Source of the DNA: Bacteroidota bacterium
GTDB lineage: Bacteria > Bacteroidota > Bacteroidia > Chitinophagales > JADIYW01
Reading direction: 5' to 3'
Assembly: GCA_963169645.1 (NCBI GenBank)
Contig: CAUJCO010000013.1
Coordinates: 719,923 to 783,922, forward strand
Length of the DNA stretch: 64,000 nt
Shown here in pieces: positions 1 to 64,000 of this stretch (its first letter is position 1; the number at the start of each line of letters is the position of its first letter). The notes beneath the pieces are model-generated. The model made no database searches. It saw nothing but the letters and a program-made list of their open reading frames with translations, and was not told the origin of the DNA. Position numbers and translations under genes: made by a program.

Positions 1-51
1 ATTCTATTACAAGATACTATTTTTTTTGAAAGTTGACATAAAAATAGATTT

Positions 52-1164
52 CTATGTTTCTATAAATTCATTTATATATCTCGTCACTATTAAGCTCTCT
101 TCTTCCGTAGTAGCATAAGAAATAGGCAGGCTCAACGTGGTTGCGTGAATTTCTTCACTTATAGGACATTCTATAGTAGAAAATAAATGGCGGTAACCAT
201 CTTGTTGATTTGGCGATATCGGATAATGAATTTCTGTATAAATATCCTTTTTTAATAAGAATTCTTTTAATTCATTTCTTCTTTCTGTGCGTATATTATA
301 AATATGATAAACCGATTCGCAGTCAGTTGCAATGTAGGGTTTGATGAGTTTATCCGAAAGTTGTTGGTCATACATTTTTGCCAATTTTCGTTTATGCTCA
401 TTTATAGCATTTAAAAAAGGAAGTTTAACATTTAAGAATGTTGCTTGTAGTTCATCTAATCTTGAGTTTTTGCCGATGTATTTGTTGTAGTATTTTTTTT
501 CTGAGCCATAATTTCTCAAGGCTTTTAATTTCTGATAAATTTTTTCATCAGATGTAATAATGGCTCCGGCATCTGCTAAAGCACCTAAATTTTTAGTGGG
601 ATAAAAGCTGAAAGCACCAATGTTTCCAAATGTTCCGACATGTTGACGCTGAAATGTAGCACCATGCGCTTGTGCACAATCTTCAATAATTTCGAGATTA
701 TATTTTTCTGCAAGTCGGCAAATTTCATCCATTTGTGCTGCTTGTCCATACAAATGCACCACCAAAATGGCTTTAGTTTTAGATGTTATTTTTGATTCGA
801 TTAATGCCGGATTTAGATTATAAGTTTTTAAATCAGGTTCTACCAAAACAGGGATATGTCCTGTATTAACTATCGCCAAAATGGACGCAATATAGGTGTT
901 AGAGGGAACAAGAATTTCTGATTGTTTTGGGAAATCAAAAACTTGAATGCCCAATTCTAATGCATCTAATCCATTTGCTACGCCAATGCAATATTTTGCA
1001 CTGCAATAAGAGGCAAATGCTTGTTCAAATCGGCTGACTTCTTCTCCTAAAATATACCAACCTTTAGAAAGAAATGCTTGGAATGCTTCCTTAAAAGCCG
1101 GCTCAAATGTTTGATTTAGCTTAGCTAAGTTTTCATAATATATTACCTTATTCGTAGGTTTCAT
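52..1164 (-). CDS. DegT/DnrJ/EryC1-family sugar aminotransferase (FdtB-like)
   Basis: PLP-dependent aminotransferase of the sugar-nucleotide type, 370 aa. The nucleotide-sugar aminotransferase fold is seen in GVANGLDALELG (about 61-72), the PLP-contacting Asp in IIEDCAQAHG (D162) and the Schiff-base lysine in FSFYPTKNLG (K191). The start is placed at the ATG at 1164: it overlaps the FdtA-like gene by 17 bp, and an ATG 18 codons further upstream lies well inside that gene. Pairing with a 3,4-ketoisomerase suggests transamination at C3 of a dTDP-4-keto-6-deoxysugar, giving Fuc3N or Qui3N; that substrate is inferred. It is the last gene of the 6433-to-52 operon. Confidence 0.88.
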   Translation of the reverse strand: MKPTNKVIYYENLAKLNQTFEPAFKEAFQAFLSKGWYILGEEVSRFEQAFASYCSAKYCIGVANGLDALELGIQVFDFPKQSEILVPSNTYIASILAIVNTGHIPVLVEPDLKTYNLNPALIESKITSKTKAILVVHLYGQAAQMDEICRLAEKYNLEIIEDCAQAHGATFQRQHVGTFGNIGAFSFYPTKNLGALADAGAIITSDEKIYQKLKALRNYGSEKKYYNKYIGKNSRLDELQATFLNVKLPFLNAINEHKRKLAKMYDQQLSDKLIKPYIATDCESVYHIYNIRTERRNELKEFLLKKDIYTEIHYPISPNQQDGYRHLFSTIECPISEEIHATTLSLPISYATTEEESLIVTRYINEFIET

Positions 1165-1513
1165 ATATGTAATCTTGTGGATTGAAATGTTCGGAAGCCA
1201 ACACCAACAAAATCGCATCTTTTGAGAAATGATGCATAGAATGAAAATCTTCCGGATATAAAATTAAGCATTTATTGGGTGCATCTAAGGTAAAATCTTG
1301 TTTCTCTTTTCCATTATCATTGGAGATAATACAAGAACCAGAAATACAAACGGCTGCTTGTATGGTTTTATGATGCCGATGTTTGCCACGCACCGAATCA
1401 TCAACACCGTAAATATAAAACAAACGTTTTATCTCAAAAGGAATATTTTTTTCGATAACGGTAAGCGAACCTCTGTTGTCTGTAAAAGTATCGAGATGTA
1501 ATAATTTAGGCAT
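1148..1513 (-). CDS. FdtA/QdtA-type dTDP-sugar 3,4-ketoisomerase (cupin)
   Basis: Single-domain cupin of 121 aa, the size of the WxcM-like/FdtA family. The hallmark RGKHRHHKTIQ (about 42-52) carries the catalytic histidines, and TDNRGSLTVIE near the N-terminus matches the substrate pocket of the family. Known members convert dTDP-4-keto-6-deoxyglucose to the 3-keto isomer used by a C3 aminotransferase. The aminotransferase gene follows with a 17-bp overlap and the preceding glycosyltransferase gene overlaps by 8 bp, so translation is probably coupled. Whether the product is the galacto (FdtA) or gluco (QdtA) isomer cannot be told from the sequence. Confidence 0.85.
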   Translation of the reverse strand: MPKLLHLDTFTDNRGSLTVIEKNIPFEIKRLFYIYGVDDSVRGKHRHHKTIQAAVCISGSCIISNDNGKEKQDFTLDAPNKCLILYPEDFHSMHHFSKDAILLVLASEHFNPQDYIYETYE

Positions 1514-2543
1514 ATAATTTTAAAATGTATTTCAGTAAACGTCCTTTCCAAGTTTGAAAATCAAGATACAAAATATTTTTATTGGATAGCTTGACAAATG
1601 CCGAACCTTCGTCTAAAAGTTTTTGGTAGATGGTGTTATTGCCCGACAAATGCGTTCGTTGCATCACATCTTTTTGCGTAGCTAATTGTTGGTTTATTTT
1701 TTCTAATTTATTCCAATATGATAAATATAACTTGTAAATGGTTTTGTATGTTTTGGCTTTATAAAAATAAAAACCATTGGTAGCCAATTTGTCGGTAAAT
1801 AGTTTAAAATGATGAAAATGATAAAAAACAATCGGCTCATTATTAGAAATGAATTGCTCTTTTTTTAGCTGAATGTTATAATGATTGAGGTTCCAAGGCG
1901 CTAAGCCCGAAACGGCATCATCAAGTTCTTTAACTTTATTTGGATACAATGTTGTCCATTCATCTAAATATTTTTGGTCGGCAAAACGATTGTTTTGTTC
2001 GTCGTAAAAATCGCTGCACCATGCTATACATTGGGTGCGCCATCTTTTTAAGCAAGCCATGCCGATTTCATCGTTTTTAAATATTTGAAAGCTGACATTG
2101 TATTTCCCAAACTTCTCCAATTCTTTGATTTCGTTAGAGAATTTATGTGGTGTAATTACGATGGAAAAATCGTTTAAATATTGAAATAATTTGTTTGGAT
2201 TATGAAGAAATAAAATATCGGCATCTAAGGTGCAAATATGTGGCAAAGAAAATTTTTCGATTAGAAATATAGGCAAACAAGGACTAAGTGTAAAATAATA
2301 TTCCACCAAATTTCTACTGGATTTACAAGCCAATAATTCACTATCGCTTTGTTCTAAATCAGCTAATGTTATTGTGGTAATGCAAGAAAATTTATTTTTA
2401 TTTTCTTGAAAATAATTTTTGGTAAAATCGTCTAAACATAATACAAACAACTGAAATGCCGTTCCGGTATCTATTAAAGATTGATATAAAACGATGCCTC
2501 GTGAAAGATAGTTTTTATCGAAGTATGTTGTTAAGTATAACAC
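1506..2543 (-). CDS. GT-A fold glycosyltransferase (GT8-like)
   Basis: Cytoplasmic glycosyltransferase of 345 aa. The N-terminus MLYLTTYFDKNYLSRGIVLY is typical of GT8-like enzymes that begin directly with a nucleotide-sugar binding strand, and TLDADILFLHNP (about 107-118) contains the DxD metal/sugar-nucleotide motif. A second conserved block, NVSFQIFKND followed by RFADQKYLDEW, resembles the acceptor-side motif of capsule glycosyltransferases. The donor and acceptor are unknown. The gene lies 13 bp after the acyltransferase gene and overlaps the ketoisomerase gene, within the surface-sugar operon. Confidence 0.75.
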   Translation of the reverse strand: MLYLTTYFDKNYLSRGIVLYQSLIDTGTAFQLFVLCLDDFTKNYFQENKNKFSCITTITLADLEQSDSELLACKSSRNLVEYYFTLSPCLPIFLIEKFSLPHICTLDADILFLHNPNKLFQYLNDFSIVITPHKFSNEIKELEKFGKYNVSFQIFKNDEIGMACLKRWRTQCIAWCSDFYDEQNNRFADQKYLDEWTTLYPNKVKELDDAVSGLAPWNLNHYNIQLKKEQFISNNEPIVFYHFHHFKLFTDKLATNGFYFYKAKTYKTIYKLYLSYWNKLEKINQQLATQKDVMQRTHLSGNNTIYQKLLDEGSAFVKLSNKNILYLDFQTWKGRLLKYILKLYA

Positions 2544-2556
2544 AAATAAATTGAAA

Positions 2557-3657
2557 TTAATGAGTTGTTTGGAATTTTATTTTACGAATTAAATTATTAC
2601 ATGGTTCTTCTATAAATAGATGTAATGCTACAGAAAAAATATTTAAAAGTATAAACGAAATAATCGTATTATTAAATAAATCGCTCAACCAAAAACTAAT
2701 AAAACCCATGTGAATTAAATAGAATATATAAGAACTTTTACCTAATAACATCATCAGTTTTGTTGATAAGAGCGTTCTTATTATAGTTCTTTCTTTTATT
2801 AGACCATAAAATAAAATTGCAATACCAATAGGCAACAAAAAATTATTTATTAAGATGCCTTTCATTGTAAATACTCCGTATTTTTCATTTCCTTTTACCA
2901 ATATTAACAATGAAATACTAACAATAATCCATAACAAACCTATTAGCGTGTTTTTAAACCCATGTTTAGTTTCCATGATGTTTTCATTTTTTATTTTCAA
3001 CATTTTCTTAGCTAACATAATTCCGATAAAAAATTCAAAGCATCGACCAAAAAAAGTATAGGAAAGCATAAATTTATACGTACCAAAAAATCCATAGAAA
3101 TCAGAATTTCTAAATAAAAGTACCATCAGAAAACCAAATAGGAAAAAGAAAAAGAAGATATAAATAGTTTTAATTTTATTAGAAAAGAGAATTATCAGCG
3201 GTGTTAGAAAATAAAAACATTCTTCAACTGTAAGCGACCATCCTTGAGGAATTCCTGTAAATGCATAATCGGTAAAAAAACCTCTAATAAAAGAGATGTT
3301 TAAAATATATTCTCTGATAAAATGCTGTGGAAGTTCATTGTATAGATAAAAATATACAAAAGTCACTGTTGTTAATAAAAAATACATCGGATAAATTCTT
3401 GCAACTCGGTTCCGCATATATTTTAACAGCCAATTTTTCTTATTTATTGTTGTCGATATTATATTATAATATCTATAATAAATTAAAAAGCCACTCAATA
3501 CAAAAAAAACGGTAACGCCCACATGAAACTCGTTTACGAAATTATGTATAAATGCTCCGAATGTTTTTTGAGTAAACATATTATTATGATGAAAAAAAAC
3601 CATGAACGCAGCAAGGGCTCTTATTCCTGTTAATGCATCAAATTTTTTTTCTTCCAT
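2557..3657 (-). CDS. Membrane acyltransferase, family 3 (OafA/YrhL-like)
   Basis: Integral-membrane acyltransferase of about 366 aa with many hydrophobic segments. The family signature is seen in FDALTGIRALAAF at the N-terminus, the following FFHH pair, RVARIYPMYF (about 88-97) and SLTVEECFYFLTP (about 143-155). Members O-acetylate (or otherwise acylate) glycans on the periplasmic face using cytoplasmic acyl-CoA. The ATG at 3657 is chosen over a TTG two codons upstream. It lies in the O-antigen/capsule operon, so acetylation of the surface polysaccharide is the likely role. Confidence 0.85.
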   Translation of the reverse strand: MEEKKFDALTGIRALAAFMVFFHHNNMFTQKTFGAFIHNFVNEFHVGVTVFFVLSGFLIYYRYYNIISTTINKKNWLLKYMRNRVARIYPMYFLLTTVTFVYFYLYNELPQHFIREYILNISFIRGFFTDYAFTGIPQGWSLTVEECFYFLTPLIILFSNKIKTIYIFFFFFLFGFLMVLLFRNSDFYGFFGTYKFMLSYTFFGRCFEFFIGIMLAKKMLKIKNENIMETKHGFKNTLIGLLWIIVSISLLILVKGNEKYGVFTMKGILINNFLLPIGIAILFYGLIKERTIIRTLLSTKLMMLLGKSSYIFYLIHMGFISFWLSDLFNNTIISFILLNIFSVALHLFIEEPCNNLIRKIKFQTTH

Positions 3658-3671
3658 AAACAAAAATGTAC

Positions 3672-4298
3672 TTATTTTATATTTTTTATTAAAACGGCCG
3701 GGTTTCCGGCAACAACCGTATAAGGTTCTACATCTTTTGTAACGACAGCATTCGCAGCTATTACAGCACCTTTGCCTATGGTTACACCTTTTAGGATGGT
3801 TGCGTTAAAACTTATCCAAACATCATCCTCAATAATAATTGGTGCCTTACTTATTTCTTTATCATCAGCAATGAAACCACTTTTCAAAACTTCAAGGTAT
3901 TCTTTTCTTCTTGTCTCAGCATTTAAAGAGTGTGTGTTCGTGTCGATAATATTTACGTTATGCGATATTTGTACATGGTTGCCGATTTTTATTTCGCTGC
4001 CCGACCAAATTCTTGAATATTTGCCAATAAATGTGTTATTTCCTACTATTATTTTTCCGCCATAAGCATTAATAAACAGCTCTCCTTCTATCAAACAATT
4101 GTCGCCTATTTGAATTTGTTGTTTATTTTGTTGAGTATTGGAAACAATAGATCCTTCTAACAAAAATGAATTTTTTCCAAGTACACAATTTTGTTTATTT
4201 AATAATAATTGTTCGTTCTTCAAATAGGTATGTAGCCATTCCGGCGGAATTAATTTTTTAAAAATGAAAAAGAAAAATTGTCGGATGGCATTTATCAT
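3672..4298 (-). CDS. Left-handed beta-helix acetyltransferase (WbbJ/maltose-acetyltransferase-like)
   Basis: Hexapeptide-repeat acyltransferase of 208 aa. Imperfect [LIV]-G-x4 repeats run through most of the protein (for example [27 protein letters not shown]). They are followed by the catalytic-site segment IIDTNTHSL and the C-terminal coil [20 protein letters not shown], typical of acetyl-CoA-dependent sugar O- or N-acetyltransferases. Its start overlaps the stop of the upstream glycosyltransferase (shared ATGA, 4295-4298). With an FdtA/FdtB pair in the same operon it could be the N-acetylase of the 3-amino sugar, but O-acetylation is equally possible. Confidence 0.82.
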
Positions 4299-5239
4299 CG
4301 GATTCGTTTTTTCAAAGTTGATTTTATAAAATTCGGTGTTTTATTAGATACCCAATTTCGTATTCGTTGTATAAAAGATGGTTCGAGTAGATTATACTTT
4401 TTAAATGTAAAAGCATCAGCTTGTATGTTAATTTCCTTTTTAGTTGGATGTTGTATGTGGTTAATAGTATGCAATGGTAAGTTGGCAAGCTTAGAATCAC
4501 TATCAATCGTATGAGTAGCATCAGCATGGAAGCCAATATTCGAAATTAAATTTTGATTAGGTACAATTGTAATTCCTCGATTTATCCAACAGCTAAAAGT
4601 CCATTGAATATCCCAAATATCTTTTCTATTACCATCCTTAATTAATATCCAATGACTTCTCCAATATTCTTTTTCTTTTTCATTAAATCTATAATACTCT
4701 AATAAATCAACTAAAGTTTTTTCGTCTATTTCAGTAAATGAAAATTGAAATTTTTTCCAAGCTCTTTTCCAAGTTGCCCAACCCCAAATATGTGGATATT
4801 TAGAAAAATAATATGATGCATTTCCTCTTTTTAATCCAAACTGTGAATTAGTTCCTCCTATGTGCATCACACTTTCATCGTGCTTGTAAAAATATAGCAA
4901 AGATTGGCAAAATATAAAGAAGCTAGTATCAGGTAAACAATCATCTTCTAAAATAATACCTTGTTCTACGTGCTCAAAAAACCAAGATATTGCTTGTGAT
5001 GGAGCCACGCCACAACCTAAATTTTTTTCGCGGAAAAGTGTTTTTACTTCGCAATCCCAATCAATAGCATCCAACACTAATTTTCTGGTTTGCTCGCATT
5101 TTTCTGCTTCTTCTGCGTTTCTTGGACCATCTGCTGCAATATATAATTGTTTGGGTTGTATGGCTTTAATTTTTGAAAATACTTGTTGTGTCGTGTCCGG
5201 ACGATTAAAGATCAGAAATAAAATCGGCGTGTTGAACAT
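4295..5239 (-). CDS. Nucleotide-diphospho-sugar transferase, HlpA-like
   Basis: Glycosyltransferase of 314 aa with a GT-A type N-terminus: [18 protein letters not shown], then [29 protein letters not shown], and the acidic motif [11 protein letters not shown] (about 95-105) in the place of the DxD. The block [14 protein letters not shown] is characteristic of the HlpA-like/GNT-I-like transferases common in Bacteroidota polysaccharide clusters. The family name comes from an old haemolysin annotation; sugar transfer is the more likely activity. It is separated by 60 bp from the WecE-like gene and coupled to the acetyltransferase by a 4-bp overlap. Confidence 0.78.
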
Positions 5240-5299
5240 CGGTCAAAAAGTGTGCTAAAGTTAATTAAATCTATTATTATAAATGGTTTTAAAACAAGA

Positions 5300-6433
5300 T
5301 TACTTTTCAACTTTATAAAAACGGAAGATAGCGTTTATTATTACTTCTTGCATTTCTACAGTAAGCTCAACAAACAGCGGCAACCGTATTATCGTATCGG
5401 CATAGCGTACACTATTTGGACAGTGTGCTTGTCCGTGGTGTTGTATATAATACGCACTTTTATTCAGCGACAAATAATGAAAAACGGCATAAATACCTTC
5501 ATCTCTTAAGAATTGTATTAAAGCATCGCGTTCGTGTTCCTCATTGCAAAGCAAATAAAAGAGATGCCCATTGTTGGATGCCTGTTCCGGCACATTTGCT
5601 ACTTTTATTTTTCCGGTTTTCTCCAACGGTAATAATGCATCGTAATAGCGTTGCCAAATGGCTTTTCGTGTTGTTTGGATAACATCTATGTTCTCCAATT
5701 GTGCCCACAAAAATGCAGCATTTATTTCGGATAACACATACGAAGAGCCGATATCCACCCAACTGTATTTGTCCACTTCGCCTTTAAAAAAGGCGGCTCT
5801 ATTCGTGCCTTTTTCGCGTATTATTTCGGCACGTTTTATATATTTTTCATTATTGACAACCAACATGCCGCCTTCGCCACACGAAATATTTTTAGTGTCG
5901 TGAAACGAGAAGGTTGCAAAATCGCCGAAACTACCCAATGGTTTATTTTTATAATAACCATCTATTGCTTGTGCCGCATCTTCAATAACCGGAATTTCAT
6001 ACAATTTAGAAATTTGCAATATGGCATCCATATCGCAAGCAAATCCGGCATAATGAACCAATACAATGGCTTTCGTGTTTGCTGTTATCAACGACTCAAT
6101 CGATTCCGGACATACGTTCGGGTTCGTACTACTGCTGTCTGCCAAGCGGATAGTAGCACCACGTAGCGCAAAGGCATTCGCCGTGGATACAAAAGAAAAG
6201 TCGGGAACAATCACTTCATCGCCGTGTTGAATATTTAATAGAATGGCTGCCATTTCTAAGGCATGCGTGCATGAAGTAGTGAGCAATACCTTTTGAAAAC
6301 CATATCGCTGTTGCAAATAATCTTGACACTTATGAGCATAATCACCATCACCGGAAAGTTTTCTGTTGTCGATAGCAGCGGCAATATATTGGAGTTCATT
6401 TCCGGAACGGTACGGTTTATTAAAGGGAATCAT
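5300..6433 (-). CDS. wecE: dTDP-4-amino-4,6-dideoxygalactose transaminase
   Basis: Fold-type I PLP aminotransferase of 377 aa, close in length and along its whole sequence to E. coli WecE/RffA. Matches include MIPFNKP at the start, LSGDGDYAHKC, LLTTSCTHALEMAA, DEVIVPDFSFVSTANAF, VIEDAAQAID (D152) and the PLP-lysine segment FSFHDTKN with K181, the same position as in E. coli, then EIIREKGTNR and YSWVDIGSSYVLS. The enzyme transfers the amino group of glutamate to C4 of dTDP-4-keto-6-deoxyglucose, giving dTDP-Fuc4N. It is first in a seven-gene minus-strand operon and has a good promoter 30 bp upstream. RmlA/RmlB, which would supply the precursor, are not in this window. Confidence 0.93.
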   Translation of the reverse strand: MIPFNKPYRSGNELQYIAAAIDNRKLSGDGDYAHKCQDYLQQRYGFQKVLLTTSCTHALEMAAILLNIQHGDEVIVPDFSFVSTANAFALRGATIRLADSSSTNPNVCPESIESLITANTKAIVLVHYAGFACDMDAILQISKLYEIPVIEDAAQAIDGYYKNKPLGSFGDFATFSFHDTKNISCGEGGMLVVNNEKYIKRAEIIREKGTNRAAFFKGEVDKYSWVDIGSSYVLSEINAAFLWAQLENIDVIQTTRKAIWQRYYDALLPLEKTGKIKVANVPEQASNNGHLFYLLCNEEHERDALIQFLRDEGIYAVFHYLSLNKSAYYIQHHGQAHCPNSVRYADTIIRLPLFVELTVEMQEVIINAIFRFYKVEK

Positions 6434-6462
6434 TGTTTACTTACGCCGAGTTTAGAAAGATA

Positions 6463-6495
6463 CAAATGTATAAAATACACGGCATAAATCGCAAC
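6463..6495 (-). promoter_or_regulatory. Bacteroidota-type promoter of the wecE operon
   Basis: On the minus strand a perfect TAnnTTTG -7 box (TACATTTG, 6470-6463) is preceded by GTTG (6495-6492) with a 21-bp spacer. This matches the TTTG-N19..21-TAnnTTTG arrangement apart from the first T of the -33 box. Transcription would begin near 6456, leaving a leader of about 23 nt before the ATG at 6433. Confidence 0.5.
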
Positions 6496-6540
6496 GTATT
6501 TTTCTTGTCACATCCTGAAGAAAGTTGGCACTTCTTTGTC

Positions 6541-6560
6541 ATTCCCACGAAAGTGGGAAT
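6541..6560. repeat. GAAA-loop palindrome, copy 1
   Basis: ATTCCCAC and GTGGGAAT form a perfect 8-bp stem around GAAA. It is preceded by GTC and followed by CTCA, as in the other copies at 6862, 6999, 7089 and 7278. The layout resembles REP-type intergenic palindromes. Confidence 0.75.
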
Positions 6561-6815
6561 CTCAATTGTTTCACCGCAAAAAAGATGTAATGCAATAATA
6601 CTTCTTATTTCTAATGTCTTAATACTTAAGACTATTTAAGAATGCCGCAGAAGAATTCGATTTTTTGAAATACACAGCAATAGCTTTAAAATCAACGAAG
6701 GGAAGCCATCAGCATTTGCGTTGATTTTAGAAGCGGTTGATGTAGAGGAACGAAACATCAAATTGCCTTGTAGTTCAAAAAAAGCTTTTGTTACTTTTGG
6801 CTTCAAAAGTAAGAT

Positions 6816-6863
6816 AATGAAGTAATGAAATAATGAAATAATGTAGTAATGTAGTAATGTCAT
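6816..6863. repeat. Period-8 tandem array, six units
   Basis: Six tandem octamers of the form AATGwArT (AATGAAGT, AATGAAAT and AATGTAGT variants; the last unit is AATGTCAT). The array runs straight into the palindrome at 6862. Confidence 0.8.
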
Positions 6864-6881
6864 TCCCTCGAAAGAGGGAAT
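6862..6881. repeat. GAAA-loop palindrome, copy 2
   Basis: ATTCCCTC and GAGGGAAT pair perfectly around GAAA. Relative to copy 1 the fifth arm position from the loop side is unchanged, while A-T near the loop has become T-A on both arms, so pairing is kept. Confidence 0.75.
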
Positions 6882-6938
6882 CTCATTTAATAGAATGAAA
6901 TTATCATTCTAGCTTCTATACTTATATATCAAATTATT

Positions 6939-7020
6939 AACCGCAAAGCACACAAAGTATTTACGCAAAGTGTACAAAGTTTTTTTGATTTAAATGTCAT
7001 TACCTCGAAAGAGGTAATCT
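6939..7020. repeat. ACCGCAAAG module, copy 1, ending in GAAA-loop palindrome
   Basis: The module has a head (ACCGCAAAG then CACAAAG), a middle (TTACGCAAAG then ACAAAG), a T-rich linker ending TTTTTTTGATTTAA, and the palindrome ATTACCTC-GAAA-GAGGTAAT at 6999-7018. It is about 80 bp and repeated at 7029 and 7218. Confidence 0.8.
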
Positions 7021-7028
7021 TATCTTTT

Positions 7029-7110
7029 AAACCGCAAAGTGCACAAAGCTTTACGCAAAATGCACAAAGTTTTTTTGATTTAAAAGTCATTCCCACGAAA
7101 GAGGTAATCT
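7029..7110. repeat. ACCGCAAAG module, copy 2, with hybrid palindrome
   Basis: Same layout as the copy at 6939. The terminal palindrome (7089-7108) has a left arm ATTCCCAC of the copy-1 type and a right arm GAGGTAAT of the other type, so pairing is broken at two positions. It is followed by a tail (about 7111-7180) that is also present after the copy at 7218. Confidence 0.8.
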
Positions 7111-7182
7111 CATTTTTATTTGTGTTGAGATTCCCATTTTATGGGATTGACACTTAACAAACTAAATCGCAACTTTTTCTTT

Positions 7183-7210
7183 CTACTTACTACTCACTAC
7201 TTACATCTTA
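7183..7210. repeat. Period-7 tandem array, four units
   Basis: Four heptamers of the form CTACTTA (CTACTTA, CTACTCA, CTACTTA, CATCTTA). A related array lies at 7371, and a similar one (ATGACTT units) sits between nusA and infB. Confidence 0.75.
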
Positions 7211-7217
7211 TCTTTTT

Positions 7218-7299
7218 AACCGCAAAGTGCACAATGCTTTTACGCAAAGCACTCAAAGTTTTTTTGATTTAAATGTCATTACCTCGAAAGAGGTAATCC
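7218..7299. repeat. ACCGCAAAG module, copy 3, ending in GAAA-loop palindrome
   Basis: Same layout as the copies at 6939 and 7029, ending with a perfect ATTACCTC-GAAA-GAGGTAAT hairpin at 7278-7297. The tail to about 7370 parallels the tail of copy 2. Confidence 0.8.
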
Positions 7300-7370
7300 C
7301 ATTTATATTTGTGTTGAGATTTCCATTTTTATGTGAATGACACGCACAAACTAATCGCAACTTTTTCTTT

Positions 7371-7391
7371 CTACTCACTACTTGTTACTAG
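7371..7391. repeat. Period-7 array, three units
   Basis: CTACTCA, CTACTTG and TTACTAG lie in tandem, closing the tail of module copy 3 just before the stop of the methyltransferase gene. Confidence 0.55.
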
Positions 7392-7396
7392 AAATA

Positions 7397-8287
7397 CTAC
7401 TTACTGCTCTCTTTTTTTCTGCCGATATAAGTAAAGTAGTTGCCCCAAAATGAAAAATATTTACTCAACCGAACAGAAGTATCTGCAATCAAAAACATCA
7501 CCTTTTTCATCAATGTATCACATGATTTATAGTTGGATGGAAAAGGCCAATGTCCTTCATAAATAGTATAGTATAAGGTTTCCAATCCCAAATTCTTAAA
7601 AAAGACTTCTTGGTTTTTTTTGTTGGAATATAACACGTGCGTAGGTACGTGCGTGGCGTGTTTGTGAAACCATTTTTTTCGGATATAAAAGATAGTTTTT
7701 CGCACATATTTGGTAAGTGTGAAATTATTTTCCACCGGACCTTCTAACATAAAAATGCCATTGGGTGTTAGTCGCTCTTTTAATAACAGCATGATTTCTT
7801 TTGGGTTGGTTAAATGCTCCAACACATTGTTTAGAAAAATGATATCAAATTGCGTATCGGTTTTAAAAAATTGCTCAATTGTAATAAACGATGCGGTTGG
7901 AAATGCAGCTTGCAAACTTTTCACTAAATCCGGATTGTATTCTGTTCCGGTAACTGCATAACCTTTGGCAATAGCTTCTGTTACAAAACGACCACCACCG
8001 CAACCATAATCCAAAATTGTCTGATACTGTCCACCTGTTTTGTTGATTTGCTCAAACAATCGGTCGTACATACCATTTGGTGCAAGAGTGAGTGCACCTT
8101 GATATTCCACCGGATACATTTTTGTTAAGTCGTCCGCATCGGGTAAAGGATGCACATACACCAATTGGCAATTCGTACATTGTACATACTGAAAACGTTT
8201 TTGGTTGAAAATGGTATCTTCATACGCAGTATCGGTGTATGCTGTGTGCGAACAAAATAAACAAGTAGGTTGTGATGTAGGTTGCAT
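7397..8287 (-). CDS. Class I SAM-dependent methyltransferase with N-terminal zinc ribbon
   Basis: Methyltransferase of 296 aa. The N-terminus has a CxxC...CxxC ribbon (CLFCSH about 9-14 and CTNCQLVYVHPLP about 36-48), usual in sugar C- or O-methyltransferases. The SAM site follows as ILDYGCGGGRFV (about 91-102), with motif II/III-like DIIFLNNVLEHL (about 148-159). Its position beside a large glycosyltransferase cluster makes a sugar or lipid-linked glycan substrate likely, but this is inference. It is divergent from the GT2 gene at 8401. A TAnnTTTG box (TATCTTTG, 8318-8311) lies 24 bp upstream of the start. Confidence 0.82.
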   Translation of the reverse strand: MQPTSQPTCLFCSHTAYTDTAYEDTIFNQKRFQYVQCTNCQLVYVHPLPDADDLTKMYPVEYQGALTLAPNGMYDRLFEQINKTGGQYQTILDYGCGGGRFVTEAIAKGYAVTGTEYNPDLVKSLQAAFPTASFITIEQFFKTDTQFDIIFLNNVLEHLTNPKEIMLLLKERLTPNGIFMLEGPVENNFTLTKYVRKTIFYIRKKWFHKHATHVPTHVLYSNKKNQEVFFKNLGLETLYYTIYEGHWPFPSNYKSCDTLMKKVMFLIADTSVRLSKYFSFWGNYFTYIGRKKESSK

Positions 8288-8400
8288 ATTTCAAAAATAG
8301 CTGATTACAACAAAGATAATTGTTCTCCGGAAATCCACTTCATAAAACCATAAAAAAGCGTGTTATCGCTGTTTTTTACTATTTTTGGATGCCTTTAAAG

Positions 8401-9378
8401 ATGAAGAAGATTTCTATTGTAACACCCACATTTAATCAAGGTCAATTTATTGAACAAACCATTGATTCGGTGCTTTCTCAAAATTATCCAAACTTAGAAT
8501 ATATCATCATGGATGGCGGAAGTACAGACAATACGCTTGACATCATCCGAAAATATGAAAAGTATATAAGCTATTGGGAAAGTACAAAAGACAATGGCCA
8601 AAGTCATGCAATCAATAAAGGCTTACAAAAATCTACGGGAGAAATTTTCAATTGGCTGAATAGCGACGATTGGTATGCAGAAAACACGTTACATCGAGTT
8701 GCTTCTTTATTTGAAGATAATACCACTACAGCCGTTTCCGGTATTAGTAATATTTGGAAACAAGGTAATATTGTACAGCAATCTTCCGGGACTGATGTGC
8801 ATGAAACGTTGGCTAAAACGATTGGTGGTGCACGCATTGACCAACCGGAAACGTTTTTTAGTAGAACAGCCTTGCAAAAAATGGGCTTACTCAACGAGCA
8901 ATTGCACTACGTGATGGACAGAGAATGGTGGATTCGATATCTACTGTATTTTGGGCAAAACAGCATTCAAAAAACAAGCGAAACGTGGGTAAATTTCAGA
9001 ATCCATGACGAATCCAAAACACATACCAGCCAAACAAAGTTTAAACAAGAAACCTGGAATCTGTATTATTCCATTGCTGTTCATTATCATTTAAAAGAAG
9101 CTGCTGTCTTTGAACAAACTTTTCCTGCAACAACAATCAACTTGTTTAATTTGCCTGAAAAAGCGGACATGCTTTTAGTGCAAAAAAGCATACATTATTT
9201 TTGGTATTTTCAAGGATGCCAATGCTATGCTCAAAATGAATACAATATAGCACAACAATTTTTCCGCCTTGTAAATCCGGATTTTTTAGTAGAAAAGGAT
9301 AAAAAGGAAATGGAAAAAATTCGTTTTAAAATGAAAATGCTTCCGGTGTTTTTAAAGAAAATATGGAATAAAAGATGA
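8401..9378 (+). CDS. Glycosyltransferase family 2
   Basis: GT2 enzyme, 325 aa from the chosen start. The N-terminus KKISIVTPTFNQGQFIEQTI, DGGSTDNT (about 39-46) and NWLNSDDWYAENT (DxD-like, about 82-94) define the GT-A domain. ATG 8401 is preferred because the family motif begins directly after it; an open frame extends 27 codons upstream to a TTG but adds no domain. A TATTTTTG box at 8380-8387 could be its -7 element. It is first of six co-directional genes and overlaps the next by 4 bp. Confidence 0.85.
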   Translation: MKKISIVTPTFNQGQFIEQTIDSVLSQNYPNLEYIIMDGGSTDNTLDIIRKYEKYISYWESTKDNGQSHAINKGLQKSTGEIFNWLNSDDWYAENTLHRVASLFEDNTTTAVSGISNIWKQGNIVQQSSGTDVHETLAKTIGGARIDQPETFFSRTALQKMGLLNEQLHYVMDREWWIRYLLYFGQNSIQKTSETWVNFRIHDESKTHTSQTKFKQETWNLYYSIAVHYHLKEAAVFEQTFPATTINLFNLPEKADMLLVQKSIHYFWYFQGCQCYAQNEYNIAQQFFRLVNPDFLVEKDKKEMEKIRFKMKMLPVFLKKIWNKR

Positions 9379-10268
9379 TAAGCGTTATTATACCTACGTA
9401 CAATCGATTTGAAATAATTCAAGAAACCGTAGAGCGGATGTTGCACCTATCGACATCGGTTGAATTTGAAATCATCGTGGTGAATGATGGCCAACCTCTT
9501 CCCTATAAATTTAAACATCCTCGAGTAACGTATTATCAAAATCCCAAAAAAGGAGTGGCTTCCGCTCGTAATTACGGCGTAGAAAAAGCCCGATATGCGC
9601 TTTTGTTTTTTATAGATGATGATATGTGGATAAGCAAAGAAAGTTTGGAAGCAATAGCAACGCTACAGTCCCAAGCTTTTTTTGAAACGAAATGTGCTTT
9701 GTTAAATTGGGAATATCCACCCATATTGCAACAACAAATGCAACGCGAAAAAGTAGGCCGATATATTTTAAAGGCGAATTATCACACCTTAGAAGGACGT
9801 GCTAAGATGATAGTAGATACATCGCAAACATTGGTACAAATTTCATCTATCGGAAGTGGCTCTATGGCAATGTCAAAATCTATTTTCCAAAAAATTGGCG
9901 GTTATGATGAGTCGATTACATTTCAAGGAGAAGACAATGCCATGTCAGCAGCATTGAGCAATCAGCAGGTTTCGGTTTTTTTATACACACCGATAACTTG
10001 CTTGCACAATCAAAAAGACCGTTTAGATTTAGATGGTTATTTAGATAGAGAGCGAAGAGGTTATGTTTCTCAATTTAAAAAAGATAAATCATCCGAAAAA
10101 ATAAATTGGATTAAGTGGTTTATTTTTATTTGTTTAATTCCATTTGCACCAATTATAAAATGGTTGTATTCCATTATTCCAAATCAACCGAAGTACGACA
10201 CACTAAATTTTAGGTTGATTGGTTTGCAAACATCCATTATTTACTACAAAGCATGGCTAATAGAATAA
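9375..10268 (+). CDS. Glycosyltransferase family 2
   Basis: GT2 enzyme of 297 aa with ISVIIPTYNRFEIIQETV at the N-terminus, EIIVVNDG (about 32-39), GVASARNYGVEKA and the acidic motif LLFFIDDDMW (about 73-82). The later IGGYDESITFQGEDNAM matches the acceptor/catalytic ED block of the family. A hydrophobic stretch at about 244-262 may anchor it at the membrane. ATGA overlap with the preceding gene. Confidence 0.84.
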   Translation: MISVIIPTYNRFEIIQETVERMLHLSTSVEFEIIVVNDGQPLPYKFKHPRVTYYQNPKKGVASARNYGVEKARYALLFFIDDDMWISKESLEAIATLQSQAFFETKCALLNWEYPPILQQQMQREKVGRYILKANYHTLEGRAKMIVDTSQTLVQISSIGSGSMAMSKSIFQKIGGYDESITFQGEDNAMSAALSNQQVSVFLYTPITCLHNQKDRLDLDGYLDRERRGYVSQFKKDKSSEKINWIKWFIFICLIPFAPIIKWLYSIIPNQPKYDTLNFRLIGLQTSIIYYKAWLIE

Positions 10269-10315
10269 GATAATTATTGTACTTTGCAAGTAAAACGGAT
10301 TTACGATTCCAAAAC

Positions 10316-11431
10316 ATGAAAAAGAAGATTACCTATATCACGTTTAAAATTGAGAAATCACTCGGCTTTGAATGGGTTTTAGATGGTGTAGATAAAAATT
10401 TAGTCGAGTTTTCGGTGCTCTCTATTTGTGTACCGGAAAATACACCGTTTCAACAATTTTGCGAACATAGAAATATCCCATTTTATCGCATCGAATATAC
10501 CTCCAAAAAAGATATTCTAAAAGCAACTTATCAGACATATCGGCTTCTAAAACGCATCCAGCCGGATGCAGTGCATTGCCATATTTTTGAAGCCAATTTA
10601 ATCGGTTTAACAGCCGCACTTTTTGCCGGCATACCAAAACGTATTTTCACGCGTCATCATTCGTCGTATCATTACGATGTGGCACCAAACGGTAGAAAGT
10701 ACGATTTGTTGTGCAATAAAATGGCAACCCATATTGTTTCTATCTCGGAAAACGTTAGCAATATTCTTATTCATAAAGAAAATGTGCCACCGAAGAAAAT
10801 CTACCTCATTCATCACGGTTTTAAGTTGGATTTTTTTTATTCCATCTCAGAGGAACGAATAAAGCAAGTGCAAGAAAAATACAATCCAACAAATCAACGG
10901 CCTGTAATTGGAGTAATATCCAGATATACAGAATGGAAAGGAATTATTTATATTTTACAAGCATTCCAACAATTACTAACCCTTTACCCGAATGCATTAT
11001 TGGTGTTAGCGAATGCAAAAGGCGATGATAAATTAGTGATGGACACCATACAACAATTACCTAAAAAGAATTTTGTAGAAATTATTTTTGAACCGGACAA
11101 TGCCGCATTGTTTAAACTTTTTGATGTGTTTGTACATGTACCGATAGATGCTGAAACGGAAGCTTTTGGACAAATATATGTAGAAGCACTTGCGGTCGGC
11201 GTGCCAAGTGTTTTTACACTTTCCGGCGTAGCAAGAGAGTTTGTCGTTGACAAACAAAATGCTTGGGTGGTTGATTTCAAAAACAGCGAACAAATTTATA
11301 CAGCCATCTCAACCTTATTGGAAGATAAAACACTTGCTCAACAATTAGCTATCAATGGAAAAAATTCATTAGGCGAAAATTTTTCTTTAGATTTGATGAT
11401 TCAAAAATTAGAACAGCTTTATACGCGTTAA
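10316..11431 (+). CDS. Glycosyltransferase family 4 (GT-B)
   Basis: GT-B enzyme, about 371 aa from ATG 10316, where MKKKITYITFKIEKSLGFEW begins the N-terminal Rossmann domain. An upstream TTG would add 13 unconserved residues. Conserved blocks include PDAVHCHIFEANLIGL and IPKRIFTRHHSS. The C-terminal nucleotide-sugar domain has VIGVISRYTEWKGI and the E-x7-E-like TEAFGQIYVEALAVGVPSV. It probably adds one sugar to the polysaccharide repeat unit. One base separates it from the next gene. Confidence 0.85.
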   Translation: MKKKITYITFKIEKSLGFEWVLDGVDKNLVEFSVLSICVPENTPFQQFCEHRNIPFYRIEYTSKKDILKATYQTYRLLKRIQPDAVHCHIFEANLIGLTAALFAGIPKRIFTRHHSSYHYDVAPNGRKYDLLCNKMATHIVSISENVSNILIHKENVPPKKIYLIHHGFKLDFFYSISEERIKQVQEKYNPTNQRPVIGVISRYTEWKGIIYILQAFQQLLTLYPNALLVLANAKGDDKLVMDTIQQLPKKNFVEIIFEPDNAALFKLFDVFVHVPIDAETEAFGQIYVEALAVGVPSVFTLSGVAREFVVDKQNAWVVDFKNSEQIYTAISTLLEDKTLAQQLAINGKNSLGENFSLDLMIQKLEQLYTR

Positions 11432-11432
11432 A

Positions 11433-12344
11433 ATGGAAAAGGATTTGTTTTTTTCAATTGTCATTCCTTCTTACAACAGAGGACACATGATAAAAGAAAC
11501 GTTGCTTACAACGTTGCAACAAACCTATCCGCATTATGAAGTAATCGTAGTAGATGATGGCAGTACAGACAACACCGAAGCCGTAGTGTTGTCCTTGCAA
11601 CATCCCAAAATTGTATATCACCGAAAACAAAATGGCGAACGTGCAGCTGCCAGAAATGCCGGATTTGATTTGGCAAAAGGTGATTATGTAACCTTGTTAG
11701 ATTCTGATGATTTCTTGTATCCTACACATTTAGAGGAAGCCGTAAAATATATAAAGACACACGAATTACCGGAAATTGTTCGCTTTGATTTTGATATCGT
11801 TGATTCGGAAAAAAATGTATTGCAAGTTTCTAAGATGCCGGAAAACATCAACCCAAAAATGATAAATGGAAATTACATGGGTTGTAGTGGTATTATCTTA
11901 AAAACAGAAATTGCCAAACGTTATCGTTTTAATGAAGATAGAGATTTATCCGGCTCCGAAGATTACGAATTTTGGATGCGATTGGCCGCTCGATTTAAAA
12001 TACACACACCACATTTGGTTACTTGTTCCTTGCATTCACACGAGGAACGAAGTGTGATTTATAATATCCAACGCGAGCCATTGGTACTGCGTAAAGACTT
12101 ATTAATTAAGTATGCATACGAAGATAAAGTAGTGCGAAAGATCTTTAAAAACGAACAAGATAAGTTTATTTCCAATAACCTGCTTTATGTTTCCTTGCAT
12201 TTAGCAATAGCAAAATTTAATAAAGATTCTATTCAATATCTTATGAATGCTATTAAACATTATCCGCTTTCTATTTTTGATAGACGTTTTTTAGGTATTG
12301 TGAAAACCCTTTTAAAAAGAAATATATTAGCCTCTTTTGTTTAG
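11433..12344 (+). CDS. Glycosyltransferase family 2
   Basis: GT2 enzyme of 303 aa: FFSIVIPSYNRGHMIKETL, VIVVDDGSTDNTEAVV (about 36-51), ERAAARNAGFDLAKG and TLLDSDDFLYPTH (DxD about 86-98), then SGSEDYEFWMRLAARF in the catalytic-base region. It lies inside the plus-strand glycosyltransferase operon, three bases before the AsnB-type gene. Confidence 0.85.
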   Translation: MEKDLFFSIVIPSYNRGHMIKETLLTTLQQTYPHYEVIVVDDGSTDNTEAVVLSLQHPKIVYHRKQNGERAAARNAGFDLAKGDYVTLLDSDDFLYPTHLEEAVKYIKTHELPEIVRFDFDIVDSEKNVLQVSKMPENINPKMINGNYMGCSGIILKTEIAKRYRFNEDRDLSGSEDYEFWMRLAARFKIHTPHLVTCSLHSHEERSVIYNIQREPLVLRKDLLIKYAYEDKVVRKIFKNEQDKFISNNLLYVSLHLAIAKFNKDSIQYLMNAIKHYPLSIFDRRFLGIVKTLLKRNILASFV

Positions 12345-12347
12345 TTT

Positions 12348-14210
12348 ATGTGTGGAATTTCAGCGTATATATCAAACTCCAATAAGCTTCGCAAAGAAGA
12401 TTTTATTAAAGCAACCCACACATTGCACCATCGCGGTCCGGATGCGGAAGGTTTTTTTGAAAATGCAAATCAAACTGTTTTTTTAGGACATAAGCGATTA
12501 TCAATACTAGATTTATCACCAGCTTCCAATCAACCATTCTTTTCTTCTTGTGGTAGATATGTGATAGTATATAATGGTGAATTGTATAATTATCAAGAAA
12601 TAAAACAACAATTCCAATTAACGACACGCACCACAGGCGATACCGAAGTTATTTTAGAAGCATTTATAAAAATGGGAACTGCCGCTTTCGAGTTATTAAA
12701 TGGCATGTTTGCATTTATCATTTACGATATTCAACAACAAACGATTACCGTTTGTAGAGATCGTTTCGGTATCAAACCTTTATTTTATTATTTCAACGGA
12801 AAAGAATTAGCTTTTTCATCAGAAATTAAAATGCTAAAAGCATTGCCCAATTTTGATAAAACCATCCATTTTGAAAAAATTCCGGAATTTTTACATATAG
12901 GATTTATTACAGAACCCAATACCATTTATAAAAATGTGTTTAAGTTTCCTTCCGGTACGTTTACACAATTTCCAATTTCAGCAGTGCAAGATGGATTTGC
13001 ACTGCCGATACAAACTTATTGGAGTTTGCAAAACACGATCACACCGAAAGTAAAGACAGATTTATCATCCATCAAAAAAGAATTAAAAACGATATTGACT
13101 AATGCTGTAGAGAAGCAATTAGTAAGCGATGTGCCGGTGGGCACTTTTTTAAGTGGAGGCATAGATTCTAGTTTGATTACGGCAATAGCTACTACCATCA
13201 AAACAGATAAAATCAAAACATTTAGTATCGGTTACGATAATAAAAAATACGACGAATCATCGCATGCTTTAGCGGTAGCGGAACATTTAAATACAGACCA
13301 TCACGCATTTACCTTAACAGAAGATGACGTGGAGGCTATCTTGTCGGATATTATTTTCCAATATGATGAGCCATTTGCTGATGCATCGGCATTTCCAACT
13401 ATGATCGTTTCGAGGCTGGCACGACAGCACGTTACTGTTACACTTTCCGGTGATGGTGCAGATGAATTATTTTTGGGTTATGGTATGTATAATTGGGCTG
13501 CTCGATTAGATAATCTAATTGTCCAAACTTTTAGGAAACCGGTGTATTGGGCAACCCAAATCATAGAGAACCGGTATAAAAGAGGTGGTTTGTTGTTGGA
13601 TTATCCGTCTTTACAACATGTACACAGCCATATTTTTTCGCAAGAACAATATTTTCTTTCAGAACAAGATTTAGAACATCTACTTTTAGAACCTGCCTTT
13701 AATTTTGATATATTGAATCAACCGATGGATTCCAAAAACAGAAAATTAGCAGCCAAAGAAAGGCAGTCTTTCTGGGATTTGAAACATTATCTAAAAGATG
13801 ATTTACTCGTAAAGGTAGATAGAGCCAGTATGAAATATTCCTTAGAAAGTAGAGTGCCTTTTTTAGACAATCAAGTGGTTGATTATGCACTTAACATCGA
13901 TGCTTCTTTGCGCTATCACAACGGTACTGCAAAGCATGTTTTAAAAGAAATTTTGTACGAGCTACTACCTAAAAAATTGTTTGAACGCCCCAAATGGGGT
14001 TTTGCTGTTCCGTTGCCGAATTGGTTAAAAGGTAGATTTCGATTTTTAATGGATAAATACTTAAACAGTACCATCATTAACCGATATGATATAGTAACGA
14101 ATTTGTATGTCCAAGAAATAAAAGAACGTTTCTTAAAAGGAGAGGAACATTTATACGGACGACTTTGGACGATAATTATTTTACATTGGTGGTTAGAAGA
14201 AAATGCGTAA
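12348..14210 (+). CDS. asnB: Asparagine synthase-like glutamine amidotransferase
   Basis: Two-domain protein of 620 aa. The class II glutaminase domain starts with catalytic Cys2 (MCGISAYIS) and has LHHRGPDAEG, YNGELYNY and RDRFGIKP. The AMP-forming synthetase domain has the PPi loop SGGIDSS (269-275) and SGDGADELFLGYG. All key residues are present. Free asparagine synthesis is possible, but AsnB paralogues in polysaccharide clusters often amidate uronic acids or other sugar carboxylates. Being embedded between GT genes with 3-bp and 0-bp spacing favours that second role, which is an inference. Confidence 0.88.
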   Translation: MCGISAYISNSNKLRKEDFIKATHTLHHRGPDAEGFFENANQTVFLGHKRLSILDLSPASNQPFFSSCGRYVIVYNGELYNYQEIKQQFQLTTRTTGDTEVILEAFIKMGTAAFELLNGMFAFIIYDIQQQTITVCRDRFGIKPLFYYFNGKELAFSSEIKMLKALPNFDKTIHFEKIPEFLHIGFITEPNTIYKNVFKFPSGTFTQFPISAVQDGFALPIQTYWSLQNTITPKVKTDLSSIKKELKTILTNAVEKQLVSDVPVGTFLSGGIDSSLITAIATTIKTDKIKTFSIGYDNKKYDESSHALAVAEHLNTDHHAFTLTEDDVEAILSDIIFQYDEPFADASAFPTMIVSRLARQHVTVTLSGDGADELFLGYGMYNWAARLDNLIVQTFRKPVYWATQIIENRYKRGGLLLDYPSLQHVHSHIFSQEQYFLSEQDLEHLLLEPAFNFDILNQPMDSKNRKLAAKERQSFWDLKHYLKDDLLVKVDRASMKYSLESRVPFLDNQVVDYALNIDASLRYHNGTAKHVLKEILYELLPKKLFERPKWGFAVPLPNWLKGRFRFLMDKYLNSTIINRYDIVTNLYVQEIKERFLKGEEHLYGRLWTIIILHWWLEENA

Positions 14211-15437
14211 ATGGCAACTCGAGTATTATATATTTCGTATGATGGCATGACAGATGCTTTAGGGCAATCTCAGGTAATTCCGTATTTGATTGGACTTACC
14301 AAACAAGGCTATTCGTTTACTTTATTGAGTTGCGAAAAAGCACAAAATTTTCAACAACATCAATCCAAAATAAAACACATTTTATCGAGTAATAATATAG
14401 ATTGGCATCCAATTACGTACACCAAACAACCACCTGTTTTTTCTACTGTTTATGATGTGCTAAGATTGATGTATCATGCCAAAAAAATATGCTTAGCAAA
14501 GCAAATTGCTATCGTGCATTGCAGAAGTTATATTGCCGCATTAGTTGGCTTAAAAATGAAAAAACAATTAGGTGTTCATTTTATTTTTGATATGCGTGGT
14601 TTGTGGGCTGATGAACGAGTGGATGGTAAATTATGGAACTTGAAAAATCCCATTTTTAAAGCCGTATATTCCTTTTTTAAAAAGAAAGAAATCCAATTTT
14701 TACAACAGGCCGATTATACCATCAGCTTAACACACAATGCCAAAAATGAAATTCATACTTGGCGAAGCATCCCAAATAATCCGGTTAAAATGGAAGTAAT
14801 TCCGTGTTGTGCCGATTTAGATTTATTTAATAAAAATAAGATAGACACAAACCAATTAAACACGTTAAAATCATCTTTACATATTAATGCAGCTGATTTT
14901 GTTTTGTTGTATTTAGGCTCCATTGGAACATGGTATATGTTAGAAGAGATGATGGAATTTTTTAGCGTACTGAAACAACAAAAACCCAAGGCTAAATTTT
15001 TATTTGTAACCAAAGATGAAAAAGAACGCATCTTGAAAACTGCCGAAAAATATGCAGTTGTAAATGATATTATTATTCGGCCGGGAAATAGAGAAGAAAT
15101 TCCATACCTCATTTCGTTAGCACATTATTCCATCTTTTTTATTTTGCCTTCGTATTCTAAAAAAGCATCTTCACCTACCAAACAAGGTGAAATTATGGCA
15201 ATGGGCATTCCAATTATTTGCAATACACAAGTAGGCGACACCGATAAAATTGTACAAGATTATCACAGCGGCATTTTAGTAAATCAATTCAACCAAACTG
15301 CCTACCAAACTGCCATAAATGAAATGGAAAAATCATTGGATGCTACAGCTATTATTGCCGGAGCAACGGATTATTTTTCTTTAGAAAACGGCGTGAAAAA
15401 ATATGCTGCTGTATATGCACATGTTTTAGCACATTAA
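14211..15437 (+). CDS. Glycosyltransferase family 4 (GT-B)
   Basis: GT-B enzyme of 408 aa. The N-terminus TRVLYISYDGMTDALGQSQV matches a subgroup of glycosyltransferases with an acceptor loop rich in G/Q. FDMRGLWADERV is followed by a central region and the C-terminal domain with LLYLGSIGTWYML and the sugar-nucleotide segment SPTKQGEIMAMGIPII. It starts immediately after the AsnB stop codon. It is the last gene of the 8401-15437 operon; its stop overlaps by 4 bp the stop of the convergent membrane-protein gene. Confidence 0.83.
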   Translation: MATRVLYISYDGMTDALGQSQVIPYLIGLTKQGYSFTLLSCEKAQNFQQHQSKIKHILSSNNIDWHPITYTKQPPVFSTVYDVLRLMYHAKKICLAKQIAIVHCRSYIAALVGLKMKKQLGVHFIFDMRGLWADERVDGKLWNLKNPIFKAVYSFFKKKEIQFLQQADYTISLTHNAKNEIHTWRSIPNNPVKMEVIPCCADLDLFNKNKIDTNQLNTLKSSLHINAADFVLLYLGSIGTWYMLEEMMEFFSVLKQQKPKAKFLFVTKDEKERILKTAEKYAVVNDIIIRPGNREEIPYLISLAHYSIFFILPSYSKKASSPTKQGEIMAMGIPIICNTQVGDTDKIVQDYHSGILVNQFNQTAYQTAINEMEKSLDATAIIAGATDYFSLENGVKKYAAVYAHVLAH

Positions 15438-17011
15438 TCAAAAACCAGCAAATTTGGTTGTATTATAGCGAATCCTTTTGTTACTTTTTCAAAATGACAG
15501 GCAATGCCATACCGCTGTTGCATTACTCGTCTGTAATGTTGGAGCAATTGTTCGTTTTGTGTAAGGAAAACAACCGATTTTTTATGTAATAAATCCGAAG
15601 TTAAATTGTTTAGCCCTTGTGTTTTCAGCACTTCTGCATAATTGGGCGTAGCAGCATACCATCCATTTAATATTACATTTTTATGCTGCAAGAAATTTTT
15701 GGAAGGCGTCCAAGCATCCATATATTGTATTGGAAAATCATCTAAAGCAATAAAAAAATAATTGGGATGTTGGTTGATTTCTTGTACATATTTTTCAAAC
15801 AACTGTATCTTTTCTTTTTTGGTAGAAAAATGATGTATCGTGCTATAAAATTTAAATACAGCCATTAAACATAAAGTAAGGATTGCAATTCTTTTTAAAA
15901 GATGTTGTCGGTCACTTTCTAAAATACACCAAAGATGTACTAAGTTTAGATAAGTGAAAATTGGGAATGTTACCCGAAAGGGAAGACGTGAAGTTGCAGC
16001 TAAGAAGCTGAATAAGAAAACGAGTAAAACAGCATTCAATCCTATAAACCACCGTTTCTGCGGATTAAAAATCCACGCCGTGCAAGCACTGATGATAAAA
16101 AATAGAATAGAATAATATTCACCTCGTATGCACTTTATTAATTCTAATATAGTTTGAGAAATACTCCGATGTGTACGTAATTGTTTCGCCATAGTATAAT
16201 CGGCAGCGCTATCAATGTAGTGGTTATCTGCAATAAACCACGATTGTATCAGTGTTAAATCATCCAAAGAAAAGTTATTGTTTTGTAGTTTTTCCTTTTG
16301 TGGCTCGATTGGATGGGCAGCCAGCATATCGATGATGTTAACTTTTGAGTACGTGTTTTGTTGTTGATAGATAGGATTATTATCATTCATCCACCAGCAA
16401 AGTAAAAAGGAACTCGTTGATAGCAATAAAATTGCAATTGTCCATTTGCGATGTTTTTTTTGTTGTAGGATAAGAATGGGAAATGCAAACGCTAACAAGA
16501 TATAAAAGCTTTCTCTGCGTATAAGAAATGCAATTACAATAAAAAATAAACAAAACAATAGTTTGTGCCAATATTTGAAGTTAGATTGTAATCCCAAAAG
16601 TGCTGTTCCAACACAGATAAGAGCGACACTCGTAAACTGAATTTTTGTAACGAGTAAAGCAAGAAAGCCTAAAACGAATAGTAAGGCAAATGCCGCTTCT
16701 TTGTAAATGCTGATTCCCTTAGGAATGGTGGTTAAATAAAATATTCCGAAAAAGCATAACAACAACACGATTTCAAGAAATAACGTATAGCTGTTGATTT
16801 CCGGAATTTGTGCCGAAAAAAGGCTTATTATTTTTCCTAAAAAAACATGACTTAAAACAAGATATGACGAAGGCTCCGTTGTGAATATGCCGGCACTTAT
16901 ACACCACATAGCTTGATCATCGTTATTGTCAAAGGTAATAGGAAAGTGGTTCCACAAAAGGAGTAGGATAAAGCAACAAAAAAGAAAGAAGAAAGTTCTA
17001 TATTTATACAT
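15434..17011 (-). CDS. Multispanning membrane protein, GT-C/polymerase-like
   Basis: Integral membrane protein of about 525 aa with ten or more hydrophobic segments. The first extracytoplasmic loop carries an acidic pair in FDNNDDQAMWC, a layout seen in GT-C transferases and O-unit processing proteins. A large soluble domain at the C-terminus follows the last helix. ATG 17011 is chosen: an extension to 17128 would run into the divergent gene at 17043 and adds no recognisable signal. No family can be named; a role in glycan polymerisation or transfer is inferred from the neighbours. Confidence 0.65.
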   Translation of the reverse strand: MYKYRTFFFLFCCFILLLLWNHFPITFDNNDDQAMWCISAGIFTTEPSSYLVLSHVFLGKIISLFSAQIPEINSYTLFLEIVLLLCFFGIFYLTTIPKGISIYKEAAFALLFVLGFLALLVTKIQFTSVALICVGTALLGLQSNFKYWHKLLFCLFFIVIAFLIRRESFYILLAFAFPILILQQKKHRKWTIAILLLSTSSFLLCWWMNDNNPIYQQQNTYSKVNIIDMLAAHPIEPQKEKLQNNNFSLDDLTLIQSWFIADNHYIDSAADYTMAKQLRTHRSISQTILELIKCIRGEYYSILFFIISACTAWIFNPQKRWFIGLNAVLLVFLFSFLAATSRLPFRVTFPIFTYLNLVHLWCILESDRQHLLKRIAILTLCLMAVFKFYSTIHHFSTKKEKIQLFEKYVQEINQHPNYFFIALDDFPIQYMDAWTPSKNFLQHKNVILNGWYAATPNYAEVLKTQGLNNLTSDLLHKKSVVFLTQNEQLLQHYRRVMQQRYGIACHFEKVTKGFAIIQPNLLVFD

Positions 17012-17042
17012 TGTTGAACACGTAAATATAATCAATTCATAA

Positions 17043-18452
17043 ATGGAAAAATGGTTTACCCATAGCGTTCCAAACCAATTCTTGTTTCTCAATGATTTTT
17101 TGTTAGCACCGATAGCTATCGCACTCATCTATTATCTTTCTAAAGTGTATGCGGCGAATCAAAAAAGCCCTATTTATAAAAAGTATTTTGTGCAAGGACT
17201 AATGGTGCGATTAGCTTCTTCCATTTTAATGGCATTTGTTTATCAGTATTATTATGGAGGTGGCGGCGACACAAATACATATTTTACTTACACTTTGCGA
17301 TTGCGTGAAGTTGCACACGAAAATTTTAATGATTTCTTGCAGTTATTGTTTTTACCACCGAACGATTTGTTTTTAATTCACGAATATTTTAATCCAGGAA
17401 CAGAGTTCTTTATCAACAATAGTTCCAATTTGGTCATTCGAATTTCTACCTTACTGAGTTATCCGTTGTTAAACACGTATATGCTTATTTCTTTTTGTTT
17501 TAGTGCATTTTGTTTTTATGGATGTTGGAAAATTTTCAGATTGTTTTATCAATTGTATCCACACTTAGAAAAACAATTTGCATTTGCTTGTTTATATATT
17601 CCGTCTGTTTGTTTTTGGGGTACCGGTATTTTAAAAGATCCACTTTGTTTGGGTGCATTAGGTGCATTAACATATCATCTATATAAATTATTGTTTGAGC
17701 GTTCAAAAATAATTCAACGTGTATTAATGGTAATTTTTTGTTTTTGGTTGCTCAAAAATTTGAAAGTATATATTGTCTTGTCGTTTTTACCAGCCTACTT
17801 TTTTTGGGTGGTATTTAAATATAAAGACTCGATAAACAGCCGGTTCTTGAGAACCACGATGAGTCCATTAATTTTCTTTATTTCCATTTCTATTGGCGGT
17901 TTTATTTTAATAAAGATTGCTTCTTTCTCGGAGCGATATGCATTAGAACATTTAATGCGCACAGCAAAAGACACGCAAAACTGGATTTATTACTCTTCCA
18001 TCAAACAAGGTGGCTCGGGCTATACATTAGGTGATATTGATTATTCCACGATGGGATTAATAAAAGTATTTCCAAAAGCGGTGAATGTTTCTTTGTTTCG
18101 GCCATATTTATGGGAAGCTAAAAAACCGATATTAATTCCGGCGGCCATTGAAGGTTTGGTGTCCTTATTTTTTACTATTTATTTGTTATATAAATGTGGC
18201 TTTGTTCGTTTTACGCGTTTGGTTATCAGTAATCCGGAAGTGCAATTCTGTATGATTTTCTCGGTGGCATTTGCATTTGCCGTGGGCTTTACCAGTTTTA
18301 ATTTTGGTTCATTGGTTCGTTATAAAATCCCATTAATGCCCTTCTATTTCATCGCCTTGTTTATTTTAGCAGATAGAGATATGGCAATTGAAGAAGTGAA
18401 ATCAAAACCGAAGAAACCTAAAAAGCCGGTTGCTAAGCTTGTTCCGACTTAG
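17043..18452 (+). CDS. Multispanning membrane protein, putative polysaccharide polymerase/GT-C
   Basis: Integral membrane protein of 469 aa with roughly ten hydrophobic helices. The loop after the second helix reads YYGGGGDTNTYF, an Asp-containing motif common in Bacteroidota polymerase-like membrane glycosyltransferases. The C-terminus is Lys/Pro-rich (KSKPKKPKKP). It is divergent from the membrane gene ending at 17011, with only 31 bp between starts, and its 3' end overlaps the convergent BASS gene by 20 bp. A Wzy-like or GT-C role is likely from context but not shown by sequence. Confidence 0.65.
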   Translation: MEKWFTHSVPNQFLFLNDFLLAPIAIALIYYLSKVYAANQKSPIYKKYFVQGLMVRLASSILMAFVYQYYYGGGGDTNTYFTYTLRLREVAHENFNDFLQLLFLPPNDLFLIHEYFNPGTEFFINNSSNLVIRISTLLSYPLLNTYMLISFCFSAFCFYGCWKIFRLFYQLYPHLEKQFAFACLYIPSVCFWGTGILKDPLCLGALGALTYHLYKLLFERSKIIQRVLMVIFCFWLLKNLKVYIVLSFLPAYFFWVVFKYKDSINSRFLRTTMSPLIFFISISIGGFILIKIASFSERYALEHLMRTAKDTQNWIYYSSIKQGGSGYTLGDIDYSTMGLIKVFPKAVNVSLFRPYLWEAKKPILIPAAIEGLVSLFFTIYLLYKCGFVRFTRLVISNPEVQFCMIFSVAFAFAVGFTSFNFGSLVRYKIPLMPFYFIALFILADRDMAIEEVKSKPKKPKKPVAKLVPT

Positions 18453-19341
18453 TTGTTTTATTCCATAACCACGCTAATGCCATACCGGCAATAATATGCC
18501 AAATGCCCCACCATGCCGCAATTAAAGCCATACTTCCATTTCCTTTAAAAAAGGTGAGCACTAAAATTAATCCCAATCCGGAATTGTGAATGCCGGTTTC
18601 TATCGATATGCTTCTGCAATGTGATTCCGGTAAGCGAAATAATTTTGGAAACAAATATCCGATTAAAAAAGCAATGCTGTTTTGAATAAAAACAATCCAG
18701 AAAATGGATGATAAATTTTGCAAGAATAGCGCTTTATTTGCAATAAATGCACCAACTAAAAATGCCAAAAAAAACAAGAGTGCCATTGTTTTTACCGGCT
18801 TGTTAATTTTATTGACGATTTCCGGATAATATTTTTTCAGTGAAATTCCTGCTAATAACGGAAGCAATAGTAATACTACAATAGAGCCTAATAAATACCA
18901 AAAGGAAATATGAATTTCTTGTAACAATGCTTTTGCCGGTTCATAATGCGATGTATAGAAATAAAAGTTAAAAGGTGTTGTTACAGCGGCAGAAAGTGTA
19001 GATATGGCTGTAATGGTGATAGATAATGGAACAAATCCTTTTGCTAAGTAAGATACATACGTGGACATGTTTCCGCACGGACATGCTGCCACCATTAACA
19101 TACCCATGGCAATGGATGCAGATGGTTTTAAGACAAGTATTAAAAGAAAAGTGCATAATGGCAATAAAATAATTTGTGAGATGCTTCCAATAAGCACCGA
19201 TTTCGGATTGGTAAATAAAATTTTAAAGTCTTCTTTTTTAATATCTATTGCCAAAGAAAATAAAATAAATACCAAACAAATTTTTAAGATGATAAGGCTG
19301 TCGCCATGTGTTTCTATTTGGATATTGTCGATTGAATTCAT
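18433..19341 (-). CDS. BASS-family (bile acid:Na+ symporter-like) transporter
   Basis: Membrane transporter of 302 aa with about nine to ten helices. Family motifs are AACPCGNMSTYVSYLAKG (about 86-103, the crossing-helix motif, usually CPGG) and ETGIHNSGLGLIL (about 247-259, the second conserved block, often EVGMQN). Members couple Na+ uptake to organic anions such as bile acids, pantoate or keto acids. It starts 9 bp after the dioxygenase gene, so the two form an operon; the substrate could be related to that enzyme, but neither is known. Confidence 0.8.
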   Translation of the reverse strand: MNSIDNIQIETHGDSLIILKICLVFILFSLAIDIKKEDFKILFTNPKSVLIGSISQIILLPLCTFLLILVLKPSASIAMGMLMVAACPCGNMSTYVSYLAKGFVPLSITITAISTLSAAVTTPFNFYFYTSHYEPAKALLQEIHISFWYLLGSIVVLLLLPLLAGISLKKYYPEIVNKINKPVKTMALLFFLAFLVGAFIANKALFLQNLSSIFWIVFIQNSIAFLIGYLFPKLFRLPESHCRSISIETGIHNSGLGLILVLTFFKGNGSMALIAAWWGIWHIIAGMALAWLWNKTTKSEQA

Positions 19342-19350
19342 GTAACTATT

Positions 19351-20391
19351 TTACGAAGTCCAGCAAACCATAATTTCTCGTGGTCCGTAATAGGGTAAAC
19401 GACCGTGTGAAGTAGAAAAATTATCAATACAAATCACATCACCTTTTTTCCATGGCTGTATTACCAAATTTTTCCAAATCACATCTTGAATGTGTTCTAC
19501 ATACGCATCCGGAATTTCTGAGTCATCGCCAAAGGTTACATGCATGCTTTGTTCATTCGGATTTTTGGTTAATTTTTTATACCAAGTCATTGCTTCTAAA
19601 AGCATACTTGTTTTAAACGTTTCCCATCTTTTTTGTCGTTTATGAATTCGATGATATTCATCGGCTGCAGCACTTAAATGAAAAACTTGTGTGTGATTAA
19701 ACCATACTTTCTCTTTCGTAATAGGATGTGTTTTAAATGCGGCATTTTTATTTATCATACGTAAGCCATCGTGTTCTTTCCATTCGCAGATAATATCATT
19801 CTCGGCACATTTTTTTTCTACTATACTTTTATCGGTAGTGTGAAACATATCTTTCCAACTTTTTAACTGAAAACCACTTGTACCCGCTTTTTCCGGCGAT
19901 GCATAATTGCGGATATGTTTTACACCTTTCTGTTCAAATTCAGCTCGGATAGTTGGGTCTAATTCGGCATATACTTTTCTAAAATCACAAATTGGTGTTT
20001 CGCCACCATATTGCGGTTCTATATGACAATAAAAAAACAAACGACGTGGAGCACCCGGCAGAAAGCTCATTTCGCAGTGCTGCATAATCGGATAATGTCC
20101 CGGAAGTTCACTGGCAGAAAATGCATAATCTGATTTTTTATCGCGAGGCGAAGTGCCCATGTAATCATCTTTCAAATCAGCATCAACAGCTTTTGCCACC
20201 GCTTCAAAATCAGCGGCAGATTGTATGTCAAACCCACGAAATAAAATGGCACCACATTCAGTCAATTTATTTTCTACCATTAACTTGTTTGATGCTATCC
20301 AATCCAATAGTTGTTGCTTGCTATGGTTGCCATTTTGTGGTGTAATCAATAACGGTAAAGTAGATTTTTCTGAAAAGTAACTTAAGTTCAT
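19351..20391 (-). CDS. TauD/TfdA-type Fe(II)/2-oxoglutarate dioxygenase
   Basis: Non-haem iron dioxygenase of 346 aa. The facial triad is visible: H105 and E107 in MQHCEMSF, and the distal His H329 in STSHGRLPYYGPRE, with R338 placed to bind 2-oxoglutarate. ECGAILFRGFD (about 45-55) is the usual N-terminal family motif. SyrP-like relatives hydroxylate amino acids or small carboxylates; the substrate here is unknown. It is cotranscribed with the BASS transporter and divergent from the GNAT gene. Confidence 0.85.
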   Translation of the reverse strand: MNLSYFSEKSTLPLLITPQNGNHSKQQLLDWIASNKLMVENKLTECGAILFRGFDIQSAADFEAVAKAVDADLKDDYMGTSPRDKKSDYAFSASELPGHYPIMQHCEMSFLPGAPRRLFFYCHIEPQYGGETPICDFRKVYAELDPTIRAEFEQKGVKHIRNYASPEKAGTSGFQLKSWKDMFHTTDKSIVEKKCAENDIICEWKEHDGLRMINKNAAFKTHPITKEKVWFNHTQVFHLSAAADEYHRIHKRQKRWETFKTSMLLEAMTWYKKLTKNPNEQSMHVTFGDDSEIPDAYVEHIQDVIWKNLVIQPWKKGDVICIDNFSTSHGRLPYYGPREIMVCWTS

Positions 20392-20457
20392 TATCTTGGT
20401 TTTTTGAAAATATTACTAAATATACCATTTTATTTGTTATTTGTAGATAGGAGTTAG

Positions 20458-21036
20458 ATGACAAAACTGCCACATAAAAAAATAGAAACAGAGCGTTTAA
20501 TATTGCAACCCTATTTGGTTCAAAATTATCGTGCGGTATTTCAGTTAATTCAAAAAAATAAGCCACGATTAATACATAGTTTTCCGAATATGCTCAATGC
20601 AACGGAAACAGAAACAGCAACAAAAGATTTTTCTCAACAAAAGATTTTTGATTGGAATAAAAATAAATCCTTTGCATATCATCTTATATTAAAAGAAAAC
20701 CAACAACTCATAGGCCATTTTAATATTAAAGATATAGATTGGAAAAACAGAGAATGTGAATTGGCTTATTTCATCGATGTAGATTTTGAAAAAAAAGGAT
20801 ATGTATCAGAAGCAATTCACAAAATACTTCGATTAGCTTTTTTGTTTTTAGAAATGCAACGTGTTACAGCTCGAGTGGTAACAAGTAATTTGGCAAGTCA
20901 ACGTGTTTTGCAAAAAAATGGAATGCAATACGAAGGCACATTTTATAATGCATACACTACTTACGATTTGCAACTCGTAGATACGTATCGATACGGTATC
21001 TCTAAAGAAGATTTTTTAAAGACAGCATTGCCCTAA
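20458..21036 (+). CDS. GNAT acetyltransferase, RimJ/RimL-like
   Basis: GNAT-fold acetyltransferase of 192 aa. IETERLILQPY (about 8-18) is the opening strand of RimJ/RimL relatives. ECELAYFIDVDFEKKGYVSE covers the acetyl-CoA pyrophosphate loop (normally QxxGxG/A; here KKGYVS), and VTSNLASQRVLQKNGM (about 140-155) is the conserved C-terminal block. The substrate may be a protein N-terminus or a small molecule. The end lies 5 bp from the stop of the convergent tag gene. Confidence 0.82.
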   Translation: MTKLPHKKIETERLILQPYLVQNYRAVFQLIQKNKPRLIHSFPNMLNATETETATKDFSQQKIFDWNKNKSFAYHLILKENQQLIGHFNIKDIDWKNRECELAYFIDVDFEKKGYVSEAIHKILRLAFLFLEMQRVTARVVTSNLASQRVLQKNGMQYEGTFYNAYTTYDLQLVDTYRYGISKEDFLKTALP

Positions 21037-21041
21037 AATGG

Positions 21042-21614
21042 CTATTTACATTTTTTATATCGATGGCAATTTACCAGATGATCATTCACTAATCCGGTGG
21101 CTTGCAAGTGTGCGTAAATCGTGGTTGAGCCTAAAAACTGAAAGCCTCTTTTCTTTAAATCTTTGGCTAATGCATCAGATAAGTTGGTAGTAGCCGGAAT
21201 TTCTTTTAATGAATTCCATTTATTTACGATGGGTTTCCCATTTACAAAACTCCAAATATAATTGCTAAAACTTCCAAACTCTTTTTGCACTTCCATAAAT
21301 CGTTGAGCATTATGAATAGCGGCGGTTATTTTTGCACGATTGCGTATGATACCTGTATCTTGCATTAATTGTTCAATCTTTTTCTCGTCGAATTTGGCCA
21401 CTTTCTTATAATCAAAATGGGCAAATGCTTTTCTATAACCTTCTCTTCGTTGCAAAATCGTCCACCAACTTAAGCCGGCTTGTGCACTTTCTAAAACTAA
21501 AAATTCAAATTGTTTTTGATCGTCATAAACCGGCATGCCCCATTCTTCATCGTGGTATTGTTCGTATAGAGGTTTGCCCACACACCAATTGCATCGTATG
21601 ATTTCTTTTGCCAT
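21042..21614 (-). CDS. tag: DNA-3-methyladenine glycosylase I
   Basis: Base-excision repair enzyme of 190 aa, normal Tag length. MAKEIIRCNWC begins the family, with the zinc ligands C10 and C13-like cysteines at the N-terminus and H/C ligands at the C-terminus (NCHRYKKC). YHDEEWGMPVYDDQKQFEFL and ESAQAGLSWWTILQRREGYR are signature segments; the latter holds the Glu and aromatic residues of the 3-methyladenine pocket. Tag removes 3-methyladenine from alkylated DNA. Divergent from the SpoU gene. Confidence 0.95.
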   Translation of the reverse strand: MAKEIIRCNWCVGKPLYEQYHDEEWGMPVYDDQKQFEFLVLESAQAGLSWWTILQRREGYRKAFAHFDYKKVAKFDEKKIEQLMQDTGIIRNRAKITAAIHNAQRFMEVQKEFGSFSNYIWSFVNGKPIVNKWNSLKEIPATTNLSDALAKDLKKRGFQFLGSTTIYAHLQATGLVNDHLVNCHRYKKCK

Positions 21615-21672
21615 GAGGTAATTTTTAAAGTAATTCGAAATTACAGAAAATTAAAATCTTATTTTTGTGTAG

Positions 21673-22479
21673 ATGAAAATTATTGAATCCTTTCAAAATC
21701 CAACCATCAAAAAAATCTTGTTGTTGCAAGAAAAATCTAAACTTAGAAAAGAAGAGAATGTATTTGTAGTTGATGGATGGAAAGAAACAAAAATGGCATT
21801 AGAGAATAATTTTGTGATACAAACTTTATTCTGTTCTGCAACCACTGTAAATAGTGATGATTTTCCCAAAATGGAAGCAACCCTATCATCCCAAAAAAAT
21901 AAAATAGAAATTATCCAAGTTTCGGATGCTATTTTTGAAAAAATAGCGTATCGCGGTAATACGTCAAAGGTGGTAGCTATTGCACAACAAAAACAAGTTG
22001 CTTTATCCAATATTTCTTTATCCAACAATCCAATAATCTTGGTGTTAGATGCTGTAGAAAAGCCCGGAAATTTGGGTGCGTTATTGCGTATTGCAGATGC
22101 TGCAAATATTGATGCTGTTCTCTGCTGTGATGTTGCAACGGATATTTATAATCCAAATGTTATTCGTTCTTCTGTAGGTTGTGTTTTCACACAACAAATT
22201 GCAGTTGCTAATAAAGAAAGCTGTTATCAATTTTTAAAATCCAATCAAATTTCCATTTTCACTACTTCGCTGAAAGCTGCAAAAAATTATCTTTCCGTTG
22301 ATTACACACCTGCCACTGCATTTGTAATGGGAACTGAAGCCACGGGTGTAGATGTATTTTGGGAAAACAATGCAGATCAAAATATCATTATTCCAATGCG
22401 TGGTCAAAATGATTCACTTAATGTTTCTAATAGTGCAGCGATTGTATTATTTGAGGCACTGCGACAACGTCAGCTATAA
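21673..22479 (+). CDS. SpoU/TrmH-family RNA 2'-O-ribose methyltransferase
   Basis: SPOUT methyltransferase of 268 aa with an N-terminal substrate-binding domain (NPTIKKILLLQEKSKLRKEE) and the knotted SpoU domain: motif 1 LDAVEKPGNLGALLR with the catalytic Asn/Arg, motif 2 FVMGTEATGVD, motif 3 IIPMRGQNDSLNVSNSAAI. It methylates a ribose in rRNA or tRNA; the exact position cannot be assigned. A TATTTTTG box lies at 21660-21667, close enough to the ATG to suggest a very short leader. An intrinsic terminator follows the gene. Confidence 0.88.
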   Translation: MKIIESFQNPTIKKILLLQEKSKLRKEENVFVVDGWKETKMALENNFVIQTLFCSATTVNSDDFPKMEATLSSQKNKIEIIQVSDAIFEKIAYRGNTSKVVAIAQQKQVALSNISLSNNPIILVLDAVEKPGNLGALLRIADAANIDAVLCCDVATDIYNPNVIRSSVGCVFTQQIAVANKESCYQFLKSNQISIFTTSLKAAKNYLSVDYTPATAFVMGTEATGVDVFWENNADQNIIIPMRGQNDSLNVSNSAAIVLFEALRQRQL

Positions 22480-22502
22480 AAAAAATCGATTGTAATGTAA
22501 AT

Positions 22503-22535
22503 AAAAAAAATCTCGCCTAAAGCGAGATTTTTTTT
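22503..22535. terminator. Bidirectional intrinsic terminator
   Basis: AAATCTCGC and GCGAGATTT pair around CTAAA, with A and T tracts extending the stem on both sides. It can end the SpoU transcript (plus) and the tRNA-Asn transcript (minus). Confidence 0.85.
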
Positions 22536-22536
22536 G

Positions 22537-22610
22537 CTCTCCCTGCTGGACTTGAACCAGCGACCCTCTGATTAACAGTCAGATGCTCTAACCAACTGAG
22601 CTAAGGAAGA
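22537..22610 (-). tRNA. tRNA-Asn (GTT)
   Basis: A 74-nt cloverleaf folds on the minus strand. The acceptor TCTTCCT pairs with AGGGAGA (one G-U), followed by discriminator G73. The D arm is AGCTCAGTTGGTTAGAGC, the anticodon loop CTGTTAA with GTT between complementary 5-nt stems, and the T arm GCTGG-TTCAAGT-CCAGC. No 3' CCA is encoded. It is the only RNA gene identified. Confidence 0.96.
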
Positions 22611-22719
22611 ATTTAAAACAAATAGCATTTTTCAAAATGGAATAATCTATATGCTTTATTTTGGACTGCAAATGTAGGACATTAAAAATAAATATGCAAT
22701 CTTTGCAAAAAAAAAATTC

Positions 22720-23643
22720 ATGAGTCTTTTAACTGTTGGTACGGTCGCATTCGATGCTATTGAAACGCCATTTGGCAAAATTGATAAAATTACAGGCGGT
22801 TCCGGGAACTATATTTGCCAATCTGCCGGCCATTTTACCAATGATATGCAATTAGTTAGCGTAATTGGAGATGATTTTGACCAAGATGAATTAGCCTATT
22901 TAAAATCCATCGGAACAAACATAGAAGGTGTTCAAATAAAAAATGGAGAAAAATCTTTTTTTTGGAGCGGAAAGTACCACATGGACCTCAATCGTCGAGA
23001 TACATTGGTGACAGACTTAAATGTTTTGGCATCTTTTGATCCCATTTTACCAGAAAAATATAAAAATGCTGAATTTTTAATATTAGGAAATATCGACCCA
23101 ACGTTACAAGCAAAGGTAATTTCACAAATGAATACTCGACCAAAGTTGATAGCTATGGATACGATGAACTTTTGGATGGAAATAGCTTTAGAACCACTGA
23201 AAACCGTTTTAAAAATGGTGGATTTGTTGATTGTCAATGAAGAAGAAGCACGACAATTAACCAACGAATATTCATTGGTGAAGGCTGCCAACAAAATACG
23301 TGAAATGGGTCCAAAATTTTTAATCATTAAAAAAGGAGAACACGGTGCGTTGTTATTTCATGGAAACAGAGTGTTTTTTGCACCGGCATTGCCTTTAGAA
23401 GATGTGTTTGACCCAACCGGAGCAGGCGATACATTTGCCGGCGGTTTTATGGGTTACTTGGCGAAAACCAAAGATTTATCTTTTGAAAACATGAAACGTG
23501 GTGTGATTTATGGCTCCGCAATGGCAAGTTTTTGTGTAGAAAAATTTGGTCCGCAACGATTAAAAGAAATATCGCGCGAAGAAATTGAAGAGCGTGTTCA
23601 AGTATTTATTGATTTGGTTGATTTTGATATCATACTACAATAA
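22720..23643 (+). CDS. PfkB-family sugar/nucleoside kinase
   Basis: Ribokinase-fold kinase of 307 aa. The N-terminal GGSGNYICQSAG is the substrate-side motif, LIVNEEEARQL lies mid-protein, and DPTGAGDTFAGGFMGYL (about 229-245) is the PfkB signature 2 with the catalytic Asp and anion hole. The family phosphorylates sugars such as ribose, adenosine or fructose derivatives; the substrate here cannot be named. It stands alone, convergent with the saccharopine-dehydrogenase-like gene. Confidence 0.88.
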   Translation: MSLLTVGTVAFDAIETPFGKIDKITGGSGNYICQSAGHFTNDMQLVSVIGDDFDQDELAYLKSIGTNIEGVQIKNGEKSFFWSGKYHMDLNRRDTLVTDLNVLASFDPILPEKYKNAEFLILGNIDPTLQAKVISQMNTRPKLIAMDTMNFWMEIALEPLKTVLKMVDLLIVNEEEARQLTNEYSLVKAANKIREMGPKFLIIKKGEHGALLFHGNRVFFAPALPLEDVFDPTGAGDTFAGGFMGYLAKTKDLSFENMKRGVIYGSAMASFCVEKFGPQRLKEISREEIEERVQVFIDLVDFDIILQ

Positions 23644-23658
23644 TACACTCATCTTGTT

Positions 23659-24705
23659 TTATAAGAATTTGCTGCCGTACATCTCCAAAATAAGTGCGGC
23701 ACCAAATAATTCTGCCGGTGTGTGATAGCCCGGTTTTAAAGATTTATCAAGTATTACTTTTAAAGCGATTTTAGTTGCCATCTCTGCTGTAAGTTTGTAG
23801 GCTTCAGCGGTTTCTAAACGAGCTTCAATGCTATCACCTTGTTGATTGGTAATTTTCCCATAGATAAGCGATTTTCCCTTTTCTCTTCGCTCAAAATTTG
23901 GCCCTGAGATGTTTTTATCTATATAATGTTGAATCTTATTTTTGATAAAATCAGTGCCTATGATTGGATTAAAGATTGGTTGGAATTTCAGGGTATAATA
24001 TACATTTTTAGGTGCCGCAGAAAAAACCATAATATTGGGTATTTGTGTCGTAAAATGGGCTGTTGAAACATCGCCCCAAGGAATAGTCATGTAGAATATT
24101 TGCTTGCGTCCGAAGTCTATCGTTTTTCCAATATGACCAATCGGTGTCGGTACAATTTTCCCGTCTTTACGGATAGCGCCGGATTTTCCTAAATTTTCTA
24201 CCATTGTACTCATAGTACCGTGAGAAATGTTTCCTCCTAAACCCGCCCATGCTAATTCTAGATGTGTGGCATCCGGCATTTTATCGTGCAGGAATTTTGC
24301 CATACAGTCTGTCGGTACAACATCAAAACCCACACCACTCAGGATAATAATATTTTTTTCTATCGCCTTTTGATGATAGGATTTTGCCATTTCAAACACT
24401 TCAATTTCTCCGGTTATATCTAAATAATGTACACCTGCTTGCAGGCAAGCTTTTATCATAGGTTGAGCCGTTTTGCTAAACGGTCCGGCACAATTTAATA
24501 CCAAAGGAAATGCCTCTATATTCTGTGCAATAGTATCGATATCATCTAAAGAAAAAATTAAATAATCTAACTTAAAATCTCTTGCCAGATTTTTAATTTT
24601 ATGCTCCGTTCTTCCGGCAAGCGTTGGTTTTAGTCCTAATTTTAGGACGTTTTCCACCACAATTTTTCCGGTATATCCAGAAGCACCATATATTAAAAAC
24701 GACAT
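23659..24705 (-). CDS. Saccharopine dehydrogenase-like oxidoreductase
   Basis: NAD(P)-binding protein of 348 aa. The N-terminal Rossmann motif is GASGYTGK (7-14), followed by LVLNCAGPFS, HYLDITGE and SGVGFDVVPTDCMA, all characteristic of the saccharopine dehydrogenase-like/trans-acting enoyl reductase group. Most bacterial members are not lysine enzymes, so the substrate is open. It starts 10 bp after the protease gene, forming a two-gene operon. Confidence 0.82.
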   Translation of the reverse strand: MSFLIYGASGYTGKIVVENVLKLGLKPTLAGRTEHKIKNLARDFKLDYLIFSLDDIDTIAQNIEAFPLVLNCAGPFSKTAQPMIKACLQAGVHYLDITGEIEVFEMAKSYHQKAIEKNIIILSGVGFDVVPTDCMAKFLHDKMPDATHLELAWAGLGGNISHGTMSTMVENLGKSGAIRKDGKIVPTPIGHIGKTIDFGRKQIFYMTIPWGDVSTAHFTTQIPNIMVFSAAPKNVYYTLKFQPIFNPIIGTDFIKNKIQHYIDKNISGPNFERREKGKSLIYGKITNQQGDSIEARLETAEAYKLTAEMATKIALKVILDKSLKPGYHTPAELFGAALILEMYGSKFL

Positions 24706-24715
24706 AGTTTTCTTT

Positions 24716-26287
24716 TTAATTTTTATCGATTTCTACTATACTGATAACAGCATTTTTGTTTTCACTTTCTGCCGTGAACGCAATACGACCTTTATTTGAG
24801 TTAAATAATACATTGCTTAATGTAGCGCCTTGTAAGGCAGCTGTTACTTTACTTCTATAATCGCCTTGTGCTGCATTTATAGCTGTATTTACTTGGTTGT
24901 AATCAATAGGTTCTTTGGTAACTACAATCGCCATATAATCTTTATTTCCTAAATCATCTGCTTGTAAAGATTGGTTTTTGGGGAACAAACGATAGCCTGT
25001 AATGCCACAAAATGCTGTATGTTTTGGTGAATAGGGAAACAACACATAGCTACTTCCGTCGGTTTCTTGTCCAAAAATATAAATATAGCATTCTATTGAA
25101 TTTTGAACTTCAATTTTAAATTTAGTTCCTTTAGAAATAGGTTGACTTGTTTGGTATATATTTCCATTGTTTTTTAATGGAATATATTGTTTCGATTCAT
25201 TGTTTACTAAACCAATGGCACATTCAAATTTACGTGTAGCCATTTCGCCTTGTTTGGGCAGAGGTTGTAGTGCGTAGGCTTCTTTGTTGAAGTGCATAAA
25301 GTCTTTGTATCTAACCCAAGCTACTCCGTTTTCGCCCCAATCCGGTCCCCAACTATTCATAATTTGGAAAGCACCGCCATCTAATCGGTCGTCATATCCG
25401 ATAATACACATACAATGTCCACCGAAACCTTCCATATCGTAATCATATTGAGTAGGTTTCCAGAGTTTTTGTCCTTGCATCTCTTGCATAAAAGAACCAC
25501 CCACCATCATACCGCAAATTACAGGTGCGCCTTTTGCTAAATATTGTTTGATGGCAAAGAAGTCGGTTGTGTAATCATCGCCATCAACAGATAAGCGTTC
25601 GTACCCTCTTATTTTAAATTGCTGAGCTGCTTGCAATAATTGTTGATTGGGTTCTCTGCTACAACTTTGGTCTGTGTATGTGAAATATTTTAAAGGAACA
25701 TCGCCAAATTCCGAAAGTACTTTACAAGCATTAATAATATATGCACCTTGACAGTTTTCGTGTCCAATCTGGTTATATACAAAAGATGGACTCATGGCGA
25801 TTTCATCCGGGTTTTGTCCTGTGGAAGATGCTTCTAAAATGGTGCGTGCAGCATACGAACTGCCCCAACCTACGCAAGAGCCTTGCTGGCCTTGATCCAT
25901 GCGGCTTGGTGCAAACTTTAATAAACTGACATATTCCGGTAAAGGATTTTTTTCGTATTCAGAAAGCGCTGCTGCTACTTCTGCTTTGTCGTAAACTTCT
26001 TGTTTTAATTCAGCACCCGTTGCTAAAGTTGTGGACGTTGCACTGTTGTTAATATCCGGCATTCCACCACCACTAAATTTAAACAAAATAAAAGCGCCAA
26101 CTAATAAAAGTGGAATTCCGATTAATGGTTTTTTAAAAACTAACTTTAAGATGATGGGTAAAAAGGCAGTTAAACAACCGCCGCCTGGAAGACCACCACC
26201 ACCACCGCCACGAGAGCCACCGCCACCATCGTTTGAAGGAACATATTCTAGTTGTTGATTGTCGTCATCGACCATTCTAATAGGCAT
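24716..26287 (-). CDS. Membrane-anchored papain-like (C1) cysteine protease
   Basis: 523 aa in four parts. An acidic, Gly/Ser-rich N-terminus (about 20-37) precedes a transmembrane helix (about 52-72) with no cleavable signal. The C1 peptidase domain (about 120-345) has catalytic Cys138 in DQGQQGSCVGWG, a His in GFGGHCMCIIGYDD and Asn in MNSWGPDWGENG. The C-terminal domain (about 375-520) resembles DUF4384-type regions (VQNSIECYIYIFGQETDG, YVLFPYSP). The oxyanion Gln is present, so the protease should be active. Its target is unknown. Confidence 0.82.
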   Translation of the reverse strand: MPIRMVDDDNQQLEYVPSNDGGGGSRGGGGGGLPGGGCLTAFLPIILKLVFKKPLIGIPLLLVGAFILFKFSGGGMPDINNSATSTTLATGAELKQEVYDKAEVAAALSEYEKNPLPEYVSLLKFAPSRMDQGQQGSCVGWGSSYAARTILEASSTGQNPDEIAMSPSFVYNQIGHENCQGAYIINACKVLSEFGDVPLKYFTYTDQSCSREPNQQLLQAAQQFKIRGYERLSVDGDDYTTDFFAIKQYLAKGAPVICGMMVGGSFMQEMQGQKLWKPTQYDYDMEGFGGHCMCIIGYDDRLDGGAFQIMNSWGPDWGENGVAWVRYKDFMHFNKEAYALQPLPKQGEMATRKFECAIGLVNNESKQYIPLKNNGNIYQTSQPISKGTKFKIEVQNSIECYIYIFGQETDGSSYVLFPYSPKHTAFCGITGYRLFPKNQSLQADDLGNKDYMAIVVTKEPIDYNQVNTAINAAQGDYRSKVTAALQGATLSNVLFNSNKGRIAFTAESENKNAVISIVEIDKN

Positions 26288-26336
26288 AGCAATAGTTATT
26301 TAAACGGAAATTTAGATATAAAAAATGAGAATGGAT

Positions 26337-26366
26337 AAAAAAAGGTGCTACAATATTGCAGCACCT
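26337..26366 (-). terminator. Intrinsic terminator of asd
   Basis: On the minus strand, AGGTGCT and AGCACCT pair around a CAATATTG-containing centre and are followed by a T7 run (26343-26337). It lies 34 bp after the asd stop. Confidence 0.75.
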
Positions 26367-26399
26367 ACTCAAATATATTTTATATAATAAAAAGATTAA

Positions 26400-27395
26400 T
26401 TAACCAATTAATCCTTGTTTTACTAAGTATTCACCAATTTGTACGGCATTTGTAGCAGCACCTTTACGCAAGTTATCAGCAACAATCCAAAGGTTTAATG
26501 TTTTTGGTTGCGTTTCGTCTCTACGAATTCTACCTACAAAAACTTCATCTTTTCCATGTGCATCCATTGGCATCGGATATTTTTGATTTGCAGGGTCGTC
26601 CACTACGACAACACCTTCTGCTTTGCTTAAAACATCAAAAACTTCATTTAATTCAAATTCATTTTCAAATTCAATGTTTACACTTTCCGAGTGACCGCCC
26701 ATTACCGGAATACGAATCGTAGTTGCGGTAACTTTAATGTTTTCATCGCGCATAATTTTGTTGGTTTCTTTCACCATTTTCATTTCTTCTTTGGTGTAAC
26801 CATTGTCTAAGAAAACATCAATTTGTGGAATTACATTTAAATCTATTTTGTATTTATAAGCCATCTCATCTGCATAACCATTTGCTCGTTCATTCATTAA
26901 TTGGTCTACCGCTTTTTTACCTGTTCCGGTAACACTTTGGTATGTTGAAACAACGACACGTTTAATATTGTATTTTTTATGTAACGGATTTAACACAACC
27001 ACCATTTGAATAGTAGAACAATTTGGGTTGGCAATGATTTTATCTTCTTTGGTTAACGCGTCTGCATTAATTTCAGGAACCACCAATTTTTTAGTTGGAT
27101 CCATTCTCCACGCTGATGAATTATCTACAACCGTAATACCTGCTTCGGCAAATTTTGGAGCCCATTCTAACGAAGTGTTACCGCCGGCAGAAAATAATGC
27201 CAAATCCGGCTTCATCTCTATGGCTGTTTGTGGTGTTACCACGGTATATTCCGCACCTTTAAAAGATACTTTTTTTCCTGCTGAACGCTCAGATGCAACG
27301 GGAATTAATTCTGTTACAGGAAAGTTTCTTTCTGTTAAAACTTTCAACATTTCGCCACCTACTAAACCGGTGGAGCCAACTACAGCTACTTTCAT
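26400..27395 (-). CDS. asd: Aspartate-semialdehyde dehydrogenase
   Basis: 331 aa, full length for the family. VAVVGSTGLVGGEML (3-17) binds NADP, and FSAGGNTSLEWAP follows. The catalytic Cys is in NPNCSTIQMV (about 130), the acyl-site segment is STYQSVTGTGKKA, and the acid/base His is in IRIPVMGGHSESVNIE. The enzyme reduces aspartyl phosphate to the semialdehyde for lysine/diaminopimelate, methionine and threonine. It is monocistronic with its own terminator. A TAGATTTG box (27423-27416) lies 21 bp upstream, inside a long inverted repeat. Confidence 0.96.
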   Translation of the reverse strand: MKVAVVGSTGLVGGEMLKVLTERNFPVTELIPVASERSAGKKVSFKGAEYTVVTPQTAIEMKPDLALFSAGGNTSLEWAPKFAEAGITVVDNSSAWRMDPTKKLVVPEINADALTKEDKIIANPNCSTIQMVVVLNPLHKKYNIKRVVVSTYQSVTGTGKKAVDQLMNERANGYADEMAYKYKIDLNVIPQIDVFLDNGYTKEEMKMVKETNKIMRDENIKVTATTIRIPVMGGHSESVNIEFENEFELNEVFDVLSKAEGVVVVDDPANQKYPMPMDAHGKDEVFVGRIRRDETQPKTLNLWIVADNLRKGAATNAVQIGEYLVKQGLIG

Positions 27396-27464
27396 TTGGT
27401 AATATTTTTGAAATACAAATCTATGAAATTGATAGCATTGTATTTTTAATTTAATATTACCAAA
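27395..27464. repeat. 12-bp inverted repeat around the asd promoter
   Basis: TTTGGTAATATT (27395-27406) and its exact reverse complement (27453-27464) are separated by 46 bp. The near arm touches the asd ATG, and the likely -7 box lies between the arms. Confidence 0.6.
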
Positions 27465-27474
27465 ACAACCTTTT

Positions 27475-27508
27475 CTGTTGGAATAACGACATATATTAGA
27501 GATATTTG
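27475..27508 (+). promoter_or_regulatory. Possible promoter of the lamin-tail protein gene
   Basis: TGTTG (27475-27479) and GATATTTG (27501-27508) with a 21-bp spacer approximate the Bacteroidota TTTG/TAnnTTTG pair. The start codon is 15 bp downstream. Confidence 0.35.
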
Positions 27509-27523
27509 TATAAGCCGTATCGA

Positions 27524-30097
27524 ATGAAACAACTTATTCTATACATATTATTGTTTTTTACCATATCAGTGCATGCTCAATTTGAAGAGCATTTTACGGA
27601 TGGTGGTTTTAACATAAATCCACATTGGGACACTTTAGGTGTTGGTCATATAGTTGTAAATAATGTTTTAAACTTCCAAGCACCCAATGCTTCCGGTAAA
27701 GCAGCCATTGTTACAGCAGAAAATACAGGGCCAAGTGTGGAATGGAGCCTATACCTCCGTTTAGGTTTTCAGCCTTCTAATGATGATGCCGTAGATATCG
27801 TTTTAATGGCTGATGTGATGGATATTCGGAATAATTTCAACGGCTATTTTGTTCGTATCGGACAAGATGGTACAAACGATGGATTGGATTTTTATAGAAA
27901 AGACGGAAGTAATAATATATTGCTAAAAAGCATGTTGGTTGGTGCTTTCCAAAATGGAATGGATGGCAATTTAAAAGTGATAAAAAACAACTTAGGTAAA
28001 TTTGTATTTTATTGGAAAGATGCAACGCAATCTAATTATACAGCAATTGACAGTTTACAAGAAACGACGTATTATACTGCACCTTATTTTGGGATGATAA
28101 CACAATATACCACTGCCTCGCAAGACAGCATTTGGTTTGATGATATTTATTCCATTACACTACCATTATTGCCAACAGATACTGTTGCTCCAGGTTTAAC
28201 ATCAGCCCAACTCATCCATAGTAAGCAAATAGATGTTTATTTTGATGAAGAAGTGGATTTGATTTCTGCCCAAAATACCAATAATTACACGCTTTCCGGA
28301 AATGGAACCCCAATTGCAGCTGTCCGAGATATTACAAACAAAAATTTAGTGCACTTAACGTTTTCAACTCGATTTGCATCTAACGCAACTTGTACACTTT
28401 CGGTACAATCTATCCAAGATACAATTGGAAATATAATGCAACTGCAAACAGCCGTTATTTCAACACCCTACTATGCACAACCAAACGATATATTGATAAA
28501 TGAGATTATGGTGAAACCTACTGCAACAATGGGTTTACCGAATAGACAATATATTGAACTTAAGAATACTACATCACAAACTATACGTTTACATAATTTC
28601 AAAATTAAGAATGCCAATTTATCAGATGGCTATATTGCACCAAATGGTTATGCCATTTTATGTTCCGTTTCTGATACTACATTGTTTAAACCCATTGGCA
28701 ACACCATAGGTGTAAATGGTTGGTCAACTTTATTCTCGAATGATGTGGTTTCGCTTATTACAGACGACCAAATCTTGATTGATTCCATAACCTATCTCGA
28801 TACATATTATCAAAATGTAATTAAGCAACAGGGCGGCTGGTCGTTGGAGTTATTACAAACGGCATATAATGGCAGTTGTGCTAAAGAAATATTCTGGGCT
28901 GCTTCAGAAGATAGTGATGGTGGTACTCCGGGGTTACCGAATCGTGCCGGCAACTTAATTCCGGAAGATGTACACGCAACCTATAGCTTGGTTTCTAATA
29001 CACAGTTGGATATAGAATTTGCGAAACCAATGGATGCTACACAAGTTCAAAATTTGAATAATTATGTTATCAGTAATGGTGTTGCAGTTCAATCAGTGCT
29101 TATCTTAAATCCAATAAATACAAAAGCAAGGTTGACATTAAGTGCAATCATCCAACCCAATATTATTCATACCTTCATTATCCGAGCTTTTTCAGGTTGT
29201 TTGCAATACCAACACGTAGCAGACACATTTGATATCGCTATTACGGATATTCCTGCTAATGGAGAAATTATCTTGAATGAGCTTTTATTTCAACCCAAAG
29301 GTGGTGGTGTTCAATTTGTTGAGTTATATAATGCCACCAACAAACTCTTTAAAATAAAAGATCTTAAAATAGCACAAGCCGATAAACTTACGGAGATAGA
29401 AACACAAGAAGCAGATTTGTCTTCCTTTTCAGGATATATTCATCCCAATGATTATGTTGTTTTATCGAATCAGAAAGCAATTGTGAACCAACAATATCCA
29501 ACCGCGATTCTGTCAAAAATGATAGATATTCCATTGCCGAACTACGACGAAACAGAAGATATTGTATTGGTTAAAAATGCAAATGATGCGATATTAGATA
29601 AATTACATTACAATAAAGATTGGCATTTTCCTTTATTAAATTCTACCAGCGGTGTTTCGTTAGAGCGAACCGATTTTGCGATGCCAACACAACAAAAAAG
29701 AAATTGGCATTCGGCGGCAGAAGAAGTGGGTTATGGAACACCTACGCTACTCAATTCAACCAATAGCTACCATTTAGATGGCAATGTTCATATAGTGCCG
29801 GAAGTTTTTTCACCGGACGGCGACGGAATAGATGATGAAGCAAAAATTACATATTCGTTTGATGATCCCGGAAGCGTAGTGAATGTATATTTATATGCAG
29901 CTGATGGCAGATTAGCAAATCATCTAGTAAGAAATGAAACAATCTGGAATGAAGGTGTTTTTATTTGGGATGGAAACGATGAAAATGGAAACAAAAAAGA
30001 TGTAGGAATTTATTTCCTTGTATTTGAACGAAAAACACCGGAAGGCGATAAAATAGTGTATAAACGTAAATGTGTATTGGCTGCAAGGTTGAATTAA
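27524..30097 (+). CDS. Secreted lamin-tail-domain surface protein
   Basis: Exported protein of about 857 aa. ATG 27524 begins a signal peptide (MKQLILYILLFF then SVHAQ, cleavage after about 19). The N-terminal part looks like a concanavalin-type domain. Two Ig-like/Big_5-type segments (IDVYFDEEVD; LDIEFAKPMD) alternate with two lamin-tail domains (ILINEIMVKP about 330, EIILNELLFQP about 588). The C-terminus (VFSPDGDGIDDEAKI to the end) is a FlgD/CHU-C-like beta-sandwich often found on cell-surface proteins of gliding Bacteroidota. Attachment through a type IX system is possible, but a typical sorting domain is not clear. Confidence 0.75.
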   Translation: MKQLILYILLFFTISVHAQFEEHFTDGGFNINPHWDTLGVGHIVVNNVLNFQAPNASGKAAIVTAENTGPSVEWSLYLRLGFQPSNDDAVDIVLMADVMDIRNNFNGYFVRIGQDGTNDGLDFYRKDGSNNILLKSMLVGAFQNGMDGNLKVIKNNLGKFVFYWKDATQSNYTAIDSLQETTYYTAPYFGMITQYTTASQDSIWFDDIYSITLPLLPTDTVAPGLTSAQLIHSKQIDVYFDEEVDLISAQNTNNYTLSGNGTPIAAVRDITNKNLVHLTFSTRFASNATCTLSVQSIQDTIGNIMQLQTAVISTPYYAQPNDILINEIMVKPTATMGLPNRQYIELKNTTSQTIRLHNFKIKNANLSDGYIAPNGYAILCSVSDTTLFKPIGNTIGVNGWSTLFSNDVVSLITDDQILIDSITYLDTYYQNVIKQQGGWSLELLQTAYNGSCAKEIFWAASEDSDGGTPGLPNRAGNLIPEDVHATYSLVSNTQLDIEFAKPMDATQVQNLNNYVISNGVAVQSVLILNPINTKARLTLSAIIQPNIIHTFIIRAFSGCLQYQHVADTFDIAITDIPANGEIILNELLFQPKGGGVQFVELYNATNKLFKIKDLKIAQADKLTEIETQEADLSSFSGYIHPNDYVVLSNQKAIVNQQYPTAILSKMIDIPLPNYDETEDIVLVKNANDAILDKLHYNKDWHFPLLNSTSGVSLERTDFAMPTQQKRNWHSAAEEVGYGTPTLLNSTNSYHLDGNVHIVPEVFSPDGDGIDDEAKITYSFDDPGSVVNVYLYAADGRLANHLVRNETIWNEGVFIWDGNDENGNKKDVGIYFLVFERKTPEGDKIVYKRKCVLAARLN

Positions 30098-30158
30098 TAG
30101 TTTTAGAAACACAACATCTACTATTTTCTCATTATATTTATTTTTTAATTGTTAGGAT

Positions 30159-31940
30159 ATGATGCTCAAGCATTCGTGGAAAATAGTTGGTATTATGCTA
30201 AGTTGCGTAGTGTGGTTGTATGCTTGTAAATGCAATCAAGAAGGCAATGCAGTAGAAATTGAAAAGACCATCGAAATACCAAAAGATGAAATCGAATTTC
30301 AACAAAACATGTCCACTGTTTTGCATGATTACGTTCCAACATTACGTACCATCCAAAATGATAGTACACAGTATGTTAGTTGGCACGCAGCCGTAAAAGA
30401 AATCTACCAACAAAATAATTATACATCTCTTTGGTTGAGTGCGAATGGTTTGTCGCCCAAAGGAAAAGAAATGATGCACGTATTAGGTAATGCAGAATTT
30501 TTAGCATTAAACAAAGACTTGTATCAGTACGAACAGCTTTTACACATTAAAGATTCTATTTTAAAAATTCTTCCTACTGTTGATTTTAATTTATGCAAAC
30601 AATTAGAAGTTGGATTAACACGCTCTTTTTTCCAAATGGCATTACATATCGACCATGGAATGTTTGCTGATACTATCCAAGGCATTCAATCTAATTTTTG
30701 GAAAAGTAAAGATGCATACATCGCACTGTTGAATAAAACCAAAACAGATTCCATTTTTCAAACCTTATCTACTTTAGAACCGAACAATCCATTGTATAAT
30801 AGATATATGAAAGCCTTGCGTGCATTTGTTGCTAAAAACAATATTTCTTCTAATCCTATTTCGATTCGTAATCCCAAAACAGATTCATTAGGTGCAGTTG
30901 AAGATACGCGAAAAGCATTGGTATATCATCATTATTTAGTGGATTCGATGAAGATGTTTGATGCGGCCTATTTGGATGCATTAAAACAATTTCAAAAAGA
31001 TAATAATTTAAATGGTGATGGTGTGATTGGTGCAGCCACCATCAAAGCATTGGAACGCGATAATGCTAAAAAATTCCAACTTTTAGCCATTAATGCAGAT
31101 CGTTGGCGTAAAGAGCAAATTAAAGAATTACCGGAACGATATGTGTGGGTGAATTTGCCTTCTTACCGATTAAAAATAATAGAAAAAGATACGTTGCGAT
31201 TAGAGAAACGTGTGGTGATAGGAAAATCAAATTTAAAAAATGAAACACCTATTTTAGAAAGTGCCATCAACCAGATTGTATTATGGCCAACTTGGAGTGT
31301 GCCACAAAGCATCATCAAACATGAAATGAAAAGTTTTAAAGGCTATGTGGTTACCAAAAATAACGGATGGACAAGTGTAGTGCAGCCACCCGGACCGAGA
31401 AATGCATTGGGCGTAGTGAAGATTTTATTCCCGAATAAATATTCTGTCTATATTCACGACACGCCTACGAAAGCTACGTTTAATGCCGATTTTAGAGCGG
31501 CGAGCCATGGTTGTGTGCGATGTCAAGAGCCATTGGAAGTTGCTGCAGCATTAATGTCTATGGATACGTTTAGAATGGATTATGATTCATTAGTCGCATT
31601 GAAAGATGCGAAAATTGCTACGCGAACATTTAGATTGAAAAAACCGGTTCCGGTGTATTTTAGATATTTTACGGCAGAAGCCGATTTTAAAGGTGATGTA
31701 AAATTTTATGCAGATGTCTATAATCGCGATAAGCAACTGATTAATTACATTTTTAACGGAAAACAACCGCATAAATTAACCAAAGAAGAAATACGCGAAA
31801 AACAAATAGCAGATTCCATCGCCATTATTAAAAAGAAAATAAAAGATTCTATTGCTGCGGATATAAAATTAAAAGCAGCACAAGAAAAACTAACTACTAC
31901 AATAGCACCTCAACCAGATACAACAATTGTAAATCCATGA
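30159..31940 (+). CDS. Murein L,D-transpeptidase, YcbB-like
   Basis: 593 aa. A lipoprotein-type signal with LYAC precedes the mature part. The scaffold domain (about 60-230) is followed by a peptidoglycan-binding domain around FQKDNNLNGDGVIGAATIKA (about 284-303) and a YkuD catalytic domain with IHDTPTKATF and the active-site ASHGCVRC (Cys452). It makes 3-3 cross-links between peptidoglycan stems in the periplasm. The C-terminal tail after about 520 is Lys-rich. The defence cassette begins about 200 bp downstream. Confidence 0.9.
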   Translation: MMLKHSWKIVGIMLSCVVWLYACKCNQEGNAVEIEKTIEIPKDEIEFQQNMSTVLHDYVPTLRTIQNDSTQYVSWHAAVKEIYQQNNYTSLWLSANGLSPKGKEMMHVLGNAEFLALNKDLYQYEQLLHIKDSILKILPTVDFNLCKQLEVGLTRSFFQMALHIDHGMFADTIQGIQSNFWKSKDAYIALLNKTKTDSIFQTLSTLEPNNPLYNRYMKALRAFVAKNNISSNPISIRNPKTDSLGAVEDTRKALVYHHYLVDSMKMFDAAYLDALKQFQKDNNLNGDGVIGAATIKALERDNAKKFQLLAINADRWRKEQIKELPERYVWVNLPSYRLKIIEKDTLRLEKRVVIGKSNLKNETPILESAINQIVLWPTWSVPQSIIKHEMKSFKGYVVTKNNGWTSVVQPPGPRNALGVVKILFPNKYSVYIHDTPTKATFNADFRAASHGCVRCQEPLEVAAALMSMDTFRMDYDSLVALKDAKIATRTFRLKKPVPVYFRYFTAEADFKGDVKFYADVYNRDKQLINYIFNGKQPHKLTKEEIREKQIADSIAIIKKKIKDSIAADIKLKAAQEKLTTTIAPQPDTTIVNP

Positions 31941-32145
31941 GTTAGCACTCATCCTAAAAGACCGACACAACCGACAATAAATGAACCGAAAAATGAAAGA
32001 CAAAATGCCAACCCTTCGCAAAATCAAAAGAGCTGCAACCAACCGCATAAGCCGACACAAATTGCAGCACATTTTATTTTGCCCCAACGCATCAGCAACA
32101 AACAGACAATAAATATAATAATTTTGAAGATTTAATAAAATAAAT
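31941..32145. other. Intergenic region before the restriction cassette, with imperfect hairpin
   Basis: 205 bp without a gene. It contains an imperfect palindrome at 32018-32082 and short motifs (GCCAAC 32007, CCGCATAAGCCGAC 32043, CCAACGCAT 32084) that recur after the cassette. Confidence 0.7.
32018..32082. repeat. Upstream boundary hairpin of the defence cassette
   Basis: Two 21-nt arms (32018-32038 and 32062-32082) match at 18 of 21 positions when one is reverse-complemented, with a 23-nt loop that carries CCGCATAAGCCGAC. The size, mismatch placement and loop motif parallel the hairpin at 39207-39272. Confidence 0.7.
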
Positions 32146-35100
32146 ATGGGACGTTCGACAGTACATTACGCAGACAATAAAACAAACAATGCTTTAAAAA
32201 AGCTACATAACAAGTTACGACCTGCTGGCACGCCAGTACAACGAGTTGAATACATTATTGAACTTTTATTGCTACGAATTTTTGAAACCAAAATAAAGCA
32301 AGACGAAGAATTTAGACCATTACGCAAACTCTTTTCGGCTGACTACAAATGGAAAAATCCAAAGAAAGGTGCTGATGCACCGGAAGAAACAAATGAAAAC
32401 CGCTTGTTCTCTTATTTGCCGACCGTTTCTAACGACCAAATTTTATCTGAACTCAACGACAACTTTTTTCCATTCTATTCAAGCATTTTAAGCAGTGCAA
32501 GACAAGTATTTGAAGGAAACTTACCCCAAAAAGTGCAAGACCAATTGGTTTTGATAGAAGAAGTATTCAGCAATTCCAATTTCACCAACAATGTAAACAG
32601 CGGAAACCTTGGTGAAGTAATCAGCATAGTTGCTAACGATATTGAAGAAGCACGGCTTTTGAAAACAGATCTTTTGGGTGATGCCATTGAATCGGCTTTG
32701 AGCGAAACAGGCGGAACAAAAGATGTTGGACTATTTAGAACACCTGACCACATTCGCCAATTTATGACGGCTATGATAGAGCCGACTTTTGACGACATAA
32801 TTTTTGACCCTGCTTGTGGTACTGGTGGTTTTTTGTTTGACGCTTTTGAATTTGTAATGCGAAGAGTGGACTCCGACCGCGAGTGGCCCGGTGAAAAAGC
32901 GCATTCCGAATTATCAGCTTGGTTTGACGAATATTTTAAGTTCAATCAATTGGAGTTTCCAAGCATTGAACAAACCACTCAATTTTATCGCAGTGGTGTT
33001 ACAGGAATAGAATATTTAGGAATGATACGCAAAATGGCGGCTATCAACTTTTATGTTCGAGGCTTAAACCCTGCCAATATTGAGCAAGGCGATAGTTTGG
33101 CGAAATACAGACCCGTAACCGACCACGAAAGCAAATCGGTTATTCTGGCTAATCCGCCATTTGGTGCACAACGCGACCAAGAAAGCTACCCTGATGTTTG
33201 GGGCGAATATTCCAAAGAATCAGAAACCACTATTTTGTTTGTGAAACTAATGTTTGAGCAACTAAAACCCGGGGGGAGATGTGCCGTTGTAGTTTCAGAG
33301 GGTTTTCATACTTGGGACCAGTTTAGCGCAAAGGCATTGCGTAAAATGTTGTTGGACGAAGCACAATTGAAAGCCGTAATTTCTTTACCACAAGGTTTGT
33401 TTGTAAGCAAAAGCGGACAAGGTCCCAAAACTTCTATTCTCATTTTTGAAAAAGGCGGAAAAACCGACTGGACTTGGTTTTACAAAATAACCAACGATGG
33501 CTATACCATGGGAACCAACCGCAAGGAGCAGAAAGGAAATCAACTCATTGAATGTTTAACCCTGTGGCACGAATATGTGAAACACGGCAAACAACCGCCT
33601 GAAACTAAAAATCAATTTTGTATTCCTGCCGAATGGATTAAAACGCTTGACCCACGCATTAAAGAAAAAATACGCACCGAAACCCGTGCCGATATGCAAG
33701 CCAAAGGCAAAATGGAACGAGCCAAAAAAGAAGCCGAACTTGATAAAAAGATAAAAGCAAAGAAAGCAACAGAAGCCGACAAGGAAATGGAGCTAAAAAC
33801 CTTTGACCAAATGCTGGAAAACCGCATACAGAACGAAATTGCCAAACGTATTGACAAGGCTCACAATTATTCCTTTAACCTTGCCAACTACAAAAGCACC
33901 ATAAGCGACAGCCAAATTGTTGAATGGACAGAAGCACTCAAACACATTCAGCCAAACGGTGCAACCACTTTGGAAGAAGTATATAAAAAACTGAATAACG
34001 GCAAACCCGAAAACATTTTACCCTATCTGCTAAAACTGAATCCAACTAATGCACTGGAAGCCGACATTGCACGGGAATATGTAAGCAATTTGGACAACGA
34101 CCTTATTGCAAAACATAAGGAGTTGAATGTGATTAAGGAGATTTTGAAAAGCGGGGCGAAGTATCCAATGGTAAAATTGAAAGACTATTTGATATTGAAT
34201 GAAAATAAAATTAAGCCAAACAAAAACCCAGATGTAAATTACAAAGTGCTTGGCGTAAGCAATGAAGTAGGCATTTTTCTAAACGAGAAATTACAAGCCG
34301 AAGAAACAAACCAAAGCTATTTTGTAGTAGCTAAAAATGAATTTTGCTACAACCCATACAGGATAAATGTTGGGAGTATTGGCTTAAATACCAACGATTA
34401 CGATAACCAAATCATAAGCGGTGCTTATATTGTATTTGCTTGCAAAGAAGATGAACTCAACCCAAAATATTTAGACACCCTTTTTAAAAGCAAAGGCTTT
34501 TTGAACTATGTAAACGACAAAGCCAATGGCGGAGTAAGAATGAACTTTAAGTTTGAAGATATGGAAGCTTGGGAAATTCCTTTGCCTTCTCTTGACGAAC
34601 AAAACGACATTGTTGCTCAAATTGAAAAACAAAAAGCGATTATTGATGGGGCGGAAAAGGTGTTGGGGAATTGGGAGGTAAAATATTCAACTGAAAATTG
34701 TGTGCAAAAATCATTAGGGAACATTATTGAATTACAAAGAGGACACGACCTTCCTATTTCTCAATTTATTGATGGTAAATATCCAGTTGTTGGCTCAAAT
34801 GGAATAATTGGTTTTCACAATGAATTTAAATATAAAGCTAATGGGGTTGTTACAGGTAGAAGTGGAACAATTGGTAAAGTTCATTATATTGAAAATGATT
34901 ATTGGCCACATAATACTTCACTTTTTGTAAAGGATTTTAAAGGAAATGAGCCGAAGTTTATTTACTATTTATTACAAACTATTGACTTAAAATCATTAGC
35001 AGAAAATAATACTGCTGTGCCGTCTTTGGATAGAAAAAATGCATATAAATTAAATGTTGAAATGCCAATTAACCTTACTACCCAACGCCAAATCGTTTCC

Positions 35101-35250
35101 GAATTAGATGCTCAAATGGAGGTATTAAACGGCTTACGCAAAATGAAAACCGCAGCCGAAAAGAAAATCGAGCAAATATTAGCCGATGTGTGGGGAGTGG
35201 AATTGGTTGAACCGGAAAAAGAATTAGCAGCAGAAGAGCAGGAAATATAA
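32146..35250 (+). CDS. Type I restriction-modification HsdM-HsdS fusion
   Basis: 1034 aa. The N-terminal helical HsdM region (about 1-180) is followed by the N6-adenine methylase core with SAM motif DPACGTGG (221-228) and catalytic NPPF (336-339). A highly charged coiled-coil-like stretch (about 505-590) precedes an HsdS half (about 660-1034) with two target-recognition domains and the conserved linker after each (PLPSLDEQNDIVAQIEKQ; TTQRQIVSELDAQM). It should both methylate and set the sequence specificity of the complex. HsdM and HsdS are normally separate genes. Codon use is richer in C-ending Asp/Asn codons than neighbours, suggesting transfer. Confidence 0.9.
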   Translation: MGRSTVHYADNKTNNALKKLHNKLRPAGTPVQRVEYIIELLLLRIFETKIKQDEEFRPLRKLFSADYKWKNPKKGADAPEETNENRLFSYLPTVSNDQILSELNDNFFPFYSSILSSARQVFEGNLPQKVQDQLVLIEEVFSNSNFTNNVNSGNLGEVISIVANDIEEARLLKTDLLGDAIESALSETGGTKDVGLFRTPDHIRQFMTAMIEPTFDDIIFDPACGTGGFLFDAFEFVMRRVDSDREWPGEKAHSELSAWFDEYFKFNQLEFPSIEQTTQFYRSGVTGIEYLGMIRKMAAINFYVRGLNPANIEQGDSLAKYRPVTDHESKSVILANPPFGAQRDQESYPDVWGEYSKESETTILFVKLMFEQLKPGGRCAVVVSEGFHTWDQFSAKALRKMLLDEAQLKAVISLPQGLFVSKSGQGPKTSILIFEKGGKTDWTWFYKITNDGYTMGTNRKEQKGNQLIECLTLWHEYVKHGKQPPETKNQFCIPAEWIKTLDPRIKEKIRTETRADMQAKGKMERAKKEAELDKKIKAKKATEADKEMELKTFDQMLENRIQNEIAKRIDKAHNYSFNLANYKSTISDSQIVEWTEALKHIQPNGATTLEEVYKKLNNGKPENILPYLLKLNPTNALEADIAREYVSNLDNDLIAKHKELNVIKEILKSGAKYPMVKLKDYLILNENKIKPNKNPDVNYKVLGVSNEVGIFLNEKLQAEETNQSYFVVAKNEFCYNPYRINVGSIGLNTNDYDNQIISGAYIVFACKEDELNPKYLDTLFKSKGFLNYVNDKANGGVRMNFKFEDMEAWEIPLPSLDEQNDIVAQIEKQKAIIDGAEKVLGNWEVKYSTENCVQKSLGNIIELQRGHDLPISQFIDGKYPVVGSNGIIGFHNEFKYKANGVVTGRSGTIGKVHYIENDYWPHNTSLFVKDFKGNEPKFIYYLLQTIDLKSLAENNTAVPSLDRKNAYKLNVEMPINLTTQRQIVSELDAQMEVLNGLRKMKTAAEKKIEQILADVWGVELVEPEKELAAEEQEI

Positions 35251-35260
35251 TTTTTAAAGT

Positions 35261-35296
35261 GGTCGAATTCGACCCCTTTAAACCCATCGAATTCGA
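35261..35296. promoter_or_regulatory. Twin palindromes, candidate operator
   Basis: The 14-bp palindrome GGTCGAATTCGACC (35261-35274) and a second TCGAATTCGA core (35287-35296) are spaced 24 bp centre to centre, 29 bp before the KilA-N gene. There is no T-run, so a terminator is unlikely. Confidence 0.45.
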
Positions 35297-35324
35297 GGGT
35301 ATTAGAAAATAAGTTTTTAAAATT

Positions 35325-36125
35325 ATGGCAAAGATTAGAATATTAGATACCGAAATCTCAATTGTAAAAGTAAATAAAGAAGATTATATCTGCATTACTG
35401 ATATGATTAAAGCAAAAGATGGAGACTTTTTTGTAACTGACTGGCTCAGAAATCGAAATACATTAGAGTACTTAGGCATTTGGGAACACGTAAACAATGA
35501 AAATTTTAATTATGGCGAATTCGCCACAATTAAAAGTAAATCGGGACTCAATAATTTTAAAATAAGTGTCAAAGAGTTTGTCGAAAAAACCAATGCAATT
35601 GGATTACAGGCAAAAGCAGGCAGATATGGCGGCACTTATGCTCATAAAGATATTGCCTTTGAATTTGCAATGTGGATTAGCCCGCAGTTTAAAGTGTATA
35701 TGGTTCGTGAATTCCAACGCCTCAAAGAAGAAGAGCAAAAGCAATTGGGCTGGAGCGCCAAACGAGAACTGGCAAAATTGAATTACCACATACATACTGA
35801 TGCCATTAAACAGAATTTAATACCCAAAGAATTATCACCGGCTCAAACCTCTGTTATTTATGCCAGCGAAGCCGATGTACTGAATGTGGCTTTATTTGGA
35901 ATGACTGCAAAACAATGGAGAGATGCCAATCCGGATTTAAAAGGCAATATAAGAGATTATGCAAGTATTAATGAACTGATATGCCTGAGCAATATGGAAA
36001 ATATTAACGCTGTTTTTATCAATGAAGGATTAAAGCAAAAAGACCGATTAATAAAACTTAATGCTATTGCAATTCAGCAAATGCAAATATTATTGGAAGT
36101 TGAAAACCGAAAATTATTGAAATAA
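35325..36125 (+). CDS. KilA-N domain protein
   Basis: 266 aa. The KilA-N domain spans about 1-140: ICITDMIKAKDGDFFVTDWL, LGIWEHVNNENFN, then TNAIGLQAKAGRYGGTYAHK and DIAFEFAMWISPQFKVYMV, all family landmarks. The domain is a DNA-binding module first known from phage and viral proteins. The C-terminal half (about 150-266) is a helical region often attached to it. It sits between hsdMS and hsdR, 1 bp before hsdR, so it is part of the operon. A regulatory or accessory role is inferred. Confidence 0.85.
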   Translation: MAKIRILDTEISIVKVNKEDYICITDMIKAKDGDFFVTDWLRNRNTLEYLGIWEHVNNENFNYGEFATIKSKSGLNNFKISVKEFVEKTNAIGLQAKAGRYGGTYAHKDIAFEFAMWISPQFKVYMVREFQRLKEEEQKQLGWSAKRELAKLNYHIHTDAIKQNLIPKELSPAQTSVIYASEADVLNVALFGMTAKQWRDANPDLKGNIRDYASINELICLSNMENINAVFINEGLKQKDRLIKLNAIAIQQMQILLEVENRKLLK

Positions 36126-36126
36126 T

Positions 36127-38508
36127 ATGGCAAAGAAAATCAATGAAGCTACCTCTACCGATTTGCCAATCATTCAACGATTAGTAAATGAGTACGGCTG
36201 GAAAGTGGGCGATACTTTATTGTATCAACAGCCTTATGATATTTCAGAAAATCTGAAAAAGGATTACCCAAATCTTAAAAACATTCGCCCTGATATAGTT
36301 TTGCAAGATTTGAATGGTGAAGTATTAGCCGTTATTGAAAACAATCTTGACAAAGAAAATAAAGACCTATTGAAATTGCGTACAGTGGTTACGCATTTGC
36401 TTAAACCTCGTTTTTTATATGCTTGCAGTGCCCAACGAATTTTATTTTACGACAATGCTTGGAAGGGCTTAGATGCAGGAGAATTTAAGCAAGTAACCAA
36501 CTTTATGAGCTTGGAAGAAATGAAGCTCAAAGTGGAGCAACAGAAAAAAATTGCTTCCAACAAAGAAATTACCATTGACACTGCCATTGCAGGTGGCTTC
36601 GACCCAAGTATTGGCAAAGAAAGATATTACCAACTGCAATGTATTCGTACAATTATAGAAAACTACAAAACAGGAAAACAAAAAATGCTTATCCATATGG
36701 CAACAGGTTTGGGGAAAACCCGAACAGCCGTAGCCTTGGTAAAAGCGTTATTAAGCAGTGGATTAACCAAGCGGATTTTGTTTGTGGTGGACAGACGAAT
36801 GTTAGCCAAGCAAGCCGTTGATGATGGCTTTGCATTAATCAGTAGAGAGCACACAAGCAGTTGGATAACTACTTCCAATTTCAGAGCAAGAAAACACGCC
36901 AGCATTCACGTTGTGGTTATCGATACTTTGGAGTTAATACACAGCGATTTACCTTCCAATTTTTACGATTTAATTATAGTGGACGAGTGCCACAGAAGCA
37001 TTAACGTAAACAGAAAACTAATCTTCGACCATTTTCTTTGTCCGAGAGTGGGTTTAACTGCAACACCAAGAATTGCCACACCTAAAGAAGGAACAGAAGT
37101 TGACGAGGAAGATTTGGCAATCATTGACACCTACAAATTATTTGGCTGCGAAACTGGCGAACCTGATTTCCAATTTGATATGGAACGGGGTATTAACGAA
37201 GGTTTCCTTGCTCCTTATAAACCCATTGAACTTCTTACTTCACTCATTCAAGAAGCCGAAGAAAACGGCATTTCATTCGATCATGTTTTAGAACCTAACG
37301 AAAAATTTTCTATTGCATTAGAAGCAGAAAAGAAGCTGAAATTGGAACAACTCAACCGCAAATTTATTTCAGAAGAAAACTGTTTGCGAATTGCAGAAGA
37401 AGTGAAAAAGAATACCCAATACGGTGAGAAAGTAATTTTGTTCGGCGTTAGTCAGGCACATTGTATTGAATTAGCAAAAGCAGTAAATACTGTTTTTGAA
37501 AAAGACCACTCCGAAAAACCCTATTACGCAGAAGCGGTCATTTCAGAAAACAACGAACTAAATGAAACACTTAAAGCATGGTTTAAGAAACCCTATCAAA
37601 AGCCATACTTAGTTACTTCGGTAGATATTTTAAGCACAGGTGTTGATATTCCTTGCGTTCGTTACATTGCATTTGCAGGACTTACAAAATCAGTAGGCAA
37701 ATACATTCAAATGGTTGGTCGTGGTACACGACTTGACCCAAAAACAGGCAAATTCAGTTTTACCATTTTAGACTTTGTAGGTTTATGCAGACGAATGGAA
37801 GACAATGGAAAAGGAACACGGAAAGAAAACGCGAAAGTTGTAAAACAAGGTGACCAAAAACCAAAAGTGCTAGGAACACCGCAACCAAAGGGCGACTACT
37901 TTTTAATTGACAATCCTGACCCAGCTCATTTAATTCAGAGAGTAGAAATTCACGGTGACTCAATCATTGTTAAAGACAACATTCCAATTGAAGAGGCCAA
38001 ACGTATTTTTGAAGAAGAATTAAAGAAATCACAAGAGCCAGTTATGGCAGACTTGAAAACAAAAGCCGAACAAGATGACTATCAACCAACAGAAGAAGAA
38101 ATGGCTAAACTGATTGACTGGTTGAGCAAACCAAACATATTTTTAGACGAAGGACATTTGCAAAAAATGTACGACTTCCCCGAAGGTTCAGTTTGGGATT
38201 TTTTACTACATGCATTAGGTAAAAAGAAAATTCCGACACCAAAAGAACGTATTGAGAAAAACTATCTTTCTTACATACACACATACGACTTTACAGACGA
38301 GCAGATAATTGTATTAAAAAAAATCAAAGACATTTTTGCTTCCAACCTTGCTTCCAAACGTAGCATTGACGAGAAAGACATTTTTGGAAATCCGATTTAT
38401 GAAAGACTCTTAGGTTCATACAGTGAAATAAATAAAAAGTTTGATGGCAAATTTAACTTAGTAATAAGTGATTTGAAAAACACATTTGGGCAACAAATCA
38501 GATTTTAA
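36127..38508 (+). CDS. hsdR: Type I restriction enzyme R subunit (HsdR)
   Basis: 793 aa. The N-terminal nuclease region has IRPDIVLQDLNGEVLAVIEN: D56 and E71 fit the PD-(D/E)xK pattern, but the expected Lys is Asn73. The helicase/translocase core has Walker A MATGLGKT (191-198), DECH (286-289) and GLTATP, then the second RecA domain with STGVDIPCVRYIAF and QMVGRGTRLDP. A C-terminal helical domain for complex assembly follows. ATP-driven translocation should be intact; cleavage is uncertain because of the substitution. Gene order is hsdMS, KilA-N, hsdR, AbiGi-like. Confidence 0.9.
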   Translation: MAKKINEATSTDLPIIQRLVNEYGWKVGDTLLYQQPYDISENLKKDYPNLKNIRPDIVLQDLNGEVLAVIENNLDKENKDLLKLRTVVTHLLKPRFLYACSAQRILFYDNAWKGLDAGEFKQVTNFMSLEEMKLKVEQQKKIASNKEITIDTAIAGGFDPSIGKERYYQLQCIRTIIENYKTGKQKMLIHMATGLGKTRTAVALVKALLSSGLTKRILFVVDRRMLAKQAVDDGFALISREHTSSWITTSNFRARKHASIHVVVIDTLELIHSDLPSNFYDLIIVDECHRSINVNRKLIFDHFLCPRVGLTATPRIATPKEGTEVDEEDLAIIDTYKLFGCETGEPDFQFDMERGINEGFLAPYKPIELLTSLIQEAEENGISFDHVLEPNEKFSIALEAEKKLKLEQLNRKFISEENCLRIAEEVKKNTQYGEKVILFGVSQAHCIELAKAVNTVFEKDHSEKPYYAEAVISENNELNETLKAWFKKPYQKPYLVTSVDILSTGVDIPCVRYIAFAGLTKSVGKYIQMVGRGTRLDPKTGKFSFTILDFVGLCRRMEDNGKGTRKENAKVVKQGDQKPKVLGTPQPKGDYFLIDNPDPAHLIQRVEIHGDSIIVKDNIPIEEAKRIFEEELKKSQEPVMADLKTKAEQDDYQPTEEEMAKLIDWLSKPNIFLDEGHLQKMYDFPEGSVWDFLLHALGKKKIPTPKERIEKNYLSYIHTYDFTDEQIIVLKKIKDIFASNLASKRSIDEKDIFGNPIYERLLGSYSEINKKFDGKFNLVISDLKNTFGQQIRF

Positions 38509-38516
38509 ATAATTAT

Positions 38517-39197
38517 ATGGCTAGAATAAGTTCAAGTACACTTTTCAATTTCACAGATAGTATTGACCACTTGGTTGATAATCTAAAAAAGGGTTTCTAT
38601 TGCCACAATACTTTTGAAAAATTGCCAATAGCAAATAATGGTTATCGTGTTCCAATGGCTTGTTTTTGCGATATACCATTAAGTCTAATAAACGAACACT
38701 TTGATTGGTACGGCAGATACGGTATTGGGATAAAAAGAACTTATGCTAGACAAAATGGAGTTAAACCTGTTTGGTACGTTACAAGTGAAAGTAACCTTGT
38801 TAAGAATCTTGTAAAGAACAAAGACCTATCAGAATACGAAAGAAAGCATCTTGTTCCCTATCTGAAACAGTTCATCGGTTATCAGAAATATAAAGATGGG
38901 AAAGACAAAAGGAAAAAGTTCTATGATGAAAGGGAATGGAGATTTATACCTGACAACAGTCTAGTTGAAATTTACTTTGGTTCAAAAGCTCAACATGCAA
39001 TATCAGAAGCGAAGCAAAACGGAGACAGAATGAAAATTGATTTAAATGAAATTGAATACATAATCATTGAGAAAGAAACTGATTTTGACAGGATGATTAA
39101 AGAGCTTCGAACAATAGCAAGTAAGGACAATAACTTAAGATTTGAAAATTTGATTGCCAAGATAATGACAGCAAAACAAATAGAAAGAGACTTTTAG
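38517..39197 (+). CDS. AbiGi-like abortive-infection protein
   Basis: 226 aa soluble protein. The opening SSSTLFNFTDSIDHLVDNLK, then YRVPMACFCDIPLSLINEHF and YGRYGIGIKRTYARQNGVKP, with DEREWRFIPD later, agree with the AbiGi family (described as the antitoxin of the AbiG phage-exclusion pair). No AbiGii toxin gene follows: the next sequence is the boundary hairpin. It lies 8 bp after hsdR, so it is likely cotranscribed. The family assignment is from memory of its motifs and is moderately secure; the function in this setting is unknown. Confidence 0.7.
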   Translation: MARISSSTLFNFTDSIDHLVDNLKKGFYCHNTFEKLPIANNGYRVPMACFCDIPLSLINEHFDWYGRYGIGIKRTYARQNGVKPVWYVTSESNLVKNLVKNKDLSEYERKHLVPYLKQFIGYQKYKDGKDKRKKFYDEREWRFIPDNSLVEIYFGSKAQHAISEAKQNGDRMKIDLNEIEYIIIEKETDFDRMIKELRTIASKDNNLRFENLIAKIMTAKQIERDF

Positions 39198-39477
39198 CCA
39201 ACGCATTTGGTGGCACATTTGCAAAACCGCACAAGCCCACGTTAAAGCCAAGTTTTGCAAAAGAGCCACCAAGCCAACACACAAAGAAAAACACGAAATG
39301 ACAACGAACAAACACGACAGAAAAGAAGGGCGAAGTGCTAACAGCGGTTTTGCAAAAAAGCGGGGCTGAAGTGCTTAAATTAAAGTGTAGTTTTTCAAAT
39401 CAACATTTGTGCCGGGTTACAGTTTTGTGTCCTGAAATCCCGAACGAACGCCAAGCCCATAAACGGTGCTTGCCTAT
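39198..39477. other. Structured intergenic region after the defence cassette
   Basis: 280 bp without a gene. It contains the hairpin at 39207-39272, a 13-nt stretch (39218-39230) that recurs inverted at 39344-39356, a direct repeat GAAGTGCT (39332 and 39367), and an imperfect hairpin with CGGG/CCCG arms (39413-39442). The base composition differs from the flanking L,D-transpeptidase genes. Confidence 0.7.
39207..39272. repeat. Downstream boundary hairpin of the defence cassette
   Basis: The 21-nt arms 39207-39227 and 39252-39272 match at 18 of 21 positions, with the three mismatches together in the middle. The 24-nt loop begins CGCACAAGCCCAC. The element starts within 10 bp of the AbiGi-like stop codon. 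Confidence 0.75.
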
Positions 39478-40257
39478 TTATTCACCCAATTCTGTTACTA
39501 CTTCTGCTAAGCTGGATTCGCTATAATTCTTTAAAATTGTAGAATGCGTTTTGTAAAATGTATTTGGATGATAAATAAATAAGCAAGAACCGCCTTTTAA
39601 TAAGCTGATTATTTGCTCGTTTTTTTCTAATGGTAATGCCGGACAACCTTGGCTACGACCTAATTTTCCGTTGTTGGCAATAAATTGTTTGCTCACATAA
39701 TCGGCACCGTGAATCACCACACCTCTGTCTCTGGCTTTATCGTTGATGCCTGTTTCTTGTCCGTCTAATCGAAGTGAAAAACCATTTTTACCTTCGTATG
39801 TTTCATTGCAAATATAAAAACCTAAGCTGCTTTGGTATGATTCCGCTTTGTTGGAAAATTTAGAAGCCCAAATTTCGCCACTGTTTCTGCCGTGTGCCAC
39901 CAAACTCTTCGCAATAACTTGTTTAGTTTTTAGGTTGATGACAAAGAGTCTTTCTTCCGTAGATGGTTTGCTAAAATCAACAATGGTAAGAATGTCTTTT
40001 TTAAGAATTTTTCCGTTATTGTTTAATGCAGCATAACCGGAAAGTGCATATTTCATGGCATCTGCAGATACATACGAAAAGCAATCTAAATAATTATTAA
40101 TAAGGTTTTCGGTTGGGTTTGTTTTTTCTATATCAAACAAATAATCTGTCGGGATTTTTGAAGCAGTAGCCATGTTGGTTTCATTTGCGTATGTCGGCAA
40201 ATGATTCAACGGAAAAAAAACGACTAATGCTATCAAAAAGATAGTTCTTTTGCTCAT
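39478..40257 (-). CDS. Murein L,D-transpeptidase, YkuD_2 type
   Basis: 259 aa, secreted: N-terminal signal peptide (about 1-24, LIALVVFF core, ending TYAN). The catalytic domain has VIHGADYVSKQFI with the His and LGRSQGCPALP with the nucleophilic Cys, the layout of the YkuD_2 family rather than the SHGC form of the gene at 30159. Predicted periplasmic peptidoglycan cross-linking or lipoprotein attachment. The gene points towards the defence cassette. Confidence 0.85.
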   Translation of the reverse strand: MSKRTIFLIALVVFFPLNHLPTYANETNMATASKIPTDYLFDIEKTNPTENLINNYLDCFSYVSADAMKYALSGYAALNNNGKILKKDILTIVDFSKPSTEERLFVINLKTKQVIAKSLVAHGRNSGEIWASKFSNKAESYQSSLGFYICNETYEGKNGFSLRLDGQETGINDKARDRGVVIHGADYVSKQFIANNGKLGRSQGCPALPLEKNEQIISLLKGGSCLFIYHPNTFYKTHSTILKNYSESSLAEVVTELGE

Positions 40258-40488
40258 AATAATACTTGTTAAAAGTGTTTACGTATTGTAAAAATTGACT
40301 ATACGTTGCGTTTTCTGTAATTAAAAATACAAAATATACTTGCAGATACACCTTTTAGTGTACTTGAAAATGCTTAAATACTTGTTAAAACGAGCATTTT
40401 TAGCAGTTTTTTAAGAAGCGTTTTGATAAATGTCAAAAGATAAAATAGAAGCACGAAAAATGAAAAACGTTTTCCGCTAACAACATCT
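40258..40488. other. Intergenic region, no gene
   Basis: 231 bp between two minus-strand genes. AAAATGCT and AGCATTTT form a weak 8-bp stem with an 18-nt loop near 40367-40401, and a short TACAC/GTGTA palindrome lies near 40345. No gene is supported. Confidence 0.5.
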
Positions 40489-41397
40489 TTATAAAAATAA
40501 TCCTTGAAAATAGGATTTTTGAAGCAGCAAAAATGTCTTGAAATTCAAATGGTATTTTCCGCTAAATAAAAACCGAAGATTCAACCTAAAAAAGAAATAT
40601 ACAATGTTATACCAACCCCAAAATGTTTGTTGTTTTTTTAAATAATACACATGGTTTCGGGTAAATAGGTGAACATAAAAATCATTGAATTTAAATTTTT
40701 TTGCACCACCTTCTTTCATATTGGATAAGCCACCCACTTTATGAAAAAATTGGATAAAAGGATAGTAAAATAAACGATACTTTCCTTGCTTATAAATGCG
40801 ATAAAAAAAGTCGGTATCATCATAATAGGCAAAGTATTTTTCATCAAACAAGCCGATGTCTGCAATCACTTCTTTTTTCATCAATACACAACATGTTGGT
40901 GCGTAATCCATCGGTTCAATGGTGTTAAATTGACCTTTGTCTTCTTGCTGTATTCCGATATGATTAGTCATGCAACCTTCGCGTTCATTGAATTTTGTGC
41001 CTGCCCACCAAATGAGATTGGTTTCAGGATAATACATCATTTTGGGAGCCACCAAACTGCAATTCAACACAATTAATTGGCTGGATAATTTCTCCAAAAG
41101 TGTGTCTTCAAATTCAACATCGTTATTGATAATTAATAGCTCCTCACATCCATCTTTTATAGCTTGTTGAATACCTTGATTATTGCCGGCAGCCACACCA
41201 ACGTTTTTGGTATTTGCTATAACAACTATTCTGGAATCCGGATATTTTTTTATTCGCTCCAGTGTGTTATCCGATGAGATATTATCAATGATGTAAAGTA
41301 TAAAGTTGGTATGCGATTGTGCTAATACACATTGTAGAAAAGGCTCAATTACAGCCGCACTGTTGTAAGTTATCGTAACTAATCCTATTTTCTTCAT
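40489..41397 (-). CDS. Glycosyltransferase family 2, rhamnosyltransferase-like
   Basis: GT2 enzyme of 302 aa. KKIGLVTITYNSAAVIEPFL, YIIDNISSDNTLERI (about 35-49), NVGVAAGNNQGI (about 65-76) and LLIINNDVEFED form the WcaA/rhamnosyltransferase-type GT-A domain, where the DxD is NND. FDEKYFAYYDDTDFFYRIYK is the catalytic acidic block. It is last in a four-gene minus-strand glycan operon starting at 44421. Confidence 0.86.
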   Translation of the reverse strand: MKKIGLVTITYNSAAVIEPFLQCVLAQSHTNFILYIIDNISSDNTLERIKKYPDSRIVVIANTKNVGVAAGNNQGIQQAIKDGCEELLIINNDVEFEDTLLEKLSSQLIVLNCSLVAPKMMYYPETNLIWWAGTKFNEREGCMTNHIGIQQEDKGQFNTIEPMDYAPTCCVLMKKEVIADIGLFDEKYFAYYDDTDFFYRIYKQGKYRLFYYPFIQFFHKVGGLSNMKEGGAKKFKFNDFYVHLFTRNHVYYLKKQQTFWGWYNIVYFFFRLNLRFLFSGKYHLNFKTFLLLQKSYFQGLFL

Positions 41398-41451
41398 CTC
41401 TATTTTAAAGGTTTAATGGTTTAGCGTCTGACGACTACCAACAATTCAAAA

Positions 41452-42594
41452 TTATTTCATCAATCCTTTTGCTTTTAATTCTGCCAATGATTGCTCGTAT
41501 TTATCTGTTTGTATTTCTTGTTGCTTTACCCAATCGCAAAAGCGTTTTATACCGTTATTAAAATCAATATTTGGTGTAAATCCTATTAATTGCTGAAGCC
41601 GATTGATGTCTGCAAAATTATGTCGGATATCGCCTTTGCGGTATTGTCCAGAAATCTCTAACGGCACTGCTTTCTCATAGTGCTGCATTAAGGTATTTGC
41701 TACTTGCAAAACAGATGTTGCTATTCCGGTGCCAACATTCATCACGTTATAATTTGCGGTGTTCTTTTCGATGCTTAAGAAAGTTGCTTGCACTACATCA
41801 TCAATAAAAACAAAATCTCTACTTTCTAAACCATCTTCAAAAATATTAATTGATTTTTGTTGCAAAATGCGGGTAGAAAATATAGATAAAATGCCGGTGT
41901 ATGGATTGGTTAGCGATTGCCCGGGTCCGTACACATTTTGATAACGAAGTGCTACACACGGAATGTTTAAGGAAGAACAGCATATCATCAAAGCTTGTTC
42001 TTGATGATATTTCGTTAATCCATAAATAGACTTAGGTTGAATTTTACTGTCTTCATCGGTGGCAACTACTTGTAAAAATTCGGTTGGGTTATTCGGATTG
42101 CGTAATTCAAAAATTCCGTTTTCTAAATCCTGTTCTAATCTATTTGTTGGATAAATAAATTGTTGCTCTTGTTGGGAAAAATATTTTCCTTCACCATAAA
42201 CTGCACGTGAGCTCGCAATAATTACTTTCTCTATTTTGTGTTTTTCATTGGTTAAGTAATCCAATAAAATAGCGGTGCCGCTCACATTCACCTGAGTGTA
42301 TCGCTCAATTTCGTACATGCTTTGTCCTGTGCCTGTTTCTGCTGCAAAATGTACGATGACATGTTGATTTTGTAAGGCATTTTTCCAATCTTCTTTACGT
42401 GTAACATCTCCTTTTATAAAATGAACTTTATCTTTTATAGATTGATATAAAGGCGAGGTGGTTTCCGGATTTTCTCCATGTATTTGTGGCAATAAATTAT
42501 CTAAAACGGTTACTTGATAACCGGCGTCGATTAAGCGTAATGCGAGTTTAGAGCCAATAAATCCGGCACCGCCGGTGATGAGAATATTCTTCAA
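41452..42594 (-). CDS. NAD-dependent sugar epimerase/dehydratase
   Basis: Extended short-chain dehydrogenase of 380 aa. GGAGFIG (8-14) binds NAD. The catalytic set is ASSRAVYGEG (Ser about 129) with Y191 and K195 in SIYGLTKYHQ. GTGQSMYEIERYTQVNVSGT and LRYQNVYGPGQSL resemble dTDP-L-rhamnose 4-epimerase-type enzymes, a likely but unproven activity. It is flanked by GT2 genes, with 46 bp to the upstream GT2 start. Confidence 0.85.
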   Translation of the reverse strand: MKNILITGGAGFIGSKLALRLIDAGYQVTVLDNLLPQIHGENPETTSPLYQSIKDKVHFIKGDVTRKEDWKNALQNQHVIVHFAAETGTGQSMYEIERYTQVNVSGTAILLDYLTNEKHKIEKVIIASSRAVYGEGKYFSQQEQQFIYPTNRLEQDLENGIFELRNPNNPTEFLQVVATDEDSKIQPKSIYGLTKYHQEQALMICCSSLNIPCVALRYQNVYGPGQSLTNPYTGILSIFSTRILQQKSINIFEDGLESRDFVFIDDVVQATFLSIEKNTANYNVMNVGTGIATSVLQVANTLMQHYEKAVPLEISGQYRKGDIRHNFADINRLQQLIGFTPNIDFNNGIKRFCDWVKQQEIQTDKYEQSLAELKAKGLMK

Positions 42595-42640
42595 TGCGAT
42601 TTGTTTTTAGAATATTCAAAAGTATAAAAAATAAATAAGA

Positions 42641-43573
42641 TTAAGCTCGAAGAATCATCTTAAACGTATGCCAAAAGGTGGTTCTAAAAAATTTATTTTT
42701 TAGCATCAGTTGTTTGCGTTGCCAGCTGCTACTATCTTTCAATAAAATAAAATTATCTAAAATTGGATTAGTATATGATATAGATTTTAATCTATCTCGA
42801 AGTGCTTCGGCTTGTGCCACTCGGATGGCAATGAAATATTCATACATTGCTCTCGATTGACTATTCTCAAAAAAACGTTTTAGTTTATTAAAGCTATATT
42901 TCTTTTGTCGAGTAACGTTTTGTTCATGGTTTCTGAGCAATACCAACGGTGTTTCAATACCTTGATGTTTGCCAACACACACCGCAAGCAATGCTAACCA
43001 ATGATCGTGTAAGATGGCTTGTTTGGGCAGTGGTTTCGCCAGTTCTGCCATGGAGCGGTTTATGGTAATGGCACAACCATGCGGAATATTTTGTACCAAG
43101 AGTCGGTTTAATGTAAAATATGCCGGACGCAAATCCAGCTGTTTCCAAACAGACTCAAACGTTACATTTCCGTTTTCATCTACGGTCGTCATGTCTGAAT
43201 AAACTAAGCAGGGCGTGGAGGTTTGTCCGGCTTCTAAGTTGCAAATAATGTTCAGTGATTTTTCAATTTTATTGGATAACCAAATATCATCTTGGTCGCA
43301 AAAAAATAGATAATCTGCATCCGCATTTTCCAATAAGATGCCAAAATTTTGTGTTGCACCTACATTCTTTCTATCATCTTGTAACAAAAAAAATTTAGTA
43401 GGATATTTTGAGATATACTGTTGGAGTATAGATAGTGTATTATCTGTTGAGCCATCGTCTCTGATTAATACACGGAATGCCGTATATGTTTGTTGTAACA
43501 AACTTTCTAATTGTTGTTCTAGAAATTGTTCACCGTTGTAGGTGGCTAATAATATTTGAACAGAGCGTTGCAT
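42641..43573 (-). CDS. Glycosyltransferase family 2, rhamnosyltransferase-like
   Basis: GT2 enzyme of 310 aa with VQILLATYNGEQFLEQQLES, IRDDGSTDNTLSIL (about 37-50), NVGATQNFGILL and the DxD-like FFCDQDDIWLSNKIEK (about 90-105), the pattern of alpha-rhamnosyl transferases. VQNIPHGCAITINR and ILHDHWLALLA are typical later blocks. The start codon shares one base with the stop of the sulfotransferase gene, so they are translationally linked. Confidence 0.86.
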   Translation of the reverse strand: MQRSVQILLATYNGEQFLEQQLESLLQQTYTAFRVLIRDDGSTDNTLSILQQYISKYPTKFFLLQDDRKNVGATQNFGILLENADADYLFFCDQDDIWLSNKIEKSLNIICNLEAGQTSTPCLVYSDMTTVDENGNVTFESVWKQLDLRPAYFTLNRLLVQNIPHGCAITINRSMAELAKPLPKQAILHDHWLALLAVCVGKHQGIETPLVLLRNHEQNVTRQKKYSFNKLKRFFENSQSRAMYEYFIAIRVAQAEALRDRLKSISYTNPILDNFILLKDSSSWQRKQLMLKNKFFRTTFWHTFKMILRA

Positions 43574-44421
43574 TAGATGGTATGATAGCCTAATTGTTGA
43601 ACGATGGGTTTGTTTTTTAGCTGCTCAAAAATAGCTACGTAGTGTTCATTTTTAGTAAATGCATACGCTCGGCTATTTTCAATTTTTTTTATTTCTTGCT
43701 CTATTTTGGTCGCATCATTTTTTAAACCACAGAACGCTATAAGATGTAAAAGATGTGGTTGTGGATTTGCTAAAAAATCTTCATATTTTATTTCCATATA
43801 GTTAGGAAATGCTTGTTTTAATGAGAGTGCTTTCGTTACATATTCTTCCCATAAATTATAACCTTCTTCTATGCTGGTTAATCGGAAATTTTGATGAAAG
43901 TTTTTACTAATTAAAAAATCTCGTTTTAATTTCTTTTTCCAATTCCATTCAAATTTATTTTTCAAGTCCAAATCTCGTTCAATATAACTGGATACCGCAT
44001 CAATTGGGTTGCGATAAATATGAATAATTTTTGGATTGGGAAAAATATGTTTCCAATAATCGATGGTGTAGGTGTTTTTGGGATCTTTCCATCCAAAAGG
44101 AAAATCAAGAAATTTGATGTTTTTATATTGAGCTGTAAATTTTCCTAAATATTGTTTCCGCTTTCCGGATTGCACAAAATAATCCAACGATTCCACCACT
44201 ACTTTTTCGCACGCCGGATTTTTATAACGCATGTTATACGGTTTCTCTGCAGTTGCCGTGTGTAAATCAAAAATCCAATTATTAATTTCCCAAAAGAAAA
44301 GTGCTTCGTTGTTAATTTCTTTTTCGGCACCAACAAATAAGCCTAAATTCTCCAACATTTTTGTAATCATGGTGGTACCACTTCGGTGCATGCCGAGAAT
44401 AATTATAGGTTGCTGGTGCAT
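43573..44421 (-). CDS. PAPS-dependent sulfotransferase
   Basis: 282 aa. The 5'-phosphosulfate loop is IILGMHRSGTTMITKM (about 7-22), and the 3'-phosphate motif is IIHIYRNPIDAVSSYI with conserved Arg and Ser. Length and layout fit the Sulfotransfer family. It transfers sulfate from PAPS to a hydroxyl, probably on a sugar of the polysaccharide made by this operon; the acceptor is inferred. It is first in the operon, divergent from the RluA-type gene. Confidence 0.82.
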   Translation of the reverse strand: MHQQPIIILGMHRSGTTMITKMLENLGLFVGAEKEINNEALFFWEINNWIFDLHTATAEKPYNMRYKNPACEKVVVESLDYFVQSGKRKQYLGKFTAQYKNIKFLDFPFGWKDPKNTYTIDYWKHIFPNPKIIHIYRNPIDAVSSYIERDLDLKNKFEWNWKKKLKRDFLISKNFHQNFRLTSIEEGYNLWEEYVTKALSLKQAFPNYMEIKYEDFLANPQPHLLHLIAFCGLKNDATKIEQEIKKIENSRAYAFTKNEHYVAIFEQLKNKPIVQQLGYHTI

Positions 44422-44469
44422 TCTACGAATTTACATTAACTTTGGAAAATTCTAAAATGAAAAAAGAGA

Positions 44470-45168
44470 ATGTTGGAAATCTTGTATGAAGACAACCATA
44501 TTATTGCGGTCAACAAAAAAAGTGGCGACATTGTGCAAGGCGATGAAACCGGTGACACACCATTAAGTGAATACGTGAAAGCGTATATAAAAGAAAAATA
44601 TGCTAAACCGGGCGACGTATTTTTAGGTGTGGTGCATCGCTTGGATAGGCCCGTTTCCGGTGTGGTGTTGTTTGCTCGCACTAGCAAAGCACTCACGCGA
44701 CTAAATGAACTTTTTAAAACGAAAGATATTGAAAAAACGTATTGGGCTGTAGTAAAAAATCTGCCACAAAAAAATGGCATTTTACAAACAGCTGGCACGC
44801 TCACGCATTATCATCAAAAAAATGAAAAATTACGCAAAGCAAAGTTATTTGATAAAGAAGTAGCACATACTAAAAAGTGTATTTTGCATTATCAATTATT
44901 GCATTCAACAACCCATTATTTTTTGTTGCAAATACAATTAGAAACAGGCCGTTTTCATCAAATTAGAGCACAATTATCAAAAGTAGGTGCACCTATAAAA
45001 GGCGATGTAAAATATGGCTACGAACGACCTAATGAAAATTCCAGAAGCATCCATTTGCATGCGCGAAAAATCACCTTTGACCATCCTATAAAAAAAGAAA
45101 AGATAGAAATTATTGCACCATTGCCTACAGAAACTGTGTGGAATTTATTTAGCGAGCAATCCACTTAA
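44470..45168 (+). CDS. RluA-family RNA pseudouridine synthase
   Basis: 232 aa, catalytic domain only (no S4 domain). The catalytic Asp is in GVVHRLDRPVSGVVLFART (about 57-75, HRLDxxxSG). LQIQLETGRFHQIRAQLSKVG is the second conserved block, and IHLHARKITFDHP closes the fold. It converts a uridine in rRNA or tRNA to pseudouridine. Convergent with the small gene at 45165, stops overlapping by 3 bp. Confidence 0.9.
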   Translation: MLEILYEDNHIIAVNKKSGDIVQGDETGDTPLSEYVKAYIKEKYAKPGDVFLGVVHRLDRPVSGVVLFARTSKALTRLNELFKTKDIEKTYWAVVKNLPQKNGILQTAGTLTHYHQKNEKLRKAKLFDKEVAHTKKCILHYQLLHSTTHYFLLQIQLETGRFHQIRAQLSKVGAPIKGDVKYGYERPNENSRSIHLHARKITFDHPIKKEKIEIIAPLPTETVWNLFSEQST

Positions 45169-45326
45169 CCACCGCAACCAATTAACCGATTGGGATTTTT
45201 TTTCACCAATTCTTCTAATTCCGGCATTAAACTTTCCGGCATCTGCGCGTAATTTGTTGCTTCTTGTTGTGGCAAATCCGGTTTTTTAGTGCGTGGTTTC
45301 GTTTTTTGTTTTTTTGTTTTTGACAT
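45165..45326 (-). CDS. Small basic protein, unknown
   Basis: 53 aa from ATG 45326 (an in-frame extension to 45416 would overlap the dioxygenase start). The N-terminus is Lys-rich, then PDLPQQEA, ESLMPELEELVKKNPNRLI and a CGG terminus. The acidic/amphipathic C-terminal half looks like a real conserved protein, but no family is recognised. Confidence 0.55.
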   Translation of the reverse strand: MSKTKKQKTKPRTKKPDLPQQEATNYAQMPESLMPELEELVKKNPNRLIGCGG

Positions 45327-45359
45327 ACTTAAAATTAAACATTTATCTTTATTCTTTGA

Positions 45360-46409
45360 ATGAAAAGATGGATACAAAAATACACCGGATATTTGCGCAA
45401 TCTGCGGTTGGTGCATTACATCTATAATTTATTACATCGAAAAGGATTGAAACACAACAAACATTTATATCCATATTTTGATATTAAGAAGTCTGTTTAT
45501 GCCTCTATTTCGCATAAAGATTTTATACAAAAAAAAGCAAAAGCACCTTGGTTAGATGCTTTTTGCAATGAAAAAGATATCATCAATCATCCGATGTATG
45601 CTACGTTTCCTGAACAGATTGAAAAACAACTCTTGAATTGGAATAAAAATGGATATATAATATGGGAACAATTTCTAGATGCTGAAACGGTGGACGTGAT
45701 TAATAGTGAAATAGATGATTTGTTGGATACACATAAAGTAGATTTTAATTATACGCATCGAAAAATTTTAAACGCATATACCGATTCTTATGCTATTCGG
45801 AAGGTGATAAAAGACAAACGTTTGTTGCAGTTGTTTACTTTCATTTTAGATAAAAAAGTGTTGCCGTTTCAAACTATTAATTTTTTGCAAGGCAGCGAGC
45901 AACACGCACATTCCGATGCCTTACACATGTCCACTTTTCCCAATGGAAATATGATTGCAGCGTGGTTTGCTTTGGAAGATATTACACTGGAACAAGGTCC
46001 GATTGCTTATTACGCAGGCTCACATCAGTTGCCTTATATCACCAATGCAGATTACGATAACCGCAGTAATGCTTATTTGTTAGATGCCGATGCCAATAAA
46101 AAATACGAACAAAAAATTGCCGATGTCATTAAAGAACAGGCATTAGAGAAATCTGTTTTTTTGGCTAAAAAAGGAGATGTGTTGATATGGCATGCCAACT
46201 TGATTCATGGTGGTGAAGCGCATACCAATAAAGCCCTTTCCAGAAAAAGTATGGTGGCACATTATTATGCCAATAATGTAATTGCCTATCATGAAATAAG
46301 TGAACGTCCGGCTATTTTTGATACGGATTTAATTGGCGAAGTAGAAGAAGATTTTTATAAAGGACAAACGCATTTAATAGACGAATCGCTGTATAAATTT
46401 TATGAATAA
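45360..46409 (+). CDS. Phytanoyl-CoA dioxygenase-family (PhyH) oxygenase
   Basis: Fe(II)/2-oxoglutarate enzyme of 349 aa. The metal triad is H184-S-D186 in QHAHSDALHM plus a distal His in WHANLIHGGEAH (about 281-292), with an Arg soon after (SRKSMVAHY) for 2-oxoglutarate. WFALEDITLEQGPIAYYAGS is the usual core segment. The N-terminal 80 residues are basic and not assigned. Substrate unknown; a lipid or sugar-modifying role is possible beside the glycan operon. Confidence 0.82.
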   Translation: MKRWIQKYTGYLRNLRLVHYIYNLLHRKGLKHNKHLYPYFDIKKSVYASISHKDFIQKKAKAPWLDAFCNEKDIINHPMYATFPEQIEKQLLNWNKNGYIIWEQFLDAETVDVINSEIDDLLDTHKVDFNYTHRKILNAYTDSYAIRKVIKDKRLLQLFTFILDKKVLPFQTINFLQGSEQHAHSDALHMSTFPNGNMIAAWFALEDITLEQGPIAYYAGSHQLPYITNADYDNRSNAYLLDADANKKYEQKIADVIKEQALEKSVFLAKKGDVLIWHANLIHGGEAHTNKALSRKSMVAHYYANNVIAYHEISERPAIFDTDLIGEVEEDFYKGQTHLIDESLYKFYE

Positions 46410-46411
46410 GA

Positions 46412-47137
46412 TTACTTGGTATTTTTAATGAATGAACGATACGCTAAATATAGAAAACCCGGCACTATAACTAAACCTATTTTAAAGATTGATGAGGTAT
46501 TTAAATAAGCTATACCTTTTGTCAATATTATAAATAAAAAAACACCGATGGCAATTGTAAATAGCTTGGCGTAAATTGTTTCGTAAAATGTTTTTTTGCG
46601 TTGAATTAGTTCCGGTGCTTCCAGAGATGTTGGTATTGCAGAAGAGGTAACTTTTGTTGTAGGTTGTATTTTTCTACTTTCATTTTGCACGTTTACGATA
46701 GATAAAAATGTGGTTAGAAATTGATTGTATGCTACTATTCGTTCGCCATACATATCGGTTAATTTCCACGAATCACCATTCTTGAAATTTATTTCTAAGA
46801 ATTGGAATTCACCTCTGTATTTTCCTTTGTCAGTTCCATTTTTAAATGATTTTACATCCGACCATTGGTAGTATTTATCTTTTTGAAATTGAAGAGCAAA
46901 ATTTTTAGAAAGCACCTTGCGCGATAAACCAGAACCATCTATATAAAATACCGTTTCGGATGATAAAATGTAGAGCACAAGTGCCATAGCACTTACCATC
47001 AAAATAGTAGATATTATTGGGTTTAACGTAGTATAAGCGGTTGCAAATACAATAATAAAGCCAACATTCATGGCTATCATCACCGATGCTAAAGTTCCAA
47101 ACGGAAGTGTTTTACAAGAATATTCTATACGCTGCAT
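46412..47137 (-). CDS. Hypothetical membrane protein
   Basis: 241 aa, no family recognised. Two N-terminal helices (about 13-60) form a hairpin. They are followed by a soluble region with a short beta-rich segment resembling PH-like domains (YYQWSDVKSFKNG to FLEINFKNGDSWKL), a linker, and two C-terminal helices (about 191-235). Ends 2 bp after the dioxygenase gene stop (convergent). It lies 3 bp downstream of the 109-aa gene and may be cotranscribed. Confidence 0.7.
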   Translation of the reverse strand: MQRIEYSCKTLPFGTLASVMIAMNVGFIIVFATAYTTLNPIISTILMVSAMALVLYILSSETVFYIDGSGLSRKVLSKNFALQFQKDKYYQWSDVKSFKNGTDKGKYRGEFQFLEINFKNGDSWKLTDMYGERIVAYNQFLTTFLSIVNVQNESRKIQPTTKVTSSAIPTSLEAPELIQRKKTFYETIYAKLFTIAIGVFLFIILTKGIAYLNTSSIFKIGLVIVPGFLYLAYRSFIKNTK

Positions 47138-47140
47138 ATA

Positions 47141-47470
47141 TTACCACAATTCATCGTCACTAATGTCCGATGGTTTTTGAAATTGAAAAAGTTTTCGAGT
47201 TTCTATTTTTTGTTTTTGTCTTTCAATAATTAAATCGGTAATAATTTCGGCAGCATTTTCTCCTTTGTGTGCCGTTAATAGTTTGCGTACTTTATCTTCG
47301 TGTACATCAATCCGATACAACAAATACAATAAGTGTTCAAAATCGTTATTAATCCAATGATTGATTTTTTGTATGATAAATTTTCTGAATTCAGTAAATG
47401 AGCTAAAGCTCACATTGTTTTCTTCAATGAGTTGCAAGGTGTACTCTTGTATTTTTAATGTATCATCCAT
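47141..47470 (-). CDS. Conserved-looking hypothetical protein
   Basis: 109 aa, soluble, mostly helical, acidic C-terminus (SDISDDELW). The sequence around NDFEHLLYLLYRIDVHEDKV suggests a small helical bundle. No family or function is recognised. Sits between the TIGR02757 gene (50 bp upstream) and the membrane protein. Confidence 0.7.
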   Translation of the reverse strand: MDDTLKIQEYTLQLIEENNVSFSSFTEFRKFIIQKINHWINNDFEHLLYLLYRIDVHEDKVRKLLTAHKGENAAEIITDLIIERQKQKIETRKLFQFQKPSDISDDELW

Positions 47471-47520
47471 TCTTGGAAGTTGTTTGCTACAGTCTAAAAT
47501 GCAAATAGTTAAAGGTTGAT

Positions 47521-48279
47521 TTATAAAATTACTTTTTCTATGCCCATTCCAAATAATGCAAAATCAAATCGCACCGGATCGGTGTTGTCTATCAGCTTTA
47601 AGTTACGAGTTAATTCACAAACTGTCAACCAATCGCGTTGTTTTCTTTTTATTAAGTTTAATTGACGTGCATAGTTTTCTACATGCACATCTAATGGAAT
47701 CAATAAATCTTTTGGGTGTATCTTTTTCCATATTCCAAAATCAACACCATTTTTATCTTCTCGAACCATCCAACGCAGATACATATTTAAACGCTTACAA
47801 CTGGATTTTCGTTCCGGTGTTGAAACGTGTTTTCGCGTTCGATGCGGTGCATCTTCTAAACTAAAAAATGCATGATGAAATTGAATTAAACCTTGCTCTA
47901 TATTTTTGTGCGTAAATAAACTTTCTAATGAATGGTGTTGTGTGTATTGATGTTTTAATGCTTCAATAAAATACAAAACATCGGTGGCATTAAATGTTCT
48001 ATGTACAAAGTTTTCAAAAGGTTTTACATCTTTAGGTTGATGTTGTAAGATAAAATCATACGGTTGATTATCCATCCATGTCATTAATTTATTACAACTA
48101 TTAATGATGGATTTTCTGTTGCCCCAAGCCAATGTTGCTGCAAACAATCCGGCAATTTCTATATCTTGTTTTTTAGTGAACCGATGTGGTATTTGTATCG
48201 GATCATCTTGAATAAAATTGCGACAATTGTATTTATCGTGATAAAAGTTGAGTAAATCAATTGTTTGTTGCGTTATCAT
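47521..48279 (-). CDS. TIGR02757/DUF2400 family protein
   Basis: 252 aa. Family-defining blocks are IAGLFAATLAWGNRKSIINS (about 42-61), KSSCKRLNMYLRWMVREDKN, and IPLDVHVENYARQLNLIKRK followed by DPVRFDFALFGMGIEK. The fold is of HhH/DNA-glycosylase type in related families, but no activity has been assigned to this family to my knowledge. Start overlaps the PrsW gene by 4 bp, indicating an operon. Confidence 0.88.
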   Translation of the reverse strand: MITQQTIDLLNFYHDKYNCRNFIQDDPIQIPHRFTKKQDIEIAGLFAATLAWGNRKSIINSCNKLMTWMDNQPYDFILQHQPKDVKPFENFVHRTFNATDVLYFIEALKHQYTQHHSLESLFTHKNIEQGLIQFHHAFFSLEDAPHRTRKHVSTPERKSSCKRLNMYLRWMVREDKNGVDFGIWKKIHPKDLLIPLDVHVENYARQLNLIKRKQRDWLTVCELTRNLKLIDNTDPVRFDFALFGMGIEKVIL

Positions 48280-48965
48280 ATATCGTTGTTTCCGTTTCGT
48301 TTCGGTAAATTATTATCCGATGGATTGAGTAGTTGCATAACGTGTTTGCCGGTATAGTATAATCCGATAAAAGCTAAAAGAGATAAAGCCGACATATTTT
48401 TTTGCAACAAAAAGAAATCGTATGCGCCGTGCAGAAGTATTGGATATATCAATCCTTTTTTGATGAACTCATTGCGATGCGTTAAATCAAATTTTGCTAA
48501 GCCGATATAATAACCCATAATAACAGCAAAAATAGCATGTGCCGGAACTGCCGTAATCATACGCATAATAGCAACACTCCAACCACCTTCGGCAACGTAC
48601 AATATATTCTCAAACGATGCAAAGCCCATTCCTATCATCACGGCATATACAATGCCGTCCATGGGTTCACTAAAGGCTTTTCTATTAAATAAAATAAAAC
48701 GCAAGAAAATAAATTTGGCAAACTCTTCACTCAATGCTACTACAAAGAAAGCATACAAAGCTGTGTTGATGAAGCTACCATTGTATGTTAAAAATTGTTC
48801 GCCAATTAAAGTTCCAACAATAGCCGGAAAAATACTGCCTACGCCAAATAAAAATGCCAATACCAGCAAACCAAAAGGTTCTTTGTCAAATCTGTCTTTA
48901 TGAATAACATATCCGCAAATAGCCAATGCCGGTGCTATAGATAGTAAAAACAAAGTAAGTGTCAT
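48276..48965 (-). CDS. PrsW-family intramembrane metalloprotease
   Basis: 229 aa, about seven helices. The signature EEFAKF (EExxK, near residue 79), EPMDGIVYAVMIGMGFASFE and PAHAIFAVIMGYYIG supply the glutamate and histidine positions of the PrsW/CPBP-like superfamily. These enzymes cleave membrane substrates such as anti-sigma factors; no partner sigma operon is visible here. Cotranscribed with the TIGR02757 gene. Confidence 0.86.
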   Translation of the reverse strand: MTLTLFLLSIAPALAICGYVIHKDRFDKEPFGLLVLAFLFGVGSIFPAIVGTLIGEQFLTYNGSFINTALYAFFVVALSEEFAKFIFLRFILFNRKAFSEPMDGIVYAVMIGMGFASFENILYVAEGGWSVAIMRMITAVPAHAIFAVIMGYYIGLAKFDLTHRNEFIKKGLIYPILLHGAYDFFLLQKNMSALSLLAFIGLYYTGKHVMQLLNPSDNNLPKRNGNNDI

Positions 48966-49021
48966 GTACTATTTTTTGTAAGATAGTACATTTCCCAAAA
49001 ATGAAAAACGGAATGGGAAAT

Positions 49022-50161
49022 TTATTGCAAAGCTTGTGCTAAATCTGCTATCAAATCATCTGCATCCTCAATCCCAATACTTAATCGGATTAAAGAATCT
49101 ACAACACCTGTTTTTTTACGTTCTTCAAATGGAATACTGGCATGTGTCATCGTTGCCGGATGTCCAATTAAAGATTCCACACCACCTAAAGATTCTGCTA
49201 ATGAAAATAATTGAGTAGATGAAAGTACTTTGTTGGCAGCTTCTATATTATCTTCTTTTAAAGAAAATGAAATCATCGCACCAAAATATTTCATTTGTTT
49301 TTTGGCAATTTCATGGCCCGGATGTTCCGTAAATCCTGGATAGTTGACGGTTTGTATTTTTGGATGAGCTTTTAAAAAGGCTGCAATTTTTTCTGCATTT
49401 TCGCAGGCACGTTGCACGCGAATATGTAGCGTTTTTATACCACGTAAAATTAAAAAACAATCTTGTGGGCCCGGCACTGCACCACACGCATTTTGTATAA
49501 AATAAAGTTGATCGGCTAATGCTTTGTCTTTAACGACAACAGCACCGTGAATTACATCGCTGTGACCGCCTAAATATTTAGTGGCAGAATGTACTACAAT
49601 GTCAGCACCTAAATCTAATGGTGTTTGCAAAAATGGCGATGCAAACGTATTATCTACACAAACTAGTATTTGGTTTTTTTTAGCCAATGCACAAACCGCA
49701 GCAATATCTACAATATTCAACATGGGGTTGGTAGGCGTTTCTATCCAAATAAGTTTGGTTTTATTGGTGATAGCTTGTTCTATATTGGAGATATTTGTCA
49801 TATCTACAAACGAAAAATCTAATCCTAATTTTCCGAATATTTTAGTGAAAATTCGATACGTTCCGCCGTATAAATCATTGCAAGAAATAATATGATCGCC
49901 GCTGCTGAATAATTTGGCAATCGCATCTGTAGCAGCTAAACCACTCGCAAAACAAACGCCATAATTGCCGTTTTCTAAGACTGCTAATTGATTTTGCAAC
50001 GTATGACGTGTTGGGTTGTGTGTACGTGCATATTCAAAACCTTTATGCACACCCGGAGCATCTTGTACATACGTAGATGTTTGAAAAATAGGCGTCATGA
50101 TGGCACCGGAACTGCTATCCGGCTCTATGCCTGCGTGAATTACTTTTGTTGCGAATTTCAT
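49022..50161 (-). CDS. Transsulfuration PLP enzyme (cystathionine gamma-lyase/synthase)
   Basis: 379 aa Cys/Met-metabolism aminotransferase fold. Landmarks are YARTHNPTRHTLQNQLA, ASGLAATDAIAK, VDNTFASPFLQTPLDLGADI, PLP-Lys in HSATKYLGGHSDVIHG (about 200) and SLGGVESLIGHPATMTHAS. Lyase (MccB/CTH, making cysteine) and synthase (MetB) cannot be separated by motif alone. A Cys-codon leader ORF and terminator lie upstream, which would favour a cysteine-producing lyase if it is a true attenuator. Confidence 0.9.
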   Translation of the reverse strand: MKFATKVIHAGIEPDSSSGAIMTPIFQTSTYVQDAPGVHKGFEYARTHNPTRHTLQNQLAVLENGNYGVCFASGLAATDAIAKLFSSGDHIISCNDLYGGTYRIFTKIFGKLGLDFSFVDMTNISNIEQAITNKTKLIWIETPTNPMLNIVDIAAVCALAKKNQILVCVDNTFASPFLQTPLDLGADIVVHSATKYLGGHSDVIHGAVVVKDKALADQLYFIQNACGAVPGPQDCFLILRGIKTLHIRVQRACENAEKIAAFLKAHPKIQTVNYPGFTEHPGHEIAKKQMKYFGAMISFSLKEDNIEAANKVLSSTQLFSLAESLGGVESLIGHPATMTHASIPFEERKKTGVVDSLIRLSIGIEDADDLIADLAQALQ

Positions 50162-50210
50162 TTTTGAATAATTATAATGTTGACTCTAATTTATTTTTCA
50201 AAGGTATTTA

Positions 50211-50239
50211 ATAAAAAACCGTTTGCAAATACAAACGGT
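50211..50239 (-). terminator. Intrinsic terminator or attenuator before the transsulfuration gene
   Basis: Minus strand: ACCGTTTG (50239-50232), 6-nt loop, CAAACGGT (50225-50218), then TTTTT. It lies 50 bp before the transsulfuration start and 35 bp after the stop of the Cys leader ORF. It may also end the DUF1015 transcript from 50391. Confidence 0.8.
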
Positions 50240-50273
50240 CTTAAATCTTATTAATAATAAAATACTTTTCCCG

Positions 50274-50321
50274 TTATTCATTGGCATAACAACAGCAAGT
50301 ATCGTATTTCATTGTTTTCAT
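50274..50321 (-). promoter_or_regulatory. Candidate leader peptide with three Cys codons
   Basis: Minus-strand ORF MKTMKYDTCCCYANE, with stop TAA at 50276-50274. Codons TGC TGT TGT occupy 50297-50289. AACGG (50275-50271), overlapping the stop codon, can pair with CCGTT in the 5' arm of the terminator at 50239, giving a possible anti-terminator. TATTTTG (50342-50336) may be its -7 box. Confidence 0.5.
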
Positions 50322-50390
50322 ACTATAAAAATAAGCAAAATATTCTAATTTTATTAAGAAGTTGGAATTAAAACACCATTGTGATAAACA

Positions 50391-51653
50391 CTATTTCCAT
50401 CCATCTTTCAGTTCATTAATCACTAAGCCGGATTTTAATTTGGGTTCAAACCAAGTAGATTTTGGTGGCATAATATTTCCGGTGTCTGCTATGTCAATGA
50501 GTTGATTTAACGAAACCGGATACAGTGCAAATGCAATTTTCATTTCACCGGAATCTACTCGATTTTGCAATTCACCTAACCCGCGAATGCCGCCAACAAA
50601 ATCTATGCGTTTGTCGGTGCGTTGGTCTTTAATGTTTAAGATGTCATCTAATACATAAGTTGACAAGATAGTAACATCTAACACTGCAATCGGATCGGTT
50701 TCATCGTAGGTGTTTTGCTTAGCCGTTAATTTATACCAATTGCCATCTACATACATAGAAAACTCGTGTAGTAATTGAGGTTTATAAATAGTGGTTCCTT
50801 TTTTTTCTACTTCAAAGTTTGCTTGTATTTTTTGTAGCAAAGTAGCTACATCTAAATCATTGGTATCTATAACGAGGCGATTATAATCTTGGATTTGCAA
50901 TTGATTGCTCGGAAATAAACAAGATAAAAAATAATTATATGCTTCGTTACCGGTGTGGTTTGGATTCGACTCTCGTAATTGTTTGCCTACTTTTGCCGAA
51001 GCTGCAGAACGATGGTGTCCATCTGCGATATAGCTAGCTTCTACTTTGGTAACAAACAATTCCACTAATTTTTGGATGATATTTTCATTGTCAATTTTCC
51101 AAAGTTGATGTCGTACTTCTTGAGAATCTACAAAATCATTTTCCGCCTCGTGGTGTTCGCAATAATGCTCGATAATCGCGTCAATTTCTGCTACGGATTT
51201 ATAGGTAAGAAAAACCATTCCGGGTTGAGCCATTTTGGTTTTCATGTGTTTGATGCGGTCGTTTTCTTTCGCTACTAATGTCAGCTCATGTTTTTTGATG
51301 TTGTTGTTGAAATAATCATCAATAGAGCTGCCGGCCACCAAACCAGTTTGTGTTCGGTTTTGCATGGTTTGTGCATAGATATATAAACATGGTTCGGCAT
51401 CTTTTACTAATATATTATCTTGAATAAAACCATCAAATATTTCTTTTCCTTTTTGATATACTTCTTCTGCGTATTGGTCTATCGGTTCATCAAAATTGAT
51501 TTCCGGTTTAGATATTCTTAAAAAGGAAAATGGATTGTTGGCGGCTTCTGCTTTTGCTTCTGCAGAGTTTAATACATCATAAGGTTTGGCGGCTACTTTA
51601 TCTACGATATCTTTTCGTGGTCGCAATCCTTTAAACGGTTTTATTGAAATCAT
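50391..51653 (-). CDS. DUF1015 family protein
   Basis: 420 aa, soluble. Family landmarks are IKPFKGLRPRKDIVDKVAAK at the N-terminus, PYDVLN, ELTLVAKENDRIKHM and the central IADGHHRSAASAKVG (about 214-228), with YNYFLSCLFPSNQLQIQDYN following. DUF1015 proteins are widespread, but their reaction is not established. It overlaps the S41 protease gene by 4 bp. Confidence 0.9.
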   Translation of the reverse strand: MISIKPFKGLRPRKDIVDKVAAKPYDVLNSAEAKAEAANNPFSFLRISKPEINFDEPIDQYAEEVYQKGKEIFDGFIQDNILVKDAEPCLYIYAQTMQNRTQTGLVAGSSIDDYFNNNIKKHELTLVAKENDRIKHMKTKMAQPGMVFLTYKSVAEIDAIIEHYCEHHEAENDFVDSQEVRHQLWKIDNENIIQKLVELFVTKVEASYIADGHHRSAASAKVGKQLRESNPNHTGNEAYNYFLSCLFPSNQLQIQDYNRLVIDTNDLDVATLLQKIQANFEVEKKGTTIYKPQLLHEFSMYVDGNWYKLTAKQNTYDETDPIAVLDVTILSTYVLDDILNIKDQRTDKRIDFVGGIRGLGELQNRVDSGEMKIAFALYPVSLNQLIDIADTGNIMPPKSTWFEPKLKSGLVINELKDGWK

Positions 51654-53311
51654 TTTTTTGTTATTTTTTGCTTCTTTTTTTGTTGTTTAATTTGTTTTCT
51701 TTTAGAGATGTTTTCTTTTTTTACTGCTTGAAAAGTTGGAATTCCAAATTTTTGAAAAGAGCCATCGGTGAATGCTGCTAATGCACGCAAATAAATCAGA
51801 TTTTGTTCGTTGGTAACTTGATAATAGGCACTGCTATTCCATAAATTTTGTGCTAATAAGCCTTTGAGTTGATTTTGTATGGTTGGAATACTTCTGCTAA
51901 AATTCTCTGCTGAATCGGGTTCTACTTTTTTAGTTTTTGCATACGCATAAAACGCCTCTAAGAAAATGGAATCTGCTTGGAAATTTTTAATAAATTTCTC
52001 TAATGTTGGATATGATTTTTCTAAGCTGGCTCGGTTGGCATCTACATACGATAAAATGAACTGGTTAAACGAACCCGAACGAATTAATTTTCCATAAAAT
52101 TTGGAGTTCCACATCGTATCAATACCTACGAAAATATCCGGTGTAATACCACCACCGCCGTAAACAATACGTTTATTGTTGGTAAAATATTTTGTAGAGT
52201 CAACGATTTTTATTTTTGAAGAATCAAAGAGTTCGCCGCTTTCGTAGCGTTCTTCAATATCTTCCTTGTATTCATCTACACCTTTGGTATATGGTTTTTG
52301 GATATTGCGACCGCTCGGTGTGTAGTAGTGTGCCATGGTTAAGCGTACGGCAGATAAATCCGGTAACATATATCCTTTTTGTACCAAGCCTTTTCCGTAG
52401 GTTCTTCTACCAACAATTAATCCGCGATCCCAATCTTGAACAGCGCCGGAAACAATTTCTGATGCAGAGGCTGTATTTTGGTCTACCATAATTACTAAAT
52501 CACCTTTCTCAAAGTTTCCTTTGGATGTAGATTTTAAATCGATGCGTGGTTGTGAACGACCTTCGGAATACACCACCAATTTGTCTGTTGGTAAAAATAA
52601 ATCCGATAAGGAATGTGCTTGGTTGAGGTAACCACCGCCATTTCCGGTTAAATCTAAGATGATTTTTTGAGCACCTAATTTCTTTAGCGAGTCGATGGCT
52701 GCTTCAACCTCTTCTGTTGCTGTAGCCGAGAATCGTTCCAATTTTACATAACCTATGGTTGGTGTTGCCATGTATTGTGCACCAATTGCATAAATCGGAA
52801 TTTTATCTCTAATAATTTCAAACGTAAGTAATTCCGGTTCTCCGTATCGCTTTACTTTGATGATAACTTTTGTACCTTTTTTTCCGCGTAGTTTTTTGAA
52901 TACACCTTCATTGTTTATGCCGATGCCGGCTACTTTTGCGGTATCTACAAAAATAATTTTATCGCCGTCTTGTACGCCTACTTTCTGAGATGGACCACCC
53001 GTAATAACATGAATGACACGTATTGTATCTTCATAAATTTGAAATTGTATGCCGACACCCTCAAAATTTCCTTCTAATGGTTCGTTGGCTTTTTTAATTT
53101 CATCCGCATTCATATAAACCGAATGCGGATCGAGTTGTTTGAGCATGTGAATCATGCCTATTTCCACCAAAGAATCTAAGTTTACATCTTGCACGTAATA
53201 GTTATCGATGGTGTTTAAAAAAGTGGACATCTTTTGTTGGTACATCTGTGCTTGTGCTACAGAGCCAAACAGCAAAAGACTATAAAAGGCAATGGCAATC
53301 TTTTTAATCAT
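51650..53311 (-). CDS. S41 carboxy-terminal processing protease (CtpA-like)
   Basis: 553 aa. The signal peptide (about 1-22) is followed by a PDZ domain (about 82-170, GNFEGVGIQFQIYEDTIRVI) and the S41 core: LDLTGNGGGYLNQA, catalytic Ser282 in QNTASASEIV and Lys307 in RRTYGKGLVQ, 25 residues apart as in Prc. The C-terminal tail is Lys-rich. A periplasmic Ser-Lys protease that trims C-termini of envelope proteins. It overlaps DUF1015 by 4 bp. Confidence 0.93.
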   Translation of the reverse strand: MIKKIAIAFYSLLLFGSVAQAQMYQQKMSTFLNTIDNYYVQDVNLDSLVEIGMIHMLKQLDPHSVYMNADEIKKANEPLEGNFEGVGIQFQIYEDTIRVIHVITGGPSQKVGVQDGDKIIFVDTAKVAGIGINNEGVFKKLRGKKGTKVIIKVKRYGEPELLTFEIIRDKIPIYAIGAQYMATPTIGYVKLERFSATATEEVEAAIDSLKKLGAQKIILDLTGNGGGYLNQAHSLSDLFLPTDKLVVYSEGRSQPRIDLKSTSKGNFEKGDLVIMVDQNTASASEIVSGAVQDWDRGLIVGRRTYGKGLVQKGYMLPDLSAVRLTMAHYYTPSGRNIQKPYTKGVDEYKEDIEERYESGELFDSSKIKIVDSTKYFTNNKRIVYGGGGITPDIFVGIDTMWNSKFYGKLIRSGSFNQFILSYVDANRASLEKSYPTLEKFIKNFQADSIFLEAFYAYAKTKKVEPDSAENFSRSIPTIQNQLKGLLAQNLWNSSAYYQVTNEQNLIYLRALAAFTDGSFQKFGIPTFQAVKKENISKRKQIKQQKKKQKITKK

Positions 53312-53750
53312 AACAGTTCTAAGATATCATTCTATTCACGAGTAAGATGTTATTTTTTCTTATGATTCGAAAATAGAAACATCTTAAAATGAATGTTGAA
53401 TGCACACAAAGATACATTTACAAGCCTAAAAATGCTATAATTTTTTAGAAAGCTATCTCGTTCCGGAAAACGAGCACGAAATCATTCAACTTCTTAGTGT
53501 TGGAATGATAAGTAGGTATCGAGATTACTTTGTAAGTACACCTAATAATAGGATGAGTAGCAACACTAAAAAATATTGATAATCTTGCACCTCTTGGATG
53601 ATGGGTAATTTTTCTTTCATGTTTTTGGTTTATAAATATTAAGTTACATCAAATATTAGATGCTGTCAATACTAAATATTAAAATTTAACATTTCATTGT
53701 GTGTGGAAATGTGGAAAAGTAGTAGTAAATACAGTGGTTCTCTACACAAA
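53312..53750. other. Intergenic region with one small ORF
   Basis: 439 bp between two minus-strand genes. Apart from the 31-codon ORF at 53525-53620 there is a small hairpin, CTCGTT/AACGAG (about 53468-53485). No other gene or RNA is visible. Confidence 0.6.
53525..53620 (-). CDS. Possible 31-aa single-helix membrane peptide
   Basis: ATG at 53620, TAA at 53525. The translation has a charged/polar start MKEKLPIIQEVQD, then a continuous hydrophobic run beginning YFLVLLLILLLG and ending TK. The compact N-in helix design and clean start/stop resemble small membrane proteins, but there is no homology evidence and the ORF is short. Confidence 0.35.
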   Translation of the reverse strand: MKEKLPIIQEVQDYQYFLVLLLILLLGVLTK

Positions 53751-54533
53751 TTAGGTGCGATCAATATCTTTAAATCGCAAGTCGTTTTCATAGTAGAATA
53801 GATCCCATTTCCCATTCGCGTATTCAAGTGCGGTAAGGTTTTCCACCCAATCTCCACTGTTTAAATACATGGCTTTTCCATTTTCGGAAAAAACTTGTCT
53901 GATTTGTGGTTTATGAATGTGTCCGCAGATGATGTAATCGAAACCTTCTTCGATGCCAATTTCGATAGCAACATCTTCAAAATCTTGAACTTTACTTTTT
54001 ACAACAGATTTTACTTTGTCTTTGATGTATTTAGAGATGAAGATTTTATCTTTCCCGTATTTCATCCGCACATTGTTGATGAAACGGTTGAGTTGCCATA
54101 TTTTATCGTAGGTTCTGCCGCCAAGCTTAGCGAGCCATCGTGCCGAACCGCCAACGGATAAGTCGTATTTGTCACCATGGAAAATCCAATGTTTCTTTCC
54201 ATCAACTTCTAAGATAATCTCATCACGTAGCTGTAAGGTATCAAACTTGTATCCGGAAAAGTTTCGCATTTGGTCGTCATGGTTTCCCGTAATATAATAA
54301 ACCGGTATTCCTTGGCGAGCCATATCTAAAATTAAAAAAACATTTTCTATGTGCTCTTGAGGAAAGTAGCCGGCGCCAAAATTCCAAATATCTAACCAAT
54401 CACCGTTGATAATCAGTATAGTAGGGTCAATACTTTTTAGATAACGATTAAGTTCTGCCGCGTGGCATGCCCGCGTGCCCAGATGGATATCCGAGATGAT
54501 GCAGATTTCTATATTTCTTTTATGTTCCGCCAC
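53751..54533 (-). CDS. UDP-2,3-diacylglucosamine diphosphatase-like metallophosphoesterase
   Basis: 260 aa calcineurin-type phosphatase with the full metal-binding series: SDIHLG (14-19), GDWLD (44-48), GNHDD (83-87), IFHGDKYD, and ICGHIHKP (about 205). The pattern matches the LpxH/LpxH-like group of Bacteroidota. LpxH removes UMP from UDP-2,3-diacylglucosamine in lipid A synthesis; the LpxH assignment rather than another phosphatase is likely but not certain. Confidence 0.83.
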   Translation of the reverse strand: MAEHKRNIEICIISDIHLGTRACHAAELNRYLKSIDPTILIINGDWLDIWNFGAGYFPQEHIENVFLILDMARQGIPVYYITGNHDDQMRNFSGYKFDTLQLRDEIILEVDGKKHWIFHGDKYDLSVGGSARWLAKLGGRTYDKIWQLNRFINNVRMKYGKDKIFISKYIKDKVKSVVKSKVQDFEDVAIEIGIEEGFDYIICGHIHKPQIRQVFSENGKAMYLNSGDWVENLTALEYANGKWDLFYYENDLRFKDIDRT

Positions 54534-54656
54534 TGCTTTAAAGTTAAGGAGATAAAAAATAAAATTTATTTATTTTTCATTAAATAAGTGTGTATTTTAA
54601 ATGATGTGCCTTAAAATCATAATTTGTTTAGTAAAAATTATTTAACACGAAAATTA

Positions 54657-54687
54657 TTTGAATTTTTGTGCCTATTTATGATATTTG
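54657..54687 (+). promoter_or_regulatory. Possible promoter of the glutamine synthetase gene
   Basis: TTTG (54657-54660), a 19-bp spacer, and GATATTTG (54680-54687) resemble the -33/-7 pair; only the first T of the -7 box differs. The start codon lies 43 bp downstream. Confidence 0.45.
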
Positions 54688-54730
54688 TCTTACAAAGTTA
54701 AAATATTATTCACATTTTTAAAATTATAAC

Positions 54731-55756
54731 ATGTCATACGCAAAATTAGAGTACATTTGGTTAGATGGTTACAAACCAACTCAAAGCCTTCGTAGCAAAA
54801 CAAGAATTGAACGTGATTTTTCCGGAAATTTAGAAGATTGTCCGGTTTGGTGTTTTGATGGATCTTCTACGGAGCAAGCTCCGGGTGGCTCATCAGATTG
54901 CTTATTGAAACCGGTTTTTATTTGCCAAGATCCGGCTCGTAAATTTGGTTACTTAGTAATGTGTGAAGTATTGTCTCCGGATGGTACACCACACGAATCC
55001 AATGGACGTGCAACAATTGACGATGATGACAACGATTTCTGGTTTGGTTTTGAACAAGAATATTTTATTTGGGATTTAAAGATAGATAAACCGATTGGTT
55101 GGTCAGATTTTACACCAAGCGGCGAGCCTGGACCACAAGGACCGTATTACTGTTCGGTAGGTGCCGGAAAAGCAGTAGGTAGATATATTGTAGAAGAACA
55201 TTTAGATTTATGTTTAGAAGCCGGATTAAATGTAGAAGGAATTAACTCTGAAGTAGCAATTGGACAATGGGAATTCCAAGTGTTCGCAAAAGGTGCTAAA
55301 TCTGCCGGCGACCAAACTTGGATAGCTCGTTATTTAATGGAGCGTGTGGCTGAAAAATATGGCTATGCTATCAACTGGCATTGCAAACCATTGGGTTCCG
55401 AAACAGACTGGAACGGTTCCGGTATGCATGCAAACTTCTCAAACGATGTGTTACGTACTTGCGGAAGCAAAGAAACATACGAGACAATCTGTAATTCATT
55501 CGCTCCATATGTAAAAGAACATATTGATGTATATGGTGCTGATAACCATTTGAGATTAACCGGAAAACATGAAACACAATCTATCGATAAATTTTCATTT
55601 GGTGTATCGGATAGAGGTGCATCCATTCGTATTCCAATTGCTACTGTTGATAAAGGCTGGAAAGGCTGGTTAGAAGATCGTCGACCTAACTCTGCTGCAG
55701 ATCCATATAAAGTGGCAGCAAGAATTGTGAAAACAGTGAAAACTGCAAACGTTTGA
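54731..55756 (+). CDS. Glutamine synthetase, type II (eukaryote-like)
   Basis: 341 aa, shorter than the 440-470 aa type I enzymes and like GSII. LEYIWLDGYKPTQSLRSKTR begins the beta-grasp domain. WCFDGSSTEQAPGGSSD is the Asp/Ser latch, FGFEQEYF and SEVAIGQWEFQVF carry the metal-binding Glu residues, and NWHCKPLGSETDWNGSGMHA and the ASIRIPIAT segment are the ATP/glutamate loops. It forms glutamine from glutamate and ammonia. A terminator follows. Confidence 0.95.
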   Translation: MSYAKLEYIWLDGYKPTQSLRSKTRIERDFSGNLEDCPVWCFDGSSTEQAPGGSSDCLLKPVFICQDPARKFGYLVMCEVLSPDGTPHESNGRATIDDDDNDFWFGFEQEYFIWDLKIDKPIGWSDFTPSGEPGPQGPYYCSVGAGKAVGRYIVEEHLDLCLEAGLNVEGINSEVAIGQWEFQVFAKGAKSAGDQTWIARYLMERVAEKYGYAINWHCKPLGSETDWNGSGMHANFSNDVLRTCGSKETYETICNSFAPYVKEHIDVYGADNHLRLTGKHETQSIDKFSFGVSDRGASIRIPIATVDKGWKGWLEDRRPNSAADPYKVAARIVKTVKTANV

Positions 55757-55781
55757 TGTGTAATAATAGAAGTATTTTGTG

Positions 55782-55810
55782 AGGCTGTTGTTTTCAACAG
55801 CCTTTTTCTT
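55782..55810 (+). terminator. Intrinsic terminator of glutamine synthetase
   Basis: AGGCTGTTG and CAACAGCCT form a 9-bp stem around TTTT, followed by TTTTCTTT, 25 bp after the stop. Confidence 0.88.
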
Positions 55811-55839
55811 TATTATTTAGCATATAAATGGATAGAATT

Positions 55840-56526
55840 TTATTGCAATTGTTGCTCAAAAAAATCACTCATACGCTGAAATGCTTTTTCACCTTGTTTG
55901 TTGTTGAAGAAAAAATGTGGAATGCCATGCGGCAAATTATACCAATGACTTTCTAAATTTCCATTTAATTCTTTTTCTAATTGCTTAACGCGCCATATAG
56001 GACAAAATCCATCGATATATACAAAATGACCTTGTATTTTCTTACGAATTAAAGAGGTGCAGTTTTTAGGTGCTCCACTTCCTTTTAATCCAAATGAATG
56101 ATGAAACACAACCGGTGCTTTTACTTCCGGACGAATGGCAGCATGCAACACAAAACCGCCGGTTAAACATTGACCAACCAAACCAATGTTATCCTCATCC
56201 ACTTTATCTAAGGTCCTGAAGGCATCTAAAATTTCAAAAAATTCAGCTAAAGGAGCATTGTTGTTTGCTTCATTATTACGAACATAACTGCTCATTAGAA
56301 ATTGTACACAATATTTTTGTAATGAGGAGCCACCACTGTATAAATCCGGAATGATGACATTGTAATTTCCGGTTTCTCTTAGTATTTCGGCACTTTTATG
56401 CGTTGTCTTCTGGATGCCTGTTAAATCCGGTAAAAACAAAATGCCCGGTCTTTTTTCATTTCCATCTGCAGCATATAAATAAGCATCTATGGTTCGGTTA
56501 CTTAGTGGTAATTGTATTTTTTGCAT
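55840..56526 (-). CDS. Dienelactone hydrolase-family protein
   Basis: 228 aa alpha/beta hydrolase. The nucleophile elbow has Cys120 in GLVGQCLTGGF, the acid Asp is in VYIDGFCPIW, and the His is in LPHGIPHFFF, the C-D-H triad of DLH enzymes. LPDLTGIQKTTH resembles the oxyanion region. The substrate is unknown; esterase or lactonase activity is the safe call. It lies 17 bp downstream of the siroheme synthase domain gene. Confidence 0.82.
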   Translation of the reverse strand: MQKIQLPLSNRTIDAYLYAADGNEKRPGILFLPDLTGIQKTTHKSAEILRETGNYNVIIPDLYSGGSSLQKYCVQFLMSSYVRNNEANNNAPLAEFFEILDAFRTLDKVDEDNIGLVGQCLTGGFVLHAAIRPEVKAPVVFHHSFGLKGSGAPKNCTSLIRKKIQGHFVYIDGFCPIWRVKQLEKELNGNLESHWYNLPHGIPHFFFNNKQGEKAFQRMSDFFEQQLQ

Positions 56527-56543
56527 AAAAACAAGATACCATT

Positions 56544-57119
56544 TTATTTTAGAAATCGTGCAGTTAATTCGTTTAATTTGCTGACTTTCTCTTCTAAATT
56601 TCCTTTTAAATTTGTTCGGTATGCATTTAAATTCAGAATTAAATCTTGCATATTTTCCGGTATTACTTCTTCAAAAAACTCACGCAATCGTTTTGATAAA
56701 GTAGGTGATTTTCCATTTGTTGAAATCGCGATTTTTAAATCACCTTTTGTAACGATAGAGCCCAAATAAAAATCGCATAACTCTGGTGCATCTGCCACAT
56801 TAATTAAGCATTTCTTTTCTTGAGCAGCTTTATAAATTAGCGTGTTTAATGCTGTATCATTGGTGGCAACAATCACCATTTTTTTATTATCTAAATCAGC
56901 TATTTCAAACGCTTTTTCCTGAATTTGCAAATTGAATGTAGGTTGGGCAAACTCATAAATGGAAGCAGAAACATTTTTTGCAACGAGCGTTATCAAAGCA
57001 TTCGGTGAGTTTTTAAAAATAAAATGTAATTTTTCCGTAGCAACTTTCCCTCCACCTACTAATAAAATGGGACATTTTTCCGGCTTAACAAAAATGGGAT
57101 ATAGCGTATTCATATTCAT
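56544..57119 (-). CDS. Precorrin-2 dehydrogenase/sirohydrochlorin ferrochelatase domain
   Basis: About 191 aa from ATG 57119 (an alternative ATG lies at 57113). It equals the N-terminal CysG/Met8 module: YPIFVKPEKCPILLVGGGKVATEKL is the NAD-binding start (about 6-30), VIVATNDTALN follows, and SIVTKGDLKIAISTNGKSPTLSKRLREFFEE is the catalytic Asp/Ser region. It forms siroheme from precorrin-2 and iron; the uroporphyrinogen methylase half is absent. An upstream TTG would add only nine residues. Confidence 0.88.
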   Translation of the reverse strand: MNMNTLYPIFVKPEKCPILLVGGGKVATEKLHFIFKNSPNALITLVAKNVSASIYEFAQPTFNLQIQEKAFEIADLDNKKMVIVATNDTALNTLIYKAAQEKKCLINVADAPELCDFYLGSIVTKGDLKIAISTNGKSPTLSKRLREFFEEVIPENMQDLILNLNAYRTNLKGNLEEKVSKLNELTARFLK

Positions 57120-57185
57120 TAACCACAAATTTAGAAAACATTCCAATGGATTAGAGTGATTATTTATGATAAAAATGTAGAAATA

Positions 57186-57217
57186 TTTGGTGGTTTATGG
57201 AAAATGATGTATTTTTG
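57186..57217 (+). promoter_or_regulatory. Consensus promoter of rimP-nusA-infB
   Basis: TTTG (57186-57189), a 20-bp spacer, and TATTTTTG (57210-57217), a full match to TTTG-N19..21-TAnnTTTG. Transcription should begin near 57222, about 50 nt before the rimP ATG. Confidence 0.7.
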
Positions 57218-57233
57218 CACCGAATTTGAATTG

Positions 57234-57260
57234 AAGAGGACTTGACAAAGTCCTCTTTTT
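57234..57260 (+). terminator. Leader terminator/attenuator before rimP
   Basis: AAGAGGACTT, loop GACA, and AAGTCCTCTT form a perfect 10-bp stem at 57234-57257, followed by TTT and C. No plus-strand gene ends upstream, so it can only act on the leader transcribed from 57222. Confidence 0.75.
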
Positions 57261-57273
57261 CGTTCTTATAGCT

Positions 57274-57747
57274 ATGGATAAATTGACACAATTAAAAGAT
57301 ATTATTGAAAATGAAATCACAGCCTATTTCACCGGCAAAGATTTATTTTTAGTAGATATCAAGGTGCTTTCGAATGGAAAAATAGAAATTTTTGCAGATA
57401 GCCCATCGAATATTACCATAGATGAATGCGTGCAAATTAGTAGATATATTCATCAGCACTTGGAAGTAAATAATCTAATGACAGATAATCTTTCGTTAGA
57501 TGTTTCTTCACCTGGAATTGATGAACCATTAAAAGTGCCGCAACAATTTCAAAAACAATTGAACAAGCAAGTAGATGTAGTATTGAAAAATGGCTTGAAA
57601 TTTACAGGTGAATTGTTGAGTGCCGATGAGCTAGAAATAAAAATTAAAGAAGTTATTAAAATAAAAAAATCAGAAACAATAGAAGAACATACTTTCCGTT
57701 TCGACGAAATTAAATCAGTAAAAAAACACTTCAATTTTAAACTATAA
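57274..57747 (+). CDS. rimP: Ribosome maturation factor RimP
   Basis: 157 aa, normal RimP length. The alpha/beta N-domain includes KDLFLVDIKVLSNGKIEIFA and the core ITIDECVQISRYIHQHLE (about 47-64), with NLSLDVSSPGIDEPLKVPQQ (about 73-92), the most conserved segment. The C-terminal SH3-like part ends FRFDEIKSVKKHF. It assists 30S subunit maturation. It is first in the rimP-nusA-infB operon, 5 bp before nusA. Confidence 0.93.
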   Translation: MDKLTQLKDIIENEITAYFTGKDLFLVDIKVLSNGKIEIFADSPSNITIDECVQISRYIHQHLEVNNLMTDNLSLDVSSPGIDEPLKVPQQFQKQLNKQVDVVLKNGLKFTGELLSADELEIKIKEVIKIKKSETIEEHTFRFDEIKSVKKHFNFKL

Positions 57748-57752
57748 TTGTT

Positions 57753-58991
57753 ATGAACAGTGGAGAATTAGTAGAATCAATTTCGGAGTTTAAAGACTTT
57801 AAGAACATCGACCGACCAACCATGATGCGGGTGTTGGAAGATGTATTTAAAACGCTTTTGAGAAAAAAATATGGCTCCGACCAAAATTTTGATGTTATCG
57901 TAAATACCGAAAAAGGTGATCTCGAGATTTGGAGAAGACGAACCATTGTAGAAGACGGTAAATTGGAAGACCGCTTAGCAGAAGTAGAAATTTCTGTGGC
58001 CAAAACCATCGAGCCGGATATGGAAGTTGGTGAAGAACTATACGAACCGATTACTATAGAATCATTCGGGCGTCGTGCTATTTTAGCAGCTCGTCAAACC
58101 TTGATTTCTCGTGTACTCGATTTAGAGAAAGACGAAGTTTATAAAAAATACAAAGACCGCGTAGGGGATATTATTTCTGCAGAAGTATATCAAGTATGGA
58201 AAAAAGAAATTTTGTTGTTAGATGATGATAACAACGAATTGATTTTACCTAAAAGCGAGCAAATAAAATCAGACTTTTATAAAAAAGGCGATAGTATTCG
58301 AGCCGTAATTAAAAATGTAGAATTAAGAGGAAGTACACCTGTGGTTATTTTATCTAGAACAGATGGCTCATTCTTGGCTAAATTATTAGAACAAGAAGTG
58401 CCGGAAATTATGGATGGTTTAATCGTAATCCGTAAAATTGTGCGTGAGCCGGGTGAGCGTGCTAAAGTTGCTGTTGAGTCGTATGACGACAGAATAGATC
58501 CGGTAGGTGCATGCGTTGGTATGAAAGGTTCTCGTATTCATGGCATCGTTCGAGAATTGAGAAACGAAAATATCGATATCATCAATTATACCAATAATAT
58601 CAACTTACTTTTGCAGCGTGCATTAACTCCGGCAAAAATTGAAGGTATTGCATTAAATGATGAGAAAAAAAGAGCTGCCGTTTACTTAAAACCGGATCAA
58701 GTATCTTTAGCAATTGGTAAAGGCGGTTTTAATATTAAATTAGCATCTAAACTTTCCGGATACGAAATTGATGTATTTAGAGATACAGATACAGCACAAG
58801 AAGACGATGTGGATTTAGATGAATTTACAGACGAAATTGATGCTTGGATTATTGACATCTTAAAAGGAATTGGTTGCGATACGGCAAAATCTGTATTGGA
58901 ATTAGATAGAGATGAATTGGTTAGAAGAACCGATTTAGAAGAAGAAACGGTTGATGAAATAATCGCAATTTTAAAAGCAGAATTTGAATAA
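57753..58991 (+). CDS. nusA: Transcription termination/antitermination protein NusA
   Basis: 412 aa. The N-terminal RNA-polymerase-binding domain is followed by an S1 domain (about 130-200) and two KH domains marked by VGACVGMKGSRIHGIVREL (about 250-268) and SLAIGKGGFNIKLASKLSGY (about 320-339). The C-terminal helix-hairpin-helix-like stretch is ILKGIGCDTAKSVLEL to the end. It modulates pausing and intrinsic termination and may act on the hairpin in its own leader. Confidence 0.94.
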   Translation: MNSGELVESISEFKDFKNIDRPTMMRVLEDVFKTLLRKKYGSDQNFDVIVNTEKGDLEIWRRRTIVEDGKLEDRLAEVEISVAKTIEPDMEVGEELYEPITIESFGRRAILAARQTLISRVLDLEKDEVYKKYKDRVGDIISAEVYQVWKKEILLLDDDNNELILPKSEQIKSDFYKKGDSIRAVIKNVELRGSTPVVILSRTDGSFLAKLLEQEVPEIMDGLIVIRKIVREPGERAKVAVESYDDRIDPVGACVGMKGSRIHGIVRELRNENIDIINYTNNINLLLQRALTPAKIEGIALNDEKKRAAVYLKPDQVSLAIGKGGFNIKLASKLSGYEIDVFRDTDTAQEDDVDLDEFTDEIDAWIIDILKGIGCDTAKSVLELDRDELVRRTDLEEETVDEIIAILKAEFE

Positions 58992-59034
58992 CATGCAAAG
59001 TCTTTAGCCATTGTCATCGGTCATAGTTCAATAC

Positions 59035-59069
59035 ATGACTTATGACGCACGACTTATGACTTTCGACTA
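59035..59069. repeat. Period-7 array between nusA and infB
   Basis: Five heptamers of the form ATGACTT (ATGACTT, ATGACGC, ACGACTT, ATGACTT, TCGACTA). It lies 11 bp before infB. The array resembles the CTACTTA arrays at 7183 and 7371 read in a shifted phase. Confidence 0.7.
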
Positions 59070-59079
59070 AAAAAATAAC

Positions 59080-61791
59080 ATGTCCGAGATCAAAATACAT
59101 AGATTAGCAAGTGCTGCCAAAGACCTTAACGTTGGTATTTCTACTATTGTAGAAACCTTACACGCCAAAGGCTTTAAAGATGTGGCAAGCACACCCAATA
59201 CCAAGCTCACAGAAGAGCAATACGAAATTTTATTGCGAGAATTTCGCAGTGACATGGTGGCGAAAGAAAAAGCAGAGGCCATCAATATCGGCAAACGCAA
59301 AGAAGAAGAACTTACTATTAAAGAAGTTTTAAAAGAAACACCGAAAGTAGAAGAAGAATTTATTGCAGTAAAGCACGAAATTGAAGCACCAAAAGTACTT
59401 GGTAAAGTAGATTTAGATAAACCAAAAAAATCTAAAACACCCAAAGAAGAACCTGTTGCAAAAATAGAAGAGAAGGTGGAAACACCAATCGTTCCGGAGG
59501 TTGAAGTTCCAAAAGAAGAAATTAAAATAAAAGAAGAACCAACAATTGAAATTGTTGAAGAAAAGAAAAATGAAGTAACACCACCGGTTGAAGAGTTTAT
59601 CAGAGCAAAAACAGAAACGCTCAGCGGACCTAAAATTTTAGGTAAGATAGAATTGCCTATCAAACAAGAACGAAGACCGGAAGATATTTTTAGAGACGAA
59701 GAGAAGGCAAAAAGAGATAAAGAACGAGAAAAACAAAAAGAAGGCAGAAATGCCAACCAAAAAAGAACACGTATTGTTCAAAATAGAGTTGATATCAAGA
59801 AATTTGAACCTTCTGCTAAAGACAATAGACCATCTAAAACCGTAGGCGGTAAACATGATAAACGAGGTGTAAAACCAGCAGATACAAAAGAAGGTATTTC
59901 TGAAAAAGATATCCAAGATAAAATTCGTTCCACAATGGCAAAATTGCAAGGAACGAAAACAAAATCCGATCGCTCTAAATACAGAAAATCAAAAAGAGAA
60001 GACCATGCTGCCAGAGCAGAAGGGGATGAATCAGATGATAAAGTATTACAATTAACCGAGTTTATCACCGTAAGTGAACTCGCAGGTTTGATGGACGTAT
60101 CTCCAACTCAGGTTATCAGTTCTTGCATGGGTTTGGGTGTCTTTGTATCCATTAATCAACGGTTGGATGCGGAAGTAATTGAGTTGGTTGCCAGCGAATT
60201 TGGCTTCGAAATACAATTTATCAACTTGGCTGATGAAAGCGATGAAGATGAAGAAGAACAAGATAATCCGGAAGATTTAGTAAAAAGACCACCCATTGTA
60301 ACCATCATGGGACACGTCGATCACGGTAAAACTTCCTTACTCGACTATATCCGAAGTGCCAATGTTGTTTCCGGTGAAATGGGTGGAATTACCCAACATA
60401 TCGGTGCTTATGAAGTGGTAACCGCAAATAACGAACGCATCACTTTCTTAGATACACCCGGACACGAAGCATTTACAGCAATGCGTGCGCGTGGTGCCAA
60501 ATTAACGGATATCGTTGTTATCGTAATTGCAGCAGATGATGCTATCATGCCTCAAACGAAAGAAGCTATTTCACATGCACAAGCAGCTGAAGTTCCAATG
60601 ATTTTTGCTATCAATAAAATTGATAAGGAAGGAGCAAATCCCGATAATATTCGAAACCAATTATCACAAATGAATATTTTGGTAGAAGAATGGGGTGGAA
60701 AATTCCAATGCCAAGAAATATCTGCTAAAAAAGGAATTAATATAGACCGTTTGTTGGATAAAATTGTGTTAGAATCTGAATTGTTAGATTTGAAAGCAAA
60801 CCCAAATAAAGCAGCAATAGGCTCTGTGATTGAAGCACAATTAGATAAAGGTCGTGGTTTTGTATCTACAATTATGGTACAAGAAGGTACCTTGGAAATT
60901 GGTGATTTTATCGTAGCCGGCCAATACTATGGAAAAGTAAAAGCCATGAGCAACGAGCGTGGTCAACGCATCGAAAAAGCCGGCCCATCTTCACCTGTTC
61001 AAGTATTAGGTTTATCAGGCGCACCTACAGCAGGCGATAAAATAAAAGTGTACGATGACGAGAACGAAGGAAAAGAAATTGCAACCAGACGTTCTACCAT
61101 CATTCGCGAACAAGGTATGCGTGCGAAAAAACACATTACGTTAGATGAAATCGGACGTCGTTTGGCATTGGGTAATTTCAAAGAATTGAACTTAATTATC
61201 AAAGGTGACGTAGATGGTTCTGTGGAGGCATTGAGCGACTCTTTATTAAAATTATCAACGGAAGAAATTCAAGTTAATGTAATTCATAAAGGTGTTGGTG
61301 CTATCAGTGAATCCGATGTATTGTTGGCTTCAGCATCTGATGCAATAATCTGTGCTTTCCAAGTGCGTCCATCTATGAATGCGAAGTCTTTGGCTGAGAA
61401 AGAAGATATCCAAATCAAATATTACAATATTATTTACGACGCAATCGAAGAAATTAAAGCTGCGATGGAAGGGTTGTTAGAACCAAAATTAGAAGAGAAA
61501 ATCGTTGGTAATATTGAAATTCGCGAAGTATTTAAAGTGAGCAAAGTAGGTACAATTGCCGGATGTTATGTGTTAGATGGAAAAGTAGCTCGCTCCAACA
61601 AAATCCGAATTATACGAGATGGTATCGTGGTACACAGTGGCGACTTAGATTCTTTAAAACGTTTCAAAGATGACGTAAAAGATGTAACAAAAGGATACGA
61701 ATGTGGTTTGAAAATTAAAAACTACAATGATATTCAAGTGGGTGACATTGTAGAAGCATACGAAGAAGTAGAAGTAAAACGTAAGTTGTAA
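59080..61791 (+). CDS. infB: Translation initiation factor IF-2
   Basis: 903 aa. A long Lys/Glu/Pro-rich N-terminal extension (about 80-340) is typical of large IF-2 forms. The GTPase has G1 GHVDHGKT (411-418), a G2-like ITQHIGAY, G3 [10 protein letters not shown]4 NKID and G5 SAKKGIN. Domains II-IV follow, with the fMet-tRNA-binding C2 domain at the end. It joins initiator tRNA and the 50S subunit to the 30S complex. A strong terminator follows. Confidence 0.96.
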
Positions 61792-61848
61792 TAAGTTGCT
61801 TCTTATGCATTCAAAAATTTGCAAGCAAATATTTTGATGTCAATATTT

Positions 61849-61879
61849 AAATGGTTGTCATAATCGACAACCATTTTTT
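61849..61879 (+). terminator. Terminator of the rimP-nusA-infB operon
   Basis: AAATGGTTGTC and GACAACCATTT pair as an 11-bp stem around ATAATC, followed by T-run TTTTTT (61874-61879). The T-run meets the stop codon of the convergent small gene. Confidence 0.9.
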
Positions 61880-62132
61880 ATTTATAAAAAAACAATAAAC
61901 TCAGTAAGGAAATAACAACACCAGCAAATAAGATGCTCCATACTAATTTAAATCGTAAAGCGTCAGGCTCCATTTGTTTTCCTTTTTTCCAAGTATAAAA
62001 CGAAATCAACCCAATAGGAAACGACATCAACACGTTGGCATAATAAGACCAAAAAAAAGAAGTGAGTGCAAACCAAATGGCACAAATCAACGATGCATAA
62101 AAATAGCGGGTAGCTTTTTTGGATGTTTCCAT
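61878..62132 (-). CDS. Small membrane protein, unknown
   Basis: 84 aa with three predicted helices (about 10-30, 33-48 and 62-82) and a basic loop KKGKQ. No family is recognised. It stands alone, convergent with infB. The clean ORF and regular helix spacing make it a probable gene, but nothing indicates its function. Confidence 0.65.
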   Translation of the reverse strand: METSKKATRYFYASLICAIWFALTSFFWSYYANVLMSFPIGLISFYTWKKGKQMEPDALRFKLVWSILFAGVVISLLSLLFFYK

Positions 62133-62454
62133 TTAATTTTTTTTACTAAAGTATCAATATCTAAAATAAAAGATTGAAAATTTGATATAAACAAATAAAC
62201 AAATTGAAACAAATATAAATAATTGAATAGTAGATGCTATCCTCTTTCCTTCAACTAATGCACATCTTAACCACTCATTAATTTAAACTTTCAGTAATAA
62301 TTGAAAGTATTGGATAATGTTAACTCAACTTTTTAATAAGTTTTTCGCTATTAACGCTTAAAATTCTACTAACAGCTAAATGAAATAAAAGTTTCAATTT
62401 TGCTTGAAAGTTTTGAACACTCAAATAAATTATTAAACATTAAAAATAAATGAA
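62133..62454. other. Intergenic region, no gene
   Basis: 322 bp between divergent small genes. It has a weak 7-bp palindrome (ACTTTCA/TGAAAGT, 62287-62308) and is very AT-rich. No RNA gene or clear promoter is seen. Confidence 0.5.
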
Positions 62455-63048
62455 ATGAAAAAAACAGTTTTATTAGCAGTCGGGTTATTGTTCGGTATTT
62501 CCATGTATGCAACAGATAATTTGGAAAATACGACAAGTACAGAAACTATCAGCACCCAAACAGAAGAAAACCTTGATGTAACTGAAACTACTTTAGAAGA
62601 TGCAGAAGAAGTAGCTCCGGAAAGACGATTTTCTGCCATTACAGAGGTAGGTTCTGTTATCAGAAAAGACAAATCTTATTTTAGTGTATATCAAGTAGTT
62701 GGTATGCGCATCAATCCACATGTATTTATTGGACAAGGTTTAGGCGTGCAAGTAAGTAAAAACAAAGTATATCAGTTGCAAGCAACTTTGGATTTAAGAA
62801 CATATGTGTTGGATAAAAAAGTAACACCGATGTTTACGGTACAAGCCGGTATCAATAAATCAAATGAGTTGATGGATAATGAATCTAAAAAACTACATGA
62901 TATTCAATTTTTATTAAACGCAGGAACCGGTGTTTTAATAAAAGCAAAAGAAAATGCCTCTTTTACCATTAACGGTGGTTATGCATTATACACCGATTTT
63001 GCTAAAAACGTACATGCCGGATTTGTAAAAGTTGGTTATGTATTTTAA
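62455..63048 (+). CDS. Secreted outer-membrane-like protein, unknown
   Basis: 197 aa with a signal peptide (MKKTVLLAVGLLFGISMYA). A Thr/Glu-rich linker (about 20-58) precedes a region of alternating hydrophobic strands (FSAITEVGSVIR, VYQVVGMRIN, FTVQAGINKS, FTINGGYALY) ending in GYVF with a C-terminal Phe, like a small outer-membrane beta-barrel. No family name can be given. Alone, with a bidirectional terminator after it. Confidence 0.7.
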   Translation: MKKTVLLAVGLLFGISMYATDNLENTTSTETISTQTEENLDVTETTLEDAEEVAPERRFSAITEVGSVIRKDKSYFSVYQVVGMRINPHVFIGQGLGVQVSKNKVYQLQATLDLRTYVLDKKVTPMFTVQAGINKSNELMDNESKKLHDIQFLLNAGTGVLIKAKENASFTINGGYALYTDFAKNVHAGFVKVGYVF

Positions 63049-63093
63049 GTAGATGGATTCAGTTGAAATCCAATCTATCTAACCCGAAAAATA

Positions 63094-63128
63094 AAAGCGA
63101 TGCCAATGGAGATGCATCGCTTTTTTTA
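63094..63128. terminator. Bidirectional terminator
   Basis: AAAAGCGATGC and GCATCGCTTTT pair around a 10-nt loop and end in a T7 run (plus) and an A run (minus). It serves both the gene at 62455 and the convergent ligase gene at 63144. Confidence 0.8.
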
Positions 63129-63143
63129 TGCTCGTAACGATAG

Positions 63144-64000
63144 TTAATTTTCCCAAACAATGGTGTTTGCATCTTTATACCAACGCTCGTAATGCGGTGC
63201 TTTTTCTTTTTCTAAAATATTGCGTTTTACTTTTAGAGTTGGTGTAATCATATTATTTTCTATTGTCCACTCCTCTTTCATAATCACTACTTTTTTTAAT
63301 CGTTCATGTTTTTCAAATTGTTGATTTACATCTTGCATCGATGTTTCTAAACTACTTTCTAATGTACGTTTATCTATGTTGTGAGCATCAGCAGATAGCA
63401 CGACCAATGCCATTGTTTGCGGTAAATTCATCCCAACTACGCAAACTTGCTCTATATGTGTATTTTTAGATAATTCCAATTCTATTGGAGCCGGAGCCAC
63501 ATATTTTCCTTTATCTGTTTTAAAAATGTCTTTCACGCGTCCGGTAATTTTCAAGAAATCCTCGTTGTCAATTTCGCCTTGGTCACCGGTTCGCAAAAAT
63601 CCATCTTCTGTAATGGTTTCTTTTGTTTTTTCGGGTTCTTTAAAATATTCCAACATGGTGGCTTCACTTCTAACTTGAATTTCGCCATCTTCAGCAATGC
63701 GTATTTCACAGCTCGGCATTGGTGTGCCTACACTACCGAGTTTCTTATGTCCTTTTCTGGTAAAGTGTGAGTACGCACAGTTTTCAGTCATGGCGTATGC
63801 TTCACAAATATCTATTCCCAATTTATCAAACCAAACCATGGTTGCAACCGGAAGTGGTGCGGCGCCGGTAAAAATATAATTTGCTTTATCTAATCCAAGC
63901 CCTTCTTTTATTTTTTTTCGGATGATGTTTTTTACAAACGGAATATTTAGCAAAATATCTAATTTACTTTGTGGCATTTTAGATAAAATTCCCATTTGGA
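63144..64000 (-). CDS. Long-chain acyl-CoA synthetase, C-terminal part (partial)
   Basis: AMP-forming ligase, truncated by the window edge at its N-terminal side. Present are YIFTGAAPLPVATMVWFDKLGI, the AMP motif EAYAMTENCAYS, the FLRTGDQGEID region with the conserved Asp, ITGRVKDIFKTDKGKYVAP, and a C-terminal MITPTLKVKRNIL with the catalytic Lys. This fits the FadD15-like long-chain group. The true start lies beyond 64000; it activates fatty acids to acyl-CoA. Confidence 0.87.
   Translation of the reverse strand, partial: QMGILSKMPQSKLDILLNIPFVKNIIRKKIKEGLGLDKANYIFTGAAPLPVATMVWFDKLGIDICEAYAMTENCAYSHFTRKGHKKLGSVGTPMPSCEIRIAEDGEIQVRSEATMLEYFKEPEKTKETITEDGFLRTGDQGEIDNEDFLKITGRVKDIFKTDKGKYVAPAPIELELSKNTHIEQVCVVGMNLPQTMALVVLSADAHNIDKRTLESSLETSMQDVNQQFEKHERLKKVVIMKEEWTIENNMITPTLKVKRNILEKEKAPHYERWYKDANTIVWEN

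Follow-up and report, generated by a model that had tools for sequence, protein, structure and literature searches.

The short reading frame with cysteine codons and the hairpin that precede a transsulfuration gene in the window (the whole 64,000-nt stretch of DNA that was analysed) very probably form a ribosome-mediated transcription attenuator that senses charged tRNA-Cys. Since several sulfur genes of many related Bacteroidota are preceded by the same arrangement, it is very probably a cysteine gauge that turns these genes on when cysteine is short. The window element appears to be one member of an undescribed regulon and not an isolated oddity. A sequence-only reading of this locus had already proposed a cysteine attenuator, a proposal that recurrence, spacing, pairing and covariation now support well at the level of sequence.

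The leader of the CGL/CGS gene

The gene presumed to be regulated (49022-50161, minus strand) encodes a 379-aa PLP transsulfuration enzyme of the cystathionine gamma-lyase/synthase family (CGL/CGS). It matches the NCBIfam model PRK07811 (cystathionine gamma-synthase) with 533.9 bits, above the cut-off, and secondly PRK07671 (gamma-lyase/homocysteine desulfhydrase) with 528.2 bits, below the cut-off of that model. Membership of the CGL/CGS family is clearly predicted, the gamma-synthase or gamma-lyase direction being left within this family label. On the same strand, the ORF list places an upstream gene at 50391-51653 that ends 69 nt short of the leader start; it was labelled DUF1015 by the sequence-only reading and has no NCBIfam match.

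Read directly on the minus strand, the leader ORF (50274-50321, 15 codons and a stop) encodes MKTMKYDTCCCYANE and its codons from 50321 to 50274 are ATG AAA ACA ATG AAA TAC GAT ACT TGC TGT TGT TAT GCC AAT GAA TAA. The three adjacent Cys codons, TGC TGT TGT (50289-50297), are the proposed stall site. A pause hairpin (strands 1:2, 50268-50298, minus strand) pairs the Cys-codon region with the stretch that holds AACGG; it is part of the minimum-energy fold and alone reaches about -7.3 kcal/mol in RNA folding. The motif AACGG (50271-50275, minus strand), the putative antiterminator strand (strand 2), overlaps the stop codon and starts 13 nt past the last Cys codon, which matches the position seen across the regulon. 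A small A+U hairpin (50245-50263, minus strand) lies inside the antiterminator loop in the fold of the stalled-state nascent RNA. It is followed by an intrinsic terminator (strands 3:4) with its U-run (50213-50242, minus strand), the 5' arm of which carries CCGTT at 50238-50234. The terminator stem (50242-50215) has 12 bp including G-U pairs, a loop ATTT and then TTTTTT, with an energy of about -13.5 to -14 kcal/mol; a simple terminator scan omitted this hairpin, although it is plainly present. On re-reading, the positions given earlier for the 15-codon ORF, the Cys codons, the stop, AACGG, CCGTT and the terminator were all correct.

For the 111-nt leader as a whole, the folding energy is -28.2 kcal/mol (z = -4.5 vs dinucleotide shuffles). 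ATG ORFs that have three adjacent Cys codons and do not exceed 45 codons occur on average 1.02 times per shuffled 64 kb and twice in the real window. Such an ORF together with a terminator stem of at least 8 bp was absent from all 60 shuffles, and the only one in the window is the 50321-50274 leader. The pairing between AACGG and CCGTT that had been claimed is present and forms in the simulated stalled state, but it is limited to 5 bp and is not significant alone (p = 0.19, spacer shuffles). With a simulated stalled ribosome, the AACGG:CCGUU antiterminator folds in the nascent RNA at -7.6 kcal/mol, and with a simulated ribosome at the stop codon it is absent (-1.3 kcal/mol). Since the complete terminator (-15.3 kcal/mol) is more stable than the antiterminator (-7.6 kcal/mol), antitermination would have to be kinetic. 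No promoter was found in the 69 nt that separate the leader from the upstream gene: Bacteroidota-type -7/-33 elements, looked for by eye, gave no clear match and a sigma-70 consensus scan was uninformative. An Rfam scan of the window at the gathering threshold gave a single match, a tRNA.

The region upstream of CGL/CGS was compared in eight genomes of the genus (this one and seven congeners), the relatives bearing names of uncultured Chitinophagales MAGs. In three of the seven congeners, the orthologue is preceded by an unlike leader peptide in which the Cys run is retained, with a terminator after it (MKNVQGNINCCCL, with a GTG start, MKSIFAVACCCCHGYPCRHR and MKSTNNNIKCCRINDKR), so that 4/8 genomes, own included, have both a Cys-run leader and a terminator at this place. 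One further congener has a remnant leader, MISTRKYVVCNC, with a decayed hairpin, another (G001) has a terminator without Cys ORF directly after the upstream gene, and two of the eight genomes have neither leader nor terminator. Outside the genus, none of the CGL/CGS orthologues in the sets examined has a three-Cys run then a terminator. Conservation of a Cys-run ORF before orthologues, suggested earlier as a check, is therefore found in three congeners but fails in the other four and in the orthologues examined beyond the genus. Likewise, some CGL/CGS homologues do lack the Cys run, which the sequence-only reading would have counted against an attenuator, but the device recurs before other cysteine genes. 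Because it is absent or degraded in 4/8 genomes of the genus and absent from the orthologues examined beyond it, the element before CGL/CGS is probably recent or unstable. Judged from these comparisons, this element would be genus-level and unstable, which the regulon as a whole is not. With its 5-bp antiterminator and a leader in 4/8 genus genomes, the window unit is a weak member of the regulon.

Such data might suggest that the hairpin does no more than end transcription of the upstream gene and that the Cys codons fall in a reading frame by chance: short ORFs with three Cys codons arise about once per shuffled 64 kb, G001 has a terminator alone at this place and the window antiterminator is not significant by itself. 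We nevertheless consider this explanation unlikely because three congeners keep the Cys run, in unlike peptides, between the upstream gene and CGL/CGS, because two more cysteine-pathway operons of the same genome bear the same device, and because spacing and antiterminator recur order-wide. The window hairpin may serve both roles, as terminator of the upstream gene and as part of an attenuator.

Cysteine-codon leaders before other sulfur genes

In the genome that holds the window, a Cys-run leader ORF and a terminator precede three steps leading to cysteine: sulfite reductase (SiR), O-acetylhomoserine sulfhydrylase and CGL/CGS. For instance, a leader ending in MNMFCCCCMTV, in frame and with a terminator, lies before the O-acetylhomoserine/O-acetylserine sulfhydrylase (OAHS; TIGR01326) at L004; the reading frame after this gene was recognised by eye and we take it to be MetX-like. 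At L165/L191, MKQIVSLYNCCCSNPQ and a terminator precede a NirA/sulfite-reductase-like protein identified by family search, and further downstream lies a reading frame that is, by eye, presumably SUMT (CobA)-like. The pattern used for this genome and the genus was ATGAA...(Cys)3, the screen of the own genome covering ATGAA-start leaders with at least three adjacent Cys codons. The Cys-run ORFs MKKNYCCC and MKINSMCCCRIIPI of the same genome, as well as MK..CCCIT directly before a Crp-like reading frame (L174/L183), were rejected as attenuators since the terminator is absent.

In 8/8 genomes of the genus, an encoded protein matches cystathionine beta-synthase (CBS) over its catalytic part, with a score below the family cut-off. 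No leader was found before these CBS-like genes. In the own genome, nothing closely matches the CysM-type synthase of the relatives. Together, SiR, the sulfhydrylase, the CBS-like protein and CGL point to a route from sulfite through sulfide, homocysteine and cystathionine to cysteine; three steps of this predicted route would bear Cys leaders.

Among relatives, with runs of at least two Cys codons counted, a Cys-run ORF precedes SiR at 14/15 testable loci, OAHS at 11/18 and the CysM-type cysteine synthase at about 15/23. In a wider draw of 199 Chitinophagales genomes, 48 have sulfite reductase. According to our own tally, which combines several locus sets of Chitinophagales, SiR or cysH-SiR has a clear Cys-run leader at 27 of 47 testable loci, a doubtful one at 3 and none within the stretch examined at 17. 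In g46, a large genus of the order, a leader before SiR is consistently absent within 1.5 kb (L379, L380, L382, L383, L385, L388, L390 and L393). Two Cys-ORF units in tandem, each usually with its own terminator, are found before SiR at eight loci (L375, L381, L384, L386, L387, L392, L395 and L404) and before CysM at L239, L240 and L245. We somewhat favor the view that Chitinophagales possess a lineage-specific cysteine regulon of several operons, whose cis-acting Cys-codon attenuators are gained and lost gene by gene and whose tandem pairs act as two serial checkpoints before SiR and cysteine synthase.

The longest Cys run reaches 10 codons, in a leader (MKINNNSSNFIKSTICCCCCCCCCCMLFKFLKTMI, L202) that ends 133 nt before SiR. 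Such runs could conceivably bind metal, and the Cys-rich peptide itself might act, for example as a metal- or redox-binding micropeptide whose location before sulfur genes is incidental. This seems hardly credible, as the peptides share almost nothing beyond the Cys run and their place before the antiterminator, the associated genes are cysteine-pathway genes, and the terminator/antiterminator logic would be left unexplained.

The distribution of the putative cysteine attenuators was also explored beyond these sets. In a more distant genome, from another family of the same class, a six-Cys leader and a terminator precede an operon recognised by eye as cobA-cysJ-cysI-like (L280/L360; L360:384-497), which suggests a wider or transferred distribution of the device. 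Outside Chitinophagales, only one of the 17 stretches upstream of SiR (L314) has a Cys run directly before SiR. Segetibacter, Sediminibacterium, Cyclobacterium, Neptunitalea, Zobellia and one Flavobacterium gave no convincing leader by the pattern used. A phylum-wide DNA pattern (five Cys codons near an A-run) was discarded, since it retrieved mostly Gln/Ala repeats and few true leaders.

Antiterminator pairing and covariation

For 43 units, the best pairing of the stretch from the last Cys codon to the terminator with the terminator 5' arm was compared with dinucleotide shuffles. It beats spacer shuffles at p<0.05 in 27/43 units, with a Fisher p of 1e-23; with one representative per gene and lineage (24 non-redundant groups), the Fisher combined p is about 2e-11. 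As many loci are related, the combined p-values overstate independence. The complementary segment begins 6-18 nt past the last Cys codon in 37/43 units, whereas random placement puts a mean of 13 and a maximum of 25 of the 43 in that interval (20,000 draws). It usually overlaps the stop codon or sits just before or near it. Given this position, the segment would be free when a ribosome stalls on the Cys codons and covered by a ribosome at the stop. For 17 further units, fetched later, the Fisher p is 3e-7 and 13/17 have the segment in the 6-18 nt place. Two Cys-run leaders before OAHS, L217 and L218, have G+C-richer hairpins of another sequence and an antiterminator pairing no better than shuffles.

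Covarying stems, the other check suggested by the sequence-only reading, were found in the best-aligned family, the SiR leaders of the genus (7 leaders from 7 genomes, 92 columns). One pair of the pause helix is A-U in some leaders and G-C in others, and two terminator pairs are changed on both sides; together, 95% of the cells of these two helices pair vs 25-45% when slid. For the antiterminator, 56/56 cells pair, with one-sided changes, and slid controls give 24-47%; one column control is uninformative here because every column combination pairs.

Some leaders have no terminator by the scan used, e.g. before cysH in L354, L405 and L406. In the cultured Gynurincola endophyticus (L354:1432-1527), the leader ends in MMATCCCC, 47 nt before cysH (identified by eye), and no clear terminator is seen in this 47-nt gap, which possibly reflects a different mode of control. 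In Actinobacteria, mycobacteria included, poly-Cys uORFs have been described without conserved terminator hairpins (PMC1262725), and those of mycobacteria have been discussed in terms of translation attenuation (PMC13236596). Terminator-less poly-Cys uORFs are known in mycobacteria (PMC1262725; Canestrari et al. 2020, via PMC13236596), so the Cys-run leaders could likewise act on translation or on Rho-dependent termination, without an intrinsic terminator. For the elements described here this is very unlikely, since most units consist of a hairpin, a U-run and a strand that is complementary to the 5' arm and placed for masking by a ribosome.

Proposed control and relation to known systems

From the layout of the leader, we infer translation, stalling, antitermination and a response to cysteine as follows. 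As RNA polymerase transcribes the leader, a ribosome would be translating MKTMKYDTCCC... With ample Cys-tRNA, this ribosome would go on to the stop and cover strand 2 (AACGG), strands 3 and 4 would form the terminator and transcription would end short of the gene. With too little Cys-tRNA, the ribosome would stall on the Cys codons, strand 2 lying just past its leading edge; free strand 2 would then pair with CCGUU of the terminator 5' arm, the terminator would be blocked and CGL/CGS would be made. If the leader is not translated, the 1:2 hairpin would hide strand 2, making termination the default. The same device would control sulfite reductase (cysH-SiR in some genomes), OAHS and cysteine synthase across Chitinophagales.

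Several properties of attenuators are found here. In the window and in relatives, a short leader ORF enriched for one codon precedes the gene, and an intrinsic terminator lies between them. An antiterminator exclusive with the terminator is supported regulon-wide by the statistics and the alignment. Strand 2 is placed to be free at stalled codons and masked at the stop, according to its position in the units analysed and to the window fold. Finally, the genes serve the amino acid of the leader: CGL/CGS, OAHS, SiR and CysM were assigned by family search, and cysH and cobA-cysJI by eye as leader-linked cysteine genes.

In the classical amino-acid attenuators of Proteobacteria (trp, his, leu and others), the leader ORF contains codons of the regulated amino acid. 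The elements described here resemble them by their leader ORF, their pause, antiterminator and terminator strands and an antiterminator that a ribosome at the stop can mask. They differ by their cysteine codons and their occurrence in Bacteroidota, and no sequence relation is claimed. According to a survey from 2010, leader-peptide systems had until then been demonstrated in two groups only, Proteobacteria and Actinobacteria, to which it added Firmicutes (PMC2965389). The poly-Cys uORFs found before cys operons and cbs in mycobacteria and in other Actinobacteria share Cys runs before cysteine-synthesis genes and are reported to be cysteine-responsive; the mycobacterial type is leaderless, and conserved terminator hairpins are missing from these uORFs, whereas here intrinsic terminators occur in most units and, with antiterminators, are the rule. 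In Rhodobacterales, the uORFC-8-2 motif before cysS comprises two Cys codons and a terminator, and ribosome-mediated attenuation has been proposed for it (PMC8632094). According to its description, this alphaproteobacterial motif is alike in that its uORF has tandem Cys codons, which lie within a stem, and in its terminator stem, but it targets cysteinyl-tRNA synthetase and has two conserved Cys codons; the leaders described here precede SiR, cysH, OAHS, cysteine synthase and CGL/CGS, have 2-10 Cys codons and include tandem units. Two short leader ORFs also control the mgtCBR operon of Salmonella; that system does not concern cysteine, whereas the tandem loci described here have two complete units, each of a Cys-ORF and a terminator, in front of a single gene.

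In agreement with the sequence-only reading, the open-access literature that was searched yielded no cysteine attenuator in Bacteroidota. Since Cys leaders are known in Actinobacteria and Rhodobacterales and none was found for Bacteroidota, the kind is known, and this set of members with its tandem pairs appears undescribed. If this interpretation is true, Bacteroidota gain a described cysteine-sensing system, which would explain how a whole sulfur-assimilation pathway is controlled without a dedicated regulator protein and would imply that transcription and translation are coupled tightly enough for attenuation in this phylum. Moreover, since such leaders are gained and lost before one gene within a single genus, they offer a good case for watching attenuators arise. 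For sulfur operons of uncultured Bacteroidota, a Cys-run ORF followed by a terminator could serve as a simple annotation rule.
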